The notes under the pieces: generated by a model
The model's input: only the letters and a program-made list of their open reading frames with translations
What the model was told of the DNA's origin: nothing
Databases searched by the model: none
Translations under genes and position numbers: made by a program
Assembly (NCBI RefSeq): GCF_017161425.1
Contig: NZ_CP071057.1
Coordinates: 124,001-188,000, forward strand
From: Marinicauda algicola
Lineage (GTDB): Bacteria; Pseudomonadota; Alphaproteobacteria; Caulobacterales; Maricaulaceae
Direction of reading: 5' to 3'
DNA: 64,000 bases
Shown: one piece after another, positions 1 to 64,000 of the stretch
Position numbering within the stretch: the stretch's first letter is position 1
Layout of the letters: every line of letters begins with the position of its first letter

Positions 1-245
1 ACCGCAAAGACTGCACGGTCGAGCGCTTCAGCCCCGACCAGGACGAGGAGGCCGACGGCTGGCTCACCCATCGCGGCAGCAAGTGGTATTTCCACTGGGA
101 CGAGGAAGACGAGGGTCCGGACGATGCCGCCTTCCGGCTCGGCGAGCACACGCTGCGCCTGGGCGATTACATCACCGTGCACAACGAGGCCGAGGACGAG
201 GACCTGGTCTACAAGGTGACCGAGACGACGCGGCTGAAGGGATGA
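1..245 (+). CDS. C-terminal end of a hypothetical protein (cut by window start)
   Basis: An open frame enters from the left edge (first full codon at base 3) and stops with TGA at 243-245, giving about 80 C-terminal residues. The piece is acidic, with runs such as DQDEEADG and WDEEDEGPDD, and ends in VTETTRLKG. I recognise no domain. Codon use, with G or C at nearly every third position, matches the surrounding host genes, which supports real coding. The next gene starts 68 bases downstream on the same strand. The start and most of the protein lie outside the window. Confidence 0.65.
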   Translation, partial: RKDCTVERFSPDQDEEADGWLTHRGSKWYFHWDEEDEGPDDAAFRLGEHTLRLGDYITVHNEAEDEDLVYKVTETTRLKG

Positions 246-312
246 GGCATTCCCGGCTTGCCCCGACTCGCCACCTGCGATAAGCAGCGCGCGCCGACCG
301 GAGGCCGGGTTC

Positions 313-783
313 ATGATCATCACCGCACTGCTGCTTGCCGGCGCCGTCGACGCCGAAGAGGCCGGGCTCAGCCGGGCGTCGGGCATCAGCCTCGCCCCGG
401 CCGCCGCGCGCTACCATCTCGAGGTCGAGATCCGCGAGGACGGCGCCCTGATCGCCTCGCCCTCCCTCGTGGTGCGCGAAGGCGAGACCGCGCGCCTCGC
501 CGTCGGCGGGCCGGACGGCTACCGCATCGAGCTCTCCGCCGAGCCGAGCCCCGCGGGTTGGTATGCGCCGCAGGCCGCCGACGACGTCTTCGTCTCCAGC
601 CGCCTGTTCCTGGCCGGCGGCGGCGCCTGGCGGCGCGTCGGCGATGCCATGGTCGCGATCGAGCCGGGCAGCGAGGCGCAGGCCGCCTTCGACCTGTCCG
701 GGGCGGGCTATGCGCGCGCGGGCGAGACCGCGCCGCTCGGCGAAATCAGCGTCTCCTACCGGATGACCCGCCCCGCGTCCTAG
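313..783 (+). CDS. Hypothetical exported protein, 156 aa
   Basis: The ATG is preceded by GGAGG at a sensible distance. The first 15 or so residues (MIITALLLAGAVDA) are hydrophobic with a plausible signal-peptidase site, so the protein is probably exported. The rest is a beta-rich pattern (YHLEVEIREDGALIASPSLV, then VREGETARLAVGG), of the kind seen in small periplasmic or outer-membrane-associated domains, with no family I can name. The stop codon overlaps by four bases the stop of the convergent peptidase gene. Function unknown; existence is well supported by the ribosome binding site and codon use. Confidence 0.6.
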   Translation: MIITALLLAGAVDAEEAGLSRASGISLAPAAARYHLEVEIREDGALIASPSLVVREGETARLAVGGPDGYRIELSAEPSPAGWYAPQAADDVFVSSRLFLAGGGAWRRVGDAMVAIEPGSEAQAAFDLSGAGYARAGETAPLGEISVSYRMTRPAS

Positions 784-1835
784 CCCTTCGCCGCCGCCAG
801 CAGCGTCCGTGCGAAGGCCGAGAGCGCCTTGGGCGTCGTGCTTTCCTGGTTGGAATGGTAGTTGAAGGTCGGCACCTGCAGCGTGGTGCCGGTGAACTCC
901 CCGTCGGACTTCGCGGCGATCTTGCCGAGCTCGGTCAGGCCGAGGGACTTGGCCGCCTCGCCGCGGGCGCTGCGCGCCTCGTTCTCCGCGGCGATGTAGT
1001 CGCACTTGTGGATCGCGGGAACCCCGCTCGCGCGCGCCGCCTGGTGGACGCGCTCGCCCATCTGCGGATCGAAGCTCGCGGTGGCGTCGCGCCGGCGCAG
1101 CACGACGGCGCCGGCCTGGGTGACGGCGCTGTCGTCGAAGGGCGTGGTGTCGAGCACAAGCAGGTCGCGGCGCGGCCCGAGCGCGTCCTTGGCCCAGTTC
1201 AGGAAATGGTCCGCCGAGCGCCCGATCTCCTCCTCCGCCGTGAACACGATCGTGCCCGGCAGCCCGTGCTCGGCGGCCACGCGCAGCACCGCCGCCGACA
1301 CCGGATTGTCCAGCTGGCCCACGACATAGGAGGAGCCGCGCTCCAGCCGGCGCGCGAAGGCGACCGGCGTACCCTCCGGCAGGCCCGCCATGTTGGCGAC
1401 CGACAGGGCGATATGGCCGTCGGGCTTGAGGATCACGTCGTCGATGTCGCCGTAGGCGATGCGCCCGCCGGTCCGGCGGTCGTAGGCGAAGACCTCCTCG
1501 CCGACATAGCGCTCGCGCACGCGCCGGGCGAGCAGGTCGCTGGCCGGGGCGAACTCGGCGTACTTCTCGTTCTTCACCGCGTGGGCGGCGTAGACGATCT
1601 CCCCGCCATTCCTGACGACCCCGCCATGGCGGTCGACATGGGCGAGCATGACCGGCCCCGGCGCGCCGAGATCGACCACGCACAGATTGCGCGGGTGCGA
1701 GACCGGAAAGCCCAGGCTCTCGAAATCGCGCGCGAGATGGTCGAGGAAGGGCGTCTCGTGGCCCACCACGCTCGGGAAGTCGAGATACTCGTTGGTCTTG
1801 GCCAGGATGCGCGCGGCAAGGGCGGGTTCGCTCAC
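780..1835 (-). CDS. M42-family metallopeptidase
   Basis: A 351-residue protein of the M42 co-catalytic metallo-aminopeptidase family. Expected metal ligands are visible in order: AHVD near residue 65, a GQLDNP aspartate, FTAEEEIG with the catalytic glutamate pair, VLDTTP, and a late YHSNQEST histidine. It probably trims peptides in the cytoplasm, but the AHVDRHGG site differs slightly from classical members, so substrate is uncertain. The GTG start overlaps the upstream FabH-like stop (GTGA), so the two genes are almost certainly co-translated. That pairing of a fatty-acid-type enzyme with a peptidase is unusual. Confidence 0.85.
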   Translation of the reverse strand: MSEPALAARILAKTNEYLDFPSVVGHETPFLDHLARDFESLGFPVSHPRNLCVVDLGAPGPVMLAHVDRHGGVVRNGGEIVYAAHAVKNEKYAEFAPASDLLARRVRERYVGEEVFAYDRRTGGRIAYGDIDDVILKPDGHIALSVANMAGLPEGTPVAFARRLERGSSYVVGQLDNPVSAAVLRVAAEHGLPGTIVFTAEEEIGRSADHFLNWAKDALGPRRDLLVLDTTPFDDSAVTQAGAVVLRRRDATASFDPQMGERVHQAARASGVPAIHKCDYIAAENEARSARGEAAKSLGLTELGKIAAKSDGEFTGTTLQVPTFNYHSNQESTTPKALSAFARTLLAAAKG

Positions 1836-2977
1836 CCCCGCTTCTCCACGAACACGGTGCCGGCCGAATAGCCCGCCCCGAAGCTGCACAGCACGCCCCG
1901 CTCGCCGGGCTTCATGTCGTCGGAATGCAGGTGGAAGGCGATGACCGAGCCGGCCGAGGAGGTATTGGCGTAGCGGTCCAGGATGGTCGGCGCGTCCTCG
2001 CCGCCGGCCTCGCGGCCGAACACCTTCTTGGCGATCATCAGGTTCATGTTGATGTTGGCCTGGTGCAGCCAGACGCGCTTGAGATCGTCCGCCTCGATGC
2101 CGAGATCGGCCATGTGGGCGAGGATCATCTCCGACACCATCGGGACGACCTCCTTGAACACCTTGCGGCCCTCCTGGACGAACAGCTTGTCGTCCTTCGG
2201 CTCCCCGTTCGGGGCCGGGCGGTTCTCGCCCGAGCGGCGCTCGCAGCGATTGAGGAAGCCGAAATTGTTGCGGATATTGTTGGAGAACTTGGTCTTCAGC
2301 CGCGTGCCGAGGATCGCCCAGCCCTCCTCCGACAGGTCCGCGCGCTCGACCAGCACCGCGGTCGCCACGTCGCCGAAGATGAAATGGCTGTCGCGGTCGC
2401 GCCAGTTCAGGTGCCCCGAGCAGATCTCCGGATTGACCACCAGGATCGCGCGCGCATTGCCGCCGCGGATCATGTCGGCGGCGGCCTGGATGCCGAAGGT
2501 CGCCGAGGAGCACGCCACGTTCATGTCGAAGCCGAAGCCCTCGATGCCGAGCGCCTCCTGCACCTCAATCGCCATGGCCGGATAGGCGCGCTGCATGTTG
2601 GACGCCGCGACGATGACCCCGTCCACGTCCTGCGGCCCCCGCCCGGCGCGTTCCAGCGCGTCGCGGCAGGCCTTCACCCCGATCTCGGCCAGGATGGAGA
2701 GTTCCTCGTTCGGCCGCGCCGGGATGTCGGGCACCATGCGCTCGACATCGAGCACGCCGGACTTGTTCACCACGTAGCGGCTCCTGATGCCGGAGGCCTT
2801 CTCGATGAACTCCACCGAGCTCGGCATCAGCGCCTCGCGCTCGCCGCGCTCGATCTCGCCGGCATGGCGCGCGTTGTAGCGTTCGACATAGGCGTTGAAG
2901 GACTCCACCAGCTCGGCGTTGGAGATGGACTCTTCAGGCGTCCACAGGCCCGTGGCACGGATCACGGCGGCGGTCAT
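1832..2977 (-). CDS. FabH-like beta-ketoacyl-ACP synthase III, 381 aa
   Basis: Thiolase-fold condensing enzyme of the longer FabH-like class (381 residues against about 320 for E. coli FabH). The catalytic triad is intact: Cys156 in VACSSATF, His305 in WLHQANIN and Asn338 in RYANTSSAGS. By family it would join an acyl-CoA starter to malonyl-ACP or a similar extender; the exact substrate cannot be read from sequence. The start was chosen at 2977 because AGGAG lies eight bases upstream; the frame stays open further upstream but without such a site. It is first in a two-gene operon with the M42 peptidase. Confidence 0.88.
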   Translation of the reverse strand: MTAAVIRATGLWTPEESISNAELVESFNAYVERYNARHAGEIERGEREALMPSSVEFIEKASGIRSRYVVNKSGVLDVERMVPDIPARPNEELSILAEIGVKACRDALERAGRGPQDVDGVIVAASNMQRAYPAMAIEVQEALGIEGFGFDMNVACSSATFGIQAAADMIRGGNARAILVVNPEICSGHLNWRDRDSHFIFGDVATAVLVERADLSEEGWAILGTRLKTKFSNNIRNNFGFLNRCERRSGENRPAPNGEPKDDKLFVQEGRKVFKEVVPMVSEMILAHMADLGIEADDLKRVWLHQANINMNLMIAKKVFGREAGGEDAPTILDRYANTSSAGSVIAFHLHSDDMKPGERGVLCSFGAGYSAGTVFVEKRG

Positions 2978-3084
2978 CGGCACTCCTGCAAGGCAAGATC
3001 GAAGCGTTGGAGCGCAAACTATCGCCGCCCGGCCGCTCTTGTCGACCGCCGAGCGCCCGCTCGCTGCCAAAGCTGCAGCCTCTG

Positions 3085-3273
3085 TCAGGGCTTCTCGCGT
3101 CCGGGCGGGGGTTTCTCGTAGGCCTCGCGCGTCGCCTCGCGGCGCTGCTCGCGCTCGTGGGGGCCGCGCTCCTTGCGGGCCTGGCGCGAGCGCCACAGGG
3201 CCCAGCCGAGGACGAGGGCGAGGATCGCGACGCCGGCCACGGTGGCCAGCATCCAGAGGCTTCCAGGCGGCAT
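3085..3273 (-). CDS. Small single-pass membrane protein, 62 aa
   Basis: One hydrophobic helix spans about residues 7-26 (LWMLATVAGVAILALVLGWA), followed by a highly charged Arg/Glu/Lys tail, so the tail probably faces the cytoplasm. A strong GGGAGGAG ribosome binding site stands just before the ATG, which makes this more than a chance frame. No named family recognised. It lies alone between the FabH-like gene and the helix-turn-helix protein, all on the minus strand. Confidence 0.6.
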   Translation of the reverse strand: MPPGSLWMLATVAGVAILALVLGWALWRSRQARKERGPHEREQRREATREAYEKPPPGREKP

Positions 3274-3298
3274 GGGATCTCCTCCCGTTTCTTCCGTC

Positions 3299-4087
3299 TC
3301 ACCGGGACGAAGCGGGCGGCCCGCCGCGAGGTTCCCCGTGCTGCGTGAAGCCGTACTCGGCGTCGAGATCGCGGCTCTCCCGGTCCGGCGGCCAGTATCC
3401 GCCCGGCGTGCCGCCGCCCGGCGCCGCCTCCTCCTCCTCGCGTTCGCGTTCGAGCAGGCGGGCGATCTTGGCTTCCAGCGCCGCCCGGCGCGCCTGATAG
3501 TTCTGCGAGTCGTCCTGGGGCAGCGGCAGCCCCGCCAGCAGGCGCGCGGCGAGCAGCATGCGCTCGGCCAGGCGCATCGCCTCGCCGGCGGTTTTCAGCT
3601 CGCCCGCCTCCATCAGCGCCATCGCCCCCTTGAACGCCCGCTCCCCCGCCGCGCGCGCCTCCAGCGGCGTCATGGGCGGGGGTGCAGCCGCGCCCTCTCC
3701 ACCCCCACCCTCACCCCCACCGTCACCCCCACCCTCATTGTCATGGCCCGGCTCGACCGGGCCACCCATGCCTGAACGGTTGAGGCTGCCCTCAGCGTCA
3801 GGACCTGGGTCCCCCGGTCCGTGCTGCGCACGGCCGGAGGATGACGGGGAAGGGGAAGAGGAAAGGGAAGAGGAAAGGGAAGGCGGAGACGACGCGAACA
3901 CCGCCCGCAGCCGCGCCGCCGCGATGTCCTTGCCGCGCCAGCCCCCTTCGGCGGCCCAGCGGAACAGCGTGGACACCGGCACGGCGAGCTCGCGCGCGAT
4001 CTCGTGCATCGCCATGCCCGCCTCGCGCATCTCGCGCGCCGCCGCCACCAGGTCGGCCCGCTCGTCCTCGGATCGGAAATTCGTCAT
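3299..4087 (-). CDS. Helix-turn-helix protein interrupted by an in-frame palindromic repeat
   Basis: About 262 residues. The N-terminal 50 (AREMREAGMAMHEIARELAV, then PVSTLFRWAAEGGW) form a clear helix-turn-helix of the Hin/terminase-small-subunit style. The C-terminal part (ARAAGERAFKGAMALMEAGE to LEREREEEEA) is a helical, probably coiled-coil domain. Between them lies a Ser/Pro-rich then Gly/Glu-rich low-complexity linker, of which about residues 78-116 are encoded by a dispersed repeat (3739-3855) that keeps the frame open. The start at 4087 begins with the conserved-looking MTNFRSEDERADL; a start at 4183 would run through a second repeat copy and is rejected. Role unknown, possibly DNA binding. 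Confidence 0.6.
   Translation of the reverse strand: MTNFRSEDERADLVAAAREMREAGMAMHEIARELAVPVSTLFRWAAEGGWRGKDIAAARLRAVFASSPPSLSSSLSSSPSPSSSGRAQHGPGDPGPDAEGSLNRSGMGGPVEPGHDNEGGGDGGGEGGGGEGAAAPPPMTPLEARAAGERAFKGAMALMEAGELKTAGEAMRLAERMLLAARLLAGLPLPQDDSQNYQARRAALEAKIARLLEREREEEEAAPGGGTPGGYWPPDRESRDLDAEYGFTQHGEPRGGPPASSR
3696..3738. repeat. Imperfect C-rich tandem repeat (CACCCCCAC type)
   Basis: Reading the plus strand, units of the form CACCCCCAC or CACCCTCAC recur back to back just before the palindromic element. On the gene strand they encode a Gly/Glu-rich run. They look like slippage-expanded sequence within the linker of the helix-turn-helix gene. Confidence 0.6.
3739..3855. repeat. Dispersed palindromic repeat, copy A (inside a gene)
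   Basis: Begins TGTCATGGCCCGG, contains ACCGGGCCACCCATGCCT, and ends with TGGGTCCCCCGGTCCG, GCTGCGC and CGGCCGGA followed by ATGAC. Copy B at 4157-4277 has the same ends, the same order and nearly the same length, while the middle differs. Internal inverted repeats (CCCGG/CCGGG and GGTCCG/CGGCC) would fold into hairpins. Here the element sits inside the helix-turn-helix gene and is translated in frame. Confidence 0.8.
3846..3888. repeat. Purine-rich tandem repeat (GGGAAGAGGAAA type)
   Basis: On the plus strand the units GGGGAAG, GGAAAGGGAAGA and GGAAAGGGAAG follow each other. On the gene strand this is the Ser/Pro-rich stretch SSPSPSSS-like. With the C-rich repeat on the other side, it brackets repeat copy A. 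Confidence 0.55.
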
Positions 4088-4156
4088 GGGGGGAGTGTAC
4101 GCGCGGGGGCAGGGGAGGGGGATAAGCGCGTCGCCCTCTCCCCCGCCTTCACGCCG

Positions 4157-4277
4157 TGTCATGGCCCGGTTAAACCGGGCCACCCATGCCTCTCCGGTGA
4201 CCAGGTGCGCGGCGTATCCGTTACGGCATGGGTCCCCCGGTCCGCGCTGCGCGCGGCCGGAGAATGACAGGGAAGGG
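4157..4277. repeat. Dispersed palindromic repeat, copy B (intergenic)
   Basis: Same left end (TGTCATGGCCCGG) and right end (TGGGTCCCCCGGTCCG, then CGGCCGGAGAATGAC) as copy A. The left hairpin CCCGGTTAAACCGGG is perfect here. The stretch 4088-4402 between the helix-turn-helix gene and the next gene holds this copy, the short repeat at 4310-4340, and no coding sequence that I can support. Confidence 0.8.
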
Positions 4278-4309
4278 AAGCGTCAATCTCCCCGGCCATC
4301 CCCCACCCT

Positions 4310-4340
4310 CGTCATTCCGGCGAAAGCCGGAACCCAGGGA
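4310..4340. repeat. Short intergenic repeat of the GTCATTCCGGCGAAAGCCGGAA type
   Basis: The core TTCCGGCGAAAGCCGGAA is a perfect seven-base-pair stem with a four-base loop (TTCCGGC/GCCGGAA). Repeats of this shape, followed by CCCAGG, are widespread between proteobacterial genes. Only one copy is seen in this window. Confidence 0.7.
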
Positions 4341-4402
4341 TCGTAAAGCGCCGCGCTTGACGCCCGCGCCCCTCGCGTTAACGTTTCATCCATCATCGGG
4401 GG

Positions 4403-5134
4403 ATGGGGGATTTCATGGAAGATGTGCTGGCGTTACTCGCCGGGCTGGTCGAGGCAGTCCGGTCGAGCCGCGTCTATGAGGGGCTCACTTCCTATACGGC
4501 ACAGCGCATCTACGCGCTTGCGGGAATGCTGCTCATTACCGGACTCGCCGTCCTCACGGCCATAGGCCCCCTGCGCGGGCTTCATCGCGAGACGGACTAC
4601 GAGACACTTGTGAAACGCCTGAAAATCCCCGGGCCCGAGCCGAGCCGGGCCGCCACCATCGCCGCGCAGAAGGCGCGCAAGCTCGAAACGGCCCGTGACT
4701 ACGCCCAGTGCACCATCGGGCGTATCGCCATCACGGCGCTTCTTGGCGTCGTGTTGCCCTTTGCCGCCATCCTGACCGTCACCTGGCAGGGCGGCTGGTT
4801 CTTTCCCGGTCAGCCGGTCCTCGTGGAGGCCGGTTCCCGGACCCCGATCCCCCATCCCGACGCGGGACAGCTTTCCGCTTTCGGTCTCGACCTTCTGCTG
4901 AAGGGCGGGCTCAACGACGTGATCGAGACCTTCGAATGGGAGATCGGCCAGGTACGCCACGCCGCCACGAACTACCCCTACGCGACGCTGATCCTGCTCT
5001 TCCGGCTGGTCGCCGACCTCTTCGTGATCAGCCTGCTCTTCTACGCCGGCCGCACGGCGCTGAACTGGCGCCGCGCCTCCGCAGAGGTGATGAGAGAAGC
5101 GCAGAACCGCGAACTCGCCTCCGCAGGCGCCTGA
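4403..5134 (+). CDS. Multi-pass membrane protein, unknown function, 243 aa
   Basis: Three hydrophobic segments are visible: about residues 36-55 (IYALAGMLLITGLAVLTAIG), 105-128 (IGRIAITALLGVVLPFAAIL) and 195-220 (LILLFRLVADLFVISLLFYA). A soluble loop of about 65 residues lies between the second and third. A G-rich stretch precedes the ATG; a second in-frame ATG four codons later is also possible. No family recognised. Base composition matches the host chromosome, so I place it outside the CBASS island that begins about 190 bases downstream. Confidence 0.65.
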   Translation: MGDFMEDVLALLAGLVEAVRSSRVYEGLTSYTAQRIYALAGMLLITGLAVLTAIGPLRGLHRETDYETLVKRLKIPGPEPSRAATIAAQKARKLETARDYAQCTIGRIAITALLGVVLPFAAILTVTWQGGWFFPGQPVLVEAGSRTPIPHPDAGQLSAFGLDLLLKGGLNDVIETFEWEIGQVRHAATNYPYATLILLFRLVADLFVISLLFYAGRTALNWRRASAEVMREAQNRELASAGA

Positions 5135-5170
5135 GCATCCAACCCCCATGGCGGAGCGTACGCCGGAGAA

Positions 5171-5237
5171 CGGATGAACCGGTCTCGATCCATGCGGCCT
5201 TGCTTGTCCCCGCGCAGGCGGGGAACCGGCTCATCCG
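5171..5237. repeat. Nested inverted repeat at the left edge of the CBASS island
   Basis: Outer arms CGGATGAACCGG (5171-5182) and CCGGCTCATCCG (5226-5237) match at 11 of 12 positions. Inside is a perfect hairpin TCCCCGC/GCGGGGA (5207-5213 and 5218-5224) with a GCAG loop. The composition falls from host-like to AT-richer just to the right. It may be a dispersed repeat, a terminator-like structure, or a scar of the insertion. Confidence 0.5.
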
Positions 5238-5323
5238 TCCGGCAGACTGGCTGGCATGGCGGGCCGGACCGGTCGAGGAAGATGTGTGTCCCCACATATG
5301 CCCGTATTCCTAAAGGCCAATTA

Positions 5324-6052
5324 TCATCCCGCTTCTTGCTTTCTGCGCATAGTAATTCTTCCGGCCGCGTTAAGGCCCTTCCGCCAGGATCGATTGTTCC
5401 AATAGACGCCCGATAATTCGTCTGCAGAGACGACATCCAGCATGGCAGCGCCAAGAAAGTTATCTTCATCAGTCGCTTCAACGCTCGCGTTGAATTGTCT
5501 GAAGCCCCAAAAGACACGAGCTGGGTAATCTGTGCACTTGCGGATGAGTTCGAACACCACGGTGCGCGATTGCCGCAACGGCGTCGTGTCATTTGGATGA
5601 AAGGTCGCCTCGGCTTTCTCCCAGCCGATCTTAATCGTTGCATCAAACTTCGTAAGAGCTGGTTCTGGAATCGTTTCAGGCGCGTTGACAGGGTCAAACG
5701 GTCCCGCGGCCATATCACTACTAGCCTTTAATAGGGCGCTGATCGTTGGCCAGTTTGACTCAACCTCGACGTCCCAGTGACCGTCCAAATCCTCGAAAAC
5801 ATGTGTCCGGAGGAAGCCACCGACCAACGGAAGCCGCCAGAGCCACTTTCGAACGGGTGGGAGGAAGGGCGTGATCAAAATTGCCCAAGCCAGTACCGCC
5901 AGCCAACGTGGGGCGAGATCGACGTCCGCTCCGATTTCGAGGCCGAATATTACCGCGATAGAGGCAGAAATCGCGTTAATAAACGCACTTAGCAGCAGCA
6001 CCACGATCGCTGCGGCTGTAATCCAGAACCCTAGTCCAAGTACCCTAGCCAT
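5324..6052 (-). CDS. cap15: CBASS effector: Cap15-like two-TM beta-barrel protein
   Basis: A 242-residue protein with two N-terminal membrane helices (about residues 8-36 and 48-66) and a beta-rich C-terminal domain opening with LDGHWDVEVESNW at 89-101. This layout and motif fit the S-2TMbeta / Cap15 family. Family members bind the cyclic nucleotide from the CD-NTase in the beta-barrel domain, oligomerise and disrupt the inner membrane, stopping phage by killing the cell. It is transcribed away from the CD-NTase gene, with 75 bases between starts. The start at 6052 places the first helix at the N-terminus; an upstream ATG at 6148 would overlap the CD-NTase gene. Family assigned by architecture and motif, without a database search. 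Confidence 0.75.
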   Translation of the reverse strand: MARVLGLGFWITAAAIVVLLLSAFINAISASIAVIFGLEIGADVDLAPRWLAVLAWAILITPFLPPVRKWLWRLPLVGGFLRTHVFEDLDGHWDVEVESNWPTISALLKASSDMAAGPFDPVNAPETIPEPALTKFDATIKIGWEKAEATFHPNDTTPLRQSRTVVFELIRKCTDYPARVFWGFRQFNASVEATDEDNFLGAAMLDVVSADELSGVYWNNRSWRKGLNAAGRITMRRKQEAG

Positions 6053-6127
6053 TTTTCGAAGGACACCCCTTGCGCCGGCGAACGCCGACCCCACAATATA
6101 TTGGGGATCGGTGGTCGGAGAAATAGC
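6053..6127. promoter_or_regulatory. Divergent CBASS promoter region with AT-rich palindrome
   Basis: The 75 bases between the effector and CD-NTase starts contain the perfect palindrome CAATATATTG (6094-6103), flanked by C-runs on the left and G-runs on the right. TATATT within it reads as a possible -10 element on both strands. GGAG at 6117-6120 is the CD-NTase ribosome binding site. I see no clean -35 on either side, so promoter calls are tentative. Confidence 0.45.
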
Positions 6128-7375
6128 ATGACCAAGGCTAACGCGCACGGGCTATTCGTAGGCTTGAAAAGCGAGGACAGCTTCAAGCGCAAAATTCACA
6201 TCGACAACGGAGACCGAGAAGACGCGCTCTTACGAGACGCGGATAAGCATATTCGGACGAAGCTGAGAGAGGCGTTTAGTCAAGTTGGCAAATTGCTGGA
6301 GTCCGACGAGGGACGTAGGCGGCGAGTAACTGGGCGAAGCAATGAGGCGATTTCAAAATCTGGTCAGGTCCGCGCCATCGATGTCCGGTTTCTCCGGCAA
6401 GGGTCGTTTGCGTACCAGACGCTAGTCCGCCCCGCACGGAACCCGCCGCAAGAAATCGATTTGGACGATGGGGTCTATGTGCCTGTGGAGTTTGTAAACG
6501 GGCAGCCGATCTTCCCGTCGGAGGCGCTTTTCTATGTCGTTGAGCAGGCGTTGCAGCCGCTATTACGTGAGCGCCCCAGTTGGAAGCTTATCCGTAAGAA
6601 GACCTGTATAAGGATCCAACTAGGGAACAATGGCGCGCATATCGATCTGCCTCTGTTCGCGGTCGAGAAATCCCAGTTCGAGCGCGTGGAGAAGAATTTT
6701 TCTGATGCATTCGGAGCAGAGGCGCGCAGCGCCAAGATTTTGAATGAAACGGGACTTCCAGAGCGCGACAAATATTATCGAGTGCCATCCGACGCGATTT
6801 TCCTTGCACATAGGACGGACGACTGGGTCCCATCGGACCCCAAGGCTTTTCAAGACTGGTTCGAGCTATGGGTGTCGGAATTGGGTCCGGTATGCCGGCG
6901 CGCATCGATGTACGTAAAGGCTTGGCGCGACCACCACTTCGAGAAAAGCGATCTAACGTCTCTGGCGATCACGGTGACCGTGGTGCGAGCTCTGAAAGAG
7001 CTCGATGGCAAACCCGCTGATGATCGGGATGATCAGATTTCGCTTATAATCTTCAGAAAGCTCCGGGAATATATTGCCGGTGATGGAATTTTCCATCCGA
7101 TCACGGAATCCCGACTTGACGAGGAATGGACTGACGAGGGGCGTGCGACACTAATCCGCGCTATCGATGCGGCGATAAACGAGCTCGAAGCGGCGCTGCA
7201 TCGCACCACGCACAAACAGTTGGTGGTAAACCATCTTCGGTCCGCCTTCGGGGTTCGGTTTCCCGACTGCCCGGATTCTGTGAAAGTCGATGGTGCTAGC
7301 CAAGTGGCCGTGTTGACAGAGGAAAAGGCGGCGCATGTGCCTCATCCGAGCATTATTTCCTCGACCTCAGGATGA
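6128..7375 (+). CDS. CD-NTase, DncV-like cyclic oligonucleotide synthase (CBASS)
   Basis: A 415-residue enzyme of the cGAS/DncV-like nucleotidyltransferase superfamily. The active site is complete: QGSFAYQT at 91-98, then EIDLDDGVYVP with Asp111 and Asp113, then the third acid in HIDLP (Asp173). The QGSFxY...DxDDGxYxP arrangement closely resembles Vibrio DncV, so it is probably a clade A enzyme making a cyclic dinucleotide such as 3',3'-cGAMP; the product is inference. The last residue is glycine (ISSTSG), as expected for a protein whose C-terminus is activated and conjugated by Cap2. Start chosen at the ATG after GGAG; the stop overlaps the cap2 start (ATGA). Confidence 0.92.
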   Translation: MTKANAHGLFVGLKSEDSFKRKIHIDNGDREDALLRDADKHIRTKLREAFSQVGKLLESDEGRRRRVTGRSNEAISKSGQVRAIDVRFLRQGSFAYQTLVRPARNPPQEIDLDDGVYVPVEFVNGQPIFPSEALFYVVEQALQPLLRERPSWKLIRKKTCIRIQLGNNGAHIDLPLFAVEKSQFERVEKNFSDAFGAEARSAKILNETGLPERDKYYRVPSDAIFLAHRTDDWVPSDPKAFQDWFELWVSELGPVCRRASMYVKAWRDHHFEKSDLTSLAITVTVVRALKELDGKPADDRDDQISLIIFRKLREYIAGDGIFHPITESRLDEEWTDEGRATLIRAIDAAINELEAALHRTTHKQLVVNHLRSAFGVRFPDCPDSVKVDGASQVAVLTEEKAAHVPHPSIISSTSG

Positions 7376-8991
7376 TCGGTTGGCCGGACTCAGCTACGTC
7401 GATTGCGGCGACCCTCAAGCAAAGGGGCTTCGCGAGATGCGAACATGCGAATAAATACCGCGGCCCAATCCAATGCGGCCATAAGCAAATCACTGTTACG
7501 CTTCATATCCCTGACGAAAGCTTTTTGAACAAGCCCGAGGTATATATCGATGACTTGGGACAATTGCCTGAAGGCGTAAAGCCTCACCTTGAAGGTCCGC
7601 ATGGTGACCGAATTTGCTATGCTGCCCCAGGCACAATTAGGTTGGACCCCTATGATCAGGGCAGGTCAATTTTGGCTGTCTTGGAGATGGCTCAGAAAGC
7701 TCTCGAAGATTCTTTTGCGGAGCGCGCGTTACCTGCAATTGCAAATGAATATGCGGCCTACTGGAGAGGAGCGGCAATTCGGCTCCTTGATCCTGTTCCC
7801 AAAGGTGAAAGCAGCTGGCTTCGCGTGAAGGTCGACGGGCAGCCGTTCCTTGCAAGGAATACTGACCGTCGAGCCCGGGCCAAACCAGACGCGATCATTG
7901 CCTGCGTTGACAGTGCGCTGACGCCCACAAAGCACCAAACCGTCCCATCGAAGATCATGGAGCTTTCTGACTGGTGGGAGCGGAATGGCTTGAATCCCGT
8001 ACTAAAATTTTCTTCGGTGAAGCAGCATCTTAAGGAAGGGCGTTTGGTTTTCGCCAAAGGAAAAAACGCTTGCCTTGGGGTGAGGCTTGAGACCAGTCCG
8101 CGACTTAAGGGAGAAAGACCCGGTTCACGGTTTACGAGAGCGATCTTGGAGCAAGTGACATTAGAGCATGTGATTGCCCACCCTTCGGATATTTCTTTTA
8201 TTGCAAGACGTTGTATCGGTTCGGCTGATAGCGCGCGTTCGCCGTTGGCTGGAGTGAGTATCGGGCTAATCGGTTGTGGCACTATCGGTTCGCATCTCGC
8301 GTCGTTTCTGGTTCGGTCGGGTGCTGGATCAGATAAGGGAACGCTTCACTTAGTTGATCCCGAATTTGTCGCCCCCGGGAACCTCGGACGTCATACCGCC
8401 AACCTTGCAGATATTGGGCTGAACAAAGCGGCCGTCGTAGGAAGCCAAATCGAGAAATTTCACCCGCGTTTGAACTATGAGGTTCATGAACAAGGTGTGG
8501 AGCACATTTGGAATAAGTTGAGAGGTTGCAAAATTATAATAGATGCATCTGGAGTGGAGAACGTTTCAGAGTGGATTAATTGGAAGCATATTGCTGAGGG
8601 CCGAAAGAGAAATTTCATTTACAGCTGGATCGTTCAGGACGGCGCGGCAGTGCAGACCTTTGTCGCTCGGGCGGGCGGCGACTTTGCATGTTATAGGTGT
8701 TTGCGACCCGACCTAGCTAGTCCTTCGCGGGTCAGCCCGCTAAAGGACGTACATCGGACTACCAAGTTTGAGTATGGCACTTGCGGTGATGGGGCTTTTG
8801 TTCCCTTCTCAGTCGGGACTTCTGTTGTCGCCGCTTCCTTGACGCTGGAGGCAGTCACCGCAATCCTCAGTACCGCCACCAAGAAAAACCTGTGGACCCG
8901 TGTGACAGATTTCGAACTCGCAAAGGCTGGCTGCAATCAAGACCGACAGATTGGAAAAGCAGATGGCTGCCCTGCTTGTTCGAAGCGGTGA
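7372..8991 (+). CDS. cap2: Cap2: E2-E1 fusion conjugating enzyme of type II CBASS
   Basis: A 539-residue protein. The N-terminal part resembles an E2 domain, with the candidate catalytic Cys82 in GDRICYAAPG. The C-terminal half is a ThiF/E1 adenylation domain: GLIGCGTIGSHLA at 298-310, VDPEFVAPGNLGRH at 328-341, and paired cysteines CYRC (440-443) and CPAC (533-536) that should hold a structural zinc. Cys471 (GTCGDG) is the best candidate for the E1 thioester cysteine. By family knowledge Cap2 adenylates the C-terminus of its CD-NTase and links it to a target, priming the synthase. It overlaps the CD-NTase by four bases and cap3 by 29, showing tight coupling. Confidence 0.9.
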   Translation: MIGWPDSATSIAATLKQRGFARCEHANKYRGPIQCGHKQITVTLHIPDESFLNKPEVYIDDLGQLPEGVKPHLEGPHGDRICYAAPGTIRLDPYDQGRSILAVLEMAQKALEDSFAERALPAIANEYAAYWRGAAIRLLDPVPKGESSWLRVKVDGQPFLARNTDRRARAKPDAIIACVDSALTPTKHQTVPSKIMELSDWWERNGLNPVLKFSSVKQHLKEGRLVFAKGKNACLGVRLETSPRLKGERPGSRFTRAILEQVTLEHVIAHPSDISFIARRCIGSADSARSPLAGVSIGLIGCGTIGSHLASFLVRSGAGSDKGTLHLVDPEFVAPGNLGRHTANLADIGLNKAAVVGSQIEKFHPRLNYEVHEQGVEHIWNKLRGCKIIIDASGVENVSEWINWKHIAEGRKRNFIYSWIVQDGAAVQTFVARAGGDFACYRCLRPDLASPSRVSPLKDVHRTTKFEYGTCGDGAFVPFSVGTSVVAASLTLEAVTAILSTATKKNLWTRVTDFELAKAGCNQDRQIGKADGCPACSKR

Positions 8992-9391
8992 CGTCTCCGC
9001 CTGTGTGGACGAAGCCGTAATCAATCAGATTAGAGCGCGTGTGACAGCTGAGAGTGGTCGTAAAGAGATTGGTGGCTTGCTGCTTGGCTACCGCGACTCA
9101 GTCTCAATCCGGGTTGTTAGATGCACCTTCCCTGGCCCGGGCGATAAATCTAGCAGGTCTCGGTTCGACAGGCGCTGCGCTAGTCATCAGTTGGCCGCTA
9201 CACTCTGGTGGGCGCGGTGTCGTGGTCGAGGGGACTGGGTAGGTGAATGGCATTCGCATCCAGAACACCATCCAACCCCGTCAAGTATCGACCGAAAATC
9301 ATGGCGTAGACAGGTCGAACACACACGCTCGCCTTTGGTGTTCGTAATATTCGGACTCTCAGGAACATTTGCCGAAATTTTGCTCCCATAA
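8963..9391 (+). CDS. cap3: Cap3: JAB/JAMM isopeptidase of type II CBASS
   Basis: A 142-residue single-domain metalloprotease. The JAMM site is intact: Glu35 in KEIGGLLLG, then His97 and His99 in WHSHP, with Ser107 and Asp110 completing the H-x-H-x7-S-x2-D pattern. In type II CBASS, Cap3 removes the CD-NTase from its conjugates and so restrains or recycles the system. The ATG at 8963 has GGAAAAG upstream; a TTG four codons earlier is possible. It ends 15 bases from the convergent uvrB stop, marking the right edge of the island. Confidence 0.9.
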   Translation: MAALLVRSGDVSACVDEAVINQIRARVTAESGRKEIGGLLLGYRDSVSIRVVRCTFPGPGDKSSRSRFDRRCASHQLAATLWWARCRGRGDWVGEWHSHPEHHPTPSSIDRKSWRRQVEHTRSPLVFVIFGLSGTFAEILLP

Positions 9392-9406
9392 TGACAGTCG
9401 CCCCCC

Positions 9407-11626
9407 TCACTCCCCCAACCGCTTAATCTCATCCCGCAACCTGGCCGCCTCCTCGAACTCCAGGTTCGCCGCGGCCTCCCGCATGCGCTTCTCCAGATCG
9501 GCAATCGCCGCCTTGATATTGCTCGGCTCGAAGGCGGCGCGCTCTTCTTCCAGGCCGCGCTTGCGTTCCGCCGCCCGGCGCCCGCGGCCCTTGGCCGTCT
9601 TCTCCATCACGCCTTCGAGCACGTCGCTGATGCCGCGCACGATCGTCGTCGGGGTGATGCCGTGTTCGGCGTTGTGGGCGAGCTGTTTCTCGCGCCGGCG
9701 CTCGGTCTCCTTCATCGCGCGCTCCATCGAGCCGGTGATGCGGTCGGCATAGAGGATGACGCGGCTCTCCGCGTTCCTCGCCGCGCGCCCGATGGTCTGG
9801 ATGAGGCTGGTCTCGCTTCGCAGGAAGCCTTCCTTGTCGGCGTCGAGGATGCCGACGAGGCCGCATTCGGGGATGTCGAGGCCTTCCCTCAGGAGGTTGA
9901 TGCCGACGAGGACGTCGTACACGCCGAGCCTGAGGTCGCGGATCAGCTCGATGCGTTCGACCGTGTCGACGTCGGAATGCATGTAGCGGACCTTCAGGCC
10001 CTGCTCGTGCATGTATTCGGTGAGGTCCTCGGCCATGCGCTTGGTCAGCGTGGTGATGAGGGTGCGAAGGCCCTTTTCGGCCGTTTTGCGGGCTTCCTCG
10101 ATGATGTCGTCGACCTGGCTGTGCCCCTCCGCCTGGACGGGGCGCACTTCCACCGGGGGATCGACGAGGCCGGTCGGGCGGATGACCTGTTCGGTGAAGA
10201 CGCCCCCGGTGCGTTCCAGCTCCCATTTGCCGGGCGTGGCCGAGACGTGGATGGTCTGCGGGCGCATGGCCTCCCACTCCTCGAACTTCAGGGGGCGGTT
10301 GTCCATGCAGGAGGGCAGGCGGAAGCCGTGCTCGGCGAGCGTGCGCTTGCGGTTGAAGTCGCCGCGGAACATGGCGCCGAGCTGCGGGATGGTGACGTGG
10401 CTCTCGTCGACGAAGACGAGCGCGTTGTCGGGCAGGTATTCGAACATGGTGGGCGGCGGCTCGCCGGGCTTGCGCCCCGTCAGGTAGCGCGAATAGTTCT
10501 CGATGCCGTTGCACGAGCCGGTGGCCTCGAGCATTTCCAGGTCGAACTCGGTGCGCTGCTGCAGGCGCTGGGCCTCCAGGAGCTTGCCGTTGGCCTCCAT
10601 CCAGGCGAGGCGCTCGGCGAGCTCGGCCTTGATCGCCTTGATCGCCGTGTTCAGGGTCGGGCGCGGGGTGACGTAGTGGGAGTTGGCGTAGACGCGCACG
10701 GCGTCGAGCTTGCCCGTCGGCTTGCCGGTGAGCACCTCGAACTCGGTGATCTCCTCGATCTCGTCGCCGAAGAAGGAGATGCGCCAGGCATAGTCGTCAT
10801 AGTGGGCCGGGAAGATCTCCAGCGTGTCGCCGCGCACGCGGAACGTGCCGCGCGTGAAGGCGGCGTCGTTGCGGGTGTATTGCAGGGCGACGAGCTTCTT
10901 CATCACGTCGCGCGGGTCCTCGGCCTGGCCGACCTTCAGGTCGAACACCATGGCGGTGTAGGTCTCCACCGAGCCGATGCCGTAGATGCAGCTGACGCTG
11001 GCCACGATGATCACGTCGTCGCGCTCCAGGATCGCGCGCGTGGCGGCGTGGCGCATCCGGTCGATCGCCTCGTTGATGGAGGATTCCTTCTCGATATAGG
11101 TGTCGGTCCGGGGCACGTAGGCCTCCGGCTGGTAGTAGTCGTAGTAGGAGACGAAATACTCCACCGCATTGTGGGGAAAAAAGCTCTTGAATTCGCCGTA
11201 GAGCTGGGCGGCGAGCGTCTTGTTCGGCGCGAGGATGAGGGCGGGGCGCTGCGTCTTTTCAATGACTTGCGCCATGGTGAACGTCTTGCCCGAGCCGGTG
11301 ACCCCGAGGAGAACCTGGTCCTTTTCCTGCTGTGCGATCCCCTCGACCAGCTCGGCGATCGCCTCGGGCTGGTCTCCCGTCGGGGAGTACTCGCTGACCA
11401 GCTCGAACTTCCGGCCGCCCTCGGACTTCTCCGGCCGGTCGGGCCGGTGCGGCGTCCAGTTCGCGGGCAGGGTCAGGGGGTCGGAAATCCCCCGCAGCGC
11501 CTCGGTCGCGCCCGCATCCAGGATGAAATCGGCCTGGCCCATGTCCGCCACCCCGCCGAGGCCCTCGGCTTCGGTCTCGGGCGTCGCGGGGACGAGCGCG
11601 GAATCGTCGGTCTTCAGCTTTGCCAT
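9407..11626 (-). CDS. uvrB: UvrB, excinuclease ABC subunit B
   Basis: 739 residues. UvrB is the damage-verifying helicase-like subunit of nucleotide excision repair; it is loaded by UvrA and recruits UvrC. The Walker A motif GVTGSGKT, the beta-hairpin region with [12 protein letters not shown], the helicase motifs (LVFVDESH and [12 protein letters not shown]) and the C-terminal UVR domain ([20 protein letters not shown]) are all present. An N-terminal extension of about 70 residues before the conserved core is common in alphaproteobacteria. The start [12 protein letters not shown] at 11626 was preferred to an ATG 14 codons upstream. The CBASS genes abut its 3' end. Confidence 0.97.
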
Positions 11627-11769
11627 GCGCGTCAATATGCGCTGCCGGGGCGCAGATTTCGAGGCCACCGCCGCAGCGCCTCAAGGAAGCCTTAACGCTG
11701 ACGGGGCAAGTTCGGCGGGCAGGCAATCCGCCTTCCTCCGATCCGGGCTATACTGGCGCAGCTGAAGCG

Positions 11770-12300
11770 ATGTCCAACGCGAGTTTCGAACGCATCCGCA
11801 TCCTCATCCTGGAGGACAATGCGCACATGTCGACGATTCTGCGGAAGATCCTGCAGGGCTTCGGCGTGCGACAGGTGGTCGAGGCGAGGGATGCGGCCGA
11901 TGCCTTCGAGGCGATGCGCAATTCCAACCCCGACCTCGCCCTCGTCGACTACATGCTCGGCGACGTGGACGGGCTGGAATTCACGCGGCTCGTGCGCACC
12001 GCTTCGGACAGCCCGAACAAGTACCTGCCGATCATCATGGTGTCCGGCCACACCGACCGCTCGAAGATCATGGAAGCGATCAATGCCGGCGTGAACGAGT
12101 ATCTCGCCAAGCCGGTCCGTCCCGTGGACGTCTATAACCGCCTGGTCAGCCTGATCGAGCGCCCGCGCCGCTTCGTGAAGGCGCCGGGCTATTTCGGCCC
12201 CGACCGCCGCCGGCGCCAGGACCCGCGCTATGACGGCCCCTGGCGGCGCGCCACCGACGAGCAGAACATGAACCCGGCCGACGAGGTGGAGTTCGGCTAG
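11770..12300 (+). CDS. Single-domain response regulator (CheY-like)
   Basis: 176 residues with a receiver domain at about 9-130. The acid pair is at Glu15-Asp16, the phospho-acceptor Asp60 is in LALVDYMLGD, the switch serine in MVSGHTD and the conserved lysine in LAKPVRP. No output domain follows, only an Arg-rich tail (FGPDRRRRQDPRYDG) typical of alphaproteobacterial stand-alone receivers. It therefore probably signals by protein-protein contact. No kinase gene is adjacent. It stands divergent from uvrB and converges with the threonine aldolase gene, stops overlapping by four bases. Confidence 0.85.
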   Translation: MSNASFERIRILILEDNAHMSTILRKILQGFGVRQVVEARDAADAFEAMRNSNPDLALVDYMLGDVDGLEFTRLVRTASDSPNKYLPIIMVSGHTDRSKIMEAINAGVNEYLAKPVRPVDVYNRLVSLIERPRRFVKAPGYFGPDRRRRQDPRYDGPWRRATDEQNMNPADEVEFG

Positions 12301-13319
12301 GAACGGGCCGCCTTCAAGAGCGCCTCGACCTCTTCGCCCTGCGTGCACCAGCTCGCCACGAAGCGGGCCGAGCCGTCCGGCCAGCCGTAGAAGCCCGCCC
12401 CCGCCTCCCGCAGCCTGTCCGCCAGCGCCGGCTCCAGCCGCGCGAAGACCTCGTTGCCCTGCGTCGGGTGCACGATCTCGGCGCCCTCGATCCCGGCAAG
12501 GCCTTCGGAGATCCGCTTGCCCATCGCATTGGCCTTGCGGGCGAGCTCCAGCCAGAGATCGTCTTGCAGCCAGCCCTCGAACTGGGCCGCGACGAAGCGC
12601 ATCTTGGGCAGCATGTGGCCGGCCCGTTTCTGGCGCGCCTGCAGGCGCGCGAAGCGGTCCTTCACGGATGGGAACAGGATCACCGCCTCGGCCATCATCG
12701 CGCCGTTCTTCGTCGCGCCGAGGCACAGCGCGTCCACGCCGGCCTTCCAGGTCATCTCGGCCGGTGTGCACCCCAGGCTCACCAGCGCATTGGCGAAGCG
12801 CGCCCCGTCCATGTGCACCGTCATGTCGCGGCCGTGCGCGGCCCGGGCCAGCGCCGCGATCTCGTCCACCGGATAGGTGCAGCCCGATTCGTTGAGCTGG
12901 GACAGGCTCAGCACCGCGGGCGGCGTGGTGTGCACGAAGCCGGACGGCCATTCGGCGAGCGTCGTCTGCAGCGTCTCGATGCCGATCTTCGCGTGCTGGC
13001 CCTTCAGCGGCAGCAGCTTGCCTCCGCCGGTGAAGAATTCCGGCGCCCCGCGCTCGTCGCGATGGATGTGCGCCTCGTCATGACAGAGGACCATCGCGTC
13101 GGGCGGGCATAGCACGGACAGGGCGAGCGCGTTCGAGGCCGTGCCGGAGGTGGTGAACAGCACCTCCAGATCGGTCTCGAAGATTTCGCAAAGGCGTGCC
13201 TTCACCCGCGCGCACACCGCGTCGGCTCCGTAGCTCGGCGCGAAGCCGGAATTCGCCGCGGCGACGGCGTCCAGGACGGCGGGATGGGCGGGGGCGGTGG
13301 TGTCGGACAGGAAATTCAT
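12297..13319 (-). CDS. ltaE: Low-specificity L-threonine aldolase family enzyme
   Basis: 340 residues of the beta-eliminating lyase / threonine aldolase fold. MNFLSDTTAPAHPAVL at the start, the HDEAHIHRDE region and the PLP lysine in LCLGATKNGAMMAE support the call. The enzyme would cleave L-threonine or allo-threonine to glycine and acetaldehyde in the cytoplasm. A GTG nine codons upstream is possible, but neither start has a strong ribosome binding site; the ATG matches the usual family N-terminus. It follows the proline-rich membrane protein gene on the same strand. Confidence 0.87.
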   Translation of the reverse strand: MNFLSDTTAPAHPAVLDAVAAANSGFAPSYGADAVCARVKARLCEIFETDLEVLFTTSGTASNALALSVLCPPDAMVLCHDEAHIHRDERGAPEFFTGGGKLLPLKGQHAKIGIETLQTTLAEWPSGFVHTTPPAVLSLSQLNESGCTYPVDEIAALARAAHGRDMTVHMDGARFANALVSLGCTPAEMTWKAGVDALCLGATKNGAMMAEAVILFPSVKDRFARLQARQKRAGHMLPKMRFVAAQFEGWLQDDLWLELARKANAMGKRISEGLAGIEGAEIVHPTQGNEVFARLEPALADRLREAGAGFYGWPDGSARFVASWCTQGEEVEALLKAARS

Positions 13320-13379
13320 GGAGATGGAAGGGAGCTTATGGCGCACGCGGCGTCAAGCGGGACAGGCGGCCGTGCCGCC

Positions 13380-14426
13380 TCACCCTTCCTCGTCGAACGG
13401 GTTGCTGACGCCGAGATGGTCGGTCAGGTTTTCCCGGTCGCGATCCATCTGGCGGGTGAGGGCCGGGGAGCGGATCGCCTCGCGCCGGGCCTCGGACAGG
13501 CCGAGCATGAGCCGCTCGATGGCGCCCGCGTCCGCGCCCATCTGGGCGAGTTGGAAGGCGAGGCGGTCCATGTCGATCATGAATTGCGGCGGGACTTCGC
13601 CGGGCTCGGTGAGGCCGTAGGCGGCCAGCGCCGCCTGGTTCGGGTTGGGGCCCTCAGGGCAGCGCCCGGCTTCGAGCGTCGCCTGCGAGGAGGACAGGCA
13701 CAGGCTCTCGCGCACCGCCGCGTCGAGATCGCCGGCGAGCGCCTCGACCCGGAAATCGGCCGGATCGAGCCCGGGCGCGGCGCGCGCCAGGATGTCGGCA
13801 AAGCGCGGGACGTCGGACACCGCGCTCCGGCTGCCGCCGGGCAGCTGCGTCGTGGCGATCGGGGCGTCCGGATCGGCCGGGACGGCGGTCGGCGCCGGTG
13901 CGCCCCGCGCCGGCCGGGCGGCCCGCTCTGATGGATCGAGGGCGCGGTTGCCGCTGCCCGGCGCGGCGAGCAAGGGGGTCCGGGTATCGGCTTGCGGCAG
14001 CGGTTCGGCAGCCTCGGGCGTTTGCGCCGTCTCGACCGGCTCGACCTGCGCTTCGGGTGCGGGCGGGATCTCGGGCTCGGCCTCGATCTGGGGCTGCTCG
14101 ACTCCGGCCGGGCCGTCACCCGTCCCGGGGCCTGCGCCCTCTCCTTCGCCGTCGCCGTCCGCGGTCCGGTCGGCCAGGGAGGGCTCGTTCAGCGGGGCGT
14201 CGCTCTCGGCGCCGGCTTCGCCGGCCGAGACCGTGTAGACCCCGATCGTGCGCCCGCCACCGCCGGCCTCGCCCGTGCCGCGCTCGGGCAGCTGGTAGAG
14301 CGGCACCGTCAGGATGATCGACAGGAAAACGAGATGGACGAGCCCGGTCAGCCCGGCGGCGAGGGCGCGGCGGCTGAGCACGGGATCGTCGATTGCGTGG
14401 CGCGGGAAGAGGGCGGCGGCGGTCAC
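13380..14426 (-). CDS. Single-pass membrane protein with Pro/Glu-rich periplasmic stretch
   Basis: 348 residues. A short cytoplasmic N-terminus is followed by one helix at about 24-44 (GLTGLVHLVFLSIILTVPLY). Next comes a long Gly/Pro/Glu-rich segment (to about residue 185) and a folded C-terminal domain with two cysteines (ESLCLSSS and AGRCPEG). The overall plan recalls TonB-like energy transducers, but no TonB C-terminal motif is visible, so I leave the function open. A 53-residue membrane peptide gene lies just upstream on the same strand. Confidence 0.65.
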   Translation of the reverse strand: MTAAALFPRHAIDDPVLSRRALAAGLTGLVHLVFLSIILTVPLYQLPERGTGEAGGGGRTIGVYTVSAGEAGAESDAPLNEPSLADRTADGDGEGEGAGPGTGDGPAGVEQPQIEAEPEIPPAPEAQVEPVETAQTPEAAEPLPQADTRTPLLAAPGSGNRALDPSERAARPARGAPAPTAVPADPDAPIATTQLPGGSRSAVSDVPRFADILARAAPGLDPADFRVEALAGDLDAAVRESLCLSSSQATLEAGRCPEGPNPNQAALAAYGLTEPGEVPPQFMIDMDRLAFQLAQMGADAGAIERLMLGLSEARREAIRSPALTRQMDRDRENLTDHLGVSNPFDEEG

Positions 14427-14493
14427 GGGGCCGAGAATGGGCCGGCCCGTGCCCCGGCTTCAAATGAAATTCGCGTCAGGGGGCCGCTTCGTG

Positions 14494-14655
14494 TCAGCCG
14501 TGGAACAGGTTCGAGCCCGAGGCGGAAGCCATCTGGGCGAACAGGGCAAGACACACCGCGAACGCCATCGCGGCGAGCGCGAGGGCGAGCAGGTTGCTGC
14601 CGCCGGCCGGGGAGCGCGATGCGGCGCGGCGCTGGGCTGTATCGAAGTCCGCCAT
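14494..14655 (-). CDS. Small single-pass membrane protein, 53 aa
   Basis: Begins MADFDTAQRRAASRS with a CAGGAGG ribosome binding site about nine bases upstream. One hydrophobic helix covers about residues 20-42 (NLLALALAAMAFAVCLALFA). The frame ends at TGA 14494, 67 bases from the start of the larger membrane protein on the same strand. Together these suggest a small real gene, possibly functioning with its neighbour. No family recognised. Confidence 0.6.
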   Translation of the reverse strand: MADFDTAQRRAASRSPAGGSNLLALALAAMAFAVCLALFAQMASASGSNLFHG

Positions 14656-14710
14656 CTCTGCCTCCTGTCCCTGAATGCTTGCAAGAGCGGTGCCGGTGAA
14701 CCGGCGATGA

Positions 14711-16123
<1,413 letters not shown>

Positions 16124-16169
16124 GGCTATCGAGTGCCTCTATGGCTGCCAGGGCCATTATCACTTTGAA

Positions 16170-16193
16170 CCGCAGGGCCGCCTGCGGCATTTT
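16170..16193 (+). terminator. Rho-independent terminator after the aminotransferase gene
   Basis: Perfect seven-base-pair stem CCGCAGG/CCTGCGG (16170-16176 and 16181-16187) with a GCCG loop, followed by CATTTT. It separates the aminotransferase gene from dps. Confidence 0.75.
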
Positions 16194-16278
16194 GCGCGTG
16201 TTCGTTTGTCCGCGCGTGATGGAATTCGCGCGCCGCGAGGCCTAGCCTCGCGCTTGGCGTAAAGAGAAGGAGGATTTC

Positions 16279-16746
16279 ATGGACATCAATATGGGTCTCG
16301 ACGAAGGCCAGCGCGAAACCATGGCGAAGGCCGTCACCAAGCTGCTGGCCGACACCTACGCGCTGTATTTCAAGACGCACGCCTATCACTGGAACGTGAC
16401 GGGCCCGCGTTTCCACGACCTGCACGCCATGTTCATGGAACAGTACACCGAGATGTGGCAGGCGGTGGACGATATCGCCGAGCGCGTGCGCGCGCTGGGC
16501 TTCATGGCGCCGATCTCCTACGAGGAGATGGCCAAGTCCTCCTCCATTGCCTTCGACAAGAAGACGCCGGATGCGACCACCATGGTGAAGAATCTCGTCG
16601 CCGGTCACGAGCAGGTCGTGCGAACCGCGCGCAAGGTGCTCGAACTCGCGAGCGAGCACGGCGACGAGGCGACCGCCGATCTCGTCGCGCCGCGCGTCAG
16701 CGCGCACGAGAAGACCGCCTGGATGCTGCGCGCCACGGCGGGCTGA
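16279..16746 (+). CDS. dps: Dps family ferritin-like DNA-protection protein
   Basis: 155 residues, the usual Dps length. The ferroxidase signature is present: THAYHWNVTGPRFHDLHAMF with His37 and His49, then Asp64/Glu68 in AVDDIAER. Dps forms a dodecamer that oxidises and stores iron with peroxide, protecting DNA under stress. AAGGAGG lies eight bases before the ATG. It is a single-gene transcript: a terminator precedes it and another follows immediately. A predicted small RNA is transcribed toward it from the other strand. Confidence 0.93.
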   Translation: MDINMGLDEGQRETMAKAVTKLLADTYALYFKTHAYHWNVTGPRFHDLHAMFMEQYTEMWQAVDDIAERVRALGFMAPISYEEMAKSSSIAFDKKTPDATTMVKNLVAGHEQVVRTARKVLELASEHGDEATADLVAPRVSAHEKTAWMLRATAG

Positions 16747-16772
16747 GCCCCGGCTTGGCCACGAGCGAACCG

Positions 16773-16799
16773 CGCCCCGCCGGCCCGGCGGGGCGTTTT
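16773..16799 (+). terminator. Rho-independent terminator after dps
   Basis: Stem CGCCCCGCC/GGCGGGGCG (16773-16781 and 16787-16795) followed by TTTTC. Flanking GCGAAC/GTTCGC sequences could extend the structure. Confidence 0.8.
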
Positions 16800-16816
16800 C
16801 GTTCGCACGTGCAGCA

Positions 16817-16943
16817 GAAAAGAAAAGAGCCGGCCCCGCGGTAGCGCGGTGGCCGGCTCAGTTTGGCATACCCTATCGGGGAGGAGACGGTATGCTTCAA
16901 CACGGGCGCGGCTAAAGGGGAGGAGGGGCCGCCGCCGGTGTTG
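16817..16943 (-). ncRNA. Predicted small RNA with two CUCCUCCCC loops
   Basis: On the minus strand three hairpins follow one another. The first closes with UCAACAC/GUGUUGA (16938-16944 with 16897-16903), an inner GCGGC/GCCGC stem, and loop CCCUCCUCCCCUUUA. The second is GCAUACC/GGUAUGC (16889-16895 with 16866-16872) with loop GUCUCCUCCCCGAUAG. The third is a GC-rich terminator GAGCCGGCC/GGCCGGCUC followed by UUUUCUUUUC. A promoter fits exactly upstream. Both loops share CUCCUCCCC, complementary to Shine-Dalgarno sequences, as in C-rich-loop regulatory RNAs such as Rhodobacter CcsR or Caulobacter GsrN. About 127 nucleotides. Predicted by eye; no family match was tested. Confidence 0.7.
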
Positions 16944-16948
16944 ACGCG

Positions 16949-16977
16949 TATATGCCGCCGGCCCCGCGCGATTACAA
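16949..16977 (-). promoter_or_regulatory. Predicted sigma-70 promoter of the small RNA
   Basis: Reading the minus strand: -35 TTGTAA (16972-16977), a 17-base spacer, and -10 CATATA (16949-16954). Transcription would start near 16942-16943, exactly at the base of the first hairpin. Confidence 0.6.
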
Positions 16978-17007
16978 CACACGTTCAGGAAAGCCAGTTA
17001 TGCATTT

Positions 17008-17024
17008 TTGCCGCACTGCAACAA
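17008..17024. promoter_or_regulatory. TTGC/GCAA near-palindrome, possible operator
   Basis: TTGCCGCACTGCAACAA has TTGC and GCAA arms around a six-base centre and lies about 30 bases upstream of the small-RNA -35. It resembles TGC-rich sites bound by PhaR-type regulators, but the match is from memory and not scored. It could serve the small RNA or nothing at all. Confidence 0.3.
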
Positions 17025-17094
17025 TGTAGCCGGAGCTTGGACGCAAAGCGGTCACAATCGCGACGTTCGCGGGCGATACGCGGCGCCGGCCCCA

Positions 17095-17445
17095 CTACGG
17101 TTTCCGGCAGGTCCCTTCGTAGGCCACGCTCGTGCCGGCCGAGGCCGCCTCGCAGGCATTGGGATAGGTCTCCCCGTCGCAGCCGCAGACCGGGCGGTAC
17201 TCGCGCGTGCAGACCTGAGGCCGCTCGCGGCAGATGCCGGTCTGGTCGGCCGCGCCGCACATGGCATCCCTGGGATAGGCGCAATAGGCGTTCTCGCCCG
17301 CGCAATAGAGACCCATCAGGCCGCCGCACGCCTCCCCGATCGCGCTCGCGCGGTCGGGCGGGAAGCCGGGAGCCTCGCCGGGCGGCGGGTTCTGGGGGGC
17401 ACAGGCCGCGATCAGGAGGGCGAAAAGCAGGGCGAAAAGGCGCAT
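17095..17445 (-). CDS. Lipoprotein with Kazal-type protease-inhibitor domain
   Basis: 116 residues. The signal peptide ends in the lipobox LIAAC, so the protein is anchored in the membrane after lipid attachment at Cys15. A Cys-rich middle (GLYCAGENAYCAYPRDAMC) precedes a C-terminal Kazal domain: VCTREYRPVCGCDGETY, then PNACEAA and YEGTC. Kazal domains inhibit serine proteases through a reactive loop near the second cysteine. It probably acts in the periplasm or on the cell surface. It stands alone between fmt and the small RNA. Confidence 0.82.
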   Translation of the reverse strand: MRLFALLFALLIAACAPQNPPPGEAPGFPPDRASAIGEACGGLMGLYCAGENAYCAYPRDAMCGAADQTGICRERPQVCTREYRPVCGCDGETYPNACEAASAGTSVAYEGTCRKP

Positions 17446-17526
17446 GTCAGGTCTCCGGCTGGATTGCCTTTGCGTGGGACTGTATCAGAACCGCTGGCAC
17501 AACGCCTCCGCAGAAAAGAGCGATCC

Positions 17527-18459
17527 ATGCCGCTTCGCCTCGCCTTCATGGGCACGCCCGAGTTCGCCGCCGCCTCGCTCGCCGAGATCGTCGGGGCCGG
17601 CCACGAGGTCGTGCGCGTCTACACCCAGCCCGAGCGCCCTCGCGGGCGCGGCCAGGCGGCGCGCAAGACTCCGGTCCACCAGCTTGCCGAGCAGTTCGGC
17701 CTCGAGGTGGAGACCCCGGAGAGCTTCCGCGACCCGGCGGTCATCGAGGGCTTCAGGGCGCTCGATCTCGACGCGGCCTGCGTCGTGGCCTACGGCCAGA
17801 TACTGCCGCAGGAGGCGCTCGACGCGCCGCGGCTCGGCTGTCTCAACCTGCACGCCTCGCTCCTGCCGCGCTGGCGCGGGGCGGCGCCGATCCAGCGCGC
17901 GATCCAGGCCGGCGACGAGATGACCGGGGTGCAGATCATGCAGATGGAGGCCGGGCTCGATACCGGCCCGGTGCTGATGAGCGAGGTCGTGCCGATCGAT
18001 CCGTCCGACACGGCGGGCAGCCTGCACGACAAGCTGATGACGACCGGCGCCCTGCTGTGGCCGCGCACCCTCGCCGCACTGGAACGCGGCTCCCTGGTGC
18101 CCCAGCGCCAGGCAGAGGAGGGCGTCACCTACGCGAAGAAGATCACCCGCGAGGAGGCGCGCATCGACTGGACGAAGCCCGCCGGCGCGGTCGCCGATCA
18201 TATCCGCGCCCTCTCGCCCGTCCCCGGCGCCTGGTTCGAGCTTGCCACCGGCAAGGGCAAGGTGCGCGTGAAGGTCCATTATGCCGAACCGGAAAAGGGC
18301 GAGGGTGAGCCCGGCGAGGTCATCGACGACCACCTCCTGGTCGCCACCGGCCGCGGCGCGGTCCGCCTGAAACGCCTGCAGCGCGAGGGCCGCGCCGTGA
18401 TGGAGGCGCAGGAGTTCCTGCGGGGCACGCAGGTGGAAAAAGGGACGATGCTGGACTGA
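17527..18459 (+). CDS. fmt: Methionyl-tRNA formyltransferase
   Basis: 310 residues. Fmt transfers a formyl group from 10-formyl-tetrahydrofolate to initiator Met-t[14 protein letters not shown] at the start, [20 protein letters not shown] with the catalytic Asn-His region, and VTYAKKI in the C-terminal domain are typical. It is followed four bases later by truA. The peptide deformylase gene (def), usually upstream in this lineage, is not here; a Kazal lipoprotein gene occupies that side on the other strand. Confidence 0.96.
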
Positions 18460-18463
18460 CGCC

Positions 18464-19210
18464 ATGCCCCGCTACAAGCTGACAATCGAATATGACGGCG
18501 GCCCCTATGTGGGCTGGCAGCGTCAGGAGAACGGGCCCTCGGTGCAGGCGGCGCTGGAGGCGGCTGCGCAGGCGCTCGACGGCGGGCCCCGCGAGGTCTA
18601 TGGCGCGGGGCGGACCGACAGCGGGGTGCACGCGCTGGCCATGGTCGCCCATGTCGATCTCGCAAAAGGCCTGCGCGGGGACACGGTGCGCGATGCGCTG
18701 AACCACCACCTCGGCGATGCGCCGATCGCCGTGCTCGGCGCGGAACGGGTGGCGGACGATTTCCACGCGCGCTTCTCCGCGGTGAAACGCGGCTATATCT
18801 ACCGGATCGTCGACCGGCGCGCGAAACTCGCGCTCGAGCGGGGAAGGGTCTGGCGCGTGCCGCGCCGGCTCGACGCAGCGGCGATGCACGAGGCCGCGCA
18901 GGCCCTCGTGGGCACGCACGACTTCACCACCTTCCGCGACGCGCAGTGCCAGGCCGAAAGTCCGGTCAAATCGCTCGACGCGATCTCGGTTGTCCGGACA
19001 GGCGAGGAGATTCGCATCGCGGTGGAGGCGATCAGCTTCCTGCACCGCCAGATCCGCTCCATCGCCGGCTCGCTGGTCGAGGTCGGGACCGGCAAGTGGA
19101 GCCCGGCGGACTTCAGGGCCGCGCTCGAGGCCGCCAACCGCACGCGCTGCGGGCCCGTCGCCCCGCCCGACGGGCTGTATCTCGCGTTCGTGAGCTACGA
19201 CAGCGCGTAG
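18464..19210 (+). CDS. truA: tRNA pseudouridine(38-40) synthase TruA
   Basis: 248 residues. TruA isomerises uridines 38-40 in the anticodon arm. The catalytic Asp52 is in [23 protein letters not shown] at the start and [20 protein letters not shown] near the end are conserved. Co-transcribed with fmt. Its last 16 bases overlap the end of a convergent membrane protein gene. Confidence 0.96.
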
Positions 19211-19764
19211 ATCAGCACCATGTCGGCAAGGACCGGGATGCCGGCTGCCGCCGCGCCGGTGACCGGTCCGACCTGCAGCGCGGCGCATGCGATGCGCCAG
19301 TGCACGAACAGCCGGGCGAGTCGGTAGAACTGCAAAAGCACCGCCAGCGCGGCGGCATCGGCGATTCCGGCCGCGTAGAGCAGGAAGAACAGAGCGGTGA
19401 CGTGCAGGAGGGCGAAGACCGCCCAGTTGTGGATCACGAGCCAGGCCGCATAGCGTCCGGTCAGGCCGAGCGCGATCGCCACCCCGGCCGCCACCACGGG
19501 GAAGACCGCCCAGATCCTCAGATAGGATATCCCCGCCTCGAACGGGGAATAACCGGCCTCCGACCCGGGCGCGTTCGCGGCGATGAAATAGTTCGCCGCG
19601 AGGACGAACAGGACGAAGGCGGGAAGGGCGAGCGCGACCGCGCCGAAGGAGCGCCACACCCCTTCCGGGCTGATGTCGAAATGGCTGCGCCAGCCCTCCT
19701 GGAAGGCGAGCAGCCTGGCAAGCCCGATCAGTGCCGAACGCGCGTCCGCGAGCAGCGCGATCAT
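19195..19764 (-). CDS. Multi-pass membrane protein downstream of dapE, 189 aa
   Basis: Four to five hydrophobic segments, for example [20 protein letters not shown] and [20 protein letters not shown]. Its ATG overlaps the dapE stop (ATGA at 19761-19764), so it is translated with dapE. No catalytic motif is seen and I do not recognise a named family. Its 3' end overlaps truA on the other strand. Confidence 0.75.
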
Positions 19765-20930
19765 GGGGCGAAGACCTCGAAATAGCGTTCGATGATGCGC
19801 TGATAGACGCGCGTGAGCAGCTCCACATCGCCGACCCGCACGCGCTCGTCGACCTGGTGCATCGTCGCCCCGACGAGGCCGAATTCGGCGACCGGGGCGT
19901 AGTCCTTGATGAAGCGCGCGTCGGAGGTTCCGCCCCCCGTCGTCATCGCCGGCTCGCGCCCCGTCACCTCGCCGACCGCCTGTTTCAGAAGCTCGGTGAA
20001 GGGGCTGGTCCGGGTCAGGAAGGCCTCCCCGGTGACCTTCAGGTCGAGATCGATCCGCCCCTCGAAGCCGAGCCCGGCCGCGGCGGCCTCGCGCTCGATC
20101 CAGGCTTTGAGGTCGTCGCCGGTGTGGGCGATGTTGAATCGTATGTTGAATTTCGCCCGGGCCCTGGCCGGGATCACGTTGTGCGGCTCGTTGCCGACAT
20201 CGATCGAGGTGATTTCCAGGTTCGACGGCTGGAAGTGCGGCGCCCCGGTGTCGAGCGTCCTCGCCTTCAACCGCGAGAGCAGGTCGAGCAGGGGCGGGAT
20301 CGGGTTGTCGGCCTTTTCCGGATAGGCGACGTGGCCCTGCCGTCCGGTCACGGTGATGACGCCATTGAGCGAGCCGCGCCGGCCGATCTTGATCGTCTCG
20401 CCGAGCACGGAGGGATTGGTCGGCTCGCCCACCAGGCAATGGTCGAAGCGCTCCCCGTCCGCCGTGACGGCTTCGAGCAGCTTCTTCGTGCCGTTCACCG
20501 CCGGGCCTTCCTCGTCGCCGGTGATCAGGAAGGCGATCGAGCCCCGCGGCGTGCCGGCGTCCTCGAGATGGCGCGCCGTCGCCGCGACGAAGGCCGCGAT
20601 CGCGCCCTTCATGTCGGCCGCACCGCGCCCCCACAGCATGTCGCCGTCGATCTCCGCCGCGAAGGGGCGCTTCCTCCAGGCCGCATCGTCGCCGGCCGGG
20701 ACCACGTCGGTATGGCCGGCAAAGCAGAAGGCGGGCGCCCCGCTGCCCAGGCGCGCATAGAGATTGTCCACCTCCTCGAAGCGATAGCGCCGGCAGGTGA
20801 AGCCGAGCGCCTCAAGCGCGCGCTGCAGCGTATCGAGCGCACCGGCGTCGTGCGGCGTCACCGACTGGGCGCGGATGAGCTCGCGGGCGAGCGGGATCGG
20901 GTCGGTGAAGTCGGCGATATTTGTCAGCAT
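19761..20930 (-). CDS. dapE: Succinyl-diaminopimelate desuccinylase
   Basis: About 389 residues of the M20 family. DapE hydrolyses N-succinyl-L,L-diaminopimelate in the lysine and peptidoglycan-precursor pathway. Metal ligands and catalytic acids are in [30 protein letters not shown] and the late [11 protein letters not shown] motif. The start at 20930 ([12 protein letters not shown]) is my choice; an ATG 12 codons upstream also fits, and neither has a strong ribosome binding site. dapD is encoded nearby on the same strand but is separated by a CPBP-family gene on the opposite strand. Confidence 0.94.
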
Positions 20931-20981
20931 GCGTATGAGATAGGATAGTTCGGGCGCGCCAGCCATGGCGAAGGGGGGCGA

Positions 20982-21710
20982 ATGAGCGAGGCCTTATCAC
21001 AATTGCTGGCCGATTGCGGCCTGTTCGTGCTGTTGGCTCTCGCCGGCATCGTGCTGGCGAAGGGCCGCGTGAGGTTTGCCTGGCTGGCCATCGCCTTCGG
21101 CCTGTTCATCCTGCAGGACTTCGCGCTGACCAGGGGGTGGGGCGCCTTCGCGTTCGATCTCGTGGACAGCCGCTGGAACTGGGAGGGCAAGATCGTGTCC
21201 ACCCTGGTCCTGCTTGCGCTCGCCCTCGTCCTGTTCGCCGGCCGCTGGGAGGCGACGGGCATCCGGCTGAGGCAGGACGGTCCGGCCCCGCTCGCCGCGC
21301 TCGGCGTGACGCTCGCGCTCTGCGCCGTGTTCGCCGCCGCCGCCTACTGGCTGGTGCCGGGTTCGGGGGGACGCCTTGAGGACATCGCCTTCCAGGCGAC
21401 CATGCCGGGGATCGAGGAAGAGATCTTCTATCGCGGCCTGTTGCTCGGTGCGCTCGACAAGGCGTTCGGCACGCCGCTGACGGTGCTGCGCGCGCCGGTC
21501 GGCTGGGGCGCGGTGGCGAGCGCGATGCTGTTCGCGGCGGCCCACGCGCTCTCGCTCAGCCCGGAGATGGCGCTCGCCCTGGACCTGAACCAGGCCGCCT
21601 ATCTCTTCCCGGCGGGTCTCGTGTTCGCCTGGCTGAGGAGCGCCACCGGCTCGATCCTCATGCCCCTCGTTCTGCACAGCTGGGCCAATGTGAGCGTCTA
21701 TCTGCTCTAG
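20982..21710 (+). CDS. CPBP-family intramembrane glutamic endopeptidase
   Basis: 242 residues with about six membrane helices. The three family motifs are present: EEEIFYRG (about residue 145), FAAAHAL (about 185) and HSWAN near the C-terminus. Members of this Rce1/CAAX-like family cut or process peptides within membranes, often for self-immunity or maturation; the partner here is unknown. It sits between dapE and dapD on the opposite strand and overlaps the dapD stop by four bases. Confidence 0.85.
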
Positions 21711-22537
21711 GCCCGCAGCAGCTCGTTCACGCTGGTCTTGGCGCGGGTCCGGGCGTCGACCTTCTTCACGATGACGGCGCAGTAGAGCCCGGGGCCGCCG
21801 TCCTTGCCGGGAAGGGTGCCCGGCACCACGACGGAGAAGGCCGGCACCTCGCCGCGGATGATCTCGCCGGTCTCGCGGTCGACGATCTTGGTCGAGGCGC
21901 CGAGATAGACGCCCATGGACAGCACCGCGCCCTCGCGCACGATGACGCCCTCGGCGACTTCGCTGCGCGCGCCGATGAAGACTCCGTCCTCGACGATCAC
22001 CGGATTGGCCTGCACCGGCTCGAGCACGCCGCCGATGCCGACCCCGCCGGATATGTGCACGTTCCGGCCGATCTGCGCGCAGGAGCCGACCGTCGCCCAG
22101 GTGTCCACCATCGTGCCTTCGTCGACATAGGCGCCGATATTGACGTAGGACGGCATCAGCACGGCATTCTTGGCGATGAAGGCGCCGCGGCGCACGGTCG
22201 CGGGCGGCACGGCGCGGAAGCCGGCCGCCTTGAACTCGGCCTCGCCCCAGCCCGCGAACTTGGTCTCCACCTTGTCGAACCACGGGCCGGGCTGGCTTTC
22301 ATCGCCCATCACCCGATTCGCGTTGAGGCGGAAGGACAGCAGCACCGCCTTCTTCAGCCATTGATGGACGATCCAGTCGCCATTGCCCTGCCGGCTGGCG
22401 ATGCGCGCCGCGCCGGTGTCGAGCCGCTCCAGCGCGTGGTCGACGGCGTCGCGGATCTCGCCCCGGGTCTCGGGTCCGAGTTCGCCACGCGTCTCCCAGG
22501 CGGCTTCGATCGTGTCGATCAGGCTCTGGTCGGTCAT
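21707..22537 (-). CDS. dapD: Tetrahydrodipicolinate N-succinyltransferase
   Basis: 276 residues, the normal DapD length. The left-handed beta-helix of hexapeptide repeats is evident in [20 protein letters not shown], and [15 protein letters not shown] is diagnostic. DapD transfers succinyl from succinyl-CoA to tetrahydrodipicolinate. The ATG overlaps the upstream HAD gene stop (22534-22537). It is the last gene of the long minus-strand operon that begins at rpmH. Confidence 0.96.
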
Positions 22538-23232
22538 TCTGCGGCGTGCCTCCGGCTTCTGCGCGACGTGTGGACCTCGCCCAGGAAGGTGCGCAGGCAC
22601 TCCACGGCGAAATGGATGTCGGGGTGACCGGCACGGGGGTGGGCCGCGCCGTCCCCGGCCGCGGGATGGACGAGCACGGTGGTGAAGCCCATCCCGGCTG
22701 CGGTCTCCAGATTCTTCACCGAGTCCTCGAACATCACCGAGGATCCCGGTGCGAGCCCGAACCGTCCGGTGAACAGCTCGAAGCCCTCGCGGTGCGGCTT
22801 CGGGGTGAAGCGCGAGGCCTCGATGTCGAACAGGTCCTCGAACAGGCCGTTCAGGCCCAGCTGGTCGATCACCTTCTCGGCATGCTTGCGCGAGCCGTTG
22901 GTGTAGACCAGCCGGCGCCCTTCCAGTGCTGCGATATGGCGCGCCAGCTCGGGATCGGGCGTGATCACGGAGTGATCGACATCGTGCACGAAATCGAGGA
23001 AGTCGCCCATGTCGACGCGGTGATTCTTCATCAGCCCGTTCAGGGTCGTGCCGTAATCGGCGTAATAGGACTTCTGGGTCTTCTTCGCCGTCTCGTAGTC
23101 GAGATCGAGCAGCTTCATGACGTATTCCGTCATCTTCCGCTCGACCTGGCTCATCACCGCGGTGTCGGCGGGATAGAGCGTGTTGTCGAGGTCGAACACC
23201 CAGGTGTCGATCCGGTCCAGGCGTTCGCTCAC
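22534..23232 (-). CDS. HAD-superfamily pyrimidine 5'-nucleotidase
   Basis: 232 residues. HAD motif I is [11 protein letters not shown], motif II is VYTNGSRKH, and [11 protein letters not shown] supplies the last acidic pair. This subfamily (SDT1/YjjG-like) dephosphorylates pyrimidine nucleotides, and it regularly stands before dapD in alphaproteobacteria. The GTG start overlaps the upstream gene stop (GTGA at 23229-23232). Confidence 0.87.
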
Positions 23233-24224
23233 TCCAGCGCCTCCTCGAAATCGAGATCGCTCAGTTCGACCCGCGCCGTCCCGTCCTGCGGGCCGGGGGC
23301 GGGCCTGAACAGGCTCTGTGCGTAGCTGCGCGCGGCGCAGTCGCCGCGGCCCTCGACGAGGAAGCGCGCCGGAGCGGTGCAGAACGCCTCGACGCCGCCG
23401 GCCAGCGGCTGGGCGAAGAGGCCGTCGGGCCCGGTGTCGAGGCGCTCGGCATAATAGTAGACCTGGCCCTGCGCGAAGCGGTCGGCGATCGGACGCGCGC
23501 AGGCCCCCGGCGCGACATGCCACCAGCCGCGGCTCTCCCAGCGCTCGCCGCTCGCGCGGGCGATGGCAGCCGCGATCGGGCGATTGCCCTGATTGCAGAT
23601 GTGCAGGCCGGCCTCGCCATTGCGGGCGAGTGCGGCGGCGTGCAGCGCGTCGAGCAAGGCGGCCCGGTCATTGGCGAAACTGCGCCCCGCATCGCTCTCG
23701 AAGGCATCGATCTCGCGCCGCGTGCGCCGGCCCTCATAGCCGTCGATCAGCCGGATGTCGTACCCGGCGGCCTGCAGCAGGCGCTGGATGCCGGCCTCCT
23801 CGGCGCGGCTGCCGAAATCGGCGGGCTCGACCAGGACGGTGCGTTCGCGCTCGGTTTCGTCGAGGCGCCGGAAGCCGCGGCTCTCGAGCCCGAGCGCCGC
23901 GCAGTCCGCGACGCCCTCGAAACTGAATGCGCCGTCCTCGACGCACAGGGTCTGTCCGCCGCGCCATTCGCGCACGCCGCCGGTATAGGCGAGCGTGGAG
24001 CGGGCGTAGATATACTGCTCGTTCACCGCGCTGCCCGGCGGCGTCGCGGCGCACGCCCCCGGCCGGATGCGGGTCCATCCTTCCACCGCCAGGCCCGCCT
24101 CGGTGCGCCAGGCCTTGGCGACCTCGACCATGAAGCTGGTCTCGTTGCACACCTCGCCGGCCCGCGCCGCGCCGGAAAGCGCGAGGGAGGAGAAAGCGGC
24201 GGGAAGGAGCAGTCGCAGCATCAC
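23229..24224 (-). CDS. Exported protein with two DUF1036 domains
   Basis: 331 residues with a signal peptide ([20 protein letters not shown]). Two related domains, opening with [15 protein letters not shown] and [18 protein letters not shown] and each containing a GWxxxxPGAC motif, flank a short peptidoglycan-binding-like helical unit ([17 protein letters not shown]). DUF1036 proteins are common in alphaproteobacterial envelopes; function is not known. Its place between engB and the HAD gene is where argB normally lies in this lineage. Confidence 0.8.
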
Positions 24225-24233
24225 GAAGGCACT

Positions 24234-24893
24234 CTATTGCGGCAAAGCGAGTTCGGCGATGTCCGCACGCAGGTCGTCGATCCCGATTCTCTTGGCCGCG
24301 CTGGTCGCGGCGATCTTGGGATAGGCGGCCGGGTGCCTGGCGATCTGCTGCAAGGTCCTGGCCATCACCGCGTCCTGTTCGCTGGCTTTGAGCTTGTCGA
24401 GCTTGGTCAGGACGATCTGGTAAACCACGGCCGACTTGTCGAGGTCGGACATGACCTCCTCGTCGCTCTTCTTCAGCCCGTGGCGGGAGTCGATGAGCAG
24501 GAAGACGCGTTTGAGGTTCACCCGGCCGCGCAGATAGGCCTGGGTGAGCTTGGTCCAGCGCGCCGCGACTTCCTTGGGCGCCTTGGCGAAGCCGTAGCCG
24601 GGCAGGTCGACGAGGCGCAGCCGGCCGCCGAGATCGAAGAAGTTGAGTTCGCGCGTGCGGCCCGGATCGCCGGAGGTGCGCGCCAGCGTCTTCTGGCCGG
24701 TCAGCGCGTTGACGAGCGAGGACTTGCCGACATTGGAGCGGCCCGCGAAGGCGATCTCAGGCCGGTCGGGCTCGGGCAGGTCGTCGAGCGAGACCGCGCC
24801 CATGACGAACTGGCACGGGCGCGCGAAGAGCAGCCGTCCCGCCTCCAGGCGCGCCTGCTCTTCCTCGTCGCGCTCTTGTCCGGACGAACTCAG
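24234..24893 (-). CDS. engB: EngB/YsxC ribosome-biogenesis GTPase, probable CTG start
   Basis: 219 residues from a CTG start. The TRAFAC GTPase motifs are complete: GRSNVGKSS at about 51-59, DLPGYG, TKLDK and TSAAK. EngB assists assembly of the 50S subunit. The frame offers no ATG, GTG or TTG near the correct N-terminus. The CTG at 24891-24893 has a perfect GGAGG six bases upstream and overlaps the yidC stop (CTGA), exactly as other genes in this operon overlap. The first ATG, 30 codons later, would delete the conserved RLLFARPCQFV helix and lacks a ribosome binding site. Confidence 0.9.
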   Translation of the reverse strand: MSSSGQERDEEEQARLEAGRLLFARPCQFVMGAVSLDDLPEPDRPEIAFAGRSNVGKSSLVNALTGQKTLARTSGDPGRTRELNFFDLGGRLRLVDLPGYGFAKAPKEVAARWTKLTQAYLRGRVNLKRVFLLIDSRHGLKKSDEEVMSDLDKSAVVYQIVLTKLDKLKASEQDAVMARTLQQIARHPAAYPKIAATSAAKRIGIDDLRADIAELALPQ

Positions 24894-27010
24894 CTCTTGC
24901 CTCCGGGCTTCTTCCTCGCCGGGCTGCGCCGTTTCTTCGCCGCCGGGTTGGAGCGGGTGCGCCCGCCGGACGCGGAGGCGGGCCGGGGCGCCGGCTCGCC
25001 GCCTTCGTCCGCCGGCTTGATCTCCGCATCGAGCGGAGCGTTGAGGTCCCTGGTCTCGCTCCCCGCGCCGCCGGCATTCTCCGGGCCGGCATCGAGCACC
25101 TGCTTGGTGGCGGCGGCCGCCTTCTCGGTCGCTGTCGAGCCCATCGTGTCGGGCGATTTGAGTTCGGCCGGCACCTTCTCGCCGCGCAGGCGGGCGATGG
25201 CGCGCCGGGCCTGCTTCTCCAGCTCCGGTTCGGTGCCGTGTCGGCGCATGATGAAGTACTGCTGGACGATCGTCAGGAAGTTGTTCCAGGTCCAGTAGAT
25301 CACCAGCGCGGCCGCGAAGGGCGCGAGCACGATCGTGAAGACGATCGGCAGGAAGGCGAAGATGCGCCGCTGCATCGGATCGGGCGGGGGCGGGTTCAGC
25401 GATTGCTGCGCCCACATGGTCAGGCCCATCAGGATCGGGAAGGCGCCCACGATCAGGATGGCGTGGATGACGCCGCCGATCAGCGGGATCGCGTCGACGC
25501 CCCAGGCCGTCGGGTCGTAGGGCAGAAGGCCGAACAGGTTCCACATCGTCGTCGGATCGGGCGCCGACATGTCCCTGATCCACAAAAAGTTCGCATGGCG
25601 CGCTTCCAGCGAGATGAACACCGTCTTGTAGAGCGCGAAGAAGATCGGGATCTGCGGCAGGATCGGCAGGCAGCCGGCCACCGGGTTGATCTTCTCGCGC
25701 TTGTACAGCTCCATCATTTCCTGCTGCTGGCGCTGCTTGTCGGCGGCGAAGCGCTCGCGGATCTCCTGCATCTTCGGCGTCACGGCGCGCATCTTGGCCA
25801 TAGAGGCGAAGGCGCGGTTGTTGAGCGGGAAGAGCACGATCTTCAGGCCGACGACGAGCGCCATGATGGCCAGGCCGAAATTGCCGAACAGGCCGGTCAG
25901 CGTCTCCAGGATCCAGAAGAAGGGACGGGTCAGGAACCAGAACATCCCCCAGTCGATCGCCATGTCGAAGCGCTCGATGCCGTATTCGTCCTGATACTGG
26001 CGGATGAGGTCGAAATTCTTCGATCCGGCATAGACGTAGGACGTGCTGGTCAGTGTCTGGCCTGGCGCGATACGCTCGGGATTGCGGATATAGTTGGCCT
26101 CGTAGCGCAGCTGGTCGCCGGTGCCGCGCGCCCGGAACTCGGCGCGCACCATCGGGTCGCCTTCCGGGGCGATGGCGGCGAGCCAGTACTTGTCGGAAAT
26201 GCCCATCCAGCCGCCTTCGCCCTCCTGCTGGACGAGGCGGTCCTCGGCGATCTTGTTGTACTTGCGGTCGATATAGCGGTCCCCGACCACGCCTGCCGGG
26301 CCCTGCTGCAGGATGAAGCCGTTGCGGTCGAGATCGCCGGGCAGGCCGTGGCGGCGCACGAAGCCGTAGCGCGCGAGCGCCATCTCGGCCGCGCCTTCGT
26401 TCGTGACGTCGTCGGTGACGGTGAAGAGGTAATCCTCGTCGACGCGGATGGTGCGGCGGAACAGCAGGTCGCCGGCGCGGTATTCCAGCACGACCGGGCT
26501 GTCCGGGGTCAGCGTGCCGGTGCCGACCTGGGTCCAGACCGCGTCCGGCCCGGGCAGGTTCGCCGGGGCGCCCGCCGCGCCGGCCCAGCCGGCAACGGCG
26601 TAGTAGGCGCCCTCGGTGCCTTCCGGGCTGAACAGGGTGACCGGTTCCTCGCTGCCCACGGCGATGTCGTAGCGCAGCAGCTCGAGATCATCGAGGCGCG
26701 CGCCGGCAAGGTTGATCGAGCCGTGCAGGGCGGGGGTGGAGATCTCGATGCGCGGCGAGCGGGCAAGCGCCTCCTCGCGCGGGACGACGGCCGTGCCCGC
26801 AACCGCGTCGGCGGTCAGGCTCGGTGCGGCGTCGGTCGTCGGGGCCTCGGCTCCCGGCGTGCCGAGATCGGCCCCGGTCTCGCGTTCGGCCATGGCGGCC
26901 TGCTCGGCCTGGCGCCGCTCCATCATCGGGTCGAGCACCAGGAACTGGTAGCCGAGGATGATGCCGACCGCGAGCACGGCCGCGATGATCATATTGCGCA
27001 TGTCGCCCAT
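24890..27010 (-). CDS. yidC: Membrane protein insertase YidC
   Basis: 706 residues. YidC inserts and folds inner-membrane proteins. There is an N-terminal helix (MIIAAVLAVGIILGYQFLVL), a large periplasmic beta domain (about 80-370), and the conserved five-helix core from ILETLTGLFGNFGLAIMALV onward, including VAGCLPILPQIPIFFALYK. The tail after the core is long and basic (SNPAAKKRRSPARKKPGG), suited to ribosome contact. Nineteen bases separate it from rnpA. Confidence 0.96.
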   Translation of the reverse strand: MGDMRNMIIAAVLAVGIILGYQFLVLDPMMERRQAEQAAMAERETGADLGTPGAEAPTTDAAPSLTADAVAGTAVVPREEALARSPRIEISTPALHGSINLAGARLDDLELLRYDIAVGSEEPVTLFSPEGTEGAYYAVAGWAGAAGAPANLPGPDAVWTQVGTGTLTPDSPVVLEYRAGDLLFRRTIRVDEDYLFTVTDDVTNEGAAEMALARYGFVRRHGLPGDLDRNGFILQQGPAGVVGDRYIDRKYNKIAEDRLVQQEGEGGWMGISDKYWLAAIAPEGDPMVRAEFRARGTGDQLRYEANYIRNPERIAPGQTLTSTSYVYAGSKNFDLIRQYQDEYGIERFDMAIDWGMFWFLTRPFFWILETLTGLFGNFGLAIMALVVGLKIVLFPLNNRAFASMAKMRAVTPKMQEIRERFAADKQRQQQEMMELYKREKINPVAGCLPILPQIPIFFALYKTVFISLEARHANFLWIRDMSAPDPTTMWNLFGLLPYDPTAWGVDAIPLIGGVIHAILIVGAFPILMGLTMWAQQSLNPPPPDPMQRRIFAFLPIVFTIVLAPFAAALVIYWTWNNFLTIVQQYFIMRRHGTEPELEKQARRAIARLRGEKVPAELKSPDTMGSTATEKAAAATKQVLDAGPENAGGAGSETRDLNAPLDAEIKPADEGGEPAPRPASASGGRTRSNPAAKKRRSPARKKPGGKS

Positions 27011-27028
27011 GGGCGGCCCGTTCCTCTA

Positions 27029-27424
27029 TCAAGTGCCGGACCCGTCGGAGGACGGGTGGTTCTCCGCGCGGCCGGGTGGCGCGAGGGTTATCAGCGCGCT
27101 TTTTACATCGTCAAGCAGGCCGGTCCATGGCCGCGATGCGGTTTGTGCGCGCGCGATGAAGACATAGTCGGTTCCCGACGCCCCGTATTCGGGCAGCAGA
27201 AGCCGCACGGCCTCGCGCAGACGGCGCCTGGCGCGGTTGCGTTCCACCGACCCCCCGATCTTCTTCGTCGCGGTGAAACCGGCCCGGGCCGGCCCGTCGG
27301 GATCGTGCTCGCGCGCCATCGCCTGGACCACCACGCCGGGGCGTGCGGCCTTGCGGCCCTGGCGCAAACGTAAAAAATCGCGCCGCGTCTTCAGACGGGC
27401 GGCGCGATCTGGATACTGCGTCAA
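27029..27424 (-). CDS. rnpA: Ribonuclease P protein component
   Basis: 131 residues. RnpA binds the RNase P RNA and matures tRNA 5' ends. The signature ATKKIGGSVERNRARRRLRE, with the basic RNR motif, is clear, and RLKTRRDFLRLRQG at the start is conserved. It lies 20 bases after rpmH, in the usual rpmH-rnpA-yidC order. Confidence 0.95.
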   Translation of the reverse strand: MTQYPDRAARLKTRRDFLRLRQGRKAARPGVVVQAMAREHDPDGPARAGFTATKKIGGSVERNRARRRLREAVRLLLPEYGASGTDYVFIARAQTASRPWTGLLDDVKSALITLAPPGRAENHPSSDGSGT

Positions 27425-27444
27425 TGGCTCGATGGGCGCCGTGT

Positions 27445-27579
27445 CTAGGCGCTCAGGCGCTTGCGGCCGCGGGCGCGGCGGCGCGCGATGACCTGGCGGC
27501 CGGCCTTGGTCGCCATGCGCGCACGGAAACCGTGGCGGCGCTTGCGGACGAGTTTGGACGGTTGAAACGTACGTTTCAC
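27445..27579 (-). CDS. rpmH: Ribosomal protein bL34
   Basis: 44 residues, starting at a GTG: (M)[20 protein letters not shown] and ending [10 protein letters not shown]. This is the full canonical L34. GGAG lies nine bases before the GTG. It is first in the long operon rpmH-rnpA-yidC-engB-DUF1036-HAD-dapD. Confidence 0.97.
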
Positions 27580-27648
27580 GGCAGTGCTCCTTCGAGGAGT
27601 TGCGCGGGCAGGGTCGGTCCCTGACGCGCAGGCAAAAGCGAGGCGCGG

Positions 27649-27677
27649 GTGATACGGGCCGGCACCGCTCCTGTCAA
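27649..27677 (-). promoter_or_regulatory. Predicted sigma-70 promoter of the rpmH operon
   Basis: Minus strand: -35 TTGACA (27672-27677), 17-base spacer, -10 TATCAC (27649-27654). Predicted start near 27642, leaving a leader of about 60 bases before the rpmH GTG. The rest of 27580-27809 shows no other gene. Confidence 0.65.
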
Positions 27678-27809
27678 GGCGCGCGCGCGGACGCTTCTCA
27701 CTCCCGCCGACCTCTCACGCAGTCGTGAGCGCGGGGTTCCGCCTCGTGACGTGAGGGTCGGCTTCTGTCCATTATATACCGGCGCCAGACAACGAAGAAG
27801 GCCGAAATC

Positions 27810-28580
27810 ATGACCGAGACCGACGCCCGCGAGGGCCAGCGCCGCACGCCCTCCCTGTTGCGCCGGCTCATCCCCTTCATCCTGATCGCGATCGGCTTCG
27901 CCATCGCCTGGGCCTCGGGGGTGTTCTCCGAGGAGGGACGCGCCGGCATCGCCGCCTTCATCCGCGGGCTCGACGCGACGGTGGAGGACCATTTCTGGCT
28001 CGCCGCCGGCCTCTATCTCGTGTTCTACGCGCTGGCCGTCTCGGTCTCGGTGCCCGGCGCGCTTTGGTTCACGATCGGGGCGGGCTTCCTGTTCGGCCAG
28101 TGGGTCGGTACCGGCGTCGCCCTCCTCGGCGCGACCGCGGGGGCGAGCATCATCTTCCTGATCACCCGCTATGCGCTCGCCGACTGGGCGCGCGAGAAAT
28201 TCTCCGGCCGGATCGAGAAGCTCCGGGCCGGCTTCGAGGCGGACGCGCTGAACTACGTCATCCTGCTGCGCCTCATCCCGGTCTTCCCCTTCTTCGTGCT
28301 CAATGTCGGCATGGCGCTCCTGTCCATCCCGCTGCGCGCCTTCGTGCTGGGCAGCCTCGTCGGCATGATCCCGGGCGCCTTCGTCTATGCGAGCTTCGGG
28401 GCGGGCGGCCAGCGCGCGCTCGAACAGCTCGCCGCCGACGAGACCCCCGGACTGAGCGATCTGCTCAATCCACCCCTGCTCGCCGCGATGGCGGGGCTCG
28501 CGGTGCTGGCGGTGGTTCCGGTGATCGTGAAGCGCGTACGCGGCGGCGTTCCCGGCGAAAAGACGGAGACCGGATCATGA
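27810..28580 (+). CDS. TVP38/TMEM64 (VTT-domain) membrane protein
   Basis: 256 residues with about six hydrophobic segments. The VTT/SNARE-associated core is seen in PGALWFTIGAGFLFGQWVGT, GATAGASIIFLITRYALADW and LRLIPVFPFFVLNVGMAL. Family members are DedA-like and are thought to move lipids between leaflets or support envelope homeostasis. Its stop overlaps the start of the next gene (ATGA at 28577-28580), so the two are co-translated. Such proteins are often fused or coupled to this type of reductase. Confidence 0.88.
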   Translation: MTETDAREGQRRTPSLLRRLIPFILIAIGFAIAWASGVFSEEGRAGIAAFIRGLDATVEDHFWLAAGLYLVFYALAVSVSVPGALWFTIGAGFLFGQWVGTGVALLGATAGASIIFLITRYALADWAREKFSGRIEKLRAGFEADALNYVILLRLIPVFPFFVLNVGMALLSIPLRAFVLGSLVGMIPGAFVYASFGAGGQRALEQLAADETPGLSDLLNPPLLAAMAGLAVLAVVPVIVKRVRGGVPGEKTETGS

Positions 28581-29998
28581 GCCGGGAAAGGATCAGCTGC
28601 GATCTCTGCGTCATCGGGGCGGGCGCGGCCGGCCTCGTCAGCGCCAGCGGCGCGGCCATGCTCGGGCGCAAGGTCGTCCTGTTCGAGAAGGGCCGCATGG
28701 GCGGGGACTGCCTGAATTACGGCTGCGTGCCCTCCAAGGCCCTGCTCACCGCCGCGCACACCGCCCACACCGTGCGCACCGCCGGCCGGCTCGGGGTGAA
28801 GACGGCCGGGCCGGAGATCGATTTTCCCGCCGTGCGCAGGCATATCGAGCGCGCGATCGCGGCGATCCATCCCAACGACTCCCAGGAGCGCTTCGAGGGC
28901 ATGGGGGTGAAGGTGATCCGCGAGCACGCCCGCTTCGTCGACGACAGGACCGTGCACTCGGACGGCTACACGGTGCGCGCGAAACGCTTCGTGATCGCGA
29001 CGGGGACAAGGGCACGCATCCCCCCTGTGGAAGGCATCGAGCATGTCCCCTACCTCACCAACGAGACGATCTGGGACGTGGAGGCGCTTCCCGCCCACCT
29101 CCTGATCCTGGGGGGCGGACCGATCGGCTGCGAGCTCGGACAGGCGTTCGCGCGGCTCGGCTCGAGAGTGACGATCGTCGAGGCGAAGCGCCTTCTCGGG
29201 CGCATGGACCCGGACCATGTCGAAACCGTGCGCGCGGCGCTCCTCGAGGACGGGGTGGAGATCGTGGAGGGCGAGTTCGCGGCGAAGGCGGAAAAGACCG
29301 CCTCCGGCATCGCGCTCACCCTGGAGACCGGGCGTCGCATCGAAGCCTCCCACCTGCTCGCCGCCATCGGCCGGGTGGCGATCACGGACGGCCTGGGTCT
29401 CGAGGCGGCGGGCATCGCCGCGGACGAGAGCGGCATCCATTGCGACGACAGGCTGCGCACGGCGAACCGGCGCGTCTATGCCGCCGGCGACATCGCGGGC
29501 AAGGGCCAGCTGACGCACCTGGCCGGCTGGCACGGCTCGGTGATCGTGCGCAATCTCTATTTCGGCCTGCCGACGAAGCAGTCCTCGGCCGCCATTCCCG
29601 CCGCGGTCTATACCGATCCCCCGCTCGCCATGGTCGGCATGACCGAGGACCAGGCCCGCAGCACCCGCGGGGAGCGGGTGCGCACGGCCAGCTGGTCGTT
29701 CCAGGACAATGACCGCGCCATCGCGGAAGGGCGCACCGAGGGCGGGGTGAAGATCGTGACCGACAAGGACGGCACCCTGCTCGGCGCCTCGGCGGTCGGC
29801 GAGCGCGCCGACGATCTCGTCCAGATGCTGTCCCTGCCCGTGCAGAAGCGGGCGAAGATCCGCGACCTCACCGAGCCGGTCGCGCCCTATCCCACGCGCG
29901 GGGAGATATGGAAGCGCGCCGCCGGTTCGTATTTCGAGCCCGTCGTGTTCGGACGCTTCGCGAAAATGTGGGCGAGCCTCCTCTCGCGCTTTCATTAG
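28577..29998 (+). CDS. FAD-dependent pyridine nucleotide-disulfide oxidoreductase
   Basis: 473 residues of the mercuric reductase / dihydrolipoamide dehydrogenase class. FAD-binding CVIGAGAAGLVSA at the start, the redox disulfide GGDCLNYGCVPSKAL (CxxxxC), a second NAD(P) Rossmann motif LGGGPIGCELGQAF and the FAD motif RVYAAGDIAG are present. The usual C-terminal HxxxxE catalytic pair of lipoamide dehydrogenase is not obvious, so the acceptor is unknown. Translationally coupled to the VTT protein gene. Confidence 0.88.
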   Translation: MSRERISCDLCVIGAGAAGLVSASGAAMLGRKVVLFEKGRMGGDCLNYGCVPSKALLTAAHTAHTVRTAGRLGVKTAGPEIDFPAVRRHIERAIAAIHPNDSQERFEGMGVKVIREHARFVDDRTVHSDGYTVRAKRFVIATGTRARIPPVEGIEHVPYLTNETIWDVEALPAHLLILGGGPIGCELGQAFARLGSRVTIVEAKRLLGRMDPDHVETVRAALLEDGVEIVEGEFAAKAEKTASGIALTLETGRRIEASHLLAAIGRVAITDGLGLEAAGIAADESGIHCDDRLRTANRRVYAAGDIAGKGQLTHLAGWHGSVIVRNLYFGLPTKQSSAAIPAAVYTDPPLAMVGMTEDQARSTRGERVRTASWSFQDNDRAIAEGRTEGGVKIVTDKDGTLLGASAVGERADDLVQMLSLPVQKRAKIRDLTEPVAPYPTRGEIWKRAAGSYFEPVVFGRFAKMWASLLSRFH

Positions 29999-30018
29999 CC
30001 TCGGCTAGACTGGGGCAC

Positions 30019-31464
30019 ATGACGGACTCGGCCAGAGAGCTTCCCGCTTCACCCCGGCGCGCGCGTATCGGCGCCGCGCTCACGGGTCTGCGCCGGGCGG
30101 CGACCTCGCTGCCGGGCAAGCTGCTGGGGCTCGCCGTGGCCTTCGTCATGCTCGCCGAGGTGCTGATCTTCCTGCCCTCGGCGGCCGCCTTCCGCAATGA
30201 ATGGCTGCGCGACCGGGCCGAGGCCGCCCATCTCGCCGCGCTCGCGGCGGAGGCCGCGCCGGGCGCGATGCCCAGCGAGGAGGCCGTGCGCGAGCTGCTC
30301 GCCGGCGCCGATGTCGTCGCGGTCGGCCGGGTCTATGACGGGGTGAACGAACTCGTGCTCGGCGGCAGGGTGAGCGGCGAACTCGTCAAGGCCGACCTCA
30401 CCGGCACCTCGCTTCTGGAAAGCATGATCGCGGCCTGCGACACCCTGTTCGCCCCGCCCGGGCGCTACATCAATATCTGGGCCGAGCCGCAGACCCGCCC
30501 GAACGAGCGCATGTCCGTCATCGTGCGCGAGGATCCGCTGCGCGATGCGCTGATCGACTTCTCGATCCGCATCTTCTGGCTGTCGATCTTCATCTCGCTG
30601 GTGACCGGCGGGCTGATCTATCTCTCGCTCCTCTTCATCCTGGTGCGCCCGATGCGCCGGCTCGCGCGCGCCATGACCGCGTTCCAGGAGGACCCCTCCG
30701 ACCTGACCCGGATGGTCGAGCCCTCGAGGCGCGCCGACGAGATCGGCGAGGCCGAGCGCGCGCTCGCCGCCATGCAGGCCGACGTGCGCGCCGCCTTCCG
30801 CAGCAAGGAACGCCTGGCCACGCTCGGCAGTGCGGTCGCCAAGATCAATCACGATCTGAGGAACGTGCTCTCCAGCGCCCAGCTCATCTCCGACCGGCTC
30901 GCCATGAGCAGCGACGAACGCGTCGCGGCCATGGGATCGCGCCTGGTTCGCGCCATCGACCGCGGGGTGCGCCTGTGCGCCGAGACGCTCGAATACGGCA
31001 GGTCGCGCGAGCACGATCCCCATTTCGAGACCGTCACCCTGAGGGACGCGCTCGACGACGCGGCGGGCGATGCCTTCGCCTCGGTGGGTGCCGCCGAATG
31101 GATCAACGCGGTGGAGGAGGGCCTCACCGTGCGCGCCGATCCCGACCACCTGCACCGCATCTTCCTCAACCTGTTCCGCAACGCGGTCCAGGCTATGGAG
31201 ACGAGCGAGACGCGCAGCCTCTCGGTCGGCGCCGCCATCGAGGAGGAGACGGTGCGCGTCCGCGTCGCCGACACCGGCCCCGGCATCCCCGAGCGCGTGC
31301 AGAAAACCCTCTTCGCCCCCTTTGCCGTGACCGGCAACCGCAACGGCACGGGCCTCGGACTCTCCATCGCGAAGGAACTCGCCCATACCCTCGGCGGCGA
31401 GGTGCGCCTGGTGGAGACGGGCGAGGGGGGAACCGTGTTCGAGGTGGTGCTGAAGGCGGGGTGA
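30019..31464 (+). CDS. Membrane sensor histidine kinase with HAMP domain
   Basis: 481 residues. The first helix (about 33-58) and second (about 185-208) bracket a periplasmic sensor of roughly 125 residues. A HAMP domain follows (LVRPMRRLARAMTAF), then the phospho-acceptor helix AKINHDLRNVLSSAQL and an ATPase domain with NLFRNAVQAM, ADTGPGIPE and GTGLGLSIAKEL. It is the last gene of a three-gene run with the VTT protein and the reductase. No response-regulator gene is adjacent, so the partner is unknown. Confidence 0.9.
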   Translation: MTDSARELPASPRRARIGAALTGLRRAATSLPGKLLGLAVAFVMLAEVLIFLPSAAAFRNEWLRDRAEAAHLAALAAEAAPGAMPSEEAVRELLAGADVVAVGRVYDGVNELVLGGRVSGELVKADLTGTSLLESMIAACDTLFAPPGRYINIWAEPQTRPNERMSVIVREDPLRDALIDFSIRIFWLSIFISLVTGGLIYLSLLFILVRPMRRLARAMTAFQEDPSDLTRMVEPSRRADEIGEAERALAAMQADVRAAFRSKERLATLGSAVAKINHDLRNVLSSAQLISDRLAMSSDERVAAMGSRLVRAIDRGVRLCAETLEYGRSREHDPHFETVTLRDALDDAAGDAFASVGAAEWINAVEEGLTVRADPDHLHRIFLNLFRNAVQAMETSETRSLSVGAAIEEETVRVRVADTGPGIPERVQKTLFAPFAVTGNRNGTGLGLSIAKELAHTLGGEVRLVETGEGGTVFEVVLKAG

Positions 31465-31467
31465 GCG

Positions 31468-33225
31468 CTACTCCTCCAGCGCCGCCTCTCCCAGCCCCAG
31501 AGCGGCGCCGTCGCGGCGCGGGTCTGCGGCGCCGACATAGCCGCCGTCGCTGACGCGCACGATGTGGATGCCGGAATTCTCGCCGCGGCCGGCCTCGATG
31601 GCGTGGCCCATCTCGCGCAGGTCCTCGAGCAGGGTCTCGTCGAAGCCTGTCTCGATCGCCACGCTGTCGCCGCGCGCCACGACATTGGGCAGGGATGCGG
31701 CCTGGCCGGGGGTGAGGCCCCAGTCGAGCATGGCGACGAGGGACTTGGCGGTGTAGGCGATGATCGAATTGCCGCCCGGAGAGCCGGTGGCGAGCAGGAA
31801 TTCGCCTTCGGGATCGAGCACGATGGTGGGGGACATGGACGAGCGCGGCCGCTTGCCCGGCGCCGGCGCGTTGGGACGCAGGTTCCCCGCCTCGTCGCGC
31901 GGGGCGAAGGCGAAGTCGGTCATCTGGTTGTTCAGGAAGAAGCCGTGCGGCGTCATGCGGGTGTTGCCGAAGGCGCTCTCGACCGTGGTGGTCATGGAGA
32001 CGACGTCGCCCTCGGTGTCCACGATCGTGAAATGGCTGGTGCCCGGCGCATCGTCCGAGGCGTCTTCCGGGGCCTGCGGCGCGCCCGGTGGGGTGCCAGC
32101 GCTGACGCTTTCCATCGCGCGGTCCATGGCGATGAGCCGGGCGCGCTCGTTCAGATAGGCCTCGTCGAGCAGGCCTTGCGTGGGCACGTCGGCATAAGCG
32201 GGATCGCCGACATAGCGGTCGCGGTCGGCATAGGCGAGCCGGCTCGCCTCGATGAAGAGATGCCAGCCCGTCGCCGTGTCCGGTCCGTAGGCGGCCATGT
32301 CGAAGTTTTCCAGCATCGCCATGATGGCTCCGACCGCGACGCCGCCCGAGGCCGGCGGCGGGGCCGAGCAGATCCGGACATCGCGATAGGGCGTGCACAG
32401 CGCCTCGCGTTTCAACGGCTCGTAGCTTTCGAGGTCTTCGAGCGTGATGAGGCCGGGCAGGGGCTCCTCGCGCGCGGTTTCCACGATGCCCTGCGCGATC
32501 TCGCCCGTGTAGAAATTGCGCCAGTCCTGCGCGACCAGGCGCATCGCCTGCGCATAGGCCGGGTTGGTCAGCACCGTGCCGGTCTCGACCGCCTCGCCCG
32601 CGTCGGTGAACAGGTATTGCGCGCTCGGTCCCCGCTCGTCGATCGCGGTGTAGTCCGCGACGCGCCCAGCCAGCTGGGACAGGCGCGGCGGCACGGCGAA
32701 GCCCTCCTCGGCGAGACGCTCTGCATCGGCAAAGCCCTCCGCCCAGGGCCGCATGCCGTGCTCCTCGTGCGCCATCGCCAGCATGGCGATCACGCCCGGC
32801 ACCCCGGTCGAGCGGCCCGACTGCCACGCGGTCATGAAGGAGAGCGGCTCGCCCGCCTCGTCCAGGAAAAGCGTCTCGGTGATGCCCGCCGGCGCGGTCT
32901 CGCGCCCGTCATAGACGGTTAGGGTCTGCGTCTGCGCGTCGTAATGGACCATGAAGGCACCGCCGCCGATGCCCGAACTCTGCGGCTCGACGAGGCCGAG
33001 CACGGCCTGCACCGCGATCGCGGCATCCACCGCGCCGCCCCCGGAACGGATCGCGTCGAGCCCGGCCTCCACGGCCAGGGGATGGGCTGCGGCGATCATC
33101 GCCTCGCGCCGCTCCTCTGCCCCGACCAGCGTGTCGTCGGGCGGGGAGACCGCGTCCTGCCCCGCGAACTCGCAGGCCGCGAGGCCCGCGATCAGGGGCA
33201 GGGCGAAAAGGGAGAGCATCCGCAT
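31468..33225 (-). CDS. ggt: Gamma-glutamyltransferase (Ntn hydrolase), lipoprotein-like
   Basis: 585 residues. GGT cleaves and transfers the gamma-glutamyl group of glutathione and related compounds in the periplasm. The autocleavage nucleophile is the Thr of TSHFTIVDTEGDVVS. EPQSSGIGGGAFMVH and RSSMSPTIVLDPEGE are conserved. The N-terminus (MRMLSLFALPLIAGLAAC) is a lipoprotein signal with lipobox GLAAC, so the enzyme is probably membrane-tethered. Its stop lies three bases from the convergent kinase stop. Confidence 0.93.
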   Translation of the reverse strand: MRMLSLFALPLIAGLAACEFAGQDAVSPPDDTLVGAEERREAMIAAAHPLAVEAGLDAIRSGGGAVDAAIAVQAVLGLVEPQSSGIGGGAFMVHYDAQTQTLTVYDGRETAPAGITETLFLDEAGEPLSFMTAWQSGRSTGVPGVIAMLAMAHEEHGMRPWAEGFADAERLAEEGFAVPPRLSQLAGRVADYTAIDERGPSAQYLFTDAGEAVETGTVLTNPAYAQAMRLVAQDWRNFYTGEIAQGIVETAREEPLPGLITLEDLESYEPLKREALCTPYRDVRICSAPPPASGGVAVGAIMAMLENFDMAAYGPDTATGWHLFIEASRLAYADRDRYVGDPAYADVPTQGLLDEAYLNERARLIAMDRAMESVSAGTPPGAPQAPEDASDDAPGTSHFTIVDTEGDVVSMTTTVESAFGNTRMTPHGFFLNNQMTDFAFAPRDEAGNLRPNAPAPGKRPRSSMSPTIVLDPEGEFLLATGSPGGNSIIAYTAKSLVAMLDWGLTPGQAASLPNVVARGDSVAIETGFDETLLEDLREMGHAIEAGRGENSGIHIVRVSDGGYVGAADPRRDGAALGLGEAALEE

Positions 33226-33295
33226 CGATTTGGACCTTGCGCTTGAACCGTCAGCGCGCACCATAGCGCGCCATCGCCAGCAGGAAAGAGCGCGC

Positions 33296-34312
33296 ATGAC
33301 CACGCCCGGACCGCACAACGCCATTACCGACATAGACGGGCTCGAGGTCGGCCAGGCCCAGGACGCGCGGGCGAGGACCGGAGTCACGGTGCTGCATGCC
33401 CGGCGCCCGGTGAAGGCGGCGATCGACGTGCGCGGCGGCGGGCCGGGCACGCGCGAGAGCGATGCGCTCGCCCCCGGCGGGCTGGTCGGCGAGGTCGACG
33501 CGATCGTGCTGTCGGGCGGCTCGGTGTACGGGCTGGCGGCCGCCGACGGTGTGTGCGCGGCGCTGGGCGCGAAGGGGCGCGGCTTCGCCCTGGCGGACCT
33601 GCCCGGCGTGCCGGCCTCGCCCATCGTGCCGGCGGCGATCCTCTACGATCTCGCCAACGGAGGCGACAAGGCCTGGGGCGAACACCCGCCCTATCGCGCG
33701 CTGGGGGTCGAGGCCCTGAGCGCGGCGAGCGCCGGTGCGGTGCGGCTCGGCCGGGCCGGGGCTGGCTATGGCGCGCGCGCCGGGACGGATGCGGGCGGGA
33801 CGGGCAGCGCCAGCGCGATCACGCGCGACGGCTATGGCGTCGGCGCGCTGGTGTGCGTGAACAGCTTCGGCGCGGTGTGCATTCCCGGCACGGACGCGTT
33901 CTGGGCCCATCCCTTCGAGATCGACGGCGAGTTCGGCGGCGCCCGCCCGCCGGCGAATCACCGATTCGATCCGCAGGACTGGGGCGCGGCCAAGCTCGAT
34001 CCGAGGCCGGGCGGGAACACCACGATCGCCATCGTGGCAACCGACGCCGCACTGGATCGCGACGGGCTGAGGCGGCTCGCCGTGATGGCCCAGGACGGGC
34101 TCGCACGGGCGATCCGGCCGGTCCACTCTCCCTTCGACGGCGATGTCGTTTTCGCCGTCTCCACCGGCGCGAGGCCGCTCGCGGAGCCTGCCGCGCTCAC
34201 CATCGCGAGGCTTGGCGCGCTCGCCGCCGACACGCTGGCGCGCGCGGTCGCACGGGGGGTCTACGAGGCCGGCCGGCAGAGCGGTGAACCGGGCTCGGCC
34301 AGATCGTGTTGA
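33296..34312 (+). CDS. P1 (S58/DmpA) family aminopeptidase
   Basis: 338 residues. The P1 family self-processing fold is shown by NAITDIDGLEVGQA at the start, GVTVLHARRPVKAAIDVRGG, the VLSGGSVYGLAAADGV nucleotide-like loop and VGALVCVNSFGAV around the expected autocleavage site. Members release N-terminal amino acids or beta-amino acids from small peptides. GGAAAGAG precedes the ATG. Divergent from ggt by 70 bases, so the two peptide-degrading genes may share regulation. Confidence 0.85.
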   Translation: MTTPGPHNAITDIDGLEVGQAQDARARTGVTVLHARRPVKAAIDVRGGGPGTRESDALAPGGLVGEVDAIVLSGGSVYGLAAADGVCAALGAKGRGFALADLPGVPASPIVPAAILYDLANGGDKAWGEHPPYRALGVEALSAASAGAVRLGRAGAGYGARAGTDAGGTGSASAITRDGYGVGALVCVNSFGAVCIPGTDAFWAHPFEIDGEFGGARPPANHRFDPQDWGAAKLDPRPGGNTTIAIVATDAALDRDGLRRLAVMAQDGLARAIRPVHSPFDGDVVFAVSTGARPLAEPAALTIARLGALAADTLARAVARGVYEAGRQSGEPGSARSC

Positions 34313-34348
34313 CACGGTAATGTCCCAAGTAAATCTGGAGGATGGCCG

Positions 34349-34531
34349 ATGCTACGCTGGGCGCTTCCCAGCCTTGCACTGGCACTGGTCGCCGGTGTCT
34401 TCGGCTTTTCCGGCCGGGCCGGAGACTTCGCCCCCCTTGTTCAGGCTGTGTTTTTCATTGCGCTCGTGCTAACGGTGGCGCTGCTGCTCGCACGGCTGGT
34501 CCGCGGACCGCGCGTGTCCGGGCGGCGCTGA
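34349..34531 (+). CDS. DUF1328 small membrane protein, 60 aa
   Basis: Two hydrophobic helices cover most of the protein, with the DUF1328 pattern MLRWALPSLALALVAGVFGF at the start and an FFIALVLTVALLLARL helix after it. GGAGG precedes the ATG. These tiny proteins are widespread and often stress-induced in proteobacteria; function unknown. Confidence 0.8.
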   Translation: MLRWALPSLALALVAGVFGFSGRAGDFAPLVQAVFFIALVLTVALLLARLVRGPRVSGRR

Positions 34532-34570
34532 GACGAAACACGGGACCAATTGGCAGATCAGGGGGTGAAC

Positions 34571-34909
34571 ATGATTTCACGTTTTGCGCTTCTTGCGGCC
34601 TTGACGGGGGCGGTCGCCCTCGCGGCGTGCGCCGAGCCGGAAACCGAGGCCGGCGAGGAACTCGAAGACGCCGCGGCCGACATGGAAGCGGCGGGAGAGG
34701 ACGTCCAGGACGCCATGGACGCGGCGGCCGAGGACGAGGGTACGTTCGAAGAGGCCGGCGAGAATCTCGACGAGATGGTCGAAGAGGTCCAGGACGCTGC
34801 CGAGGAAGCCGCCGAGGAGCTTTCCGAAGGCGAGGCCGAAGCCGGCGCCGAGGCCGAAGCCGGCACCGAGGGCGAGCCCGGGACCGACGAGGAAGCGCCC
34901 GGCGAATAG
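34571..34909 (+). CDS. Highly acidic lipoprotein, 112 aa
   Basis: The signal peptide ends in the lipobox ALAAC, so Cys20 should be lipidated. The mature part is almost entirely Glu, Asp, Ala and Gly with repeated units such as AGEDVQDAMDAAAEDE and AGENLDEMVEEVQDAAEE, predicting a long helix. The repeated AGExxxx unit resembles the entericidin-like peptide encoded convergently just downstream. No named family beyond that resemblance. Confidence 0.75.
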   Translation: MISRFALLAALTGAVALAACAEPETEAGEELEDAAADMEAAGEDVQDAMDAAAEDEGTFEEAGENLDEMVEEVQDAAEEAAEELSEGEAEAGAEAEAGTEGEPGTDEEAPGE

Positions 34910-34956
34910 CCGCGGCGCCGACCGTCTGCGCCGCAGACCCCCGGCCCAACAGCATC

Positions 34957-34987
34957 CGCCCCGCCCGGGATGAGCCCGGGCGGGGCG
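34957..34987. terminator. Bidirectional hairpin between convergent lipoprotein genes
   Basis: Perfect 13-base-pair stem CGCCCCGCCCGGG/CCCGGGCGGGGCG with a five-base loop. No long T-run follows on either side, but its position between two convergent genes fits a shared terminator. Confidence 0.6.
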
Positions 34988-35024
34988 TGCTGCGTTGCGG
35001 CGTGCGGCCGGGAGCTCTCTCGGG

Positions 35025-35156
35025 CTAGCCCTCCGCCGCCTCTTCGATTCCCTCTCCGGCTTGCTCGATGTCTTCTCCGGCGCCTGCGACCGTGTTGCAG
35101 CCGGCAAGGCCGGCGAGAAGAAACAGGCTTGCGAGAGCCCAGGTGAAACGCGACAT
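35025..35156 (-). CDS. Entericidin A/B-like lipoprotein, 43 aa
   Basis: MSRFTWALASLFLLAGLAGC is a lipoprotein signal ending in LAGC, followed by NTVAGAGEDIEQAGEGIEEA. This NTxxGxGxDIxxxGxxI pattern is the hallmark of entericidin lipoproteins, which in enterobacteria act in stationary-phase lysis or its antidote. AAGGAGG stands just before the ATG. Convergent with the acidic lipoprotein gene. Confidence 0.85.
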   Translation of the reverse strand: MSRFTWALASLFLLAGLAGCNTVAGAGEDIEQAGEGIEEAAEG

Positions 35157-35353
35157 GTCGTGCCTCCTTCAGGTGCGTCACGCGGGAAGAACGCGCGAGC
35201 GCGCGCCCGGTTGCAGGCCGGCCCGGGAGCGACGGGCGGGCCGGCTGCATTGAGATGCACAAACCCCGCCTCGCCCGCTTGCCAGCCCGCCGGGGCGTGT
35301 ATAAGTTCCGCGCCCTGTCGCCGAACCCACTTTCGGGCCGCGGCGGACGGCAG

Positions 35354-35430
35354 GCGCCGGTAGCTCAGCTGGATAGAGCACCAGACTACGAATCTGGGGG
35401 TCGGGAGTTCGAATCTTCCCCGGCGCGCCA
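35354..35430 (+). tRNA. tRNA-Arg (anticodon ACG)
   Basis: A complete 77-base cloverleaf. Acceptor arms GCGCCGG and CCGGCGC pair, the D arm is GCTC...GAGC, the anticodon stem CCAGA/TCTGG holds loop CTACGAA, and the T arm carries TTCGAAT. The discriminator is G and CCA is encoded. ACG (read as ICG after editing) decodes CGN arginine codons. Confidence 0.97.
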
Positions 35431-35611
35431 TTTCCAATTCATCATGACAACGCAGGTCCGTCCTGGCAGCGATTTCGTCGCGACCGCTGTCCTTCTCGAG
35501 AGTCCGTCCGAGCCGGACGAGGTCGGACCTTGCCCGACTTTGAACTGGAAGACGGGAACTCGTCGATTGCAGCCCTGTGGCTCGGTGAAGCGCAACGCTC
35601 GACCGCCATAA

Positions 35612-35647
35612 TTGACAAATCCTCATTTTTGAGATTTTCTCATTTTT
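35612..35647 (+). promoter_or_regulatory. TetR-gene promoter with overlapping operator palindromes
   Basis: TTGACA (35612-35617) is followed by two overlapping inverted repeats, CTCATTTTTGAG (35622-35633) and TGAGATTTTCTCA (35630-35642), right up to the ATG at 35648. CTCATTTTT occurs twice as a direct repeat. There is no ribosome binding site, so the transcript may be leaderless. This fits autorepression by the TetR protein. Confidence 0.5.
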
Positions 35648-36328
35648 ATGATGACCGCTTCACCCCCTGCCGGAACGAGCAAGCGCGGCCGCACGCTGGA
35701 TTCCCTGCTGGTGGCCCTGCAGTCGCTTCTTCTGGAGCGGGGCGCGGGCGCATTTTCCATCAGTGACGTGTCCGAACGTGCGGGCGTGGCGCAAGGCACG
35801 TTCTACAACTACGCCAGCAGCCTCGAGGAACTCGTCGACGCGTTGGCGATCCTTGTTTCGGCGTCGATGGCGGCGCTTGGGCGCAACGCACCTTCGGCGG
35901 AGATAGATCCGGTCGCGGCTTTTGTGTTCAAGACGCGCCACACGCTTTCGCTTCCCGCCTGCGCGCCAGACTACGGGCGTTTGCTTTTCGACGCTGGCCT
36001 TCCGGTCGATCGCTTCCTGTCGGGGCTTCGCCAGGATCTACAAGCCGACCTTCGCGTCGGCTCTCAACTCGGGGTCTTCAAGACGGAGGACCCTGAGCTT
36101 TCAGCCAGCTTTGTTGCCGGCTGCATGCTGGGGGTCGGTCTGGACCTGCATCGCGAGAGACTGCCGAAGTCGGCAATCCAGGCAACGATCACAGAATTGC
36201 TGGTGATGCTCGGGGTTCCACGCACCGTCGCACAGCGCGCTGCCTCGGAGCGAATGCGCTTTCATGCTCCACCGGCATTGCCTCTGCGCTGGCTCTCCCT
36301 GGCATCGAGCGAGGGAACGAGGCCATGA
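35648..36328 (+). CDS. TetR-family transcriptional regulator
   Basis: 226 residues. The N-terminal helix-turn-helix FSISDVSERAGVAQGTFYNY is a textbook TetR DNA-binding domain; the C-terminal half is helical and ligand-binding. It is first in an operon with a FAD oxidoreductase and a DAPG-hydrolase-like enzyme; its stop overlaps the next start (ATGA). It most likely represses this operon until the aromatic substrate appears. Two adjacent ATGs are possible starts. Confidence 0.88.
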   Translation: MMTASPPAGTSKRGRTLDSLLVALQSLLLERGAGAFSISDVSERAGVAQGTFYNYASSLEELVDALAILVSASMAALGRNAPSAEIDPVAAFVFKTRHTLSLPACAPDYGRLLFDAGLPVDRFLSGLRQDLQADLRVGSQLGVFKTEDPELSASFVAGCMLGVGLDLHRERLPKSAIQATITELLVMLGVPRTVAQRAASERMRFHAPPALPLRWLSLASSEGTRP

Positions 36329-37665
36329 AGCGACCGCGCGGCAAGGGCGTGACCATGCGCCGTCGCGACAAGGGCTTTGATTCTGCCGTACTCAGCACCT
36401 CATTTTCCGGACGCGATCCGGGGCGGCGACCGGACGTTTACATACAGGCCAACAACGCCTGCGACGTCGTTGCCGCCGTTAAGCTGGCGCGCGAACAGGG
36501 ACACAAGATCAGCCTCTGCTCCGGCGGCCACAGCTGGGCGCAGAACCACCTGCGAGACGGCGGTTTGCTGCTCGATCTCTCCCGGCTCGATACGATCGAG
36601 ATTGACGCCGACGCACGCACGGCGCGCGTTGGACCTGGATGTTGGAGTGTCGATCTTGATCGGGCACTGAAGAAGCGCGGCCTCTTCTTCCCGGTGGCCC
36701 ATGCGCCCGACGTCTGTCTGGGCGGGTTCTTGCTGCAGGGCGGCTTCGGCTGGAACAGCCGCGCACTTGGTCTCGCTTGCGAGAGTGTCCTGGGTCTCGA
36801 CGTCGTGCTCGCCGACGGATCAACGGTTCACGCCAACGCCGAGCAGAACCCCGATCTTTATTGGGCGGCGCGGGGCGCCGGCCCCGGCTTCTTCGGCGCC
36901 GTCACCAGCTTCCATCTCAAATTGCATGAACGGCCGAAAGTGACGGCCATGATCATCCAAGTCTTCCATGAACGGTGGCTCGAAGACGTGTTCAGCTGGG
37001 CGCACGAGATAGGCCCCGGCGTATCGGACAGCGTTGAGTTCCAGCTCCTGATCACACCCAGGACTTTGTTCACCGGCAGGCCGGGGATCGAAGTGATCGC
37101 GCCCGTGATGGCCTCGTGTTGGAAAGACGCGCGCAGAGCGACGAGCTTCATCCACGAAAGTCCTGTCCGCAAGCGCGCCAGCGTCACCACGCCCCTCGTG
37201 CCGCTCTCGACGATGGCCATGTCCGAAACCGCCGCGCGAACACACTTCCCGCCGAAAATGCACTGGTGCGTCGACAACATGTGGACGGATGCCGCGGCGG
37301 TCGATCTCCTGCCAGGTATTCGCAAGGTCGCGGACACGCTGCCGCCGGCCCCCTCGCACGCGCTCTGGCTCAACTGGCAGCCCAGCCGCGCGCGTCCCGA
37401 CATGGCGTTTTCCATGGAAGCCAATTTCTACTTTGCCGCCTACGGCGAGTGGCGGCGCGCCGAGGACGACGCGCGCTACGGGAGTTGGGCAACCGAGCGC
37501 ATCTCCGAAATGGCGCACCTCGCCAAAGGCATCCAGCTCGCCGATGAGAATCTGGGCCGGCGCACGGCGCGCTTCATGAGTGACGCGCACCGCGCGCGTC
37601 TTGAACAGATCCGGGCCGCCTACGACCCCGAAGGCCGCTTCCACTCCTACATGACGGCACCATGA
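36325..37665 (+). CDS. FAD-linked oxidase (berberine-bridge/VAO family)
   Basis: 446 residues. PCMH-type FAD domain: SLCSGGHSWAQNHL, where the GGHS histidine commonly binds FAD covalently, followed by VCLGGFLLQGGFGWNSR and GAVTSFHLKL. The BBE C-terminal motif (RAAYDPEGRFHSY) is present. Such enzymes oxidise phenols, alcohols or amines with oxygen. Sandwiched by four-base overlaps between the TetR gene and the hydrolase gene, it probably acts in the same aromatic pathway. Confidence 0.87.
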   Translation: MKRPRGKGVTMRRRDKGFDSAVLSTSFSGRDPGRRPDVYIQANNACDVVAAVKLAREQGHKISLCSGGHSWAQNHLRDGGLLLDLSRLDTIEIDADARTARVGPGCWSVDLDRALKKRGLFFPVAHAPDVCLGGFLLQGGFGWNSRALGLACESVLGLDVVLADGSTVHANAEQNPDLYWAARGAGPGFFGAVTSFHLKLHERPKVTAMIIQVFHERWLEDVFSWAHEIGPGVSDSVEFQLLITPRTLFTGRPGIEVIAPVMASCWKDARRATSFIHESPVRKRASVTTPLVPLSTMAMSETAARTHFPPKMHWCVDNMWTDAAAVDLLPGIRKVADTLPPAPSHALWLNWQPSRARPDMAFSMEANFYFAAYGEWRRAEDDARYGSWATERISEMAHLAKGIQLADENLGRRTARFMSDAHRARLEQIRAAYDPEGRFHSYMTAP

Positions 37666-38489
37666 GAACGAGCAAACCGATCGCCGGACGCCACCTGGGC
37701 TGGTCTGAAGGGGATGTGCGCACCCGGCCATACGCGCGCTTCTGGCGCCCGCGCATGGCGCCTCTCGCGGAACATGTCCGCCTCGCCCTGGATGAAGGTC
37801 CGCTTGCGGAGCCCCTGCTGGCCCCGCTGTCGCACGCAAGCGAGATGTTCGCGGGGGATGGCGTGGAGAATGGTTTTGCACTCACCGCCGATCGCGGCAT
37901 GCGCATCGCGGTCAGCACGGAGATGCCCGATGTGACGCCTGCGATGATCGACTGGTGGTTCGGGTGGCACTCCGACAGTCCGGAACGCTACAAGATGTGG
38001 CATCCCAACGCGCATGTGCACGCGATGTGGCGAAGGCCGCCGCCCGCAGGTTCGCGGGGGCGCGCGCGCTATCTCGGGCGCACCTCGATAGTCGACGAAT
38101 TCATCGGGAGCGGGCTGCTTCGCCTGGCGATCAGCTTCATCCATCCGCACGAATTGGGCCTGTCGGATGCGACCCTGCGCGATGACATGAAGGCTACCGC
38201 CATTTGCGCCCACAGCACGTTGGCCGGTTTGCCGATCAGGGCCGGTTATCTGGTGCATCTTGTGCAGGCAAGGCCGGGGGGCAGCCTGATGCGTTCGCGC
38301 TTTTGGATTGGCGGCGCCAATGTCGCCGCGAACAATCTCCTTGCCGCGCCGATCGCAGCGATCGCGCGCCGTGAATTGAACGCTACGGAAGCAGATGCGC
38401 GCGCGTTGCTGGTCCACTGCGCCCAGGAGATGTCACATCTGGCGTCGTTTCTGCCCGAACTCTACGATGAATTTAAGGATGTGAATTGA
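37662..38489 (+). CDS. DAPG hydrolase (PhlG-like) family enzyme
   Basis: 275 residues. The pattern PAMIDWWFGWHSDSPERYK, then MWHPNAHVHAMW, and a later CAHSTLAG and HCAQEMSHLASF match the PhlG/phloretin hydrolase family, whose His and Glu residues bind zinc. PhlG cleaves the C-C bond of 2,4-diacetylphloroglucinol to release acetate. Exact substrate here is unknown. The start overlaps the oxidase stop (ATGA), making this the third gene of the operon. Confidence 0.8.
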   Translation: MRTSKPIAGRHLGWSEGDVRTRPYARFWRPRMAPLAEHVRLALDEGPLAEPLLAPLSHASEMFAGDGVENGFALTADRGMRIAVSTEMPDVTPAMIDWWFGWHSDSPERYKMWHPNAHVHAMWRRPPPAGSRGRARYLGRTSIVDEFIGSGLLRLAISFIHPHELGLSDATLRDDMKATAICAHSTLAGLPIRAGYLVHLVQARPGGSLMRSRFWIGGANVAANNLLAAPIAAIARRELNATEADARALLVHCAQEMSHLASFLPELYDEFKDVN

Positions 38490-38513
38490 CGCCGCGCTGG
38501 CGGAGAAGAATTC

Positions 38514-38789
38514 ATGATGCGCTTTGTTTTGCTGTTGCTTGCGATCCCCGTTGGCGCGCTTGTCCGGCTCGAAACGAGCTTCCAGGGTCTGCGCGTCGGC
38601 GACTTCGCGGCACGAAGCCTCAGGGTCGAGATCCGCATCCCGTTCGGGGCGGAAGGCTCGGGCGGCGGCCGGGGCTCCGCCTTTGTCGGCCCGGCCGGCG
38701 ACCGGTTCGGCTCAGCCTGGGACAGCGTGCTTACCGGCTTCGAACAGGCGGTGCTTGCACAGGACGCTTGTACCGCGGGAGCGCATTGA
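38514..38789 (+). CDS. Possible small exported protein, 91 aa
   Basis: GGAGAAG precedes the ATG, and the first 17 residues (MMRFVLLLLAIPVGALV) look like a signal peptide. The rest (RIPFGAEGSGGGRGSAFVG) has no recognisable domain. It follows the hydrolase gene by 24 bases and may be the operon's last gene. The evidence is limited to the ribosome site and signal. Confidence 0.4.
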   Translation: MMRFVLLLLAIPVGALVRLETSFQGLRVGDFAARSLRVEIRIPFGAEGSGGGRGSAFVGPAGDRFGSAWDSVLTGFEQAVLAQDACTAGAH

Positions 38790-38951
38790 GGCGCCCGACG
38801 ACCGTATCCCCTGAGAGGCAGGGGCCCCGCGCGTCCTTTCCCTCCCGGTGCGCATCGTCGAGGCGCGGCGCCATGGCCGGTCGCCACGACGCCCCGGGTC
38901 GAGCGTGGGCGACCATCCGTCCGGCAGCGCAGGTGCGGGTGTTCAACTGAA

Positions 38952-39002
38952 GATTCTTACCCGAATCGCTGATTCGAACGATGGCGTTAAGGTCGCGTTA
39001 AC
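38952..39002 (+). promoter_or_regulatory. Cell-cycle promoter: three GANTC sites and a perfect CtrA box
   Basis: GATTC (38952-38956), GAATC (38963-38967) and GATTC (38971-38975) are CcrM methylation sites within 24 bases. Directly after comes TTAA-GGTCGCG-TTAAC (38987-39002), the exact CtrA consensus spacing. A further TTAA half-site is at 39008-39011. The rest of 38790-39080 has no gene I can support. Confidence 0.75.
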
Positions 39003-39080
39003 CACGGTTAATTCCATATGGGGCCATCGAAAGCGCGTTCACTAAACGCGATCAGTTCAGCCGCCGAGGGGGAAGTCTTC

Positions 39081-39632
39081 ATGTTCATCGACACGCGCTC
39101 GGAGTTCATCTTCAGAGATCCCGACGCGCTCGAGGCCCTGCTCCAGTACGACTGGCGCACGCGCCTCGTGCTCACCGACGGCGAGGTGGTCGGCGAGCCG
39201 GGCCGGCCGGGCGCCGTACGCGGCACCGACGGCTCCTCCGCGATCCTGCGCCACATGCAGCGGCTCAATTGCATCAAGGCCCTGCACGGCGTGCGCCGCC
39301 AGGGTGGCCGGATGCGGCTGTGGCGGGTCGAACAGGTGCTCAAGCTGCAGGCCGCGCTCGATCTGAAGGGCCTCACCGGGGAGCGCATGAGCGCGTGCGC
39401 CGAGGCACTCGCGGGCCCGGCCGCGGAGGCGGTGGAGGCGGCGGTGGCCGGCTGGCGCAGGCATGTCGGCACGGCGGCCCCGTCGCCGGCCGCTCCCGCG
39501 CGACTGAGGCGCTACGAGGCCGGCCTCCTGGCCGATCCGCCGCGCGTGGCCCGCGCGGTGGAGACCTCGGTCCGCCGTTTCGTCGCCGAGAACCGGTTCG
39601 ACGCCGTCGAGGCCCCGGCCTTCCTGCTCTAG
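39081..39632 (+). CDS. Protein of unknown function under a CtrA-type promoter, 183 aa
   Basis: The ATG at 39081 has GGGGAAG upstream. The N-terminal half (MFIDTRSEFIFRDPDALEAL, then DWRTRLVLTDGEVVG) is mixed; the middle (LWRVEQVLKLQAALDLKGL) could be a helix-turn-helix-like or MerR-like helical unit. The C-terminal third is Ala-rich and helical. I do not recognise a family. The promoter in front carries a CtrA box and three CcrM sites, so it is probably cell-cycle-regulated. Confidence 0.65.
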   Translation: MFIDTRSEFIFRDPDALEALLQYDWRTRLVLTDGEVVGEPGRPGAVRGTDGSSAILRHMQRLNCIKALHGVRRQGGRMRLWRVEQVLKLQAALDLKGLTGERMSACAEALAGPAAEAVEAAVAGWRRHVGTAAPSPAAPARLRRYEAGLLADPPRVARAVETSVRRFVAENRFDAVEAPAFLL

Positions 39633-39840
39633 CAGCTGGCGGCGGGCGCTTCCCGGTTGCGGGCGGTGCCCGGGGCCTGGCTCCCCAGGTCGTTCCTGCC
39701 GTGGCGACCAAACGGGTTCCCGGCCCGCCATCCTGCACGGGGCGCCACCTCATTGACGCCTTGCATCGCGGCGCGAAACGCGCTCGCATGGCCTTTGCGA
39801 ACCTCGTTCGAGGGTGGTCAGGTGAGTGCGAAGAGGCAGC

Positions 39841-40767
39841 ATGATGAGTGAGATCCGGTTCGACGGGCGTGTGGCGATCGTGACGGGTGCGGGCGCGGGG
39901 CTGGGGCGAAGCCATGCGCTGGCGCTGGCCAGGTGCGGCGCGAAGGTGGTGGTCAACGATCTCGGCGGCTCGGTGTCCGGGGAGGGCGGCTCGATCTCCG
40001 CGGCCGAGGCCGTGGTCCGCGAGATCACCGGGGCCGGCGGCGAGGCGATGGCCCACGGCGCCAACGTCACCAGGCCCGGCGAGGTCCAGGACATGGTCGA
40101 GGGCGCGCTGAAGCGCTGGGGCAAGGTCGACATCCTCGTCAACAATGCCGGCATCCTGCGCGACAAGAGCTTCGCCAAGATGGAGCTGGAAGATTTCCGG
40201 GCCGTGGTCGACGTCCACCTGATGGGCTCGGTCAACTGCACCAAGGCGGTCTGGGAACCGATGCGCGAGGCGGGCTACGGCCGCGTCGTGATGACGAGCT
40301 CGTCTTCCGGCATCTACGGCAATTTCGGACAGTCAAACTACGGCGCGGCCAAGATGGGCCTCGTCGGCTTGATGAATGTGCTCCATCTCGAGGGCCAGAA
40401 ATACGGCATCAAGGTCAACACCCTCTCCCCGACCGCGCTGACGCGCATGACCGAGGGGCTGATCCCGGAGGAGGCCGCCAGGCTGATGACGGTCGAGGCG
40501 GTCACCGCCGGCCTTCTCTATCTGGTCAGCGAGGACGGGCCGGCGCGGACCATCCTGTGCGCCGGCGCGGGCGGCTATGCCGCGACGAAGATCTACGAGA
40601 CGCCCGGCATCTACCTGCCGCCCGAGGACCAGACGCCGGAAAACGTCGCGAAGAATTTCGCCCGCATCGTCAGCGCCGAGGGCCAGCAGGAATTCGAGCA
40701 GGGCGGCCAGCAGACCTTCAAGTTCGTCGAGTATGCCGCCAGGCATTTCGGCGTTAAGCTCGGCTAA
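39841..40767 (+). CDS. Short-chain dehydrogenase (MFE-2-like 3-hydroxyacyl-CoA type)
   Basis: 308 residues. NAD-binding TGAGAGLGRSHALALA, NNAGILRD and the catalytic Ser-Tyr-Lys set (SSSSGIYG, then YGAAK) are intact. The long C-terminal extension and NDLGGSVSG segment resemble the dehydrogenase domain of peroxisomal multifunctional enzyme type 2, which oxidises (R)-3-hydroxyacyl-CoA. A second ATG one codon later is an alternative start. Region 39633-39840 in front holds no supported gene. Converges with the hydrolase gene, stops overlapping. Confidence 0.87.
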   Translation: MMSEIRFDGRVAIVTGAGAGLGRSHALALARCGAKVVVNDLGGSVSGEGGSISAAEAVVREITGAGGEAMAHGANVTRPGEVQDMVEGALKRWGKVDILVNNAGILRDKSFAKMELEDFRAVVDVHLMGSVNCTKAVWEPMREAGYGRVVMTSSSSGIYGNFGQSNYGAAKMGLVGLMNVLHLEGQKYGIKVNTLSPTALTRMTEGLIPEEAARLMTVEAVTAGLLYLVSEDGPARTILCAGAGGYAATKIYETPGIYLPPEDQTPENVAKNFARIVSAEGQQEFEQGGQQTFKFVEYAARHFGVKLG

Positions 40768-42455
40768 GCGTCCAGCGCGAAGCGCCAGACGTCCGCGACG
40801 CCCTCCGAGCCCTGGCAGTCGAAGGCCCAGAGGGGGCCTGTCCGCGCCAGGGCGAGGTCGTGGCCGGCGCCTTCGAGGATGCGAAAGACAATGTCGCGCC
40901 GTCCGTCGGCGAGGTCGAACCGCTCCATCAGCGCCACCGCGCGCGCGGTGTCGACCACAAGGTCGCGCGATCCGAACAGGGCGAGCGTCGGCACCGGGAG
41001 CGCGCTCAGCGCCGGAGCCGGGTCGTGATCGCCGTTCAGACGCCACCAGCGCCACGCCTGCTCGTCGGCTGCGGACGCGCCGAGCATGTCCTGCGGCAGG
41101 CGCCCCGCCGCTGCGGCGTGCAAGTTCTCGTAGCGCTCGCGGGTCGCAGGCGAGGGATCGCGCGCGAAGTCGATCAGCGCGTCGAAATAGGTCCCGGCGA
41201 ATGCGAGCGTCTCCTCGTCGGCGCCTTCGGCGCCCAGCGTGCGCAAGCGGGCCTCGAATTCCTGGACGAAGGGCGAGACGGCGGGGGTGACGGCGAGCAC
41301 GGCGAAGTCGAACCGGTCCGGCAGGCCAGGCACCAGCGGGGCGATCCAGCCCCCTCGGCTGACGCCGAGAATGCCGACGCGCGTGAGATCGGGACGCGCG
41401 CTCCGTACCCAGTCGCCAACGGAGGCGGCATCGCGTGCGGTGTCGGCGAAGGCGCGCACGGCCGGTCCGGGCGTCGCGCCGTGACCGCGCTTGTCCCAGC
41501 TGATCACGGTCAGCCCCAGCGCGGCCAGCCCGTGGCGGCGGAAGGCGTCGTCTTCGGCCAGGCGCCAGTCCGAGCCCTGGACGTAGACCAGACCGATGCC
41601 GAGCGGGGCGTCATCGCGCTCGGTCATCAGGACCCGTACCGGGCCGCGCGCCGTCTCGATCACGACGGAGGTCTCCACGATCTCGAAGGCATGCCCGCTC
41701 CCCTGCGCGCCCAGCCCGTCCTGCACCATCTCGATCGTTCCCCGCCTCGCGGCGAAGCGCGCGCTGGCCGGCCCCGGCACATAGAGCCGCGAACCGGTGA
41801 AGAACCGGGAGTTGCCGGCCGGGAAGGCGGTGCGCTGACGCCCGTCATTCACGACGCGGATCACGGTTTCGCCGAACCCGCGCCGCTCCACGTGCCAGAC
41901 CGTGTCGTCGGCCGGGCCGGGCGCGTTCTCGAAACGGTACCAGCCCGGCTCGAGCGCCGCCGAATCCTCCTCCGCGATCTCGCTTGCCGCGCGCGACAGG
42001 ACGAAGGTGCCGGCGGTTCCGGCGAAGTCGATCTCGCCGCTGACGAAGCCGTTCTCGCGTTGCCCGGAGAAGCGCCGGGCGGCGCCGCTACGGCTCGGCC
42101 AGTCGAAGGCAAGCCGGTCCTCGCCAATCCGCACGCCGGCGAGGGGCGCACCAAACAGCTGCGCGGCGGGGATGTCCAGCGAGCCGGACCCATCCTCCCG
42201 CAGGCGCACGCGGAATGGAAAATCCCCCGCCTCGCCGAGATCGACCCAGCCGGCCCAGCTCGCGCCTGCCGCGGGCGGCGCCGTGCCCGGGCCGGGCGAT
42301 GGATCGCCGGGGCAGGGCGCGGCAAGGGGGGCGGCCGGAGCAGGTGCGGCGCCGTCCCCGGCGGGACTTGCTGGTGCCGGCGGGGCGGCGGCCTGCAGGG
42401 CCAGCGCGGCGAGGCCGGGCAGGGCGAGGGACGCGATACAAGAAAGTCTGGCCAC
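40764..42455 (-). CDS. Exported alpha/beta hydrolase, 563 aa
   Basis: The signal peptide (MARLSCIASLALPGLAALAL) is followed by a Pro/Ala-rich linker and a beta-rich N-terminal domain (about 65-290). The C-terminal alpha/beta hydrolase has oxyanion-region VYVQGSDW, nucleophile elbow GVSRGGW, a late acid in LFGSRDLVVD and the catalytic His in GAGHDLAL. It probably hydrolyses esters or peptides in the periplasm. Divergent, by 94 bases, from a membrane-anchored winged-helix regulator that may control it. Confidence 0.82.
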   Translation of the reverse strand: MARLSCIASLALPGLAALALQAAAPPAPASPAGDGAAPAPAAPLAAPCPGDPSPGPGTAPPAAGASWAGWVDLGEAGDFPFRVRLREDGSGSLDIPAAQLFGAPLAGVRIGEDRLAFDWPSRSGAARRFSGQRENGFVSGEIDFAGTAGTFVLSRAASEIAEEDSAALEPGWYRFENAPGPADDTVWHVERRGFGETVIRVVNDGRQRTAFPAGNSRFFTGSRLYVPGPASARFAARRGTIEMVQDGLGAQGSGHAFEIVETSVVIETARGPVRVLMTERDDAPLGIGLVYVQGSDWRLAEDDAFRRHGLAALGLTVISWDKRGHGATPGPAVRAFADTARDAASVGDWVRSARPDLTRVGILGVSRGGWIAPLVPGLPDRFDFAVLAVTPAVSPFVQEFEARLRTLGAEGADEETLAFAGTYFDALIDFARDPSPATRERYENLHAAAAGRLPQDMLGASAADEQAWRWWRLNGDHDPAPALSALPVPTLALFGSRDLVVDTARAVALMERFDLADGRRDIVFRILEGAGHDLALARTGPLWAFDCQGSEGVADVWRFALDA

Positions 42456-42549
42456 GATTGATGCTCCGCTCCATGATGACGCAACAGGTGCGAGCGGGCT
42501 TCCGCCGCCGCGCCGTCACGTTGGGGCAGCACCGGGATTACCGCAGCTT

Positions 42550-43125
42550 ATGATCGGCTTACGCGACCTTACCGATGATGTGCCGGCCCCGGCCGGGCGC
42601 TATCTCGTGTTCGCCGATCTGGTGTTCGACCGCGAGCGCGGCGTTCTTCTGCGCGAGGGCGAGGTGGTGCGCCTTGAGCCCAAGCCCGCCGCGCTGCTGG
42701 ATGCGCTGAGCCGCACGCCGGGCCGCATCTGGTCGCGCGAGGCGCTTCACCGCGAGGTGTGGAAGGACGTGCACGTCGTCGAGGAGGCGCTGCCGCGCGC
42801 CATGTCGGTGCTGCGCAGCGCGCTCGGCGACGAGGCGCGCAAGCCGCGCTTCATCGAGACCGTGCCGGGCAAGGGCTACCGGCTGATCGCGCCCGTCGAC
42901 ACCGCCCGCCCGGCCCCGCCCGGGCAGGCCCGCCTGGCCGCCCCGGCGCGCACCCTGGTTCCGGCCGCCGCCGCCGGGCTCGCCGGGCTGGTGATCGGCG
43001 CGCTCGCCGCGGCCGTGCTGGCATCCGTCCAGCCGCGTCCGGAGACTGTCGCTCCGGCCGCTCCCGGCGCGCCGGGGGCGACCGCCACCGCGCCGCAGGG
43101 CGCACGCGGCCCGGCCGTTCCCTGA
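42550..43125 (+). CDS. ToxR/CadC-like membrane-anchored winged-helix regulator
   Basis: 191 residues. The N-terminal OmpR-type winged helix covers about 15-115 ([20 protein letters not shown], then [18 protein letters not shown]). One membrane helix follows at about 137-158 ([20 protein letters not shown]), leaving a short Pro/Ala periplasmic tail. There is no receiver domain, so it is a one-component regulator acting from the membrane. The tiny periplasmic tail leaves little room for a sensor, so a partner protein may supply the signal. Confidence 0.8.
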
Positions 43126-43163
43126 CCCGTTCCCTCGTTTCAAGCGAAAGAAGGACCTCCCTC

Positions 43164-44366
43164 ATGCGTGAAGCCGTCATCGTCTCCACCGCCCGCACCC
43201 CGATCGGCAAGGCCTACAAGGGCGCGTTCAACAACACCCAGGCCCAGGAACTCGGCGGGCACGCGATCAGGCATGCCGTCGAGCGCGCCCGCATCGACGG
43301 GGCCGAGATCGACGACGTGGTGATGGGCTGCGCCATGCAGCAGGGTTCGACTTTCCAGAACCCGGCGCGCCAGTGCCTGATCCGCGCAGGCCTGCCCACC
43401 TCGGTCGCCGGGATGAGCCTCGACCGCCAGTGCGCCTCCGGCATGATGGCGATCGCCACCGCGGCCAAGCAGATCGTCTCGGACGGCATGCAGATCACCG
43501 TCGGCGGCGGGCTTGAGTCCATCTCCCTCGTCCAGAACGAGCACATGAACCTGCACCGCGCCTTCGATCCCTGGATCAACGAGCACGTGCCCTCGCTCTA
43601 CATGACGATGATCGAGACCGCCGAGATCGTCGCCGAGCGTTACAAGGTCAGCCGCGAGGCCCAGGACGAGTATTCGCTGCAGTCCCAGCAGCGCACCGCC
43701 GCGGCCCAGAAGGCGGGCAAGTTCGATCACGAGATCGTCCCGCTCCCCTCCACCCAGCTGAAGATGAACAGGCAGTCCGGCGAGACCGAGCTCGTCGAGG
43801 TGACGCTGGAGACCGACGAGGGCAACCGGCCCGAGACCACGCTCGAGGCGCTCCAGAGCCTCAACCCGGTCTTCGGCAACGGCCAGAAGGTCAAGCAGGG
43901 CCGCTTCATCACCGCCGGCAACGCTTCCCAGCTCTCCGACGGCGCATCCGCCGCGGTGCTGATGGAAGCCAGGGAAGCTGAGAAGCGGGGCCTGGAACCG
44001 CTCGGCATCTATCGCGGCATCGCGGTCGCCGGCCTCGATCCCGACGAGATGGGCATCGGCCCGGTCTATGCCGTGCCGAAGCTGCTGAAGGCCCACGGCC
44101 TGAAGATCGACGATATCGGCCTGTGGGAGCTCAACGAGGCCTTCGCCGTCCAGGTGCTCTACTGCCGCGACAAGCTCGGCATCCCCAACGAGAACCTCAA
44201 CGTCAATGGCGGCGCGATCTCGATCGGCCACCCCTACGGCATGAGCGGGGCGCGCATGGTCGGCCACGCCCTGATCGAGGGCAAGCGGCGCGGCGTGAAA
44301 TACGTCGTGTGCACGATGTGCGTCGGCGGCGGCATGGGCGCGGCCGGCCTGTTCGAGGTCGTGTAG
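43164..44366 (+). CDS. Acetyl-CoA C-acyltransferase (thiolase)
   Basis: 400 residues. The acyl-accepting Cys90 is in [15 protein letters not shown] and [14 protein letters not shown] hold the catalytic His, and Cys386 in [10 protein letters not shown] is the proton-relay cysteine. Thiolases split 3-ketoacyl-CoA with CoA (degradative) or condense acetyl-CoA. With the SDR gene upstream and a phosphotransferase of the acyl-CoA dehydrogenase-linked type nearby, fatty-acid breakdown is likely. AAGAAGGA lies upstream of the ATG. Confidence 0.94.
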
Positions 44367-44417
44367 CCCGCCCGGACCATGAGGCGCCGTTGCCGGGTGA
44401 CGGCGGCCGCGACGGCG

Positions 44418-44888
44418 TCAGCGCGCCCGCTCGGCGCGCGCGAAGTAGCAACCGCGTGCCGGGCTGTGCAGATGGAGACAGGCCGCCGCCGGGTCGGCCA
44501 GCAGGCGTTCCATGACGCCGGCGAGGCGTCCCGGCTCGGCGATCTCGGCGGCCAGCATGTCGTGCGCCGCGCTGAAGGCGCGCACCGCGAGCGCGCGCCG
44601 GTCGAGCTGCTCGGGGATCTCGCCCGGCTCGGGGCGGGCCTGCTCGGCGCCTTCGCGCACGAAGACGGCGTGACGCGAGCGGAAGGGGCTCTCGGCGGCA
44701 AGGTGCTCGTGATTGACGAGGATGAGGCGCTCGCCGGGCTCGGCGTCGAGAAGGCTCACCCGGCAGGGATAGCCGGGCTTGGCATCGGCCGTGACGCGCC
44801 GCGCGCCATGGGCGGCGAGATCCGCATCGGCGAGCGCGAACAGGGCCTCGAACGGCGCGGCGGGAAGGGCATGGATCTGGAAGTTCAT
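44418..44888 (-). CDS. DUF1203 protein, 156 aa
   Basis: The DUF1203 hallmark KPGYPCRVSLLDAEPGERLI, followed by NHEHLAAESPFRSRHAVFVR, is unmistakable. The ATG at 44888 gives the usual family length. Function unknown; members are small cytoplasmic proteins. The frame is open far upstream because of high GC, but nothing there is conserved. Divergent from the membrane protein gene at 45021. Confidence 0.85.
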   Translation of the reverse strand: MNFQIHALPAAPFEALFALADADLAAHGARRVTADAKPGYPCRVSLLDAEPGERLILVNHEHLAAESPFRSRHAVFVREGAEQARPEPGEIPEQLDRRALAVRAFSAAHDMLAAEIAEPGRLAGVMERLLADPAAACLHLHSPARGCYFARAERAR

Positions 44889-45020
44889 GAGGGGGGCTCC
44901 ACAGCGACAGCGTCCCCATGCTGGGGCCGCAGCCCGCGCGTGCCCACCCGATGCTTGCGCACTTGATCCGCCTCGTGCCGCTGCGCGTATATCGGCCATG
45001 GGCTTTACAGGAGACCCCTC

Positions 45021-45443
45021 ATGACCGACTGGCCGATCACCTGGATCATCGCCGCGATCGCGGCGCTCATCGGTACGGCGATGGGGCTGGCGAGCTTCGT
45101 GCGGCCGCGCTGGGGCGCGAACGTGGTCCGCCTCGCGGTTCGCGAGGACCGGCCCGGCGGCTGGGCCGAGTTCCGCGCGAGCTACGGGCTCGGCTTCGCG
45201 CTCCTGCACGCCAGCGTCCTGCTCACGCTTGCGATGAGCGCACAGGCCGGCGAGGGCTCGGTCATCGGCACGAGCTTCGCCGTGGCGGTCTACTGGCTCG
45301 GCATGGGAATCGGGCGGCTGACCTCGATGGCGCTCGATGCCGGCAAGGGTACGCGCACGGGCTACAACCTGTTCAGCGTCGGTTTCGAGTTCGTGCTGGG
45401 CGCGATGCTGCTCGCACCGTTTGCGGGGCATATAGGGCGGTAG
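45021..45443 (+). CDS. Four-helix membrane protein, DUF4345-like, 140 aa
   Basis: Four hydrophobic segments: about 6-27 (ITWIIAAIAALIGTAMGLAS), 53-72, 80-100 and 115-135. The pattern RPRWGANVVR, then FRASYGLGFALLHAS, resembles the DUF4345/DoxX-like class. AGGAGA precedes the ATG. Function unknown. Confidence 0.75.
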   Translation: MTDWPITWIIAAIAALIGTAMGLASFVRPRWGANVVRLAVREDRPGGWAEFRASYGLGFALLHASVLLTLAMSAQAGEGSVIGTSFAVAVYWLGMGIGRLTSMALDAGKGTRTGYNLFSVGFEFVLGAMLLAPFAGHIGR

Positions 45444-45498
45444 AGCTTCCAGGAGCTTCGCCGTTCCGGGCGAACCGCGTTGGCGCGTGGCCGCCGCC

Positions 45499-46557
45499 TC
45501 ACGCCCCCTTCGCGATCCCCCAGGCATATTCCGCCATCGGCTTGACCAGCGCGCCGAGATCCTTGGCGCGTTCGTTGGAGGCATTGCCCTGCATGGCGCG
45601 GGCGTAGACGCCCTGGGCGATGCCGGCCAGGCGGAAGATGTTGTAGGCGATGTAGAAATCGAGCTTGGGGATGCCCTCCCGCCCGGTGCGTTCGCAATAG
45701 GCCTTCACGTATTCGGCCTCGGTCGGGATGCCGAGACCTTTCAGATCGACGCCGAGGAAACCCGAGCGGATGTCCTTCGGCGTGCGCCACTGCATCAGCT
45801 GGTAGGTGAAGTCGGCCAGCGGATCGCCGAGCGTGGAGAGCTCCCAGTCGAGCACGGCGATGACCTTCGGCTCGGTGGGATGGAAGATCATGTTGTCGAG
45901 GCGGTAGTCGCCGTGGACGATCGAGGTGCGCTCCTGTTCCGGCGCGTTCTCCGGCAGCCATTCGATCAGCCTGTCCATCGCCTCGATGGTCTCGGTCTCG
46001 GCAGCCTTGTACTGCTTGGTCCAGCGCCCGATCTGGCGCTCGAAATAGTTTCCCGGCTTGCCGTAATCGCCGAGCCCGATCGCCTCGTAATCCACGTTGT
46101 GAAGTTTCGCGAGCGTCGCGTTGGAGGCGTCGTAGATCGCCGCGCGCTCGGACGGGCTCATGCCCGGCAGGTAGGGGTCCCAGAAGATGCGGCCCTTCAC
46201 GAAATCCATCACGTAGAAGGGCGTGCCGATGACGGCCTCGTCCTCTTCCAGCCCGTGCATCCTGGGCACCGGGAAGCCGGTGGTGCCTAGCGCGCTCATC
46301 ACGGTGAACTCGCGATCGACCGCGTGGGCGGACGGCAAGAGCCTGCCCGGCGGCTTGCGGCGCAGCACGTAGGAGGCGTTCGGGGTATCGAGCTTGTAGG
46401 TCGGGTTCGACTGGCCGCCGCGGAACTGGGTAACCGTGAGCGGGCCGGCAAACCCGTCCACATTCTCCTTCATCCACGCCTCGAGCCGGCTCTCGTCGAA
46501 GGCGAGCGCGTCGGCGACGGGCTTGGTGCCGGAGAACTGGGCGTCGAGATCGGTCAT
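45499..46557 (-). CDS. Aminoglycoside-phosphotransferase-fold protein (ACAD10/11-like)
   Basis: 352 residues. The kinase-like catalytic loop is IVHGDYRLDNMIFHP and the metal-binding motif VLDWELSTLGDPLADFTY. This subfamily is associated with acyl-CoA dehydrogenases (ACAD10/11), where it phosphorylates 4-hydroxyacyl-CoA during fatty-acid breakdown. The neighbouring SDR and thiolase genes support such a role. The start ATG overlaps the upstream membrane protein stop (46554-46557). Confidence 0.85.
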   Translation of the reverse strand: MTDLDAQFSGTKPVADALAFDESRLEAWMKENVDGFAGPLTVTQFRGGQSNPTYKLDTPNASYVLRRKPPGRLLPSAHAVDREFTVMSALGTTGFPVPRMHGLEEDEAVIGTPFYVMDFVKGRIFWDPYLPGMSPSERAAIYDASNATLAKLHNVDYEAIGLGDYGKPGNYFERQIGRWTKQYKAAETETIEAMDRLIEWLPENAPEQERTSIVHGDYRLDNMIFHPTEPKVIAVLDWELSTLGDPLADFTYQLMQWRTPKDIRSGFLGVDLKGLGIPTEAEYVKAYCERTGREGIPKLDFYIAYNIFRLAGIAQGVYARAMQGNASNERAKDLGALVKPMAEYAWGIAKGA

Positions 46558-46811
46558 GGATGCGGGTCCGGTATGCTGGTGTGAGGGGCAGCGGGCCGGC
46601 CGGAACGCGCCGACCACAGCCGCAGGGAAAGCGCCGACGTAAGAAGCCCGCTGAGCAGGCAGACGAGGGCGACGAGGCCGAGGATCCCCGCCGTGCCGTA
46701 GCCGGCCAGCGGGTCGCGCAGGAATTCGGCGAGGAGCCAGAACCCGGCGAGCAGGAGGAGCGCCGACCAGACGAGACCGGCGGCCGCGAGCAGGCGGTCG
46801 GCGCCCCTCAC
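46554..46811 (-). CDS. Small two-helix membrane protein, 85 aa
   Basis: Two hydrophobic segments, about 8-30 (LAAAGLVWSALLLLAGFWLL) and 42-64 (AGILGLVALVCLLSGLLTSA), then a Pro/Ser tail. It begins four bases after the amidohydrolase stop and its own stop overlaps the phosphotransferase start, so it belongs to a three-gene operon. No family recognised. Confidence 0.65.
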   Translation of the reverse strand: MRGADRLLAAAGLVWSALLLLAGFWLLAEFLRDPLAGYGTAGILGLVALVCLLSGLLTSALSLRLWSARSGRPAAPHTSIPDPHP

Positions 46812-46815
46812 GGGA

Positions 46816-48120
46816 CTACTCGCTCACATACACGACGCCGTCCTTCATCACGAAGTCGACGTCGCGAAGCTCGGAGATGTCGGCCAGCGGGTCGCCGTCC
46901 ACCGCGACGATGTCGGCATACTTGCCGGCCTCGATCGTGCCGATCTCGCCCTCCATGCCGACATGGCGCGAGGCGTTGACCGTGGCGGTCGCGATCGCCT
47001 GCATCGGGGTCATCCCGGCCATGACGTAGAGCTCGAACTCGCGGGCATTGTCGCCGTGCGGGCTGACGCCGGAATCGGTGCCGAAGGCGATGTTGATGCC
47101 GCCCTCGTGGGCGCGCCGGACCATGTCGAGCATCTGCGGGCCGACCTGGCGCGACTTCATGCGCTGGTTCTCGGTCATCCACTCCGCTGTTTCGGCCTGC
47201 TGGGCGACGAACTCGCCGGCCATGGCGGTGGGGATCAGATAGGCGCCGTTGCGCCGGAACAGGCGGATCGAATCGCGGTCGAGATAGGTGCCGTGCTCGA
47301 TGGAGTCCCCGCCCGCTTCCAGGAACGCGTTGATGCCGGTCACGCCGTGGGCGTGGGCGGTCACGCGCCGGCCCATCAGGTGGGCGGCCTCCACGATCGC
47401 CTCCAGTTCGTCGACGAAGAACTGGCGTTCGACGCCGGCGGCCGTGTTCGACAGCACGCCGCCCGTGGCGGTGATCTTGATCACGTCCGCGCCCCCGCGC
47501 ACCAGCTCGCGCACCGCGCGCCGGCAGTCGGCCGGGCCGTTGCAGGCGGTTTCCGAGCTGAACATGTGCATGACGTCGAGCGCGAAGCCGTTGACGTCGC
47601 CATGCCCGCCGGTCGGGGTCACGGCCGGGCCGGAGACCCGCAGGCGCGGGCCGGGCACGTCGCCCTCCTCGATCGCGTCCCTCAGCGCGGTGATCGCCTC
47701 GAAATTGCCGCCCACGTCCTGGGCGGTGGTGAAGCCGGCCTCAAGCGTCTTTCTCGCATTGGCCGCGCCGTTGAACGCCATGTCGGCGGGATCCAGGACG
47801 AAGCCCTCGAAGCGGCGCATCGGGCCCTGCTCGGAAAGCAGGTGCACGTGGGAATCGATGAAGCCCGGCAGCACCCAGTCGTCGGACAGGTCGATGACCG
47901 TTGCGCCTTCCGGGCTCGCGAAGCCGTCTTCCACGGCCTCGATCCGGTTGCCGCGGACATGGATGGTGACGTCCTCGCGCACGTCCTCGCCCGGCACGGC
48001 GATGAGATGGCCGGCATGGATGACGGTGAGCGGCGCCTGCGCGCCTTCGCCTTCATCCTGCGCCAGTGCCGTCGCGGACAGGGCGAGCACCGCGGCCAGC
48101 GCGGTCGAGAGCATGTTCAT
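46816..48120 (-). CDS. Exported metal-dependent amidohydrolase
   Basis: 434 residues with a signal peptide (MNMLSTALAAVLALSATALA). The TIM-barrel metal site is complete: FIDSHVHLL, the carboxylated lysine in VIKITATGG, TAHAHG, SIEHGTYLD and the catalytic Asp in FGTDSGVSPHG. It resembles imidazolonepropionase-like / Xaa-Pro dipeptidase amidohydrolases of the periplasm; the substrate is open. First gene of the operon that continues to the phosphotransferase. Confidence 0.87.
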   Translation of the reverse strand: MNMLSTALAAVLALSATALAQDEGEGAQAPLTVIHAGHLIAVPGEDVREDVTIHVRGNRIEAVEDGFASPEGATVIDLSDDWVLPGFIDSHVHLLSEQGPMRRFEGFVLDPADMAFNGAANARKTLEAGFTTAQDVGGNFEAITALRDAIEEGDVPGPRLRVSGPAVTPTGGHGDVNGFALDVMHMFSSETACNGPADCRRAVRELVRGGADVIKITATGGVLSNTAAGVERQFFVDELEAIVEAAHLMGRRVTAHAHGVTGINAFLEAGGDSIEHGTYLDRDSIRLFRRNGAYLIPTAMAGEFVAQQAETAEWMTENQRMKSRQVGPQMLDMVRRAHEGGINIAFGTDSGVSPHGDNAREFELYVMAGMTPMQAIATATVNASRHVGMEGEIGTIEAGKYADIVAVDGDPLADISELRDVDFVMKDGVVYVSE

Positions 48121-48297
48121 GGGTAAGGCCTCCCCGTTTCCAAGATTCCTGTTTTCAGGCTTGGCCGTACTGTCGGACGGGCGCGACCGGGAAGTCAAAC
48201 GCGAAGGGGAGGTGGAGCCACTCGGGCAAGCCGACCGCATGCCCGGCCTGCCGCATCGAGGGGCAGGAGGCAGGCAATCCCGGCTCGCGGAGTGGCG

Positions 48298-48738
48298 CTA
48301 AGCGCTCTGATTGAGCGCCATCGCGCCGATGCGGGCGGGCTGGCGCGCGCCGGGGCCGTAGCCACCCTCGGCCTGCTTCTGGCGGGCGGCGGCGTCGGCG
48401 ATCGCCTTCACGATGCCCTCGGTGAGGGTCTTCATGGCTTCCACCGCCGCGCCGTTCGCGCGCACCGCCGCCTCGAAGCGTTCGGTCGCCTCGCGCAGCT
48501 CGGCCTTCAGCGCCTCGCCGACGCCGGACAGCCGGGCCGGGTCCCTGGCCGCGAGCATCGTCTCGCGCCGGTAGATGTTGGCGAGCTGCATCTTCTCGCC
48601 CTGCAGCGCGACCGCGTCCTGGGGGCGGCGCGCCTCGAAATGACGCGTCTCCTCCTCGAGGAGCGCCGTCAGGCGCCGGGTCAGGCGCAGCAACTCGTGC
48701 GCCCGGTCGACGGGATTGGTCGCGGCAAGTTCGCTCAT
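48298..48738 (-). CDS. flbY: Flagellar FlbY-like / FlgN-like helical protein, 146 aa
   Basis: An almost wholly helical protein (LLRLTRRLTALLEEETRHFE, then ALQGEKMQLANIYRRETMLA). Length, helical pattern and position after flgI and the rod-binding gene match FlbY of Caulobacter, which resembles FlgN-type chaperones. The role is inferred from context; the sequence motif alone is weak. Its ATG overlaps the stop of the rod-binding gene (48735-48738). Confidence 0.65.
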   Translation of the reverse strand: MSELAATNPVDRAHELLRLTRRLTALLEEETRHFEARRPQDAVALQGEKMQLANIYRRETMLAARDPARLSGVGEALKAELREATERFEAAVRANGAAVEAMKTLTEGIVKAIADAAARQKQAEGGYGPGARQPARIGAMALNQSA

Positions 48739-49061
48739 GCCTCGTCTCCGATGTCCTGGTAGCGCATGATCTCGCGGGCGAGATCGTCGGCGAGCCCGAT
48801 GCCGCCGGCCCGGGCCATGACCTTGGCGTATTCCTCGTTGAGCATGCCCTTCCAGGCCCCGCTGCCGGCGCCGCCGAACAGGGAGTCCTCGCTCGTCTCG
48901 CCCATCATGTGCTCGAGCATCTGGGCGAGGAAGACCGCCTCGAACTCCTCGCCGACCTTGCGGGCGCGCTCGGGGCTGTCCACGCGGGCGACGCGCGGGC
49001 CTTCCTGGCCCTGGGCCTGGAGCAGGGCGGCGTTGACCTGGCTGTTCAGGAGACCGTCCAT
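48735..49061 (-). CDS. flgJ: Rod-binding protein (FlgJ N-terminal domain type)
   Basis: 108 residues. ARKVGEEFEAVFLAQMLEHM and FGGAGSGAWKGMLNEEYAKV are the Rod-binding domain of FlgJ; the muramidase domain found in enterobacterial FlgJ is absent, as is normal in alphaproteobacteria. It would cap or scaffold rod assembly in the periplasm. It starts immediately after the flgI stop (TAGATG). Confidence 0.9.
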   Translation of the reverse strand: MDGLLNSQVNAALLQAQGQEGPRVARVDSPERARKVGEEFEAVFLAQMLEHMMGETSEDSLFGGAGSGAWKGMLNEEYAKVMARAGGIGLADDLAREIMRYQDIGDEA

Positions 49062-50162
49062 CTAGAGCACCTCGATCTCGGCCTGCAGGGCGCCGGCGGC
49101 CTTGATGGTCTGCAGGATGGTGATCATGTCGCGCGGGCTGACGCCCAGCGCGTTGAGCCCGTCGACGAGTTCGCGAAGGCTGACCGTGCCCTCCAGCACG
49201 CCCATCTGGCGCATTTCCTCCTCGACATTGATCTCGGTGCGCGGCACCAGGACCGTCTCGCCGACATCGGCGAAGGGGGCAGGCTGGCTCACCATCGGGG
49301 CTTCCGAGACGGTGATGGTCAGGTTGCCCTGCGCGATCGCGACGGTGGACACGCGCACGTCCTCGCCCATCACGATGGTGCCGGTCGCCTCGTCGATGAC
49401 GACGCGGGCGCGCATGTCGGCCTCCACGCGCAGCTGCTCGATATCGGCGATCATGCCGACGAGGTCGCGCTCGTAGCCGGCGGGCAGGGCGACCGTGACG
49501 ATGGACGGGTTGACCGCCCGCGCCGCGCCGCGCCCCAGATAGGCGTTGATCGCCTCGGCCATGCGCCGCGCGGTGGTGAAGTCGGGATTCCTGAGCGCGA
49601 GCCGCACGCCCTCGCGCGCGGCGAGGTCGAAGCCGAGTTCGCGTTCCACGAGGGCTCCGTTGGAGATGCGGCCCACGGTCGGCACGCCCCGCGTGATCGA
49701 GGCCGCGTCGCCTTCCGCGGAGAAACCGCCGACCGCGATCGAGCCCTGGCTGACCGCGTACACATTGCCCTGCGCGTCCATCAGCGGGGTGGCGATCAGA
49801 ACCCCGCCCTGCAGGCTCTCCGCATCGCCGAGCGCGCTCACCGTCACGTCGATGCGCGTGCCCTGCATGGCGAAGGGCGGGAGTTCGGCGGTGACGATGA
49901 CCGCGGCGACGTTGCCGGTGCGAAGGTCCGCCTCGCGCACATTGACGTTGAAGCGCTCCAGCATGGAGTTCAGCGACTGGCGCGTGAAGGCGGTATTGCG
50001 CAGCGTGTCGCCCGTGCCGTCGAGGCCGACGACGAGGCCGTAGCCGACGAGCTGGTTGTCGCGCACGCCCTCCACGTCCGCGATGTCCTTGATGCGCGGA
50101 TTGGCATGCGCGGCCGTGGTGAGGACGGCAGCCAGGAGGGCGAGGGCGATCGTTCGGATCAT
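49062..50162 (-). CDS. flgI: Flagellar P-ring protein FlgI
   Basis: 366 residues with a signal peptide (MIRTIALALLAAVLTTAAHA). NPRIKDIADVEGVRDNQLVG and YGLVVGLDGTGDTL are the FlgI hallmarks, and the C-terminal LVDGLNALGVSPRDMITILQ is complete. FlgI forms the P-ring around the rod in the peptidoglycan layer. GGAG lies 10 bases before the ATG. A sigma-54-like promoter lies upstream at 50206-50220. It heads an operon with flgJ and flbY and is divergent from fliX, as in Caulobacter. Confidence 0.96.
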   Translation of the reverse strand: MIRTIALALLAAVLTTAAHANPRIKDIADVEGVRDNQLVGYGLVVGLDGTGDTLRNTAFTRQSLNSMLERFNVNVREADLRTGNVAAVIVTAELPPFAMQGTRIDVTVSALGDAESLQGGVLIATPLMDAQGNVYAVSQGSIAVGGFSAEGDAASITRGVPTVGRISNGALVERELGFDLAAREGVRLALRNPDFTTARRMAEAINAYLGRGAARAVNPSIVTVALPAGYERDLVGMIADIEQLRVEADMRARVVIDEATGTIVMGEDVRVSTVAIAQGNLTITVSEAPMVSQPAPFADVGETVLVPRTEINVEEEMRQMGVLEGTVSLRELVDGLNALGVSPRDMITILQTIKAAGALQAEIEVL

Positions 50163-50205
50163 GGCGGGCGGTTCTCCGCTGGAGGCATCGTGCACACGCT
50201 CCGAT

Positions 50206-50220
50206 GCGAAAACCGTGCCA
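50206..50220 (-). promoter_or_regulatory. Sigma-54-like promoter of flgI
   Basis: Minus strand TGGCAC-GGTTT-TCGC: the -24 element is perfect, and the -12 element has the required GC at the right distance with one mismatch (TCGC for TTGC). The predicted start is near 50194, about 30 bases before the flgI ATG. Confidence 0.6.
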
Positions 50221-50333
50221 AGGTTAATTGCAGAAACATCAAGTAGAATCAGATATTTGAACATCAGCCCCGGGCGGAGATTCGTGCCGGGCTGCGTCTT
50301 GCCCGGAAATTCTTGCCGGGTGCGCGTCGATGT

Positions 50334-50348
50334 TTAAGCCTCTCTTAA
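50334..50348 (+). promoter_or_regulatory. CtrA box before fliX
   Basis: TTAA-GCCTCTC-TTAA has the exact seven-base CtrA spacing and lies 52 bases before the fliX ATG. Another TTAA follows at 50355-50358. A GANTC (CcrM) site is at 50246-50250. Confidence 0.75.
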
Positions 50349-50399
50349 GACAGATTAAGCGAGGGTCGGTTTCTAAGAGCGGTGAGGGTCAGCCACGCC

Positions 50400-50822
50400 A
50401 TGAAGATCAACGGTCCGCGTCATCTCCAGGGCCCGTCGGGCACCAAGCGCAAGCCGTCCGCGGACGGGCAGGGCTCCGGTTTCGCCCCGCAATCGGCCTC
50501 CTCGGCCGCGCCGGCGGCGTCCGGCGCACCGCTCTCGGGCGCGAGCGCTGTCAATTCCGTCGACGCGCTGCTCGCCCTGCAGGCTACCGGCGATTTCCGC
50601 CAGGCGAGGAAGCGCGCGACCGAGCGGGCCTTCTCGCTGCTCGACGTGCTCGACGACCTGAAGCTCGCTTTGCTCGAGGGCGGCATCCCGCGCGCCAAGC
50701 TCACCGCGCTGATGGACCTGCTGAAGAGCGAGCGCGACGGCGTGGACGATCCGCGCCTGGAAGCCGCGCTCGACGAGGTCGAGCTTCGCGCGGCTGTGGA
50801 ACTGGCCAAGTACCACGCCTGA
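50400..50822 (+). CDS. fliX: FliX, flagellar assembly regulator
   Basis: 140 residues. MKINGPRH at the start, VNSVDALLALQATGDF in the middle and LEAALDEVELRAAVELAKYH at the end are the conserved FliX blocks. In Caulobacter FliX links early basal-body assembly to activation of the sigma-54 activator FlbD. The start at 50400 matches the family; a GTG six codons upstream is possible. It is divergent from flgI, with a CtrA box in front. Confidence 0.93.
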   Translation: MKINGPRHLQGPSGTKRKPSADGQGSGFAPQSASSAAPAASGAPLSGASAVNSVDALLALQATGDFRQARKRATERAFSLLDVLDDLKLALLEGGIPRAKLTALMDLLKSERDGVDDPRLEAALDEVELRAAVELAKYHA

Positions 50823-50908
50823 CGCGGCCGTGAGCACTGTTGATAAGATGTGGAAAACACGAGGTTTTCACACGCTCGTCATAGTACCGTTCGCACAGCT
50901 CTGTTCGA

Positions 50909-50936
50909 TTGACTATCACCGTTCGGCTGATATTTT
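50909..50936 (+). promoter_or_regulatory. Predicted sigma-70 promoter of dksA
   Basis: TTGACT (50909-50914), 16-base spacer, TATTTT (50931-50936), ending 45 bases before the dksA ATG. Confidence 0.55.
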
Positions 50937-50981
50937 GCGCCCCGCTCGGGCCAGGGGGAGCGTGAGGGAGGAGCATCGCAG

Positions 50982-51413
50982 ATGAGCGTCACCGAATCGC
51001 ACATCGAACTTCCCAAGGACTATCGTCCCAGCGAGGACGAGGAGTTCATGAACGAGCGCCAGAAGGAGTATTTCCGGCGCAAGCTGCTTGCCTGGCGCGA
51101 CGAGATCATCCGCGAGAGCCGCTCGACCCTGTCCAACCTGCAGGAGGATCTCGGGGCGCTGCCCGATCTTGCCGACCGGGCCTCCACCGAGACCGACCGC
51201 GCGCTGGAACTGCGCGCCCGCGACCGCCAGAGGAAGCTCATCTCCAAGATCGACGCGGCCCTGCGCCGCATCGAGACCGACGAGTACGGCTATTGCGAGG
51301 AGACCGGCGAACCGATCTCGCTCGCCCGCCTGGAAGCGCGCCCCGTCGCCACCCTGTCCATCGAGGCCCAGGAGCGCCACGAGAAATCGGAACGCGTCCA
51401 CCGCGACGATTGA
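50982..51413 (+). CDS. dksA: DksA-family RNA polymerase-binding regulator
   Basis: 143 residues. The coiled-coil tip with the catalytic acids is in LPDLADRASTETDRALELRA. The C-terminal globular region (YGYCEETGEPISLARLEARP, then ATLSIEAQERHE) has lost three of the four zinc-finger cysteines of E. coli DksA, as is usual in alphaproteobacteria. DksA works with ppGpp to retune transcription on starvation. It stands as its own unit after fliX. Confidence 0.93.
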   Translation: MSVTESHIELPKDYRPSEDEEFMNERQKEYFRRKLLAWRDEIIRESRSTLSNLQEDLGALPDLADRASTETDRALELRARDRQRKLISKIDAALRRIETDEYGYCEETGEPISLARLEARPVATLSIEAQERHEKSERVHRDD

Positions 51414-51564
51414 GGGCGTCTGGGTTTCCCCCGGAAATGATTTCCGCCTCCGCCTGCCCGGACGCGAAGCGATCCGGGTCCCGCGGATCGTGGAATATGC
51501 TTGCTTCGGCGGCTCCGGCCCCCGATCGGATCGGCGCCGGCGGAAAGACCGGTCCGGAGACGTT

Positions 51565-54500
51565 CTAGCTCGCCCCCGGCTCGAGCTCGCCGTCCTGAAA
51601 TCTCCGCTCGAATCCGGCCAGGAAGCTGTCGACGCCTTCGATCGCGCCCAGATCGGAGACGAGGTCGACCAGGCGCGCGTCCCCGGCGCTGCCGACATCG
51701 TTGGTCACGACGGAGAAGGCCGAGGCGAAGCGGGTGCCGGACATGGCGCCGGCATACCGCGCCTCGAGGCGCGCGACCGAGGCGGTGTCCCCGGCCAGCG
51801 CATAGGCGATCGCGGCGCGCAGGATGTCGTGGGCCTCGTCGGGCCCGAGCGGGGCGGGGTCGCGCCAGCGCTCGGCGCGCACCGCCTCCAGGCGCCGGCC
51901 CGCACTCGCCCAGTCGCGCAGATTCCAGGCGATGTCCGCGCGCAGGATCGCGGCCTCCGGCGAGGTTTCGCCGGCGATGAGCTCGACGGCGTGCTCGTGC
52001 CGGCCGAGTTCGGCCATCGCGCGGGCCTCCAGAAGGCGGCGCGCCTCCACCGTGGTGGCGGGTAGCCCGGCAACGCGGGTGGACTGGATCGTGCGCAGCG
52101 CGTCCTCGGGCCGGTCCGCGGTCAGGTAGATGCGCGCGAGATCGACGGCGATCTGCGCCTTGGCGAAGCCGGTGATGTTCTGGCGTTCCTCGATCTGGTG
52201 GGCGAGCAGGGCTGCGGCCTGGTCGAGGAGGTCGACCGCTTCGAGCCGGCCGGCGATGCGGCGCACCAGCCGGTCGCCCTCCTCCCCCTGCGGGGTAAGC
52301 GACTGGTACTCGTACCACAGCGCCAGCGCATCGAGCGGGTCGAGCCGGTCGGCCTCGTCCTCCAGGTAGAGCCGGCGGAACAGCCGGTCCATGTCCTCGC
52401 CCATGGCGCGCGCGAGCCGGGTCTCGGGATGGCGCGTGCGCGCGGTCTGCCAGACGCCGAGCGCATCGCGATAGCGCCCGGCGCGCGCATAGAGCTCGCC
52501 GAGCAGGCGGGCGGTCTGGATCTCGGTGCGGTCGCCGCGCCAGCGATAGCGCAGCGCCTCCAGCGCCTCTGCGCCCTCGGTCGGCGTGATGCGCCCCTCG
52601 GCGATCTCCAGGCGAGTCTTCTCCAGCAAGGCCGGGGCCTGGATCGGGACCCAGGGCGACTCGCCCAGTGCCTCGAACCGCTCGATCGCCTCGGTCGTGT
52701 CCCCCGTCGCGGCCGCGAGCTTGGCTCGGGCGAATGCGAGTTCGGCGACGGCCTGCGGATCGGCGATATCGCTCTGCGCGCGCATCAGCAGGGTCTGGGC
52801 TGCGCCCACGTCGTTGGTTTCCACCGCGGCGCGCACCTGCGCGGCGTGGACCCGCGCCTGCCAGAGCGGGGACAGGAAGAACAGCGTGTCCGCGCCGGCC
52901 TCGAAATGGCGCCGCGCATCGCTCCAGCGTCCCTCGCGCGCCGCGATCAGGCCGAGCCAGGGCTGGACGGCCGGGTCGGCTTCCATCTGCGCGCCCGAGA
53001 AATAGTCCTCGGCCGCATCGGTTCGCCCCAGCATGTAGCTCGCCGCGCCGCGCAGCGCGCGTATTTCGGGCGTGTCGGCCAGGGCCGGGCGCTCCTCGAC
53101 GATGAGATCGGCGAGCCCCAGCGTCTCCGGGGCGAGTTCCCAGGACAGGTAGAAGCGCGCGAGCGCCAGCAGGGCATCCGGCTCGAAGCTCGAGGCCCTT
53201 CGCTCCAGCGCGCGCCGGCTGGAGCGGAAATCGCCATCGCCCCGCCAGCCCGCGAAATCGAGGAAGGCCGGGGATTCCGGCCGGGCGAGGCGCATCCCGG
53301 CCGAAGGGTCGCCGTTGCGCGACAGGGCGAGCCCGCCGGGGCGGGAAAGATCCGCGCCGCCGGTCGACAGGGAGAGCGCGAGATCGTCGGCGAGGGGCTG
53401 TATGGCGACCCCGTGAACGGAGGGCAGGAACACGGCCTCGACGAGGCGGCGCTCGGTGATGACGCCCTGGTTCTCACCGTCGGCGGTGATGATCTCCAGC
53501 GTGTCCCCGATCACCGGGTCGTGCAGCGCGCGCACGCTCCTCGCGCCCTCCAGCGCGATGTGGATGCGTGCCGGCGCGCCGAGCCGGGTCTCGCGCGACA
53601 GGCGCACGGCACGGGGCGGCTCGTCGAGCATTTCCATGAAGCGCAGCGTCCAGGTGCTGCCGGCCGCGTCGAGATCGGCGAGCGTCGAGGCCGGCGCCTC
53701 GAAGCGGATGGCCGCGTAGTCGGGGCCCCGATATGCCTCGTAGCCCGTCACCAGGCGCCGGTTCGCGGTGGCGAGTTCGGACAGGTCGAGCTCCGCGCTC
53801 GCGTCGAAGACCAGCCACAGCGCGTCGGCGCGCCGGAACAGCGCCGCGCCGGGAAGGTGGGCCCAGGCGAAGCTGAGCGTGAGATCGCTGCCGCCCGGGC
53901 GCACGGTCGCGCGCACGATGCCGTTCTCGGGGACCGGATCGGGACGGACCGTTTCGGCGCTCGCCGGCGCGTCGCCGGCGAGCGGCTCGTCCGGACCGGG
54001 GCCGGCCTGCGCCGCCGCCTGGCGGTCCGGCGCCCCGGCAGTGTCGGGCTGCGCCTCGGCATAGGCCGCGAGCGCGGCGAGGAGATCGGTAGGCGCGGCG
54101 CTCGCCGGGTCGATGACGTCGAACACGACGCGGCCCTGTTCCGACCAGGCGCGCGCCTGCGCCCCGGGCGCGAGATCGAAGACGAGGGTGAAGGCGCGCG
54201 CATCGCTCTCGTCGCGCACGGCCTCGATGAGGCGGGGCGGCGCACCCAGCAGGCTGCGCAGATCGGCCTCGCCGGCGCGCTCGAAGGAGAGCCGGGCGGT
54301 CTGTCCGTCCTGATCGAGCGTGTAGGCCACGGCCTGCGGCCAGACGAACTCGATGCGGGTGTATTCGCTCGCCTCGCCGGAGCGGATCTCGACCGGCAGG
54401 GCCGGTTCGGGCCGGGCCGCGGCTTCAGCGGCCTCGGCGGCGCGCCGGGCGCGCTCGGCCTCCTCCGCGCGCCGGGCGCGCTCCCAGGGGGAGACGATGT

Positions 54501-54906
54501 CGGGCAGGGGCTCGGCGCCAGGGCCCAGCAGATCGATGGCGATCACGTTGTGGGACACCGAGACGCGCGGGCTCACCTCGGCGTTGAGCGCCAGGCGCAG
54601 CGTGCGTCCGTCGGGATCGAGCCTTGCCCGCGCGATCAGGTTCGGCGCGGCGTCCACCAGGACCGCCGGGTCGGCGGCGATGGCCTCCGACAGCGTCGCC
54701 ACGAGCACCGCCCCGCCCAGGATCTCCGCCTGCGCGGAGAGATCGCCGCCCTCGCTCTCGGGATAGGTCAGCTGCAGGCGGGTGACCGCGCCGATGCGTT
54801 CCACCGCGAGGCCGGCCTCGACCTGTGCGGCGGCGGAACCGGCCGCGATCGCGGCCAGCGCGGCGCCCAGCAGGAGGGCGCGGCGGTCAGTGCGCCGCGG
54901 CGTCAA
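51565..54906 (-). CDS. Large exported TPR protein of the flagellar operon, 1113 aa
   Basis: The TTG start at 54906 has GGAGG six bases upstream and overlaps the end of motE by 20 bases. A signal peptide (LLLGAALAAIAAGSAAAQ) leads into several beta-rich AMIN-like segments (about 30-500; for example RIEFVWPQAVAYTLDQDGQT), then a long array of helical TPR-like repeats to the end. Such proteins sit beside fliM/motE in Caulobacter relatives; the AMIN-like part suggests contact with peptidoglycan and the repeats with motor or envelope partners. Specific function unknown. Confidence 0.85.
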   Translation of the reverse strand: MTPRRTDRRALLLGAALAAIAAGSAAAQVEAGLAVERIGAVTRLQLTYPESEGGDLSAQAEILGGAVLVATLSEAIAADPAVLVDAAPNLIARARLDPDGRTLRLALNAEVSPRVSVSHNVIAIDLLGPGAEPLPDIVSPWERARRAEEAERARRAAEAAEAAARPEPALPVEIRSGEASEYTRIEFVWPQAVAYTLDQDGQTARLSFERAGEADLRSLLGAPPRLIEAVRDESDARAFTLVFDLAPGAQARAWSEQGRVVFDVIDPASAAPTDLLAALAAYAEAQPDTAGAPDRQAAAQAGPGPDEPLAGDAPASAETVRPDPVPENGIVRATVRPGGSDLTLSFAWAHLPGAALFRRADALWLVFDASAELDLSELATANRRLVTGYEAYRGPDYAAIRFEAPASTLADLDAAGSTWTLRFMEMLDEPPRAVRLSRETRLGAPARIHIALEGARSVRALHDPVIGDTLEIITADGENQGVITERRLVEAVFLPSVHGVAIQPLADDLALSLSTGGADLSRPGGLALSRNGDPSAGMRLARPESPAFLDFAGWRGDGDFRSSRRALERRASSFEPDALLALARFYLSWELAPETLGLADLIVEERPALADTPEIRALRGAASYMLGRTDAAEDYFSGAQMEADPAVQPWLGLIAAREGRWSDARRHFEAGADTLFFLSPLWQARVHAAQVRAAVETNDVGAAQTLLMRAQSDIADPQAVAELAFARAKLAAATGDTTEAIERFEALGESPWVPIQAPALLEKTRLEIAEGRITPTEGAEALEALRYRWRGDRTEIQTARLLGELYARAGRYRDALGVWQTARTRHPETRLARAMGEDMDRLFRRLYLEDEADRLDPLDALALWYEYQSLTPQGEEGDRLVRRIAGRLEAVDLLDQAAALLAHQIEERQNITGFAKAQIAVDLARIYLTADRPEDALRTIQSTRVAGLPATTVEARRLLEARAMAELGRHEHAVELIAGETSPEAAILRADIAWNLRDWASAGRRLEAVRAERWRDPAPLGPDEAHDILRAAIAYALAGDTASVARLEARYAGAMSGTRFASAFSVVTNDVGSAGDARLVDLVSDLGAIEGVDSFLAGFERRFQDGELEPGAS

Positions 54907-55603
54907 ACCCGGCCTCCAGTTCGGCGACGGTCTGCGGCGGCATCGCCTGCGCGCGCAGTCGCGAGGTCAGCCGTGCGGCGAAGGCCGGATCGATCTCCGC
55001 CATCTCGCCCATGATCGCCGCGAAATTGCGCCCGAAGGAGTTCTGAAGCTCGCGCGAGACCATGAGCAGCGTATCGGGATCCATCTCGTCCAGGCTGATC
55101 AGGATGCGCGCGGCGGCCTCCGGTTCCAGGCTGCGATAGGTGGCCACCAGCGAGTTGACCTCATCCTGGCGCTCGGTCTCGAGCTGGCCGAGCAGGGCCT
55201 CGACCTCGCCGCGAAGGGTTTCAAGCCGCGCGATGCGCTCCTCGACACGCTGTTCGGCGACCTCGATCAGCCCTTCGCGGGTGTCGAGCTCGGCCTCGCG
55301 GGCATCGAGCGCGCGGCGCCGCTCGGCGAGCGCGGTCAGCAGCTGGGCGTGGCTCGCGGTCTCCGGTTCGGCAAGCCCGCCGGCGGACTGCGAGGGCATC
55401 GGCGTCACCGTCTCGGGAACCGGTTCGCTCGCGGCCGGCGTCTCGGCGTCCCCGGTTCCGGCCTCCTGGCCGGCGGCGATCTCGCGCGCCTCGGCGCGGG
55501 ACTCGAAGAACAGCGAGGCGCCGTCCGCGAAGGCCAGCGCCTTCAGCGCGAACAGCGCGCCGGCGAGCAGGGCGATGAGGGCGAGCGGCCGGACGGCGGA
55601 CAT
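54887..55603 (-). CDS. motE: MotE-like periplasmic stator chaperone
   Basis: 238 residues. An N-terminal helix anchors the protein (LALIALLAGALFALKALAFA). A coiled coil covers about 85-150 (AERRRALDAREAELDTREGL), followed by an MgtE-N-like domain (VATYRSLEPEAAARILISLD). MotE proteins in rhizobia chaperone MotC for stator assembly. Context next to fliM and fliL supports the assignment. It starts eight bases after the DUF6468 gene stop. Confidence 0.82.
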   Translation of the reverse strand: MSAVRPLALIALLAGALFALKALAFADGASLFFESRAEAREIAAGQEAGTGDAETPAASEPVPETVTPMPSQSAGGLAEPETASHAQLLTALAERRRALDAREAELDTREGLIEVAEQRVEERIARLETLRGEVEALLGQLETERQDEVNSLVATYRSLEPEAAARILISLDEMDPDTLLMVSRELQNSFGRNFAAIMGEMAEIDPAFAARLTSRLRAQAMPPQTVAELEAGFDAAAH

Positions 55604-55611
55604 GGCGGCTC

Positions 55612-56079
55612 CTAGCGCAGCGTCTTGAGGGCTTCGAGCAGGCGTCCGGGCTTGCCGCCATTCATCTCGCCGCCCGTCTCGCGCGCGCCGCCGTCACGCG
55701 CGCGCGCCGGCTCGGGCGCGCTCTCGCGGCGGGGGCGGGCGATCTCGCCGGAAGGCTCGCGCCGGCGCGGGGCCGCGGCCAGACGCTCCGCACGCGCCTC
55801 GCCGGCACCGGACAGGATGCGCAGCTCGTCGGCGAGGCGCCGCGCCTCCTCGACGCGCGTCTTGAGCTCGCCGCCGCTCTCCTTCGAGGCGCGGTCGAGC
55901 GCGGCCAGGCTCGCGCGCGCCCGGTCGACGGCGTCGTTGAGCGCGCCGATCGTGGCCTTCAGCCCGTCCTGGCCCTCGCGCAGCGCCTTCAGCCGCCGGT
56001 CGACGCGCCAGCACATGATGCCGGCCCCCAGCATCAGCAGGGCGACGAGGCCTTCGAAGATCAGGACATAGGCGCTCAT
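55612..56079 (-). CDS. DUF6468 flagellar-operon membrane protein
   Basis: 155 residues: one N-terminal helix (YVLIFEGLVALLMLGAGIMC), a coiled coil (about 30-95) and a basic, disordered tail. This DUF6468 layout is found directly after fliM in alphaproteobacteria. It may correspond to the flagellar positioning protein PflI of Caulobacter, but I cannot verify that. Its ATG overlaps the fliM stop (56076-56079). Confidence 0.75.
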   Translation of the reverse strand: MSAYVLIFEGLVALLMLGAGIMCWRVDRRLKALREGQDGLKATIGALNDAVDRARASLAALDRASKESGGELKTRVEEARRLADELRILSGAGEARAERLAAAPRRREPSGEIARPRRESAPEPARARDGGARETGGEMNGGKPGRLLEALKTLR

Positions 56080-57230
56080 GCGAACCTCATCAGCTGGCGG
56101 CGGGCCCGCGGCGTGAGCGGGGCGTCGAGGCGAATGCCGACATTGTGGTTGATGCGCCCCATGCGTCCGTGGGTGAGCGGAATCGCGCCGCAGCGCAACT
56201 CCACGCTCCCGTCCGGCGGGGTGTCGAGGAGGAGGGTGTCGCCGACCTTGAGCTTCATCACCTCGCCGAGCGGCTTCTGCAGCTCGTCGAGCACGGCGGA
56301 CACCTCCATCTTGGTCGACCACAGCTCGGTGGCCAGGTGGCTTTCCCAGATGTTGTCGCGGCCGAACTTCTCGCCCATGAACTGCTGCAGCAGCATCTTC
56401 CGGATCGGTTCCAGCGTGGCGTAAGGCAGCAGGAGCTCGATGCGCCCGCCGCGGTCCTCCATGTCGATGCGCAGCTTGACCAGGATCGCCGCATTGGCCG
56501 GCCGGGCGATGGCGGCGAAGCGCGGATTGGTCTCGATGCGGTCGAGGGAGAAATCCACCTCGGTCAGCGGCGCGAAGGCCTGCTTGGCGTCGGCCAGGAT
56601 GACCTCGATCATGCGCTGGACCAGCGTGCGCTCGATCGTGGTGTAGGGCCGGCCCTCGATGCGCATCGCGCTGGTGCCGCGCCGCCCGCCGAGCAGCACG
56701 TCGACGATCGAGTAGATCAGGTTGGAGTCCACCGTCAGCAGGCCGTAATTGTCGAGCTGCTGGGCGCGGAACACCGCCAGGATCGCGGGCAGCGGGATCG
56801 AGTTCAGGTAATCGCCGAAGCGGATCGAGGAGATGTTGTCGAGGCTGACCTCCACGTTGTCGGAGGTGAAGTTGCGAAGGCTGGTCGTCATCAGCCGCAC
56901 CAGGCGGTCGAAGACGATCTCCAGCATCGGCAGGCGCTCGTAGGAGACGAGCGCGGAATTGATGATCGCCCGGATGCCCGAGCGCGATTCGTCGTCGTCG
57001 TCGGAGACCGAGAAGCCGAGGAGGGAGTCGATCTCCTCCTGGTTGAGGATGCGCTCCGCGCCGCCCCCGCCCTGGGGCGCGAGCACTTCCTCGCCGCCGC
57101 CGACCATCGCCTCCCATTCCGAGGCGAGTTCGTCGTCGCTGCCGCCGGCGGCATCGAAATCGGGCTGCTCGGCGGCCGCGGCCGCTTCCCATTCGGCGGC
57201 AAGCGCATCCTGGTCGATTTCGTCACTCAT
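56076..57230 (-). CDS. fliM: Flagellar motor switch protein FliM
   Basis: 384 residues. LNQEEIDSLLGF at about residues 62-73 is the CheY-binding motif. The middle domain (RLPMLEIVFDRLVRLMTTSL) and C-terminal SpoA domain (GDTLLLDTPPDGSVELRCG) are complete. FliM is part of the C-ring that receives phospho-CheY. An acidic extension precedes the CheY-binding motif. Confidence 0.97.
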   Translation of the reverse strand: MSDEIDQDALAAEWEAAAAAEQPDFDAAGGSDDELASEWEAMVGGGEEVLAPQGGGGAERILNQEEIDSLLGFSVSDDDDESRSGIRAIINSALVSYERLPMLEIVFDRLVRLMTTSLRNFTSDNVEVSLDNISSIRFGDYLNSIPLPAILAVFRAQQLDNYGLLTVDSNLIYSIVDVLLGGRRGTSAMRIEGRPYTTIERTLVQRMIEVILADAKQAFAPLTEVDFSLDRIETNPRFAAIARPANAAILVKLRIDMEDRGGRIELLLPYATLEPIRKMLLQQFMGEKFGRDNIWESHLATELWSTKMEVSAVLDELQKPLGEVMKLKVGDTLLLDTPPDGSVELRCGAIPLTHGRMGRINHNVGIRLDAPLTPRARRQLMRFA

Positions 57231-57260
57231 GAAAGAAGGGCCTCGATACGGTTTGCTAGG

Positions 57261-57812
57261 CTAGTTGACCACGAGTTCGCGGATCAGCACGTCGTCGATC
57301 TGCGCCGGCGCGATCTCCAGATTGACCCGGCGCAGCAGCTCCAGACGCAGGCGGTAATAGGCGCTCGATCCGGCGAGATCCTCGGTGCGCAGTTCGCGCA
57401 CGAAGCCGGTGAAGGAGCTGAAGATCTCCTCCGAGCGGGCCTCCAGCACGGCGTGCAGGGCCGGGTCGGAATAGACGAAATAGACATTCAGCATCAGCAC
57501 GTCGCTGGTGCCGGACTCGTGGTTGATGTTGACCACCATCGGTTCTTCGAAGGTGTATTTGTGCTCGGCCGCGGCGGCCGCGAGCGCCTGCTCGGCCGGC
57601 GTGGCCGAATCTGGTCCGCCGTGCCCCTCGGCCGCGGCGACATGGGTGTCGTCCTTGCCGCCGAACAGGAAGAGCGCGCCGGCCACCCCGCCCAGCACCA
57701 GGATGAGGGCGGGAAGGCCGATGAACAGGGCGAGCTTGACGAGGCCGGGCTTCTTCTTCGCCTGGTTCTCGCCCTCGCCGTCTTCGTTCTCGATGTCCGT
57801 ATCGTCCGCCAT
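57261..57812 (-). CDS. fliL: Flagellar basal-body protein FliL
   Basis: 183 residues. One helix (about 24-50, LVKLALFIGLPALILVLGGV) follows a short acidic cytoplasmic segment. The periplasmic domain has FEEPMVVNINHESGTSDVLM and ends in DVLIRELVVN. FliL forms rings around the stator units and supports torque. It is first in the operon fliL-fliM-DUF6468-motE-TPR. Confidence 0.95.
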   Translation of the reverse strand: MADDTDIENEDGEGENQAKKKPGLVKLALFIGLPALILVLGGVAGALFLFGGKDDTHVAAAEGHGGPDSATPAEQALAAAAAEHKYTFEEPMVVNINHESGTSDVLMLNVYFVYSDPALHAVLEARSEEIFSSFTGFVRELRTEDLAGSSAYYRLRLELLRRVNLEIAPAQIDDVLIRELVVN

Positions 57813-57845
57813 GGTCCGGCTCCGGCTGTCAAAACGGCTGCTTCG

Positions 57846-57873
57846 TTAAGGATTAAGCCAAGCCCCGGTTAAC
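57846..57873 (-). promoter_or_regulatory. TTAA half-site cluster before fliL
   Basis: TTAA occurs at 57846-57849, 57853-57856 and 57869-57872 just upstream of fliL. Spacings are 3 and 12 bases, not the canonical 7, so this is a candidate degenerate CtrA-bound region rather than a proper box. Confidence 0.4.
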
Positions 57874-57999
57874 GATCCGTTTGGACTGTTGCCGCAGGCG
57901 GCAGATTTTTCCCACCCGCTGCAGTCCGCTTTCAAAACCTGCCGGGCAGGCGGTGCCCGTCATCTCTGGCAAGCCATTGATAGATATACTGATTAACCA

Positions 58000-58014
58000 T
58001 GGCACGGGGCTTGC
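58000..58014 (+). promoter_or_regulatory. Sigma-54 promoter of flgFGAH
   Basis: TGGCAC-GGGGC-TTGC is a perfect -24/-12 element. The start would lie near 58026, about 60 bases before the flgF ATG. This places flgF, flgG, flgA and flgH in the late class controlled by sigma-54 (with FlbD in Caulobacter). Confidence 0.85.
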
Positions 58015-58086
58015 GGGAGGAGGGAGCACAATATCCGCCCGAATGGCGGAAACGGTGCACGAAGCGGCCAGAAGGGACGACGCGCC

Positions 58087-58821
58087 ATGGACAATGCGAT
58101 GATGATCGGGCTCGCCCGCCAGCAGACGCTGCGCCAGGCGATGGATATCTCCGCCAACAATATCGCCAATACCTCCACCACCGGCTTCAAGGCCGAGCAG
58201 GTCCTGCTGGAGACCGACGCGGCGACCCGCGCGCGTCATTCCGACGGCCCGGGCCGGCTCGCCTTCGTCGACGAGTGGGGTGTGGGCCGCGATTTCAGCC
58301 AGGGCGCGCTGCAGGGCACCGGCCGCCCGCTCGACCTCGCCATCGAGGGCGAGGGGTTCTTCGCCCTCGAGACCGAGGCCGGCGAACGCTTCACCCGCGA
58401 CGGGCGCTTCACGCTCAGCGCGGAAGGCGAGATCGTCGCCGCGGACGGGGCGCGCCTGCTCGACGAGGGGGGCTTCCCGATCCGCCTCGCTCCGGAAGGC
58501 GGGGAGATCGAGGTGCGCGCCAATGGCGAGGTGATGCAGGACGGTGTGCCGGTGGCGCGCCTGGCGCTCACCCGTTTCGAGGCGCCGGGCCAGCTCTCCA
58601 AGACCGGCGACAACCGCTATTCCGCACCCGAGGACGCAGCGCGCGAGACCGTGCTCGATCCGGTCGTACGCCAGGGCTTCATCGAGGCCTCCAACGTGCG
58701 CCCGGTCATGGAACTGACGCGCATGATGGAAATCTCGCGCACCTACGCCTCGGTCACCCGGATGATCAACCAGACCGACGAACTCGGCCGCAAGGCGCTC
58801 GAGCGCCTCGGCCGCCCGTAA
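58087..58821 (+). CDS. flgF: Flagellar proximal rod protein FlgF
   Basis: 244 residues. MISANNIAN-type N-terminus (AMDISANNIANTSTTGFKAE) and the C-terminal rod motif (RQGFIEASNVRPVMELTRMM) are present. FlgF is one of the proximal rod proteins. First gene after the sigma-54 promoter. Confidence 0.95.
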   Translation: MDNAMMIGLARQQTLRQAMDISANNIANTSTTGFKAEQVLLETDAATRARHSDGPGRLAFVDEWGVGRDFSQGALQGTGRPLDLAIEGEGFFALETEAGERFTRDGRFTLSAEGEIVAADGARLLDEGGFPIRLAPEGGEIEVRANGEVMQDGVPVARLALTRFEAPGQLSKTGDNRYSAPEDAARETVLDPVVRQGFIEASNVRPVMELTRMMEISRTYASVTRMINQTDELGRKALERLGRP

Positions 58822-58844
58822 CAGAGTAGAAGAGGAACGCCGCC

Positions 58845-59630
58845 ATGCGCGCCCTGTCCACCGCCGCCACGGGCATGGAAGCCCAGCAGCTCAATGTCGA
58901 GGTGATCGCCCACAACCTGGCGAACATGAACACCACGGCGTTCAAGCGCCAGCGGGCCGAATTCCAGGACCTGCTGTATCAGAACATCCAGCAGGTCGGC
59001 ACGCAGTCCTCCGATTCGGGCACGATCGTTCCGACCGGTGTCCAGGTCGGCCTCGGGGTGCAGACCGGCTCGGTCTACCGCATCACCGAACAGGGCAGTC
59101 TCACCCAGACGGCCAACCCGTTCGACGTCGCGATCAGCGGGCGCGGCTACTTCCGCATCCAGCTGCCCAATGGCGGGGACGCCTATACCCGGGCCGGCAA
59201 TTTCTCGAAGAACGACCAGGGCCTGCTGGTCACGGCCGAGGGCTACCAGGTCGCGCCGGGCATCACGATCCCCGAAGAGGCGCGCACCGTGGACATCAAC
59301 CCGCAGGGCCAGATCTCGATCACGCTGGACGGCGACCCCGAGCCGCAGATCGTCGGCCAGCTGGAACTCGCCGTCTTCCCGAACGAGGCCGGGCTCGAGG
59401 CCCAGGGCGACAATCTCTATCTCGAAACCGGGGCCTCCGGCGCGGCCAATGTCGGCATCGCCGGCCAGCCGGGCTTCGGCACGATCCGCCAGGGCTTCGT
59501 GGAGACCTCGAACGTCGATGCCGTCACCGAGGTGACCGCGCTCATCCAGGCCCAGCGCGCCTACGAGATGAACGCGCGCGTGATCACCGCGGCCGACGAG
59601 ATGCTCGCCACTTCCTCCAACCTGCGCTGA
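58845..59630 (+). CDS. flgG: Flagellar distal rod protein FlgG
   Basis: 261 residues, the normal FlgG length. MRALSTAATGMEAQQLNVEV, then IAHNLANMNTTAFKRQRAEF, and the C-terminal GFVETSNVDAVTEVTALIQA are diagnostic. FlgG forms the distal rod that passes through the P- and L-rings. GAGG precedes the ATG. Confidence 0.97.
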   Translation: MRALSTAATGMEAQQLNVEVIAHNLANMNTTAFKRQRAEFQDLLYQNIQQVGTQSSDSGTIVPTGVQVGLGVQTGSVYRITEQGSLTQTANPFDVAISGRGYFRIQLPNGGDAYTRAGNFSKNDQGLLVTAEGYQVAPGITIPEEARTVDINPQGQISITLDGDPEPQIVGQLELAVFPNEAGLEAQGDNLYLETGASGAANVGIAGQPGFGTIRQGFVETSNVDAVTEVTALIQAQRAYEMNARVITAADEMLATSSNLR

Positions 59631-59641
59631 GGACCTGATCC

Positions 59642-60571
59642 ATGGCCCGTCATCTGCTCACCAGCCTCTTCCTCGCCGCGGCGATCGCCGCGCCCGCGCT
59701 CGGGCAGGAGGCGCGCACGGTCGTGCTGCGCGAGCATCCGGCGAGCGCGGATCACATCATCACGCTCGCCGACCTGTTCGAGGGCATCGACGACGAGACG
59801 CAGATCGCCCGGGCCCCGGAGCCGGGCCAGACGCTTTCGCTCGATCCCGACTTCGTGCGCCGCGAGGCGGCCCGGGCGGGCTTTCGCTGGGCCAATGCCG
59901 GCGGGCTGCAGCGCGTCTCCGTGACGCGCGAGAGCCGCGCGATACCCGCGAGCGAGGTCACCGCGCTCCTGGAGGAGGCGCTCTATTTCGACACCGGGCG
60001 CAGCCACGAAGTCGTGCTGTCCAACCGCGCTCTGACCCTGCACGCGCCGCTGGATTCGGCCGGCGCGCCCGAGATCGTCAGCTTCGAGACCGATGCCGGC
60101 GCCGGCCTGTTCCGGGCGCAGATCGCCCCCTGGCCCGGCGGGGAGCCGGTGCTCGTCACCGGCCGGGCCCAGAGCGTGGTCGAGGTGCCGGTGCTCGCCC
60201 GCCCGATGGCGCGCGGGGAGGTGATCTCCGCGTCCGACATCGACTGGCTGCGCCTGCCCGCGAACCGGGTGCGCGCCGACGCCATTCTCGACGCGGACTC
60301 GCTCGTCGGCCAGGAGGCGCGGCGCGCGCTGCGCGCCGGCGAAGCCCTGCGCGGCTACGATCTTGCAGCCCCGACCCTGATCGCGCGCGGCGAGACGATC
60401 GATCTCGTCTACCAGGTCGGCGCGCTGACGCTGACCGCCCGGGCCCGGGCGCTCGAAGACGTCGGCGAGGGCCAGCGCGCACGCTTCGTCAATCTGCAAT
60501 CGAACCGCACGGTCGAGGCGTTCGCCTTCGCGCCCGGCCGCGCCCGCGTCGGCTACGACACCGCGTCCTGA
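59642..60571 (+). CDS. flgA: P-ring assembly chaperone FlgA
   Basis: 309 residues with signal peptide (MARHLLTSLFLAAAIAAPAL). The C-terminal SAF-type domain is recognisable (VPVLARPMARGEVISASDID, then RRALRAGEALRGYDL and VNLQSNRTVEAFAF). FlgA assists folding or delivery of FlgI in the periplasm. Its TGA shares one base with a possible upstream start of flgH. Confidence 0.93.
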   Translation: MARHLLTSLFLAAAIAAPALGQEARTVVLREHPASADHIITLADLFEGIDDETQIARAPEPGQTLSLDPDFVRREAARAGFRWANAGGLQRVSVTRESRAIPASEVTALLEEALYFDTGRSHEVVLSNRALTLHAPLDSAGAPEIVSFETDAGAGLFRAQIAPWPGGEPVLVTGRAQSVVEVPVLARPMARGEVISASDIDWLRLPANRVRADAILDADSLVGQEARRALRAGEALRGYDLAAPTLIARGETIDLVYQVGALTLTARARALEDVGEGQRARFVNLQSNRTVEAFAFAPGRARVGYDTAS

Positions 60572-60591
60572 TGCTCCGGAGAGCCTGTCCC

Positions 60592-61386
60592 ATGCGTAAC
60601 GTCCTCACCCGCTTCGCCGCCGGCCTGCTCGGCGCCTCGATGCTGACCGCCTGCGCGGCGACCGACCGGCTCTCCTATGTCGGCCAGACCCCGCCGCTCT
60701 CCCCGATGGAGAACGTCGCGGGCATGAGCGAGCAGACCGCCGCCGCGATCTACGGTCGCTCGGGCGAGCAGGACCGCTATCTCGCCCAGCTTCGCGCCGC
60801 GGCCGCCACGCACGACCGGCAGGCCAATCCCGGCTCGCTCTGGCGCGGCAATGCGAGGAGCTTCTTCGGCGATCCGCGCGCGACGAGCGTGGGCGACATC
60901 CTCACCGTCAACATCGACATCTCCGACCGCGCCCAGGTCTCCAACCAGACCGCGCGCTCGCGCACCAGCGACAACGACGCGAACCTGACGAACTTCTTCG
61001 GCGGGGAGGCCGCGCTCGACCAGTTCTTCAACGACGCGGTCGACCCCGCCTCGCTGGCGAGCTTCGGCTCGACCACCTCGACGGAAGGAGCGGGCAGCGT
61101 GAACCGCTCGGAGACCATCCGCCTGACCGCCGCCGCGATCGTCGTCGACGTGTTGTGGAACGGGAACATGGTCGTGCACGGCCGCCAGGAGGTGCGCATC
61201 AACAACGAGGTGCGCGAGCTCCTGATCTCGGGCATCGTGCGGCCCCAGGACATCGAGCCGGACAACACGATCGACCATACCAAGATCGCCGAGGCGCGCG
61301 TGTCCTATGGCGGACGCGGCCACATCTCCGACATGCAGCGCCCGCCGATCGGCCAGGAGCTGTACAACCTGCTCTGGCCTTTCTAG
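60592..61386 (+). CDS. flgH: Flagellar L-ring lipoprotein FlgH
   Basis: 264 residues. The lipobox is MLTAC; the conserved FlgH regions are SLWRGNARSFFGDPRATSVG and DILTVNIDISDRA, with VVDVLWNGNMVVHGRQEVRI toward the end. FlgH forms the L-ring in the outer membrane. GGAG eight or nine bases upstream favours the ATG at 60592; an ATG at 60571 adds seven residues. It is the last gene of the flgF operon. Confidence 0.95.
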   Translation: MRNVLTRFAAGLLGASMLTACAATDRLSYVGQTPPLSPMENVAGMSEQTAAAIYGRSGEQDRYLAQLRAAAATHDRQANPGSLWRGNARSFFGDPRATSVGDILTVNIDISDRAQVSNQTARSRTSDNDANLTNFFGGEAALDQFFNDAVDPASLASFGSTTSTEGAGSVNRSETIRLTAAAIVVDVLWNGNMVVHGRQEVRINNEVRELLISGIVRPQDIEPDNTIDHTKIAEARVSYGGRGHISDMQRPPIGQELYNLLWPF

Positions 61387-61413
61387 GTCCGGGCCCCATG
61401 TCCTGAAGGAATG

Positions 61414-61445
61414 GCCGGGCCGCGCCGCGCGGCCCGGCTTCCTTT
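61414..61445 (+). terminator. Terminator after flgH
   Basis: Perfect 11-base-pair stem GCCGGGCCGCG/CGCGGCCCGGC (61414-61424 and 61428-61438) with a three-base loop, followed by TTCCTTT. It ends 14 bases before the next ATG. Confidence 0.8.
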
Positions 61446-61459
61446 CCTGGGATTGCGCC

Positions 61460-61840
61460 ATGACCGACCTCAGACTGGAACGCTTCGAACTGGAAGGCGC
61501 GAACGTGTTCTGCGCCCGGCTGCTCGGCGTGAACCGCTTCGCGCAGAGCCGCGAGAACGCCGCCGCCCTGGCCGAGCGCCTCGTGCGCGAGCAGCGCGAC
61601 GGGCTGATCCTGGACTACCGCGCCTGCACGCTCGACCACACGATCGAGCAGTTCGCCGAGATCGCGGAGATCTTCATCGCGCGGGTGCCGAAGACCTGCC
61701 GCATCGCCTATGTCTACGGGCCGGACAACATGATGCACGCTCTCGTCATGACCAAGCGGCTGAAGGCGGCCGGCTATCCCGCCGCCGCGTTCGCCGACTG
61801 GGAGGGAGCGGAGGGTTTCGCCCGCAAAACCGGACGTTAA
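61460..61840 (+). CDS. Unknown STAS-like protein, first of a tandem pair, 126 aa
   Basis: An alternating alpha/beta protein (LILDYRACTLDHTIEQFAEI, then PKTCRIAYVYGPDNMMHALV) that looks like a small STAS/SpoIIAA-like fold. It is clearly related to the next gene: the DYR, (I/A)YVYG-type and AGYPAAAF / SGMLAGAF segments align. Function unknown. It lies within the flagellar region but after a strong terminator, so it has its own transcription or relies on read-through. Confidence 0.7.
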   Translation: MTDLRLERFELEGANVFCARLLGVNRFAQSRENAAALAERLVREQRDGLILDYRACTLDHTIEQFAEIAEIFIARVPKTCRIAYVYGPDNMMHALVMTKRLKAAGYPAAAFADWEGAEGFARKTGR

Positions 61841-61911
61841 CCACGCTTCGCAACCGAATCTCCACCCTCGCCCTCTAGGGTTGCTCAATAACGATAAGAA
61901 GGTGGGGTGCC

Positions 61912-62337
61912 GTGAGGGATAACCGGTTCAGCTATACGACGCGGGTTATAGACCCGGGCGATATCCTCTATCTCAGGCTCAGCGGGATGGACACGCCCGC
62001 GATGAGCCGCGACACGGCCTCGAGGATCGCGCGCGAGGTGCGCTGCGGCCGCTTCCGCGGCCTCGTCGCCGATTACCGGCCTGTCCGCTTTCTCCACAAC
62101 GAGACCCAGTTCGACCATCTCTCCGGAAAGTTCGCGCATATCCTGCCGCAAGACCTCGTCATGGCCTGCGTTTACGGCCGGCCGCAGAAGGCCCACGCTA
62201 TCATGATGGTGCGCTCGCTGCAGGCCAGCGGCATGCTCGCCGGCGCGTTTCGCGACCACCACGACGCGCTGTCCTGGGTCCGCGACACGCTGACCTTCCG
62301 CGATGTGAGTGCGCCGGCGCTGAAGAAGACGGCCTAG
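61912..62337 (+). CDS. Unknown STAS-like protein, second of a tandem pair, 141 aa
   Basis: Starts at a GTG with GAAGGTGG upstream. LVADYRPVRFLHNETQFDHL, then PQDLVMACVYGRPQKAHAIM and RSLQASGMLAGAFRDHHDAL match the preceding protein at corresponding places, showing a tandem duplication with divergence. No known family is certain. Converges with fliP; the 137 bases between the two genes hold no other feature I can support. Confidence 0.7.
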   Translation: MRDNRFSYTTRVIDPGDILYLRLSGMDTPAMSRDTASRIAREVRCGRFRGLVADYRPVRFLHNETQFDHLSGKFAHILPQDLVMACVYGRPQKAHAIMMVRSLQASGMLAGAFRDHHDALSWVRDTLTFRDVSAPALKKTA

Positions 62338-62474
62338 ACCGGTTCCGATCTGCGCGGGTCCTGCGAAGCGGGGCTCCGGAGCCGTTTCGGCGTCCGTCGT
62401 CCGTGTCCCCGTCGCCGGAGATCAGGTTCCGGGCGGGCGCGCAGCGCCGAACGTTCCGGAAAGCCGCGAACCGA

Positions 62475-63236
62475 TCATCCGCCCGGTACCCCGGTCTGGA
62501 AACTTTGCACCAGCGATCCGGTCACCAGGCGCCAGCCGTCCACCAGGACGAAGAAGATCAGCTTGAACGGCAGGGAGATCACGATGGGGGGCAGCATCAT
62601 CATGCCCATGGACATGAGGATGGAGGCCACGACGAGATCGATGATCAGGAAGGGGATGAACAAGAGGAAGCCGATCTCGAAGGCGCGGCGCAGCTCGGAG
62701 ATCATGAAGGCCGGCGCGACGACGTGCAGCGGCGTCGCCTCCGGGCTCTCCGGCTCGACCTGCGCGATGCCGAAGAACAGCTCGAGATCGTCCTCGCGGG
62801 TGTGGGCGAGCATGAACATCTTCACCGGCTGGGTGGTCTCGGTGAAGGCCTCCTCGGTGGTGATCTCCCCGTTCAGCAGCGGCTCGATGCCCTGACTGTA
62901 GGACTGGGTGAAGACCGGGGCCATGATGAAGGCGGTCAGGAACAGGGCGAGCGAGATCAGCACCGCGTTGGGCGGGCTCTGCTGCAGGCCGATCGCGGTG
63001 CGCAGCAGCGAGAGCACGACGACGATGCGGATGAAGCTCGTCGTCATGATGAGGATGGACGGGGCGAGCGAGAGGACGGTGATCAGCGCGATCAGCTGCA
63101 GCACGCGCTCGGTCAGCGTGCCCGGCTCGCCGAAATCGATCGACACCTCCTGCGCGCCCGCCGGCGCGCCGAGCGCGAACAGGGCCGCGGCCGCGAGGCC
63201 TGACAGGGCGAGGGGAAGCGCGCGGCGCCACGTCAT
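62475..63236 (-). CDS. fliP: Flagellar type III export protein FliP
   Basis: 253 residues with a cleavable signal peptide (LALSGLAAAALFALGAPAGA). MTTSFIRIVVVLSLLRTAIG, and later PAFMISELRRAFEIGFLLFI with GMMMLPPIVISLPFKLIFFV, are diagnostic. FliP is the core of the export gate. Its ATG overlaps the fliO stop (63233-63236). Confidence 0.96.
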   Translation of the reverse strand: MTWRRALPLALSGLAAAALFALGAPAGAQEVSIDFGEPGTLTERVLQLIALITVLSLAPSILIMTTSFIRIVVVLSLLRTAIGLQQSPPNAVLISLALFLTAFIMAPVFTQSYSQGIEPLLNGEITTEEAFTETTQPVKMFMLAHTREDDLELFFGIAQVEPESPEATPLHVVAPAFMISELRRAFEIGFLLFIPFLIIDLVVASILMSMGMMMLPPIVISLPFKLIFFVLVDGWRLVTGSLVQSFQTGVPGG

Positions 63237-63544
63237 TGCGGTTCGCTCTCCCCGCCCGGCATTTCCGGGGTAAACTTCTCCCTGGCCGGCTGGCGGCCGA
63301 GAACCGTCTCGCGCTCGGCGCCGAGCAGGAGCACGTGCTCGGTCCCGTCGACCTCGACGATCACCATCCGCCGGCGCGGATCGACCATCAGCGTCTCCAC
63401 GACGCGCATGCGCCGCTCGCTCCCCTGGCCGGGAAAGCCGGGTATCAGGCCCTGCGCATAGCCGCGGCGCAGGATGAAGGCGAAACCCGCGAGGAGGCCC
63501 AGCACGAGGACGAGGCCGGCGAGGTAGCGGGCGAAGTCGAGCAT
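63233..63544 (-). CDS. fliO: Flagellar export-gate assembly protein FliO
   Basis: 103 residues: one membrane helix (LAGLVLVLGLLAGFAFILRR) followed by a basic and beta-rich cytoplasmic domain (MRVVETLMVDPRRRMVIVEV, then HVLLLGAERETVL), the FliO pattern. FliO helps assemble the FliP ring. It is divergent from flgB; the 225 bases between hold several TTAA sites and a CtrA box. Confidence 0.87.
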   Translation of the reverse strand: MLDFARYLAGLVLVLGLLAGFAFILRRGYAQGLIPGFPGQGSERRMRVVETLMVDPRRRMVIVEVDGTEHVLLLGAERETVLGRQPAREKFTPEMPGGESEPQ

Positions 63545-63705
63545 GTCCACGCGAGCGTTCCGCCTTTGCGTTAACGAATGGCCGGACCATCGGCCGGGAG
63601 CGTTAACGAAATGCTTATCGAGAGTCGCGCGCGGCGTTAAGCAAGGCCGGCTCCCGGACGCGGTCGCCCTGCCGGGGCAGGCGATGCGGCGCCGGGTAAT
63701 CTCCA

Positions 63706-63721
63706 TTAAGTCCCGATTAAC
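63706..63721 (+). promoter_or_regulatory. CtrA box before flgB
   Basis: TTAA-GTCCCGA-TTAAC matches the full CtrA consensus with seven-base spacing, 49 bases before the flgB ATG. More TTAA sites lie at 63571, 63603, 63637 and 63737, and a GANTC site at 63622-63626. Confidence 0.8.
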
Positions 63722-63769
63722 GCGAAGCAGCGAGGGTTAATGGTCAGATAGCGTCCCGAGAGTGGCACA

Positions 63770-64000
63770 ATGCGCGCCGACGACATCAACGTACTCGCCG
63801 TCCTGAAGCAGGCGCTCGGCTATCATTCCGACCGCCAGCGCGTGATCGCGGAGAACGTCGCCAACGCCAACACGCCGGGCTATGTCCCGCGCGACGTGTC
63901 GCGTTCCGACTTCGAGCGCGCGGTGGAGGAGGCCCGGGGCGGCCAGAGCCGCTCGCGCCTGTCGGTCACGCCCGTCGCGATGCGTGCGCCCCACGCGGCG
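63770..64000 (+). CDS. flgB: Flagellar basal-body rod protein FlgB (cut by window end)
   Basis: The first 77 residues are present: LGYHSDRQRVIAENVANANT followed by PGYVPRDVSRSDFERAV, the conserved rod-protein N-terminus. FlgB is the most proximal rod protein. A CtrA box precedes it, consistent with an early flagellar class. The rest lies beyond the window. Confidence 0.92.
   Translation, partial: MRADDINVLAVLKQALGYHSDRQRVIAENVANANTPGYVPRDVSRSDFERAVEEARGGQSRSRLSVTPVAMRAPHAA

What the first reader, a model, noticed from the sequence alone, without database searches (positions are those of the whole stretch)
16817..16977. Predicted small RNA with duplicated CUCCUCCCC hairpin loops beside dps
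Three stems, a promoter with exact 17-base spacing that starts at the first stem, and a terminator with UUUUCUUUUC make a self-consistent gene. Both non-terminator loops expose the identical nine bases CUCCUCCCC, complementary to ribosome binding sites. C-rich-loop RNAs of this kind regulate stress genes in Rhodobacter and Caulobacter. Two copies in one RNA suggests multi-target or tandem binding, and dps has the complementary AAGGAGG site.
Basis: partly seen in the sequence, partly recalled or inferred. Interest (0 to 1): 0.7.

Follow-up and report, generated by a model that had tools for sequence, protein, structure and literature searches.

The report
LsrB-locus anti-ribosome-site small RNA
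A marine bacterium carries a conserved small RNA gene whose two identical C-rich loops probably block ribosome binding sites of uptake and sugar-breakdown genes, and its relatives suggest that it belongs to an old gene locus (trxB, a LysR regulator, then the RNA) so far studied mainly in root-nodule bacteria and their kin.

Summary
The minus strand of 16817-16942 encodes a promoter-to-terminator small RNA with two hairpin loops exposing CUCCUCCCC. The genome is closest to Marinicauda (Maricaulaceae). The gene is conserved in the family: 31 of 137 genomes have a strong model match, 87 of 137 one at E<=0.1. In 29 distinct sequences 13 of 19 base pairs show two-sided compensatory changes. A GCAT(A/G) half-site lies 47-49 nt upstream of the -10 in 50 of 53 loci, where LsrB binds the S. 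meliloti nfeR1 promoter; in the window it matches the published VtlR box.

In many relatives the gene upstream is an LsrB/VtlR-type LysR regulator, often preceded by trxB: the gene order of the rhizobial AbcR1 locus. Behind this regulator, 22 of 29 loci from other families carry CCUCCC on its strand (opposite strand 0) and 15 weakly match the RNA model. In this genome the regulator lies elsewhere and dps remains the neighbour. I read the RNA as the Maricaulaceae form of the LsrB-activated anti-Shine-Dalgarno RNA, repressing uptake and catabolic mRNAs. dps is a weak target (6 bp). Rfam ar14 matches below cut-off and ar15 not at all, so membership is not claimed. Expression and targets are untested.

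The parts
16817..16942 (-). small RNA gene, about 126 nt (predicted start about 16942, end in the U tract)
   Evidence: fold, conservation, covariation; ends inferred
16897..16943 (-). hairpin 1 with loop CUCCUCCCC at 16917-16925
   Evidence: same type of C-rich hairpin in L056, L059, L103, L108, L126, L127
16866..16895 (-). hairpin 2, GCAUACC...GGUAUGC, with loop CUCCUCCCC at 16878-16886; most conserved part
16817..16859 (-). intrinsic terminator: stem 16859-16827, U-rich tract 16826-16817
16949..16954 (-). -10 element CATATA
   Evidence: conserved in relatives
16972..16977 (-). -35 element TTGTAA, 17-nt spacer
   Evidence: CTTG at this place, each base in 70-76% of 50 aligned loci
16991..17013 (-). 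predicted LysR (LsrB/VtlR-type) binding box: CGGC-N6-GCATA; GCATAACTGGCTT (17003-16991) matches GCAT-N3-TG-N3-T; dyad about -71 to -57 from the predicted start
   Evidence: published boxes
16279..16746 (+). dps (ferritin-like), convergent neighbour
   Evidence: Pfam Ferritin E 4.1e-28; synteny
16267..16274 (+). dps ribosome site AAGGAGGA (6 pairs with the loop)
16772..16796 (+). terminator-like site behind dps on the other strand
14915..16123 (+). class I/II aminotransferase (aspC-like) upstream of dps, part of the conserved neighbourhood
   Evidence: Pfam, synteny

Best explanation
This is a trans-acting small RNA gene. It is the Maricaulaceae form of the RNA that follows the LysR regulator LsrB/VtlR in alphaproteobacteria (the AbcR1 locus). 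The regulator probably binds the GCATA box about 60-70 bases upstream of the start and activates a sigma-70-type promoter. The roughly 126-nt RNA exposes CUCCUCCCC in two stable hairpins; these pair with GGGGAGGAG-like ribosome sites and block translation of several mRNAs, among them TonB-dependent receptors, other transporters and catabolic enzymes. Two copies of one seed make the RNA redundant or able to hold two targets. Shown: sequence, structure, conservation, covariation, promoter and box position, synteny in relatives. Inferred: transcription, LsrB control in this species, targets, direction of regulation.
For: Fold z -7.45. R1 matches: 31 of 137 family genomes at 55 bits or more, 87 of 137 at E<=0.1. 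Covariation: 97.1% of cells paired, 13 of 19 pairs changed on both sides, score 0.332 against 0.098 shuffled and at most 0.103 slid (structure-fitted alignment); also in the MAFFT alignment of 11 (91.4%, 8 of 19). GCATR half-site 47-49 nt before the -10 in 50 of 53 loci; best other spacing 4 of 53. LysR gene beside the RNA; best PDB match 9hh1 E 1.7e-76, next 9.6e-31, and 9HH1 is A. tumefaciens LsrB. trxB lies before this lysR in 17 loci of the Maricaulaceae group (7 with 2-3 kb between) and 25 of 29 other-family loci. Behind that lysR: CCTCCC within 400 nt on its strand in 22 of 29 other-family loci, opposite strand 0, last 400 nt of lysR 2 and 1; R1 matches there in 15 of 29, 15 of 18 hits. 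Predicted targets.
Against: No expression data. In this genome the lysR is 1.48 Mb away. The left half of the box is degenerate here (CGGC instead of ATGC), and family boxes have one base less between the half-sites than the S. meliloti motif. The window's RNA has no ar15 match up to E 10, and the class-level model R2 does not find the window copy. RF02345 rang in 0 of 190 and 0 of 28 sampled genomes with no positive control. R1 holds a terminator, so its weak matches behind a gene may partly be drawn to any terminator. trxB is not before the lysR everywhere: L108, L118 and L120 have another gene there. The GGGGAGGA set could simply be genes with strong ribosome sites; no genome baseline was measured.
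Confidence: 0.75

Rival explanations
1. It is a true member of the ar14 (NfeR1) family that has nothing to do with the lysR-linked locus: multi-hairpin RNA with repeated anti-Shine-Dalgarno loops.
For: Rfam ar14 aligns end to end, 33.7 bits, E 1.5e-4 in 601 bases; three hairpins with repeated CUCCUCCC as in NfeR1; NfeR1 is also LsrB-activated.
Against: Below the 58.8-bit cut-off; other C-rich places in the same genome score 35.3 and 29.9, so this score is not specific; 0 of 99 family genomes pass the cut-off, though 0 of 289 class genomes do either, so the sample held no clear positive. Relatives place the RNA behind trxB-lysR, the AbcR1 site.
Confidence: 0.12
2. A general-stress C-rich-loop RNA like GsrN or CcsR, driven by an alternative sigma factor.
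Against: Promoter conserved as CTTG-N17-CATATA with a LysR-type box at fixed distance; no such family among the 11 matches; neighbourhood is dps/lysR/trxB, not the stress sigma locus described for most GsrN homologues (passages).
Confidence: 0.06
3. A dps-specific regulator, acting on the neighbouring dps mRNA through its ribosome site or 3' end.
For: dps within about 1.5 kb, convergent, in 21 of 30 loci L050-L079 (in L069 and L071 not directly adjacent) and in other genera; AAGGAGGA before dps.
Against: Only 6 pairs to the dps leader; the RNA persists without dps nearby in 9 of those 30 loci.
Confidence: 0.04
4. No RNA gene: a terminator pair with chance inverted repeats.
For: GC-rich intergenic stretch; no transcript data; no promoter in the E. 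coli-type scan.
Against: Covariation, invariant loop, conserved promoter with rigid spacing.
Confidence: 0.03

Closest known systems
AbcR1 (ar15, RF02345), S. meliloti, A. tumefaciens, Brucella
   Same: Gene order trxB - lysR(LsrB/VtlR) - RNA in relatives; LysR box; anti-Shine-Dalgarno CUCCUCCC in the 5' hairpin loop; predicted uptake and metabolic targets
   Different: No covariance match; second motif is another CUCCUCCCC hairpin, not UUCCCCUC between stem-loops; not next to lysR in this genome; TonB receptors among predicted targets, where AbcR targets are largely ABC transporters
NfeR1 (ar14, RF02344), S. meliloti
   Same: Anti-Shine-Dalgarno motif repeated in hairpin loops; LsrB site at -72 to -57; sigma-70 promoter with 17-nt spacer; 115-123 nt
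   Different: Two, not three, C-rich loops in the window (terminator loop lacks it here, has it in other genera); score below cut-off; lysR-linked locus in relatives
SorX (RF02784), Rhodobacter
   Same: Rfam SorX matches (38.5-43.2 bits, below the 46.6 cut-off) lie right behind the lysR in 3 of 16 scanned loci, and at 24-25 bits in 3 more, at the place of the RNA described here
   Different: Window RNA itself has no SorX match; R. sphaeroides SorX comes from an ompR-1 3' UTR
SisA-D (alphaR8), Caulobacter
   Same: Anti-Shine-Dalgarno seed (UUUCCUCCCU), broad repression
   Different: Seed in a single-stranded stretch; sisA lies by an FGase gene
GsrN, Caulobacter
   Same: C-rich loop, trans-acting
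   Different: Stress-sigma promoter, other locus, activates katG

Membership tests
ar14 / NfeR1 (RF02344) | covariance score at or above the Rfam gathering score (58.8) | tested here: not met
   33.7 bits; 0 of 99 family genomes over cut-off
ar14 / NfeR1 (RF02344) | three hairpins, each with CCUCCUCCC unpaired | tested here: not met
   three hairpins, two with CUCCUCCCC; terminator loop without it in the window; with it in some other genera
ar14 / NfeR1 (RF02344) | LsrB box at about -72 to -57 | tested here: inconclusive
   GCATA box at the same distance from the inferred start; binding not tested
AbcR1 (ar15, RF02345) | covariance match | tested here: not met
   not listed up to E 10 for the window region; 0 of 190 and 0 of 28 sampled genomes, no positive control
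AbcR1 locus (trxB-vtlR/lsrB-RNA) | RNA gene directly downstream of an LsrB/VtlR-type lysR that follows trxB | tested here: met
   in relatives, trxB not in all of them; in this genome the lysR lies elsewhere
AbcR1 (ar15, RF02345) | aSD1 CUCCUCCC in the 5' hairpin loop | tested here: met
   hairpin 1 loop
AbcR1 (ar15, RF02345) | aSD2 UUCCCCUC between stem-loops 1 and 2 | tested here: not met
   the linker is only a few bases
AbcR1 (ar15, RF02345) | binds Hfq | not testable with these tools
   no experiment
SorX (RF02784) | covariance score at or above 46.6 | tested here: not met
   window not listed; best 43.2 in the lysR loci
LsrB/VtlR regulon RNA (functional class) | transcription activated by LsrB/VtlR | not testable with these tools
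   box only

The most novel reading that the evidence does not exclude
The trxB-lysR(LsrB)-anti-Shine-Dalgarno-RNA unit is an ancient, class-wide alphaproteobacterial module. AbcR1, SorX-like RNAs and the RNA of this window would be diverged copies of one ancestral gene, which in Maricaulaceae gained and lost C-rich hairpins (even in the terminator loop) and in the window's genus broke away from its regulator while keeping its binding box. LsrB would then not be unique to Rhizobiales, as stated in print.
Probability: 0.6. Interest if true: 0.6.

Novelty: new variant of a known kind. Interest (0 to 1): 0.5.

Why it matters
It extends a regulatory unit known mainly from rhizobia, Agrobacterium and Brucella to free-living marine bacteria. 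It offers a natural series of one- and two-seed versions, with the second seed in hairpin 1 or in the terminator loop, so the question why anti-Shine-Dalgarno RNAs repeat one seed becomes testable by comparison. It predicts a LysR regulator (redox-responsive in Agrobacterium and Sinorhizobium) controlling TonB-dependent and sugar uptake through one RNA. It also questions the printed statement that LsrB is unique to Rhizobiales (PMC11975290, passages).

Tried and rejected
Filing under ar14: rejected as membership, since unrelated C-rich places in the same genome score as well, and one of 14 control genomes (Thermus composti) also rang below cut-off. ar15 covariance search in the class and in the order of G353: nothing rang, no positive control, so no conclusion. 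R1 in 289 class genomes: besides G000 two weak places, not followed. R1 matches in L099, L105, L112-L117, L119, L121, L122, L124 and L125 looked like terminators or unrelated places and were left out of later counts; not every weak match was looked at. The 53 loci are a hand-chosen set: also left out were L076 (flank too short), L095, L128 and L131 (weak), and second copies of the same genomes (L031-L049, L110, L111). For model R2, 12 of the 15 lysR-adjacent sequences were used (L156, L169, L170 dropped as too different). The 29 other-family lysR loci are the best-scoring ones of 167 matching genomes, not a random draw. dps as target: only 6 pairs. Chance figures treat related genomes as independent, and the 7-kb cluster was chosen after it was seen; they are nominal only.

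Target check limits: 50 of 51 G000 places and 24 of 25 G001 places were fetched (the left-out one in each is the RNA's own opposite strand), 6 of 27 G014 places, and none of those of G125, G015 and G129 beyond the loci. Pfam was run on 30 of 37 G000 proteins and 10 of 21 G001 proteins of at least 100 aa, the G001 ones partly picked because they looked like receptors, so the receptor counts (3 of 30, 5 of 10) are not an enrichment test.

Full report
What is there. The minus strand of 16817-16942 carries two hairpins with identical loops CUCCUCCCC (16925-16917 and 16886-16878) and an intrinsic terminator ending in UUUUCUUUUC. The fold is far more stable than shuffles (z -7.45, 0 of 200). Upstream are TTGTAA and CATATA with 17 bases between them. 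The gene lies between dps (16279-16746, +) and a gene for a small Kazal-domain protein (17095-17445, -), followed by fmt.

Where. The window is G000:C1:124001-188000. G001, of the same genus, has the RNA on a contig of 782,409 bases, the length of the named Marinicauda pacifica record with the same match; that species is Maricaulaceae. A pattern for hairpin 2 found 19 stretches in a collection of 84,980 species genomes. Of these, 18 score 67-97 bits with the model and come from Maricaulaceae genera or from assemblies named only to family, order or class; the other, a Mesorhizobium, scores 18.6 bits.

Conservation. A covariance model from 11 loci (R1) matches 87 of 137 genomes of the family at E<=0.1, 31 of them with 55 bits or more. 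Among 249 genomes of the order 51 match at E<=0.01, those outside the family at no more than 35.8 bits. Among 289 genomes across the class there is G000 and two weak places at E<=0.001. The loop core GUCUCCUCCCCGA is almost invariant in the strong set while the stems change together: GCAUA-UAUGC becomes CCAUA-UAUGG and CCGCG-CGCGG. In 29 distinct sequences 13 of 19 pairs have a two-sided change and 97.1% of cells pair; slid structures reach 25-42%. That alignment was fitted to the model; the MAFFT alignment of 11 gives 91.4% and 8 of 19. The number of UCCUCCC motifs per RNA is one in 34 and two in 16 of 50 loci; some genera carry the motif in the terminator loop. Hairpin 1 with a C-rich loop occurs in the window, M. 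pacifica (L056), L059 and the more distant L103, L108, L126 and L127.

Promoter. In 50 of 53 hand-chosen loci a GCATA/GCATG half-site starts 47-49 bases before the -10 hexamer; no other spacing occurs in more than 4. More distant genera show the full dyad ATGC-N6-GCAT. In the window the right half is intact (17003-16999), and GCATAACTGGCTT fits the VtlR box GCAT-N3-TG-N3-T reported for Brucella and proposed for Agrobacterium (PMC7486931, passages); 10 of 53 loci fit it exactly, 39 of 53 with the T of TG free. With the start inferred at 16942 the dyad lies at about -71 to -57. LsrB binds the nfeR1 promoter of S. meliloti at -72 to -57, motif TGCA-N6-GCAT (PMC10746234, passages); the family's boxes have one base less between the half-sites.

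Neighbourhood. In many relatives the order is aminotransferase, dps, then the RNA convergent to dps (21 of 30 loci L050-L079 have dps within about 1.5 kb). On the other side, upstream and on the RNA's strand, many loci have a LysR gene (16 of the same 30). L049 has both, and so does L118 from another family of the order. The LysR's best solved relative is 9hh1 over its whole length, E 1.7e-76, the next being 9.6e-31; 9HH1 is LsrB of A. tumefaciens (PMC11975290, passages). In A. tumefaciens the order is trxB, vtlR, abcR1, abcR2 (PMC7486931). trxB precedes this lysR on the same strand in 25 of 29 loci from other families and in 17 loci of the Maricaulaceae group, 7 of these with 2-3 kb of other genes between. 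It is not universal: L108, L118 and L120 have another gene there, and many fetched stretches end too early to tell. Where the lysR was absent from the stretch, 7 of 7 genomes tested still have one elsewhere: 11.4 kb from the RNA on the same contig in M. pacifica but 1.48 Mb away in G000. In the 3 of those 7 lysR stretches scanned (L146-L148) no RNA of this kind lies beside it.

Beyond the family. A LysR match at E<=1e-50 is present in 167 of 289 class genomes. In the 29 best-scoring loci from other families, weak R1 matches lie just downstream of the lysR on its strand in 15; 15 of all 18 hits fall there. R1 holds a terminator, so such matches could be drawn to any terminator. As a control, CCTCCC occurs within 400 bases downstream on the lysR strand in 22 of 29, on the opposite strand in 0, and in the last 400 bases of lysR in 2 and 1; 18 of 29 also have a run of Ts within 80 bases. 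Twelve aligned regions share GACGU...CCUCCCUG...ACU and a terminator. A model of them (R2) finds the RNA in 9 of 29 loci of the order among its 12 hits at E<=5, but not the window's copy. Rfam's SorX matches three of 16 scanned loci there at 38.5-43.2 bits, below its cut-off, and three more at 24-25. I take this as a class-wide locus, shown by position and weak sequence similarity, not by significant similarity of the window's own RNA.

How it probably works. AbcR1, AbcR2 and NfeR1 repress transport and metabolic mRNAs through CUCCUCCC-type seeds, and LsrB activates AbcR1 and NfeR1 (PMC8844928 and PMC10746234, passages; one study in S. meliloti 1021 saw no LsrB effect on AbcR RNAs, PMC7486931). 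In G000, GGGGAGGA-N3-10-ATG occurs 51 times against 3 for the reversed control, as expected for ribosome sites. Four of the 50 fetched lie within 7 kb and look like one alpha-glucan set: TonB receptor, MFS transporter, alpha-amylase, GH97 (L236-L239). Random placement gives such a cluster in 0.7% of trials, a test made after seeing it. A TonB receptor (L252) has an 11-base match to hairpin 2, kept in its M. pacifica counterpart L275 (77% identical). Seven predicted targets are shared by G000 and G001 (L217, L220, L225, L226, L247, L252, L256 with L267, L270, L271, L263, L284, L275, L279). dps offers only 6 pairs. Repression is inferred by analogy.

What is known. I saw no study of this RNA in Maricaulaceae in the (capped) listings; the library lacks most subscription journals. 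PMC11975290 (passages) states that LsrB is unique to Rhizobiales; PMC7486931 (passages) notes that trxB-vtlR order is conserved in the class. My data agree with the second. Other papers seen as passages only: PMC3927594, PMC5869019, PMC12559287 (also outline with abstract), PMC8625941, PMC6238624.

Weak points: no expression data, inferred ends, a degenerate left half-box in this species, no formal membership in ar14, ar15 or SorX, and no genome-wide baseline for targets.

Noticed in passing
L088 (G000:C1:2291075-2291210, +): Another intergenic array of three GC-rich hairpins with C-rich loops in the same genome, ar14 score 35.3 bits; possibly a second C-rich-loop RNA.
   Followed up: partly
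L132, L133, L142, L143 (genomes G357, G585): Up to eight CUCCUCC-type places in a row in one intergenic region, apparently tandem hairpins, ar14 scores up to 56.9 bits.
   Followed up: no
L153-L181: trxB followed by an LsrB-like lysR on the same strand in 25 of 29 loci from many alphaproteobacterial families, against the printed statement that LsrB is unique to Rhizobiales.
   Followed up: partly
L221, L222, L250 (G000): Three identical transposase genes (rve domain) with the leader GGGGAGGATATCGAATG, complementary to the RNA's loop.
   Followed up: no
L112-L115: A CCTCCCC stretch and terminator that overlap the stop codon of a gene I recall as GTP cyclohydrolase I (not searched) in several genomes of another family of the order; perhaps a 3' UTR RNA.
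   Followed up: no
L004, L007: GGAAC-N17-CGTT (EcfG consensus as recalled) lies across the RNA's promoter in two Glycocaulis-group loci.
   Followed up: no
L090-L094, L096, L098, L104, L130: In 9 of 10 loci of one genus (g10; not L097) a second GCAT(A/G) site lies 32 bases upstream of the first; it may be a second LysR site.
   Followed up: no
window 17095-17445 (-): Small lipoprotein-like protein with a Kazal protease-inhibitor domain.
   Followed up: no
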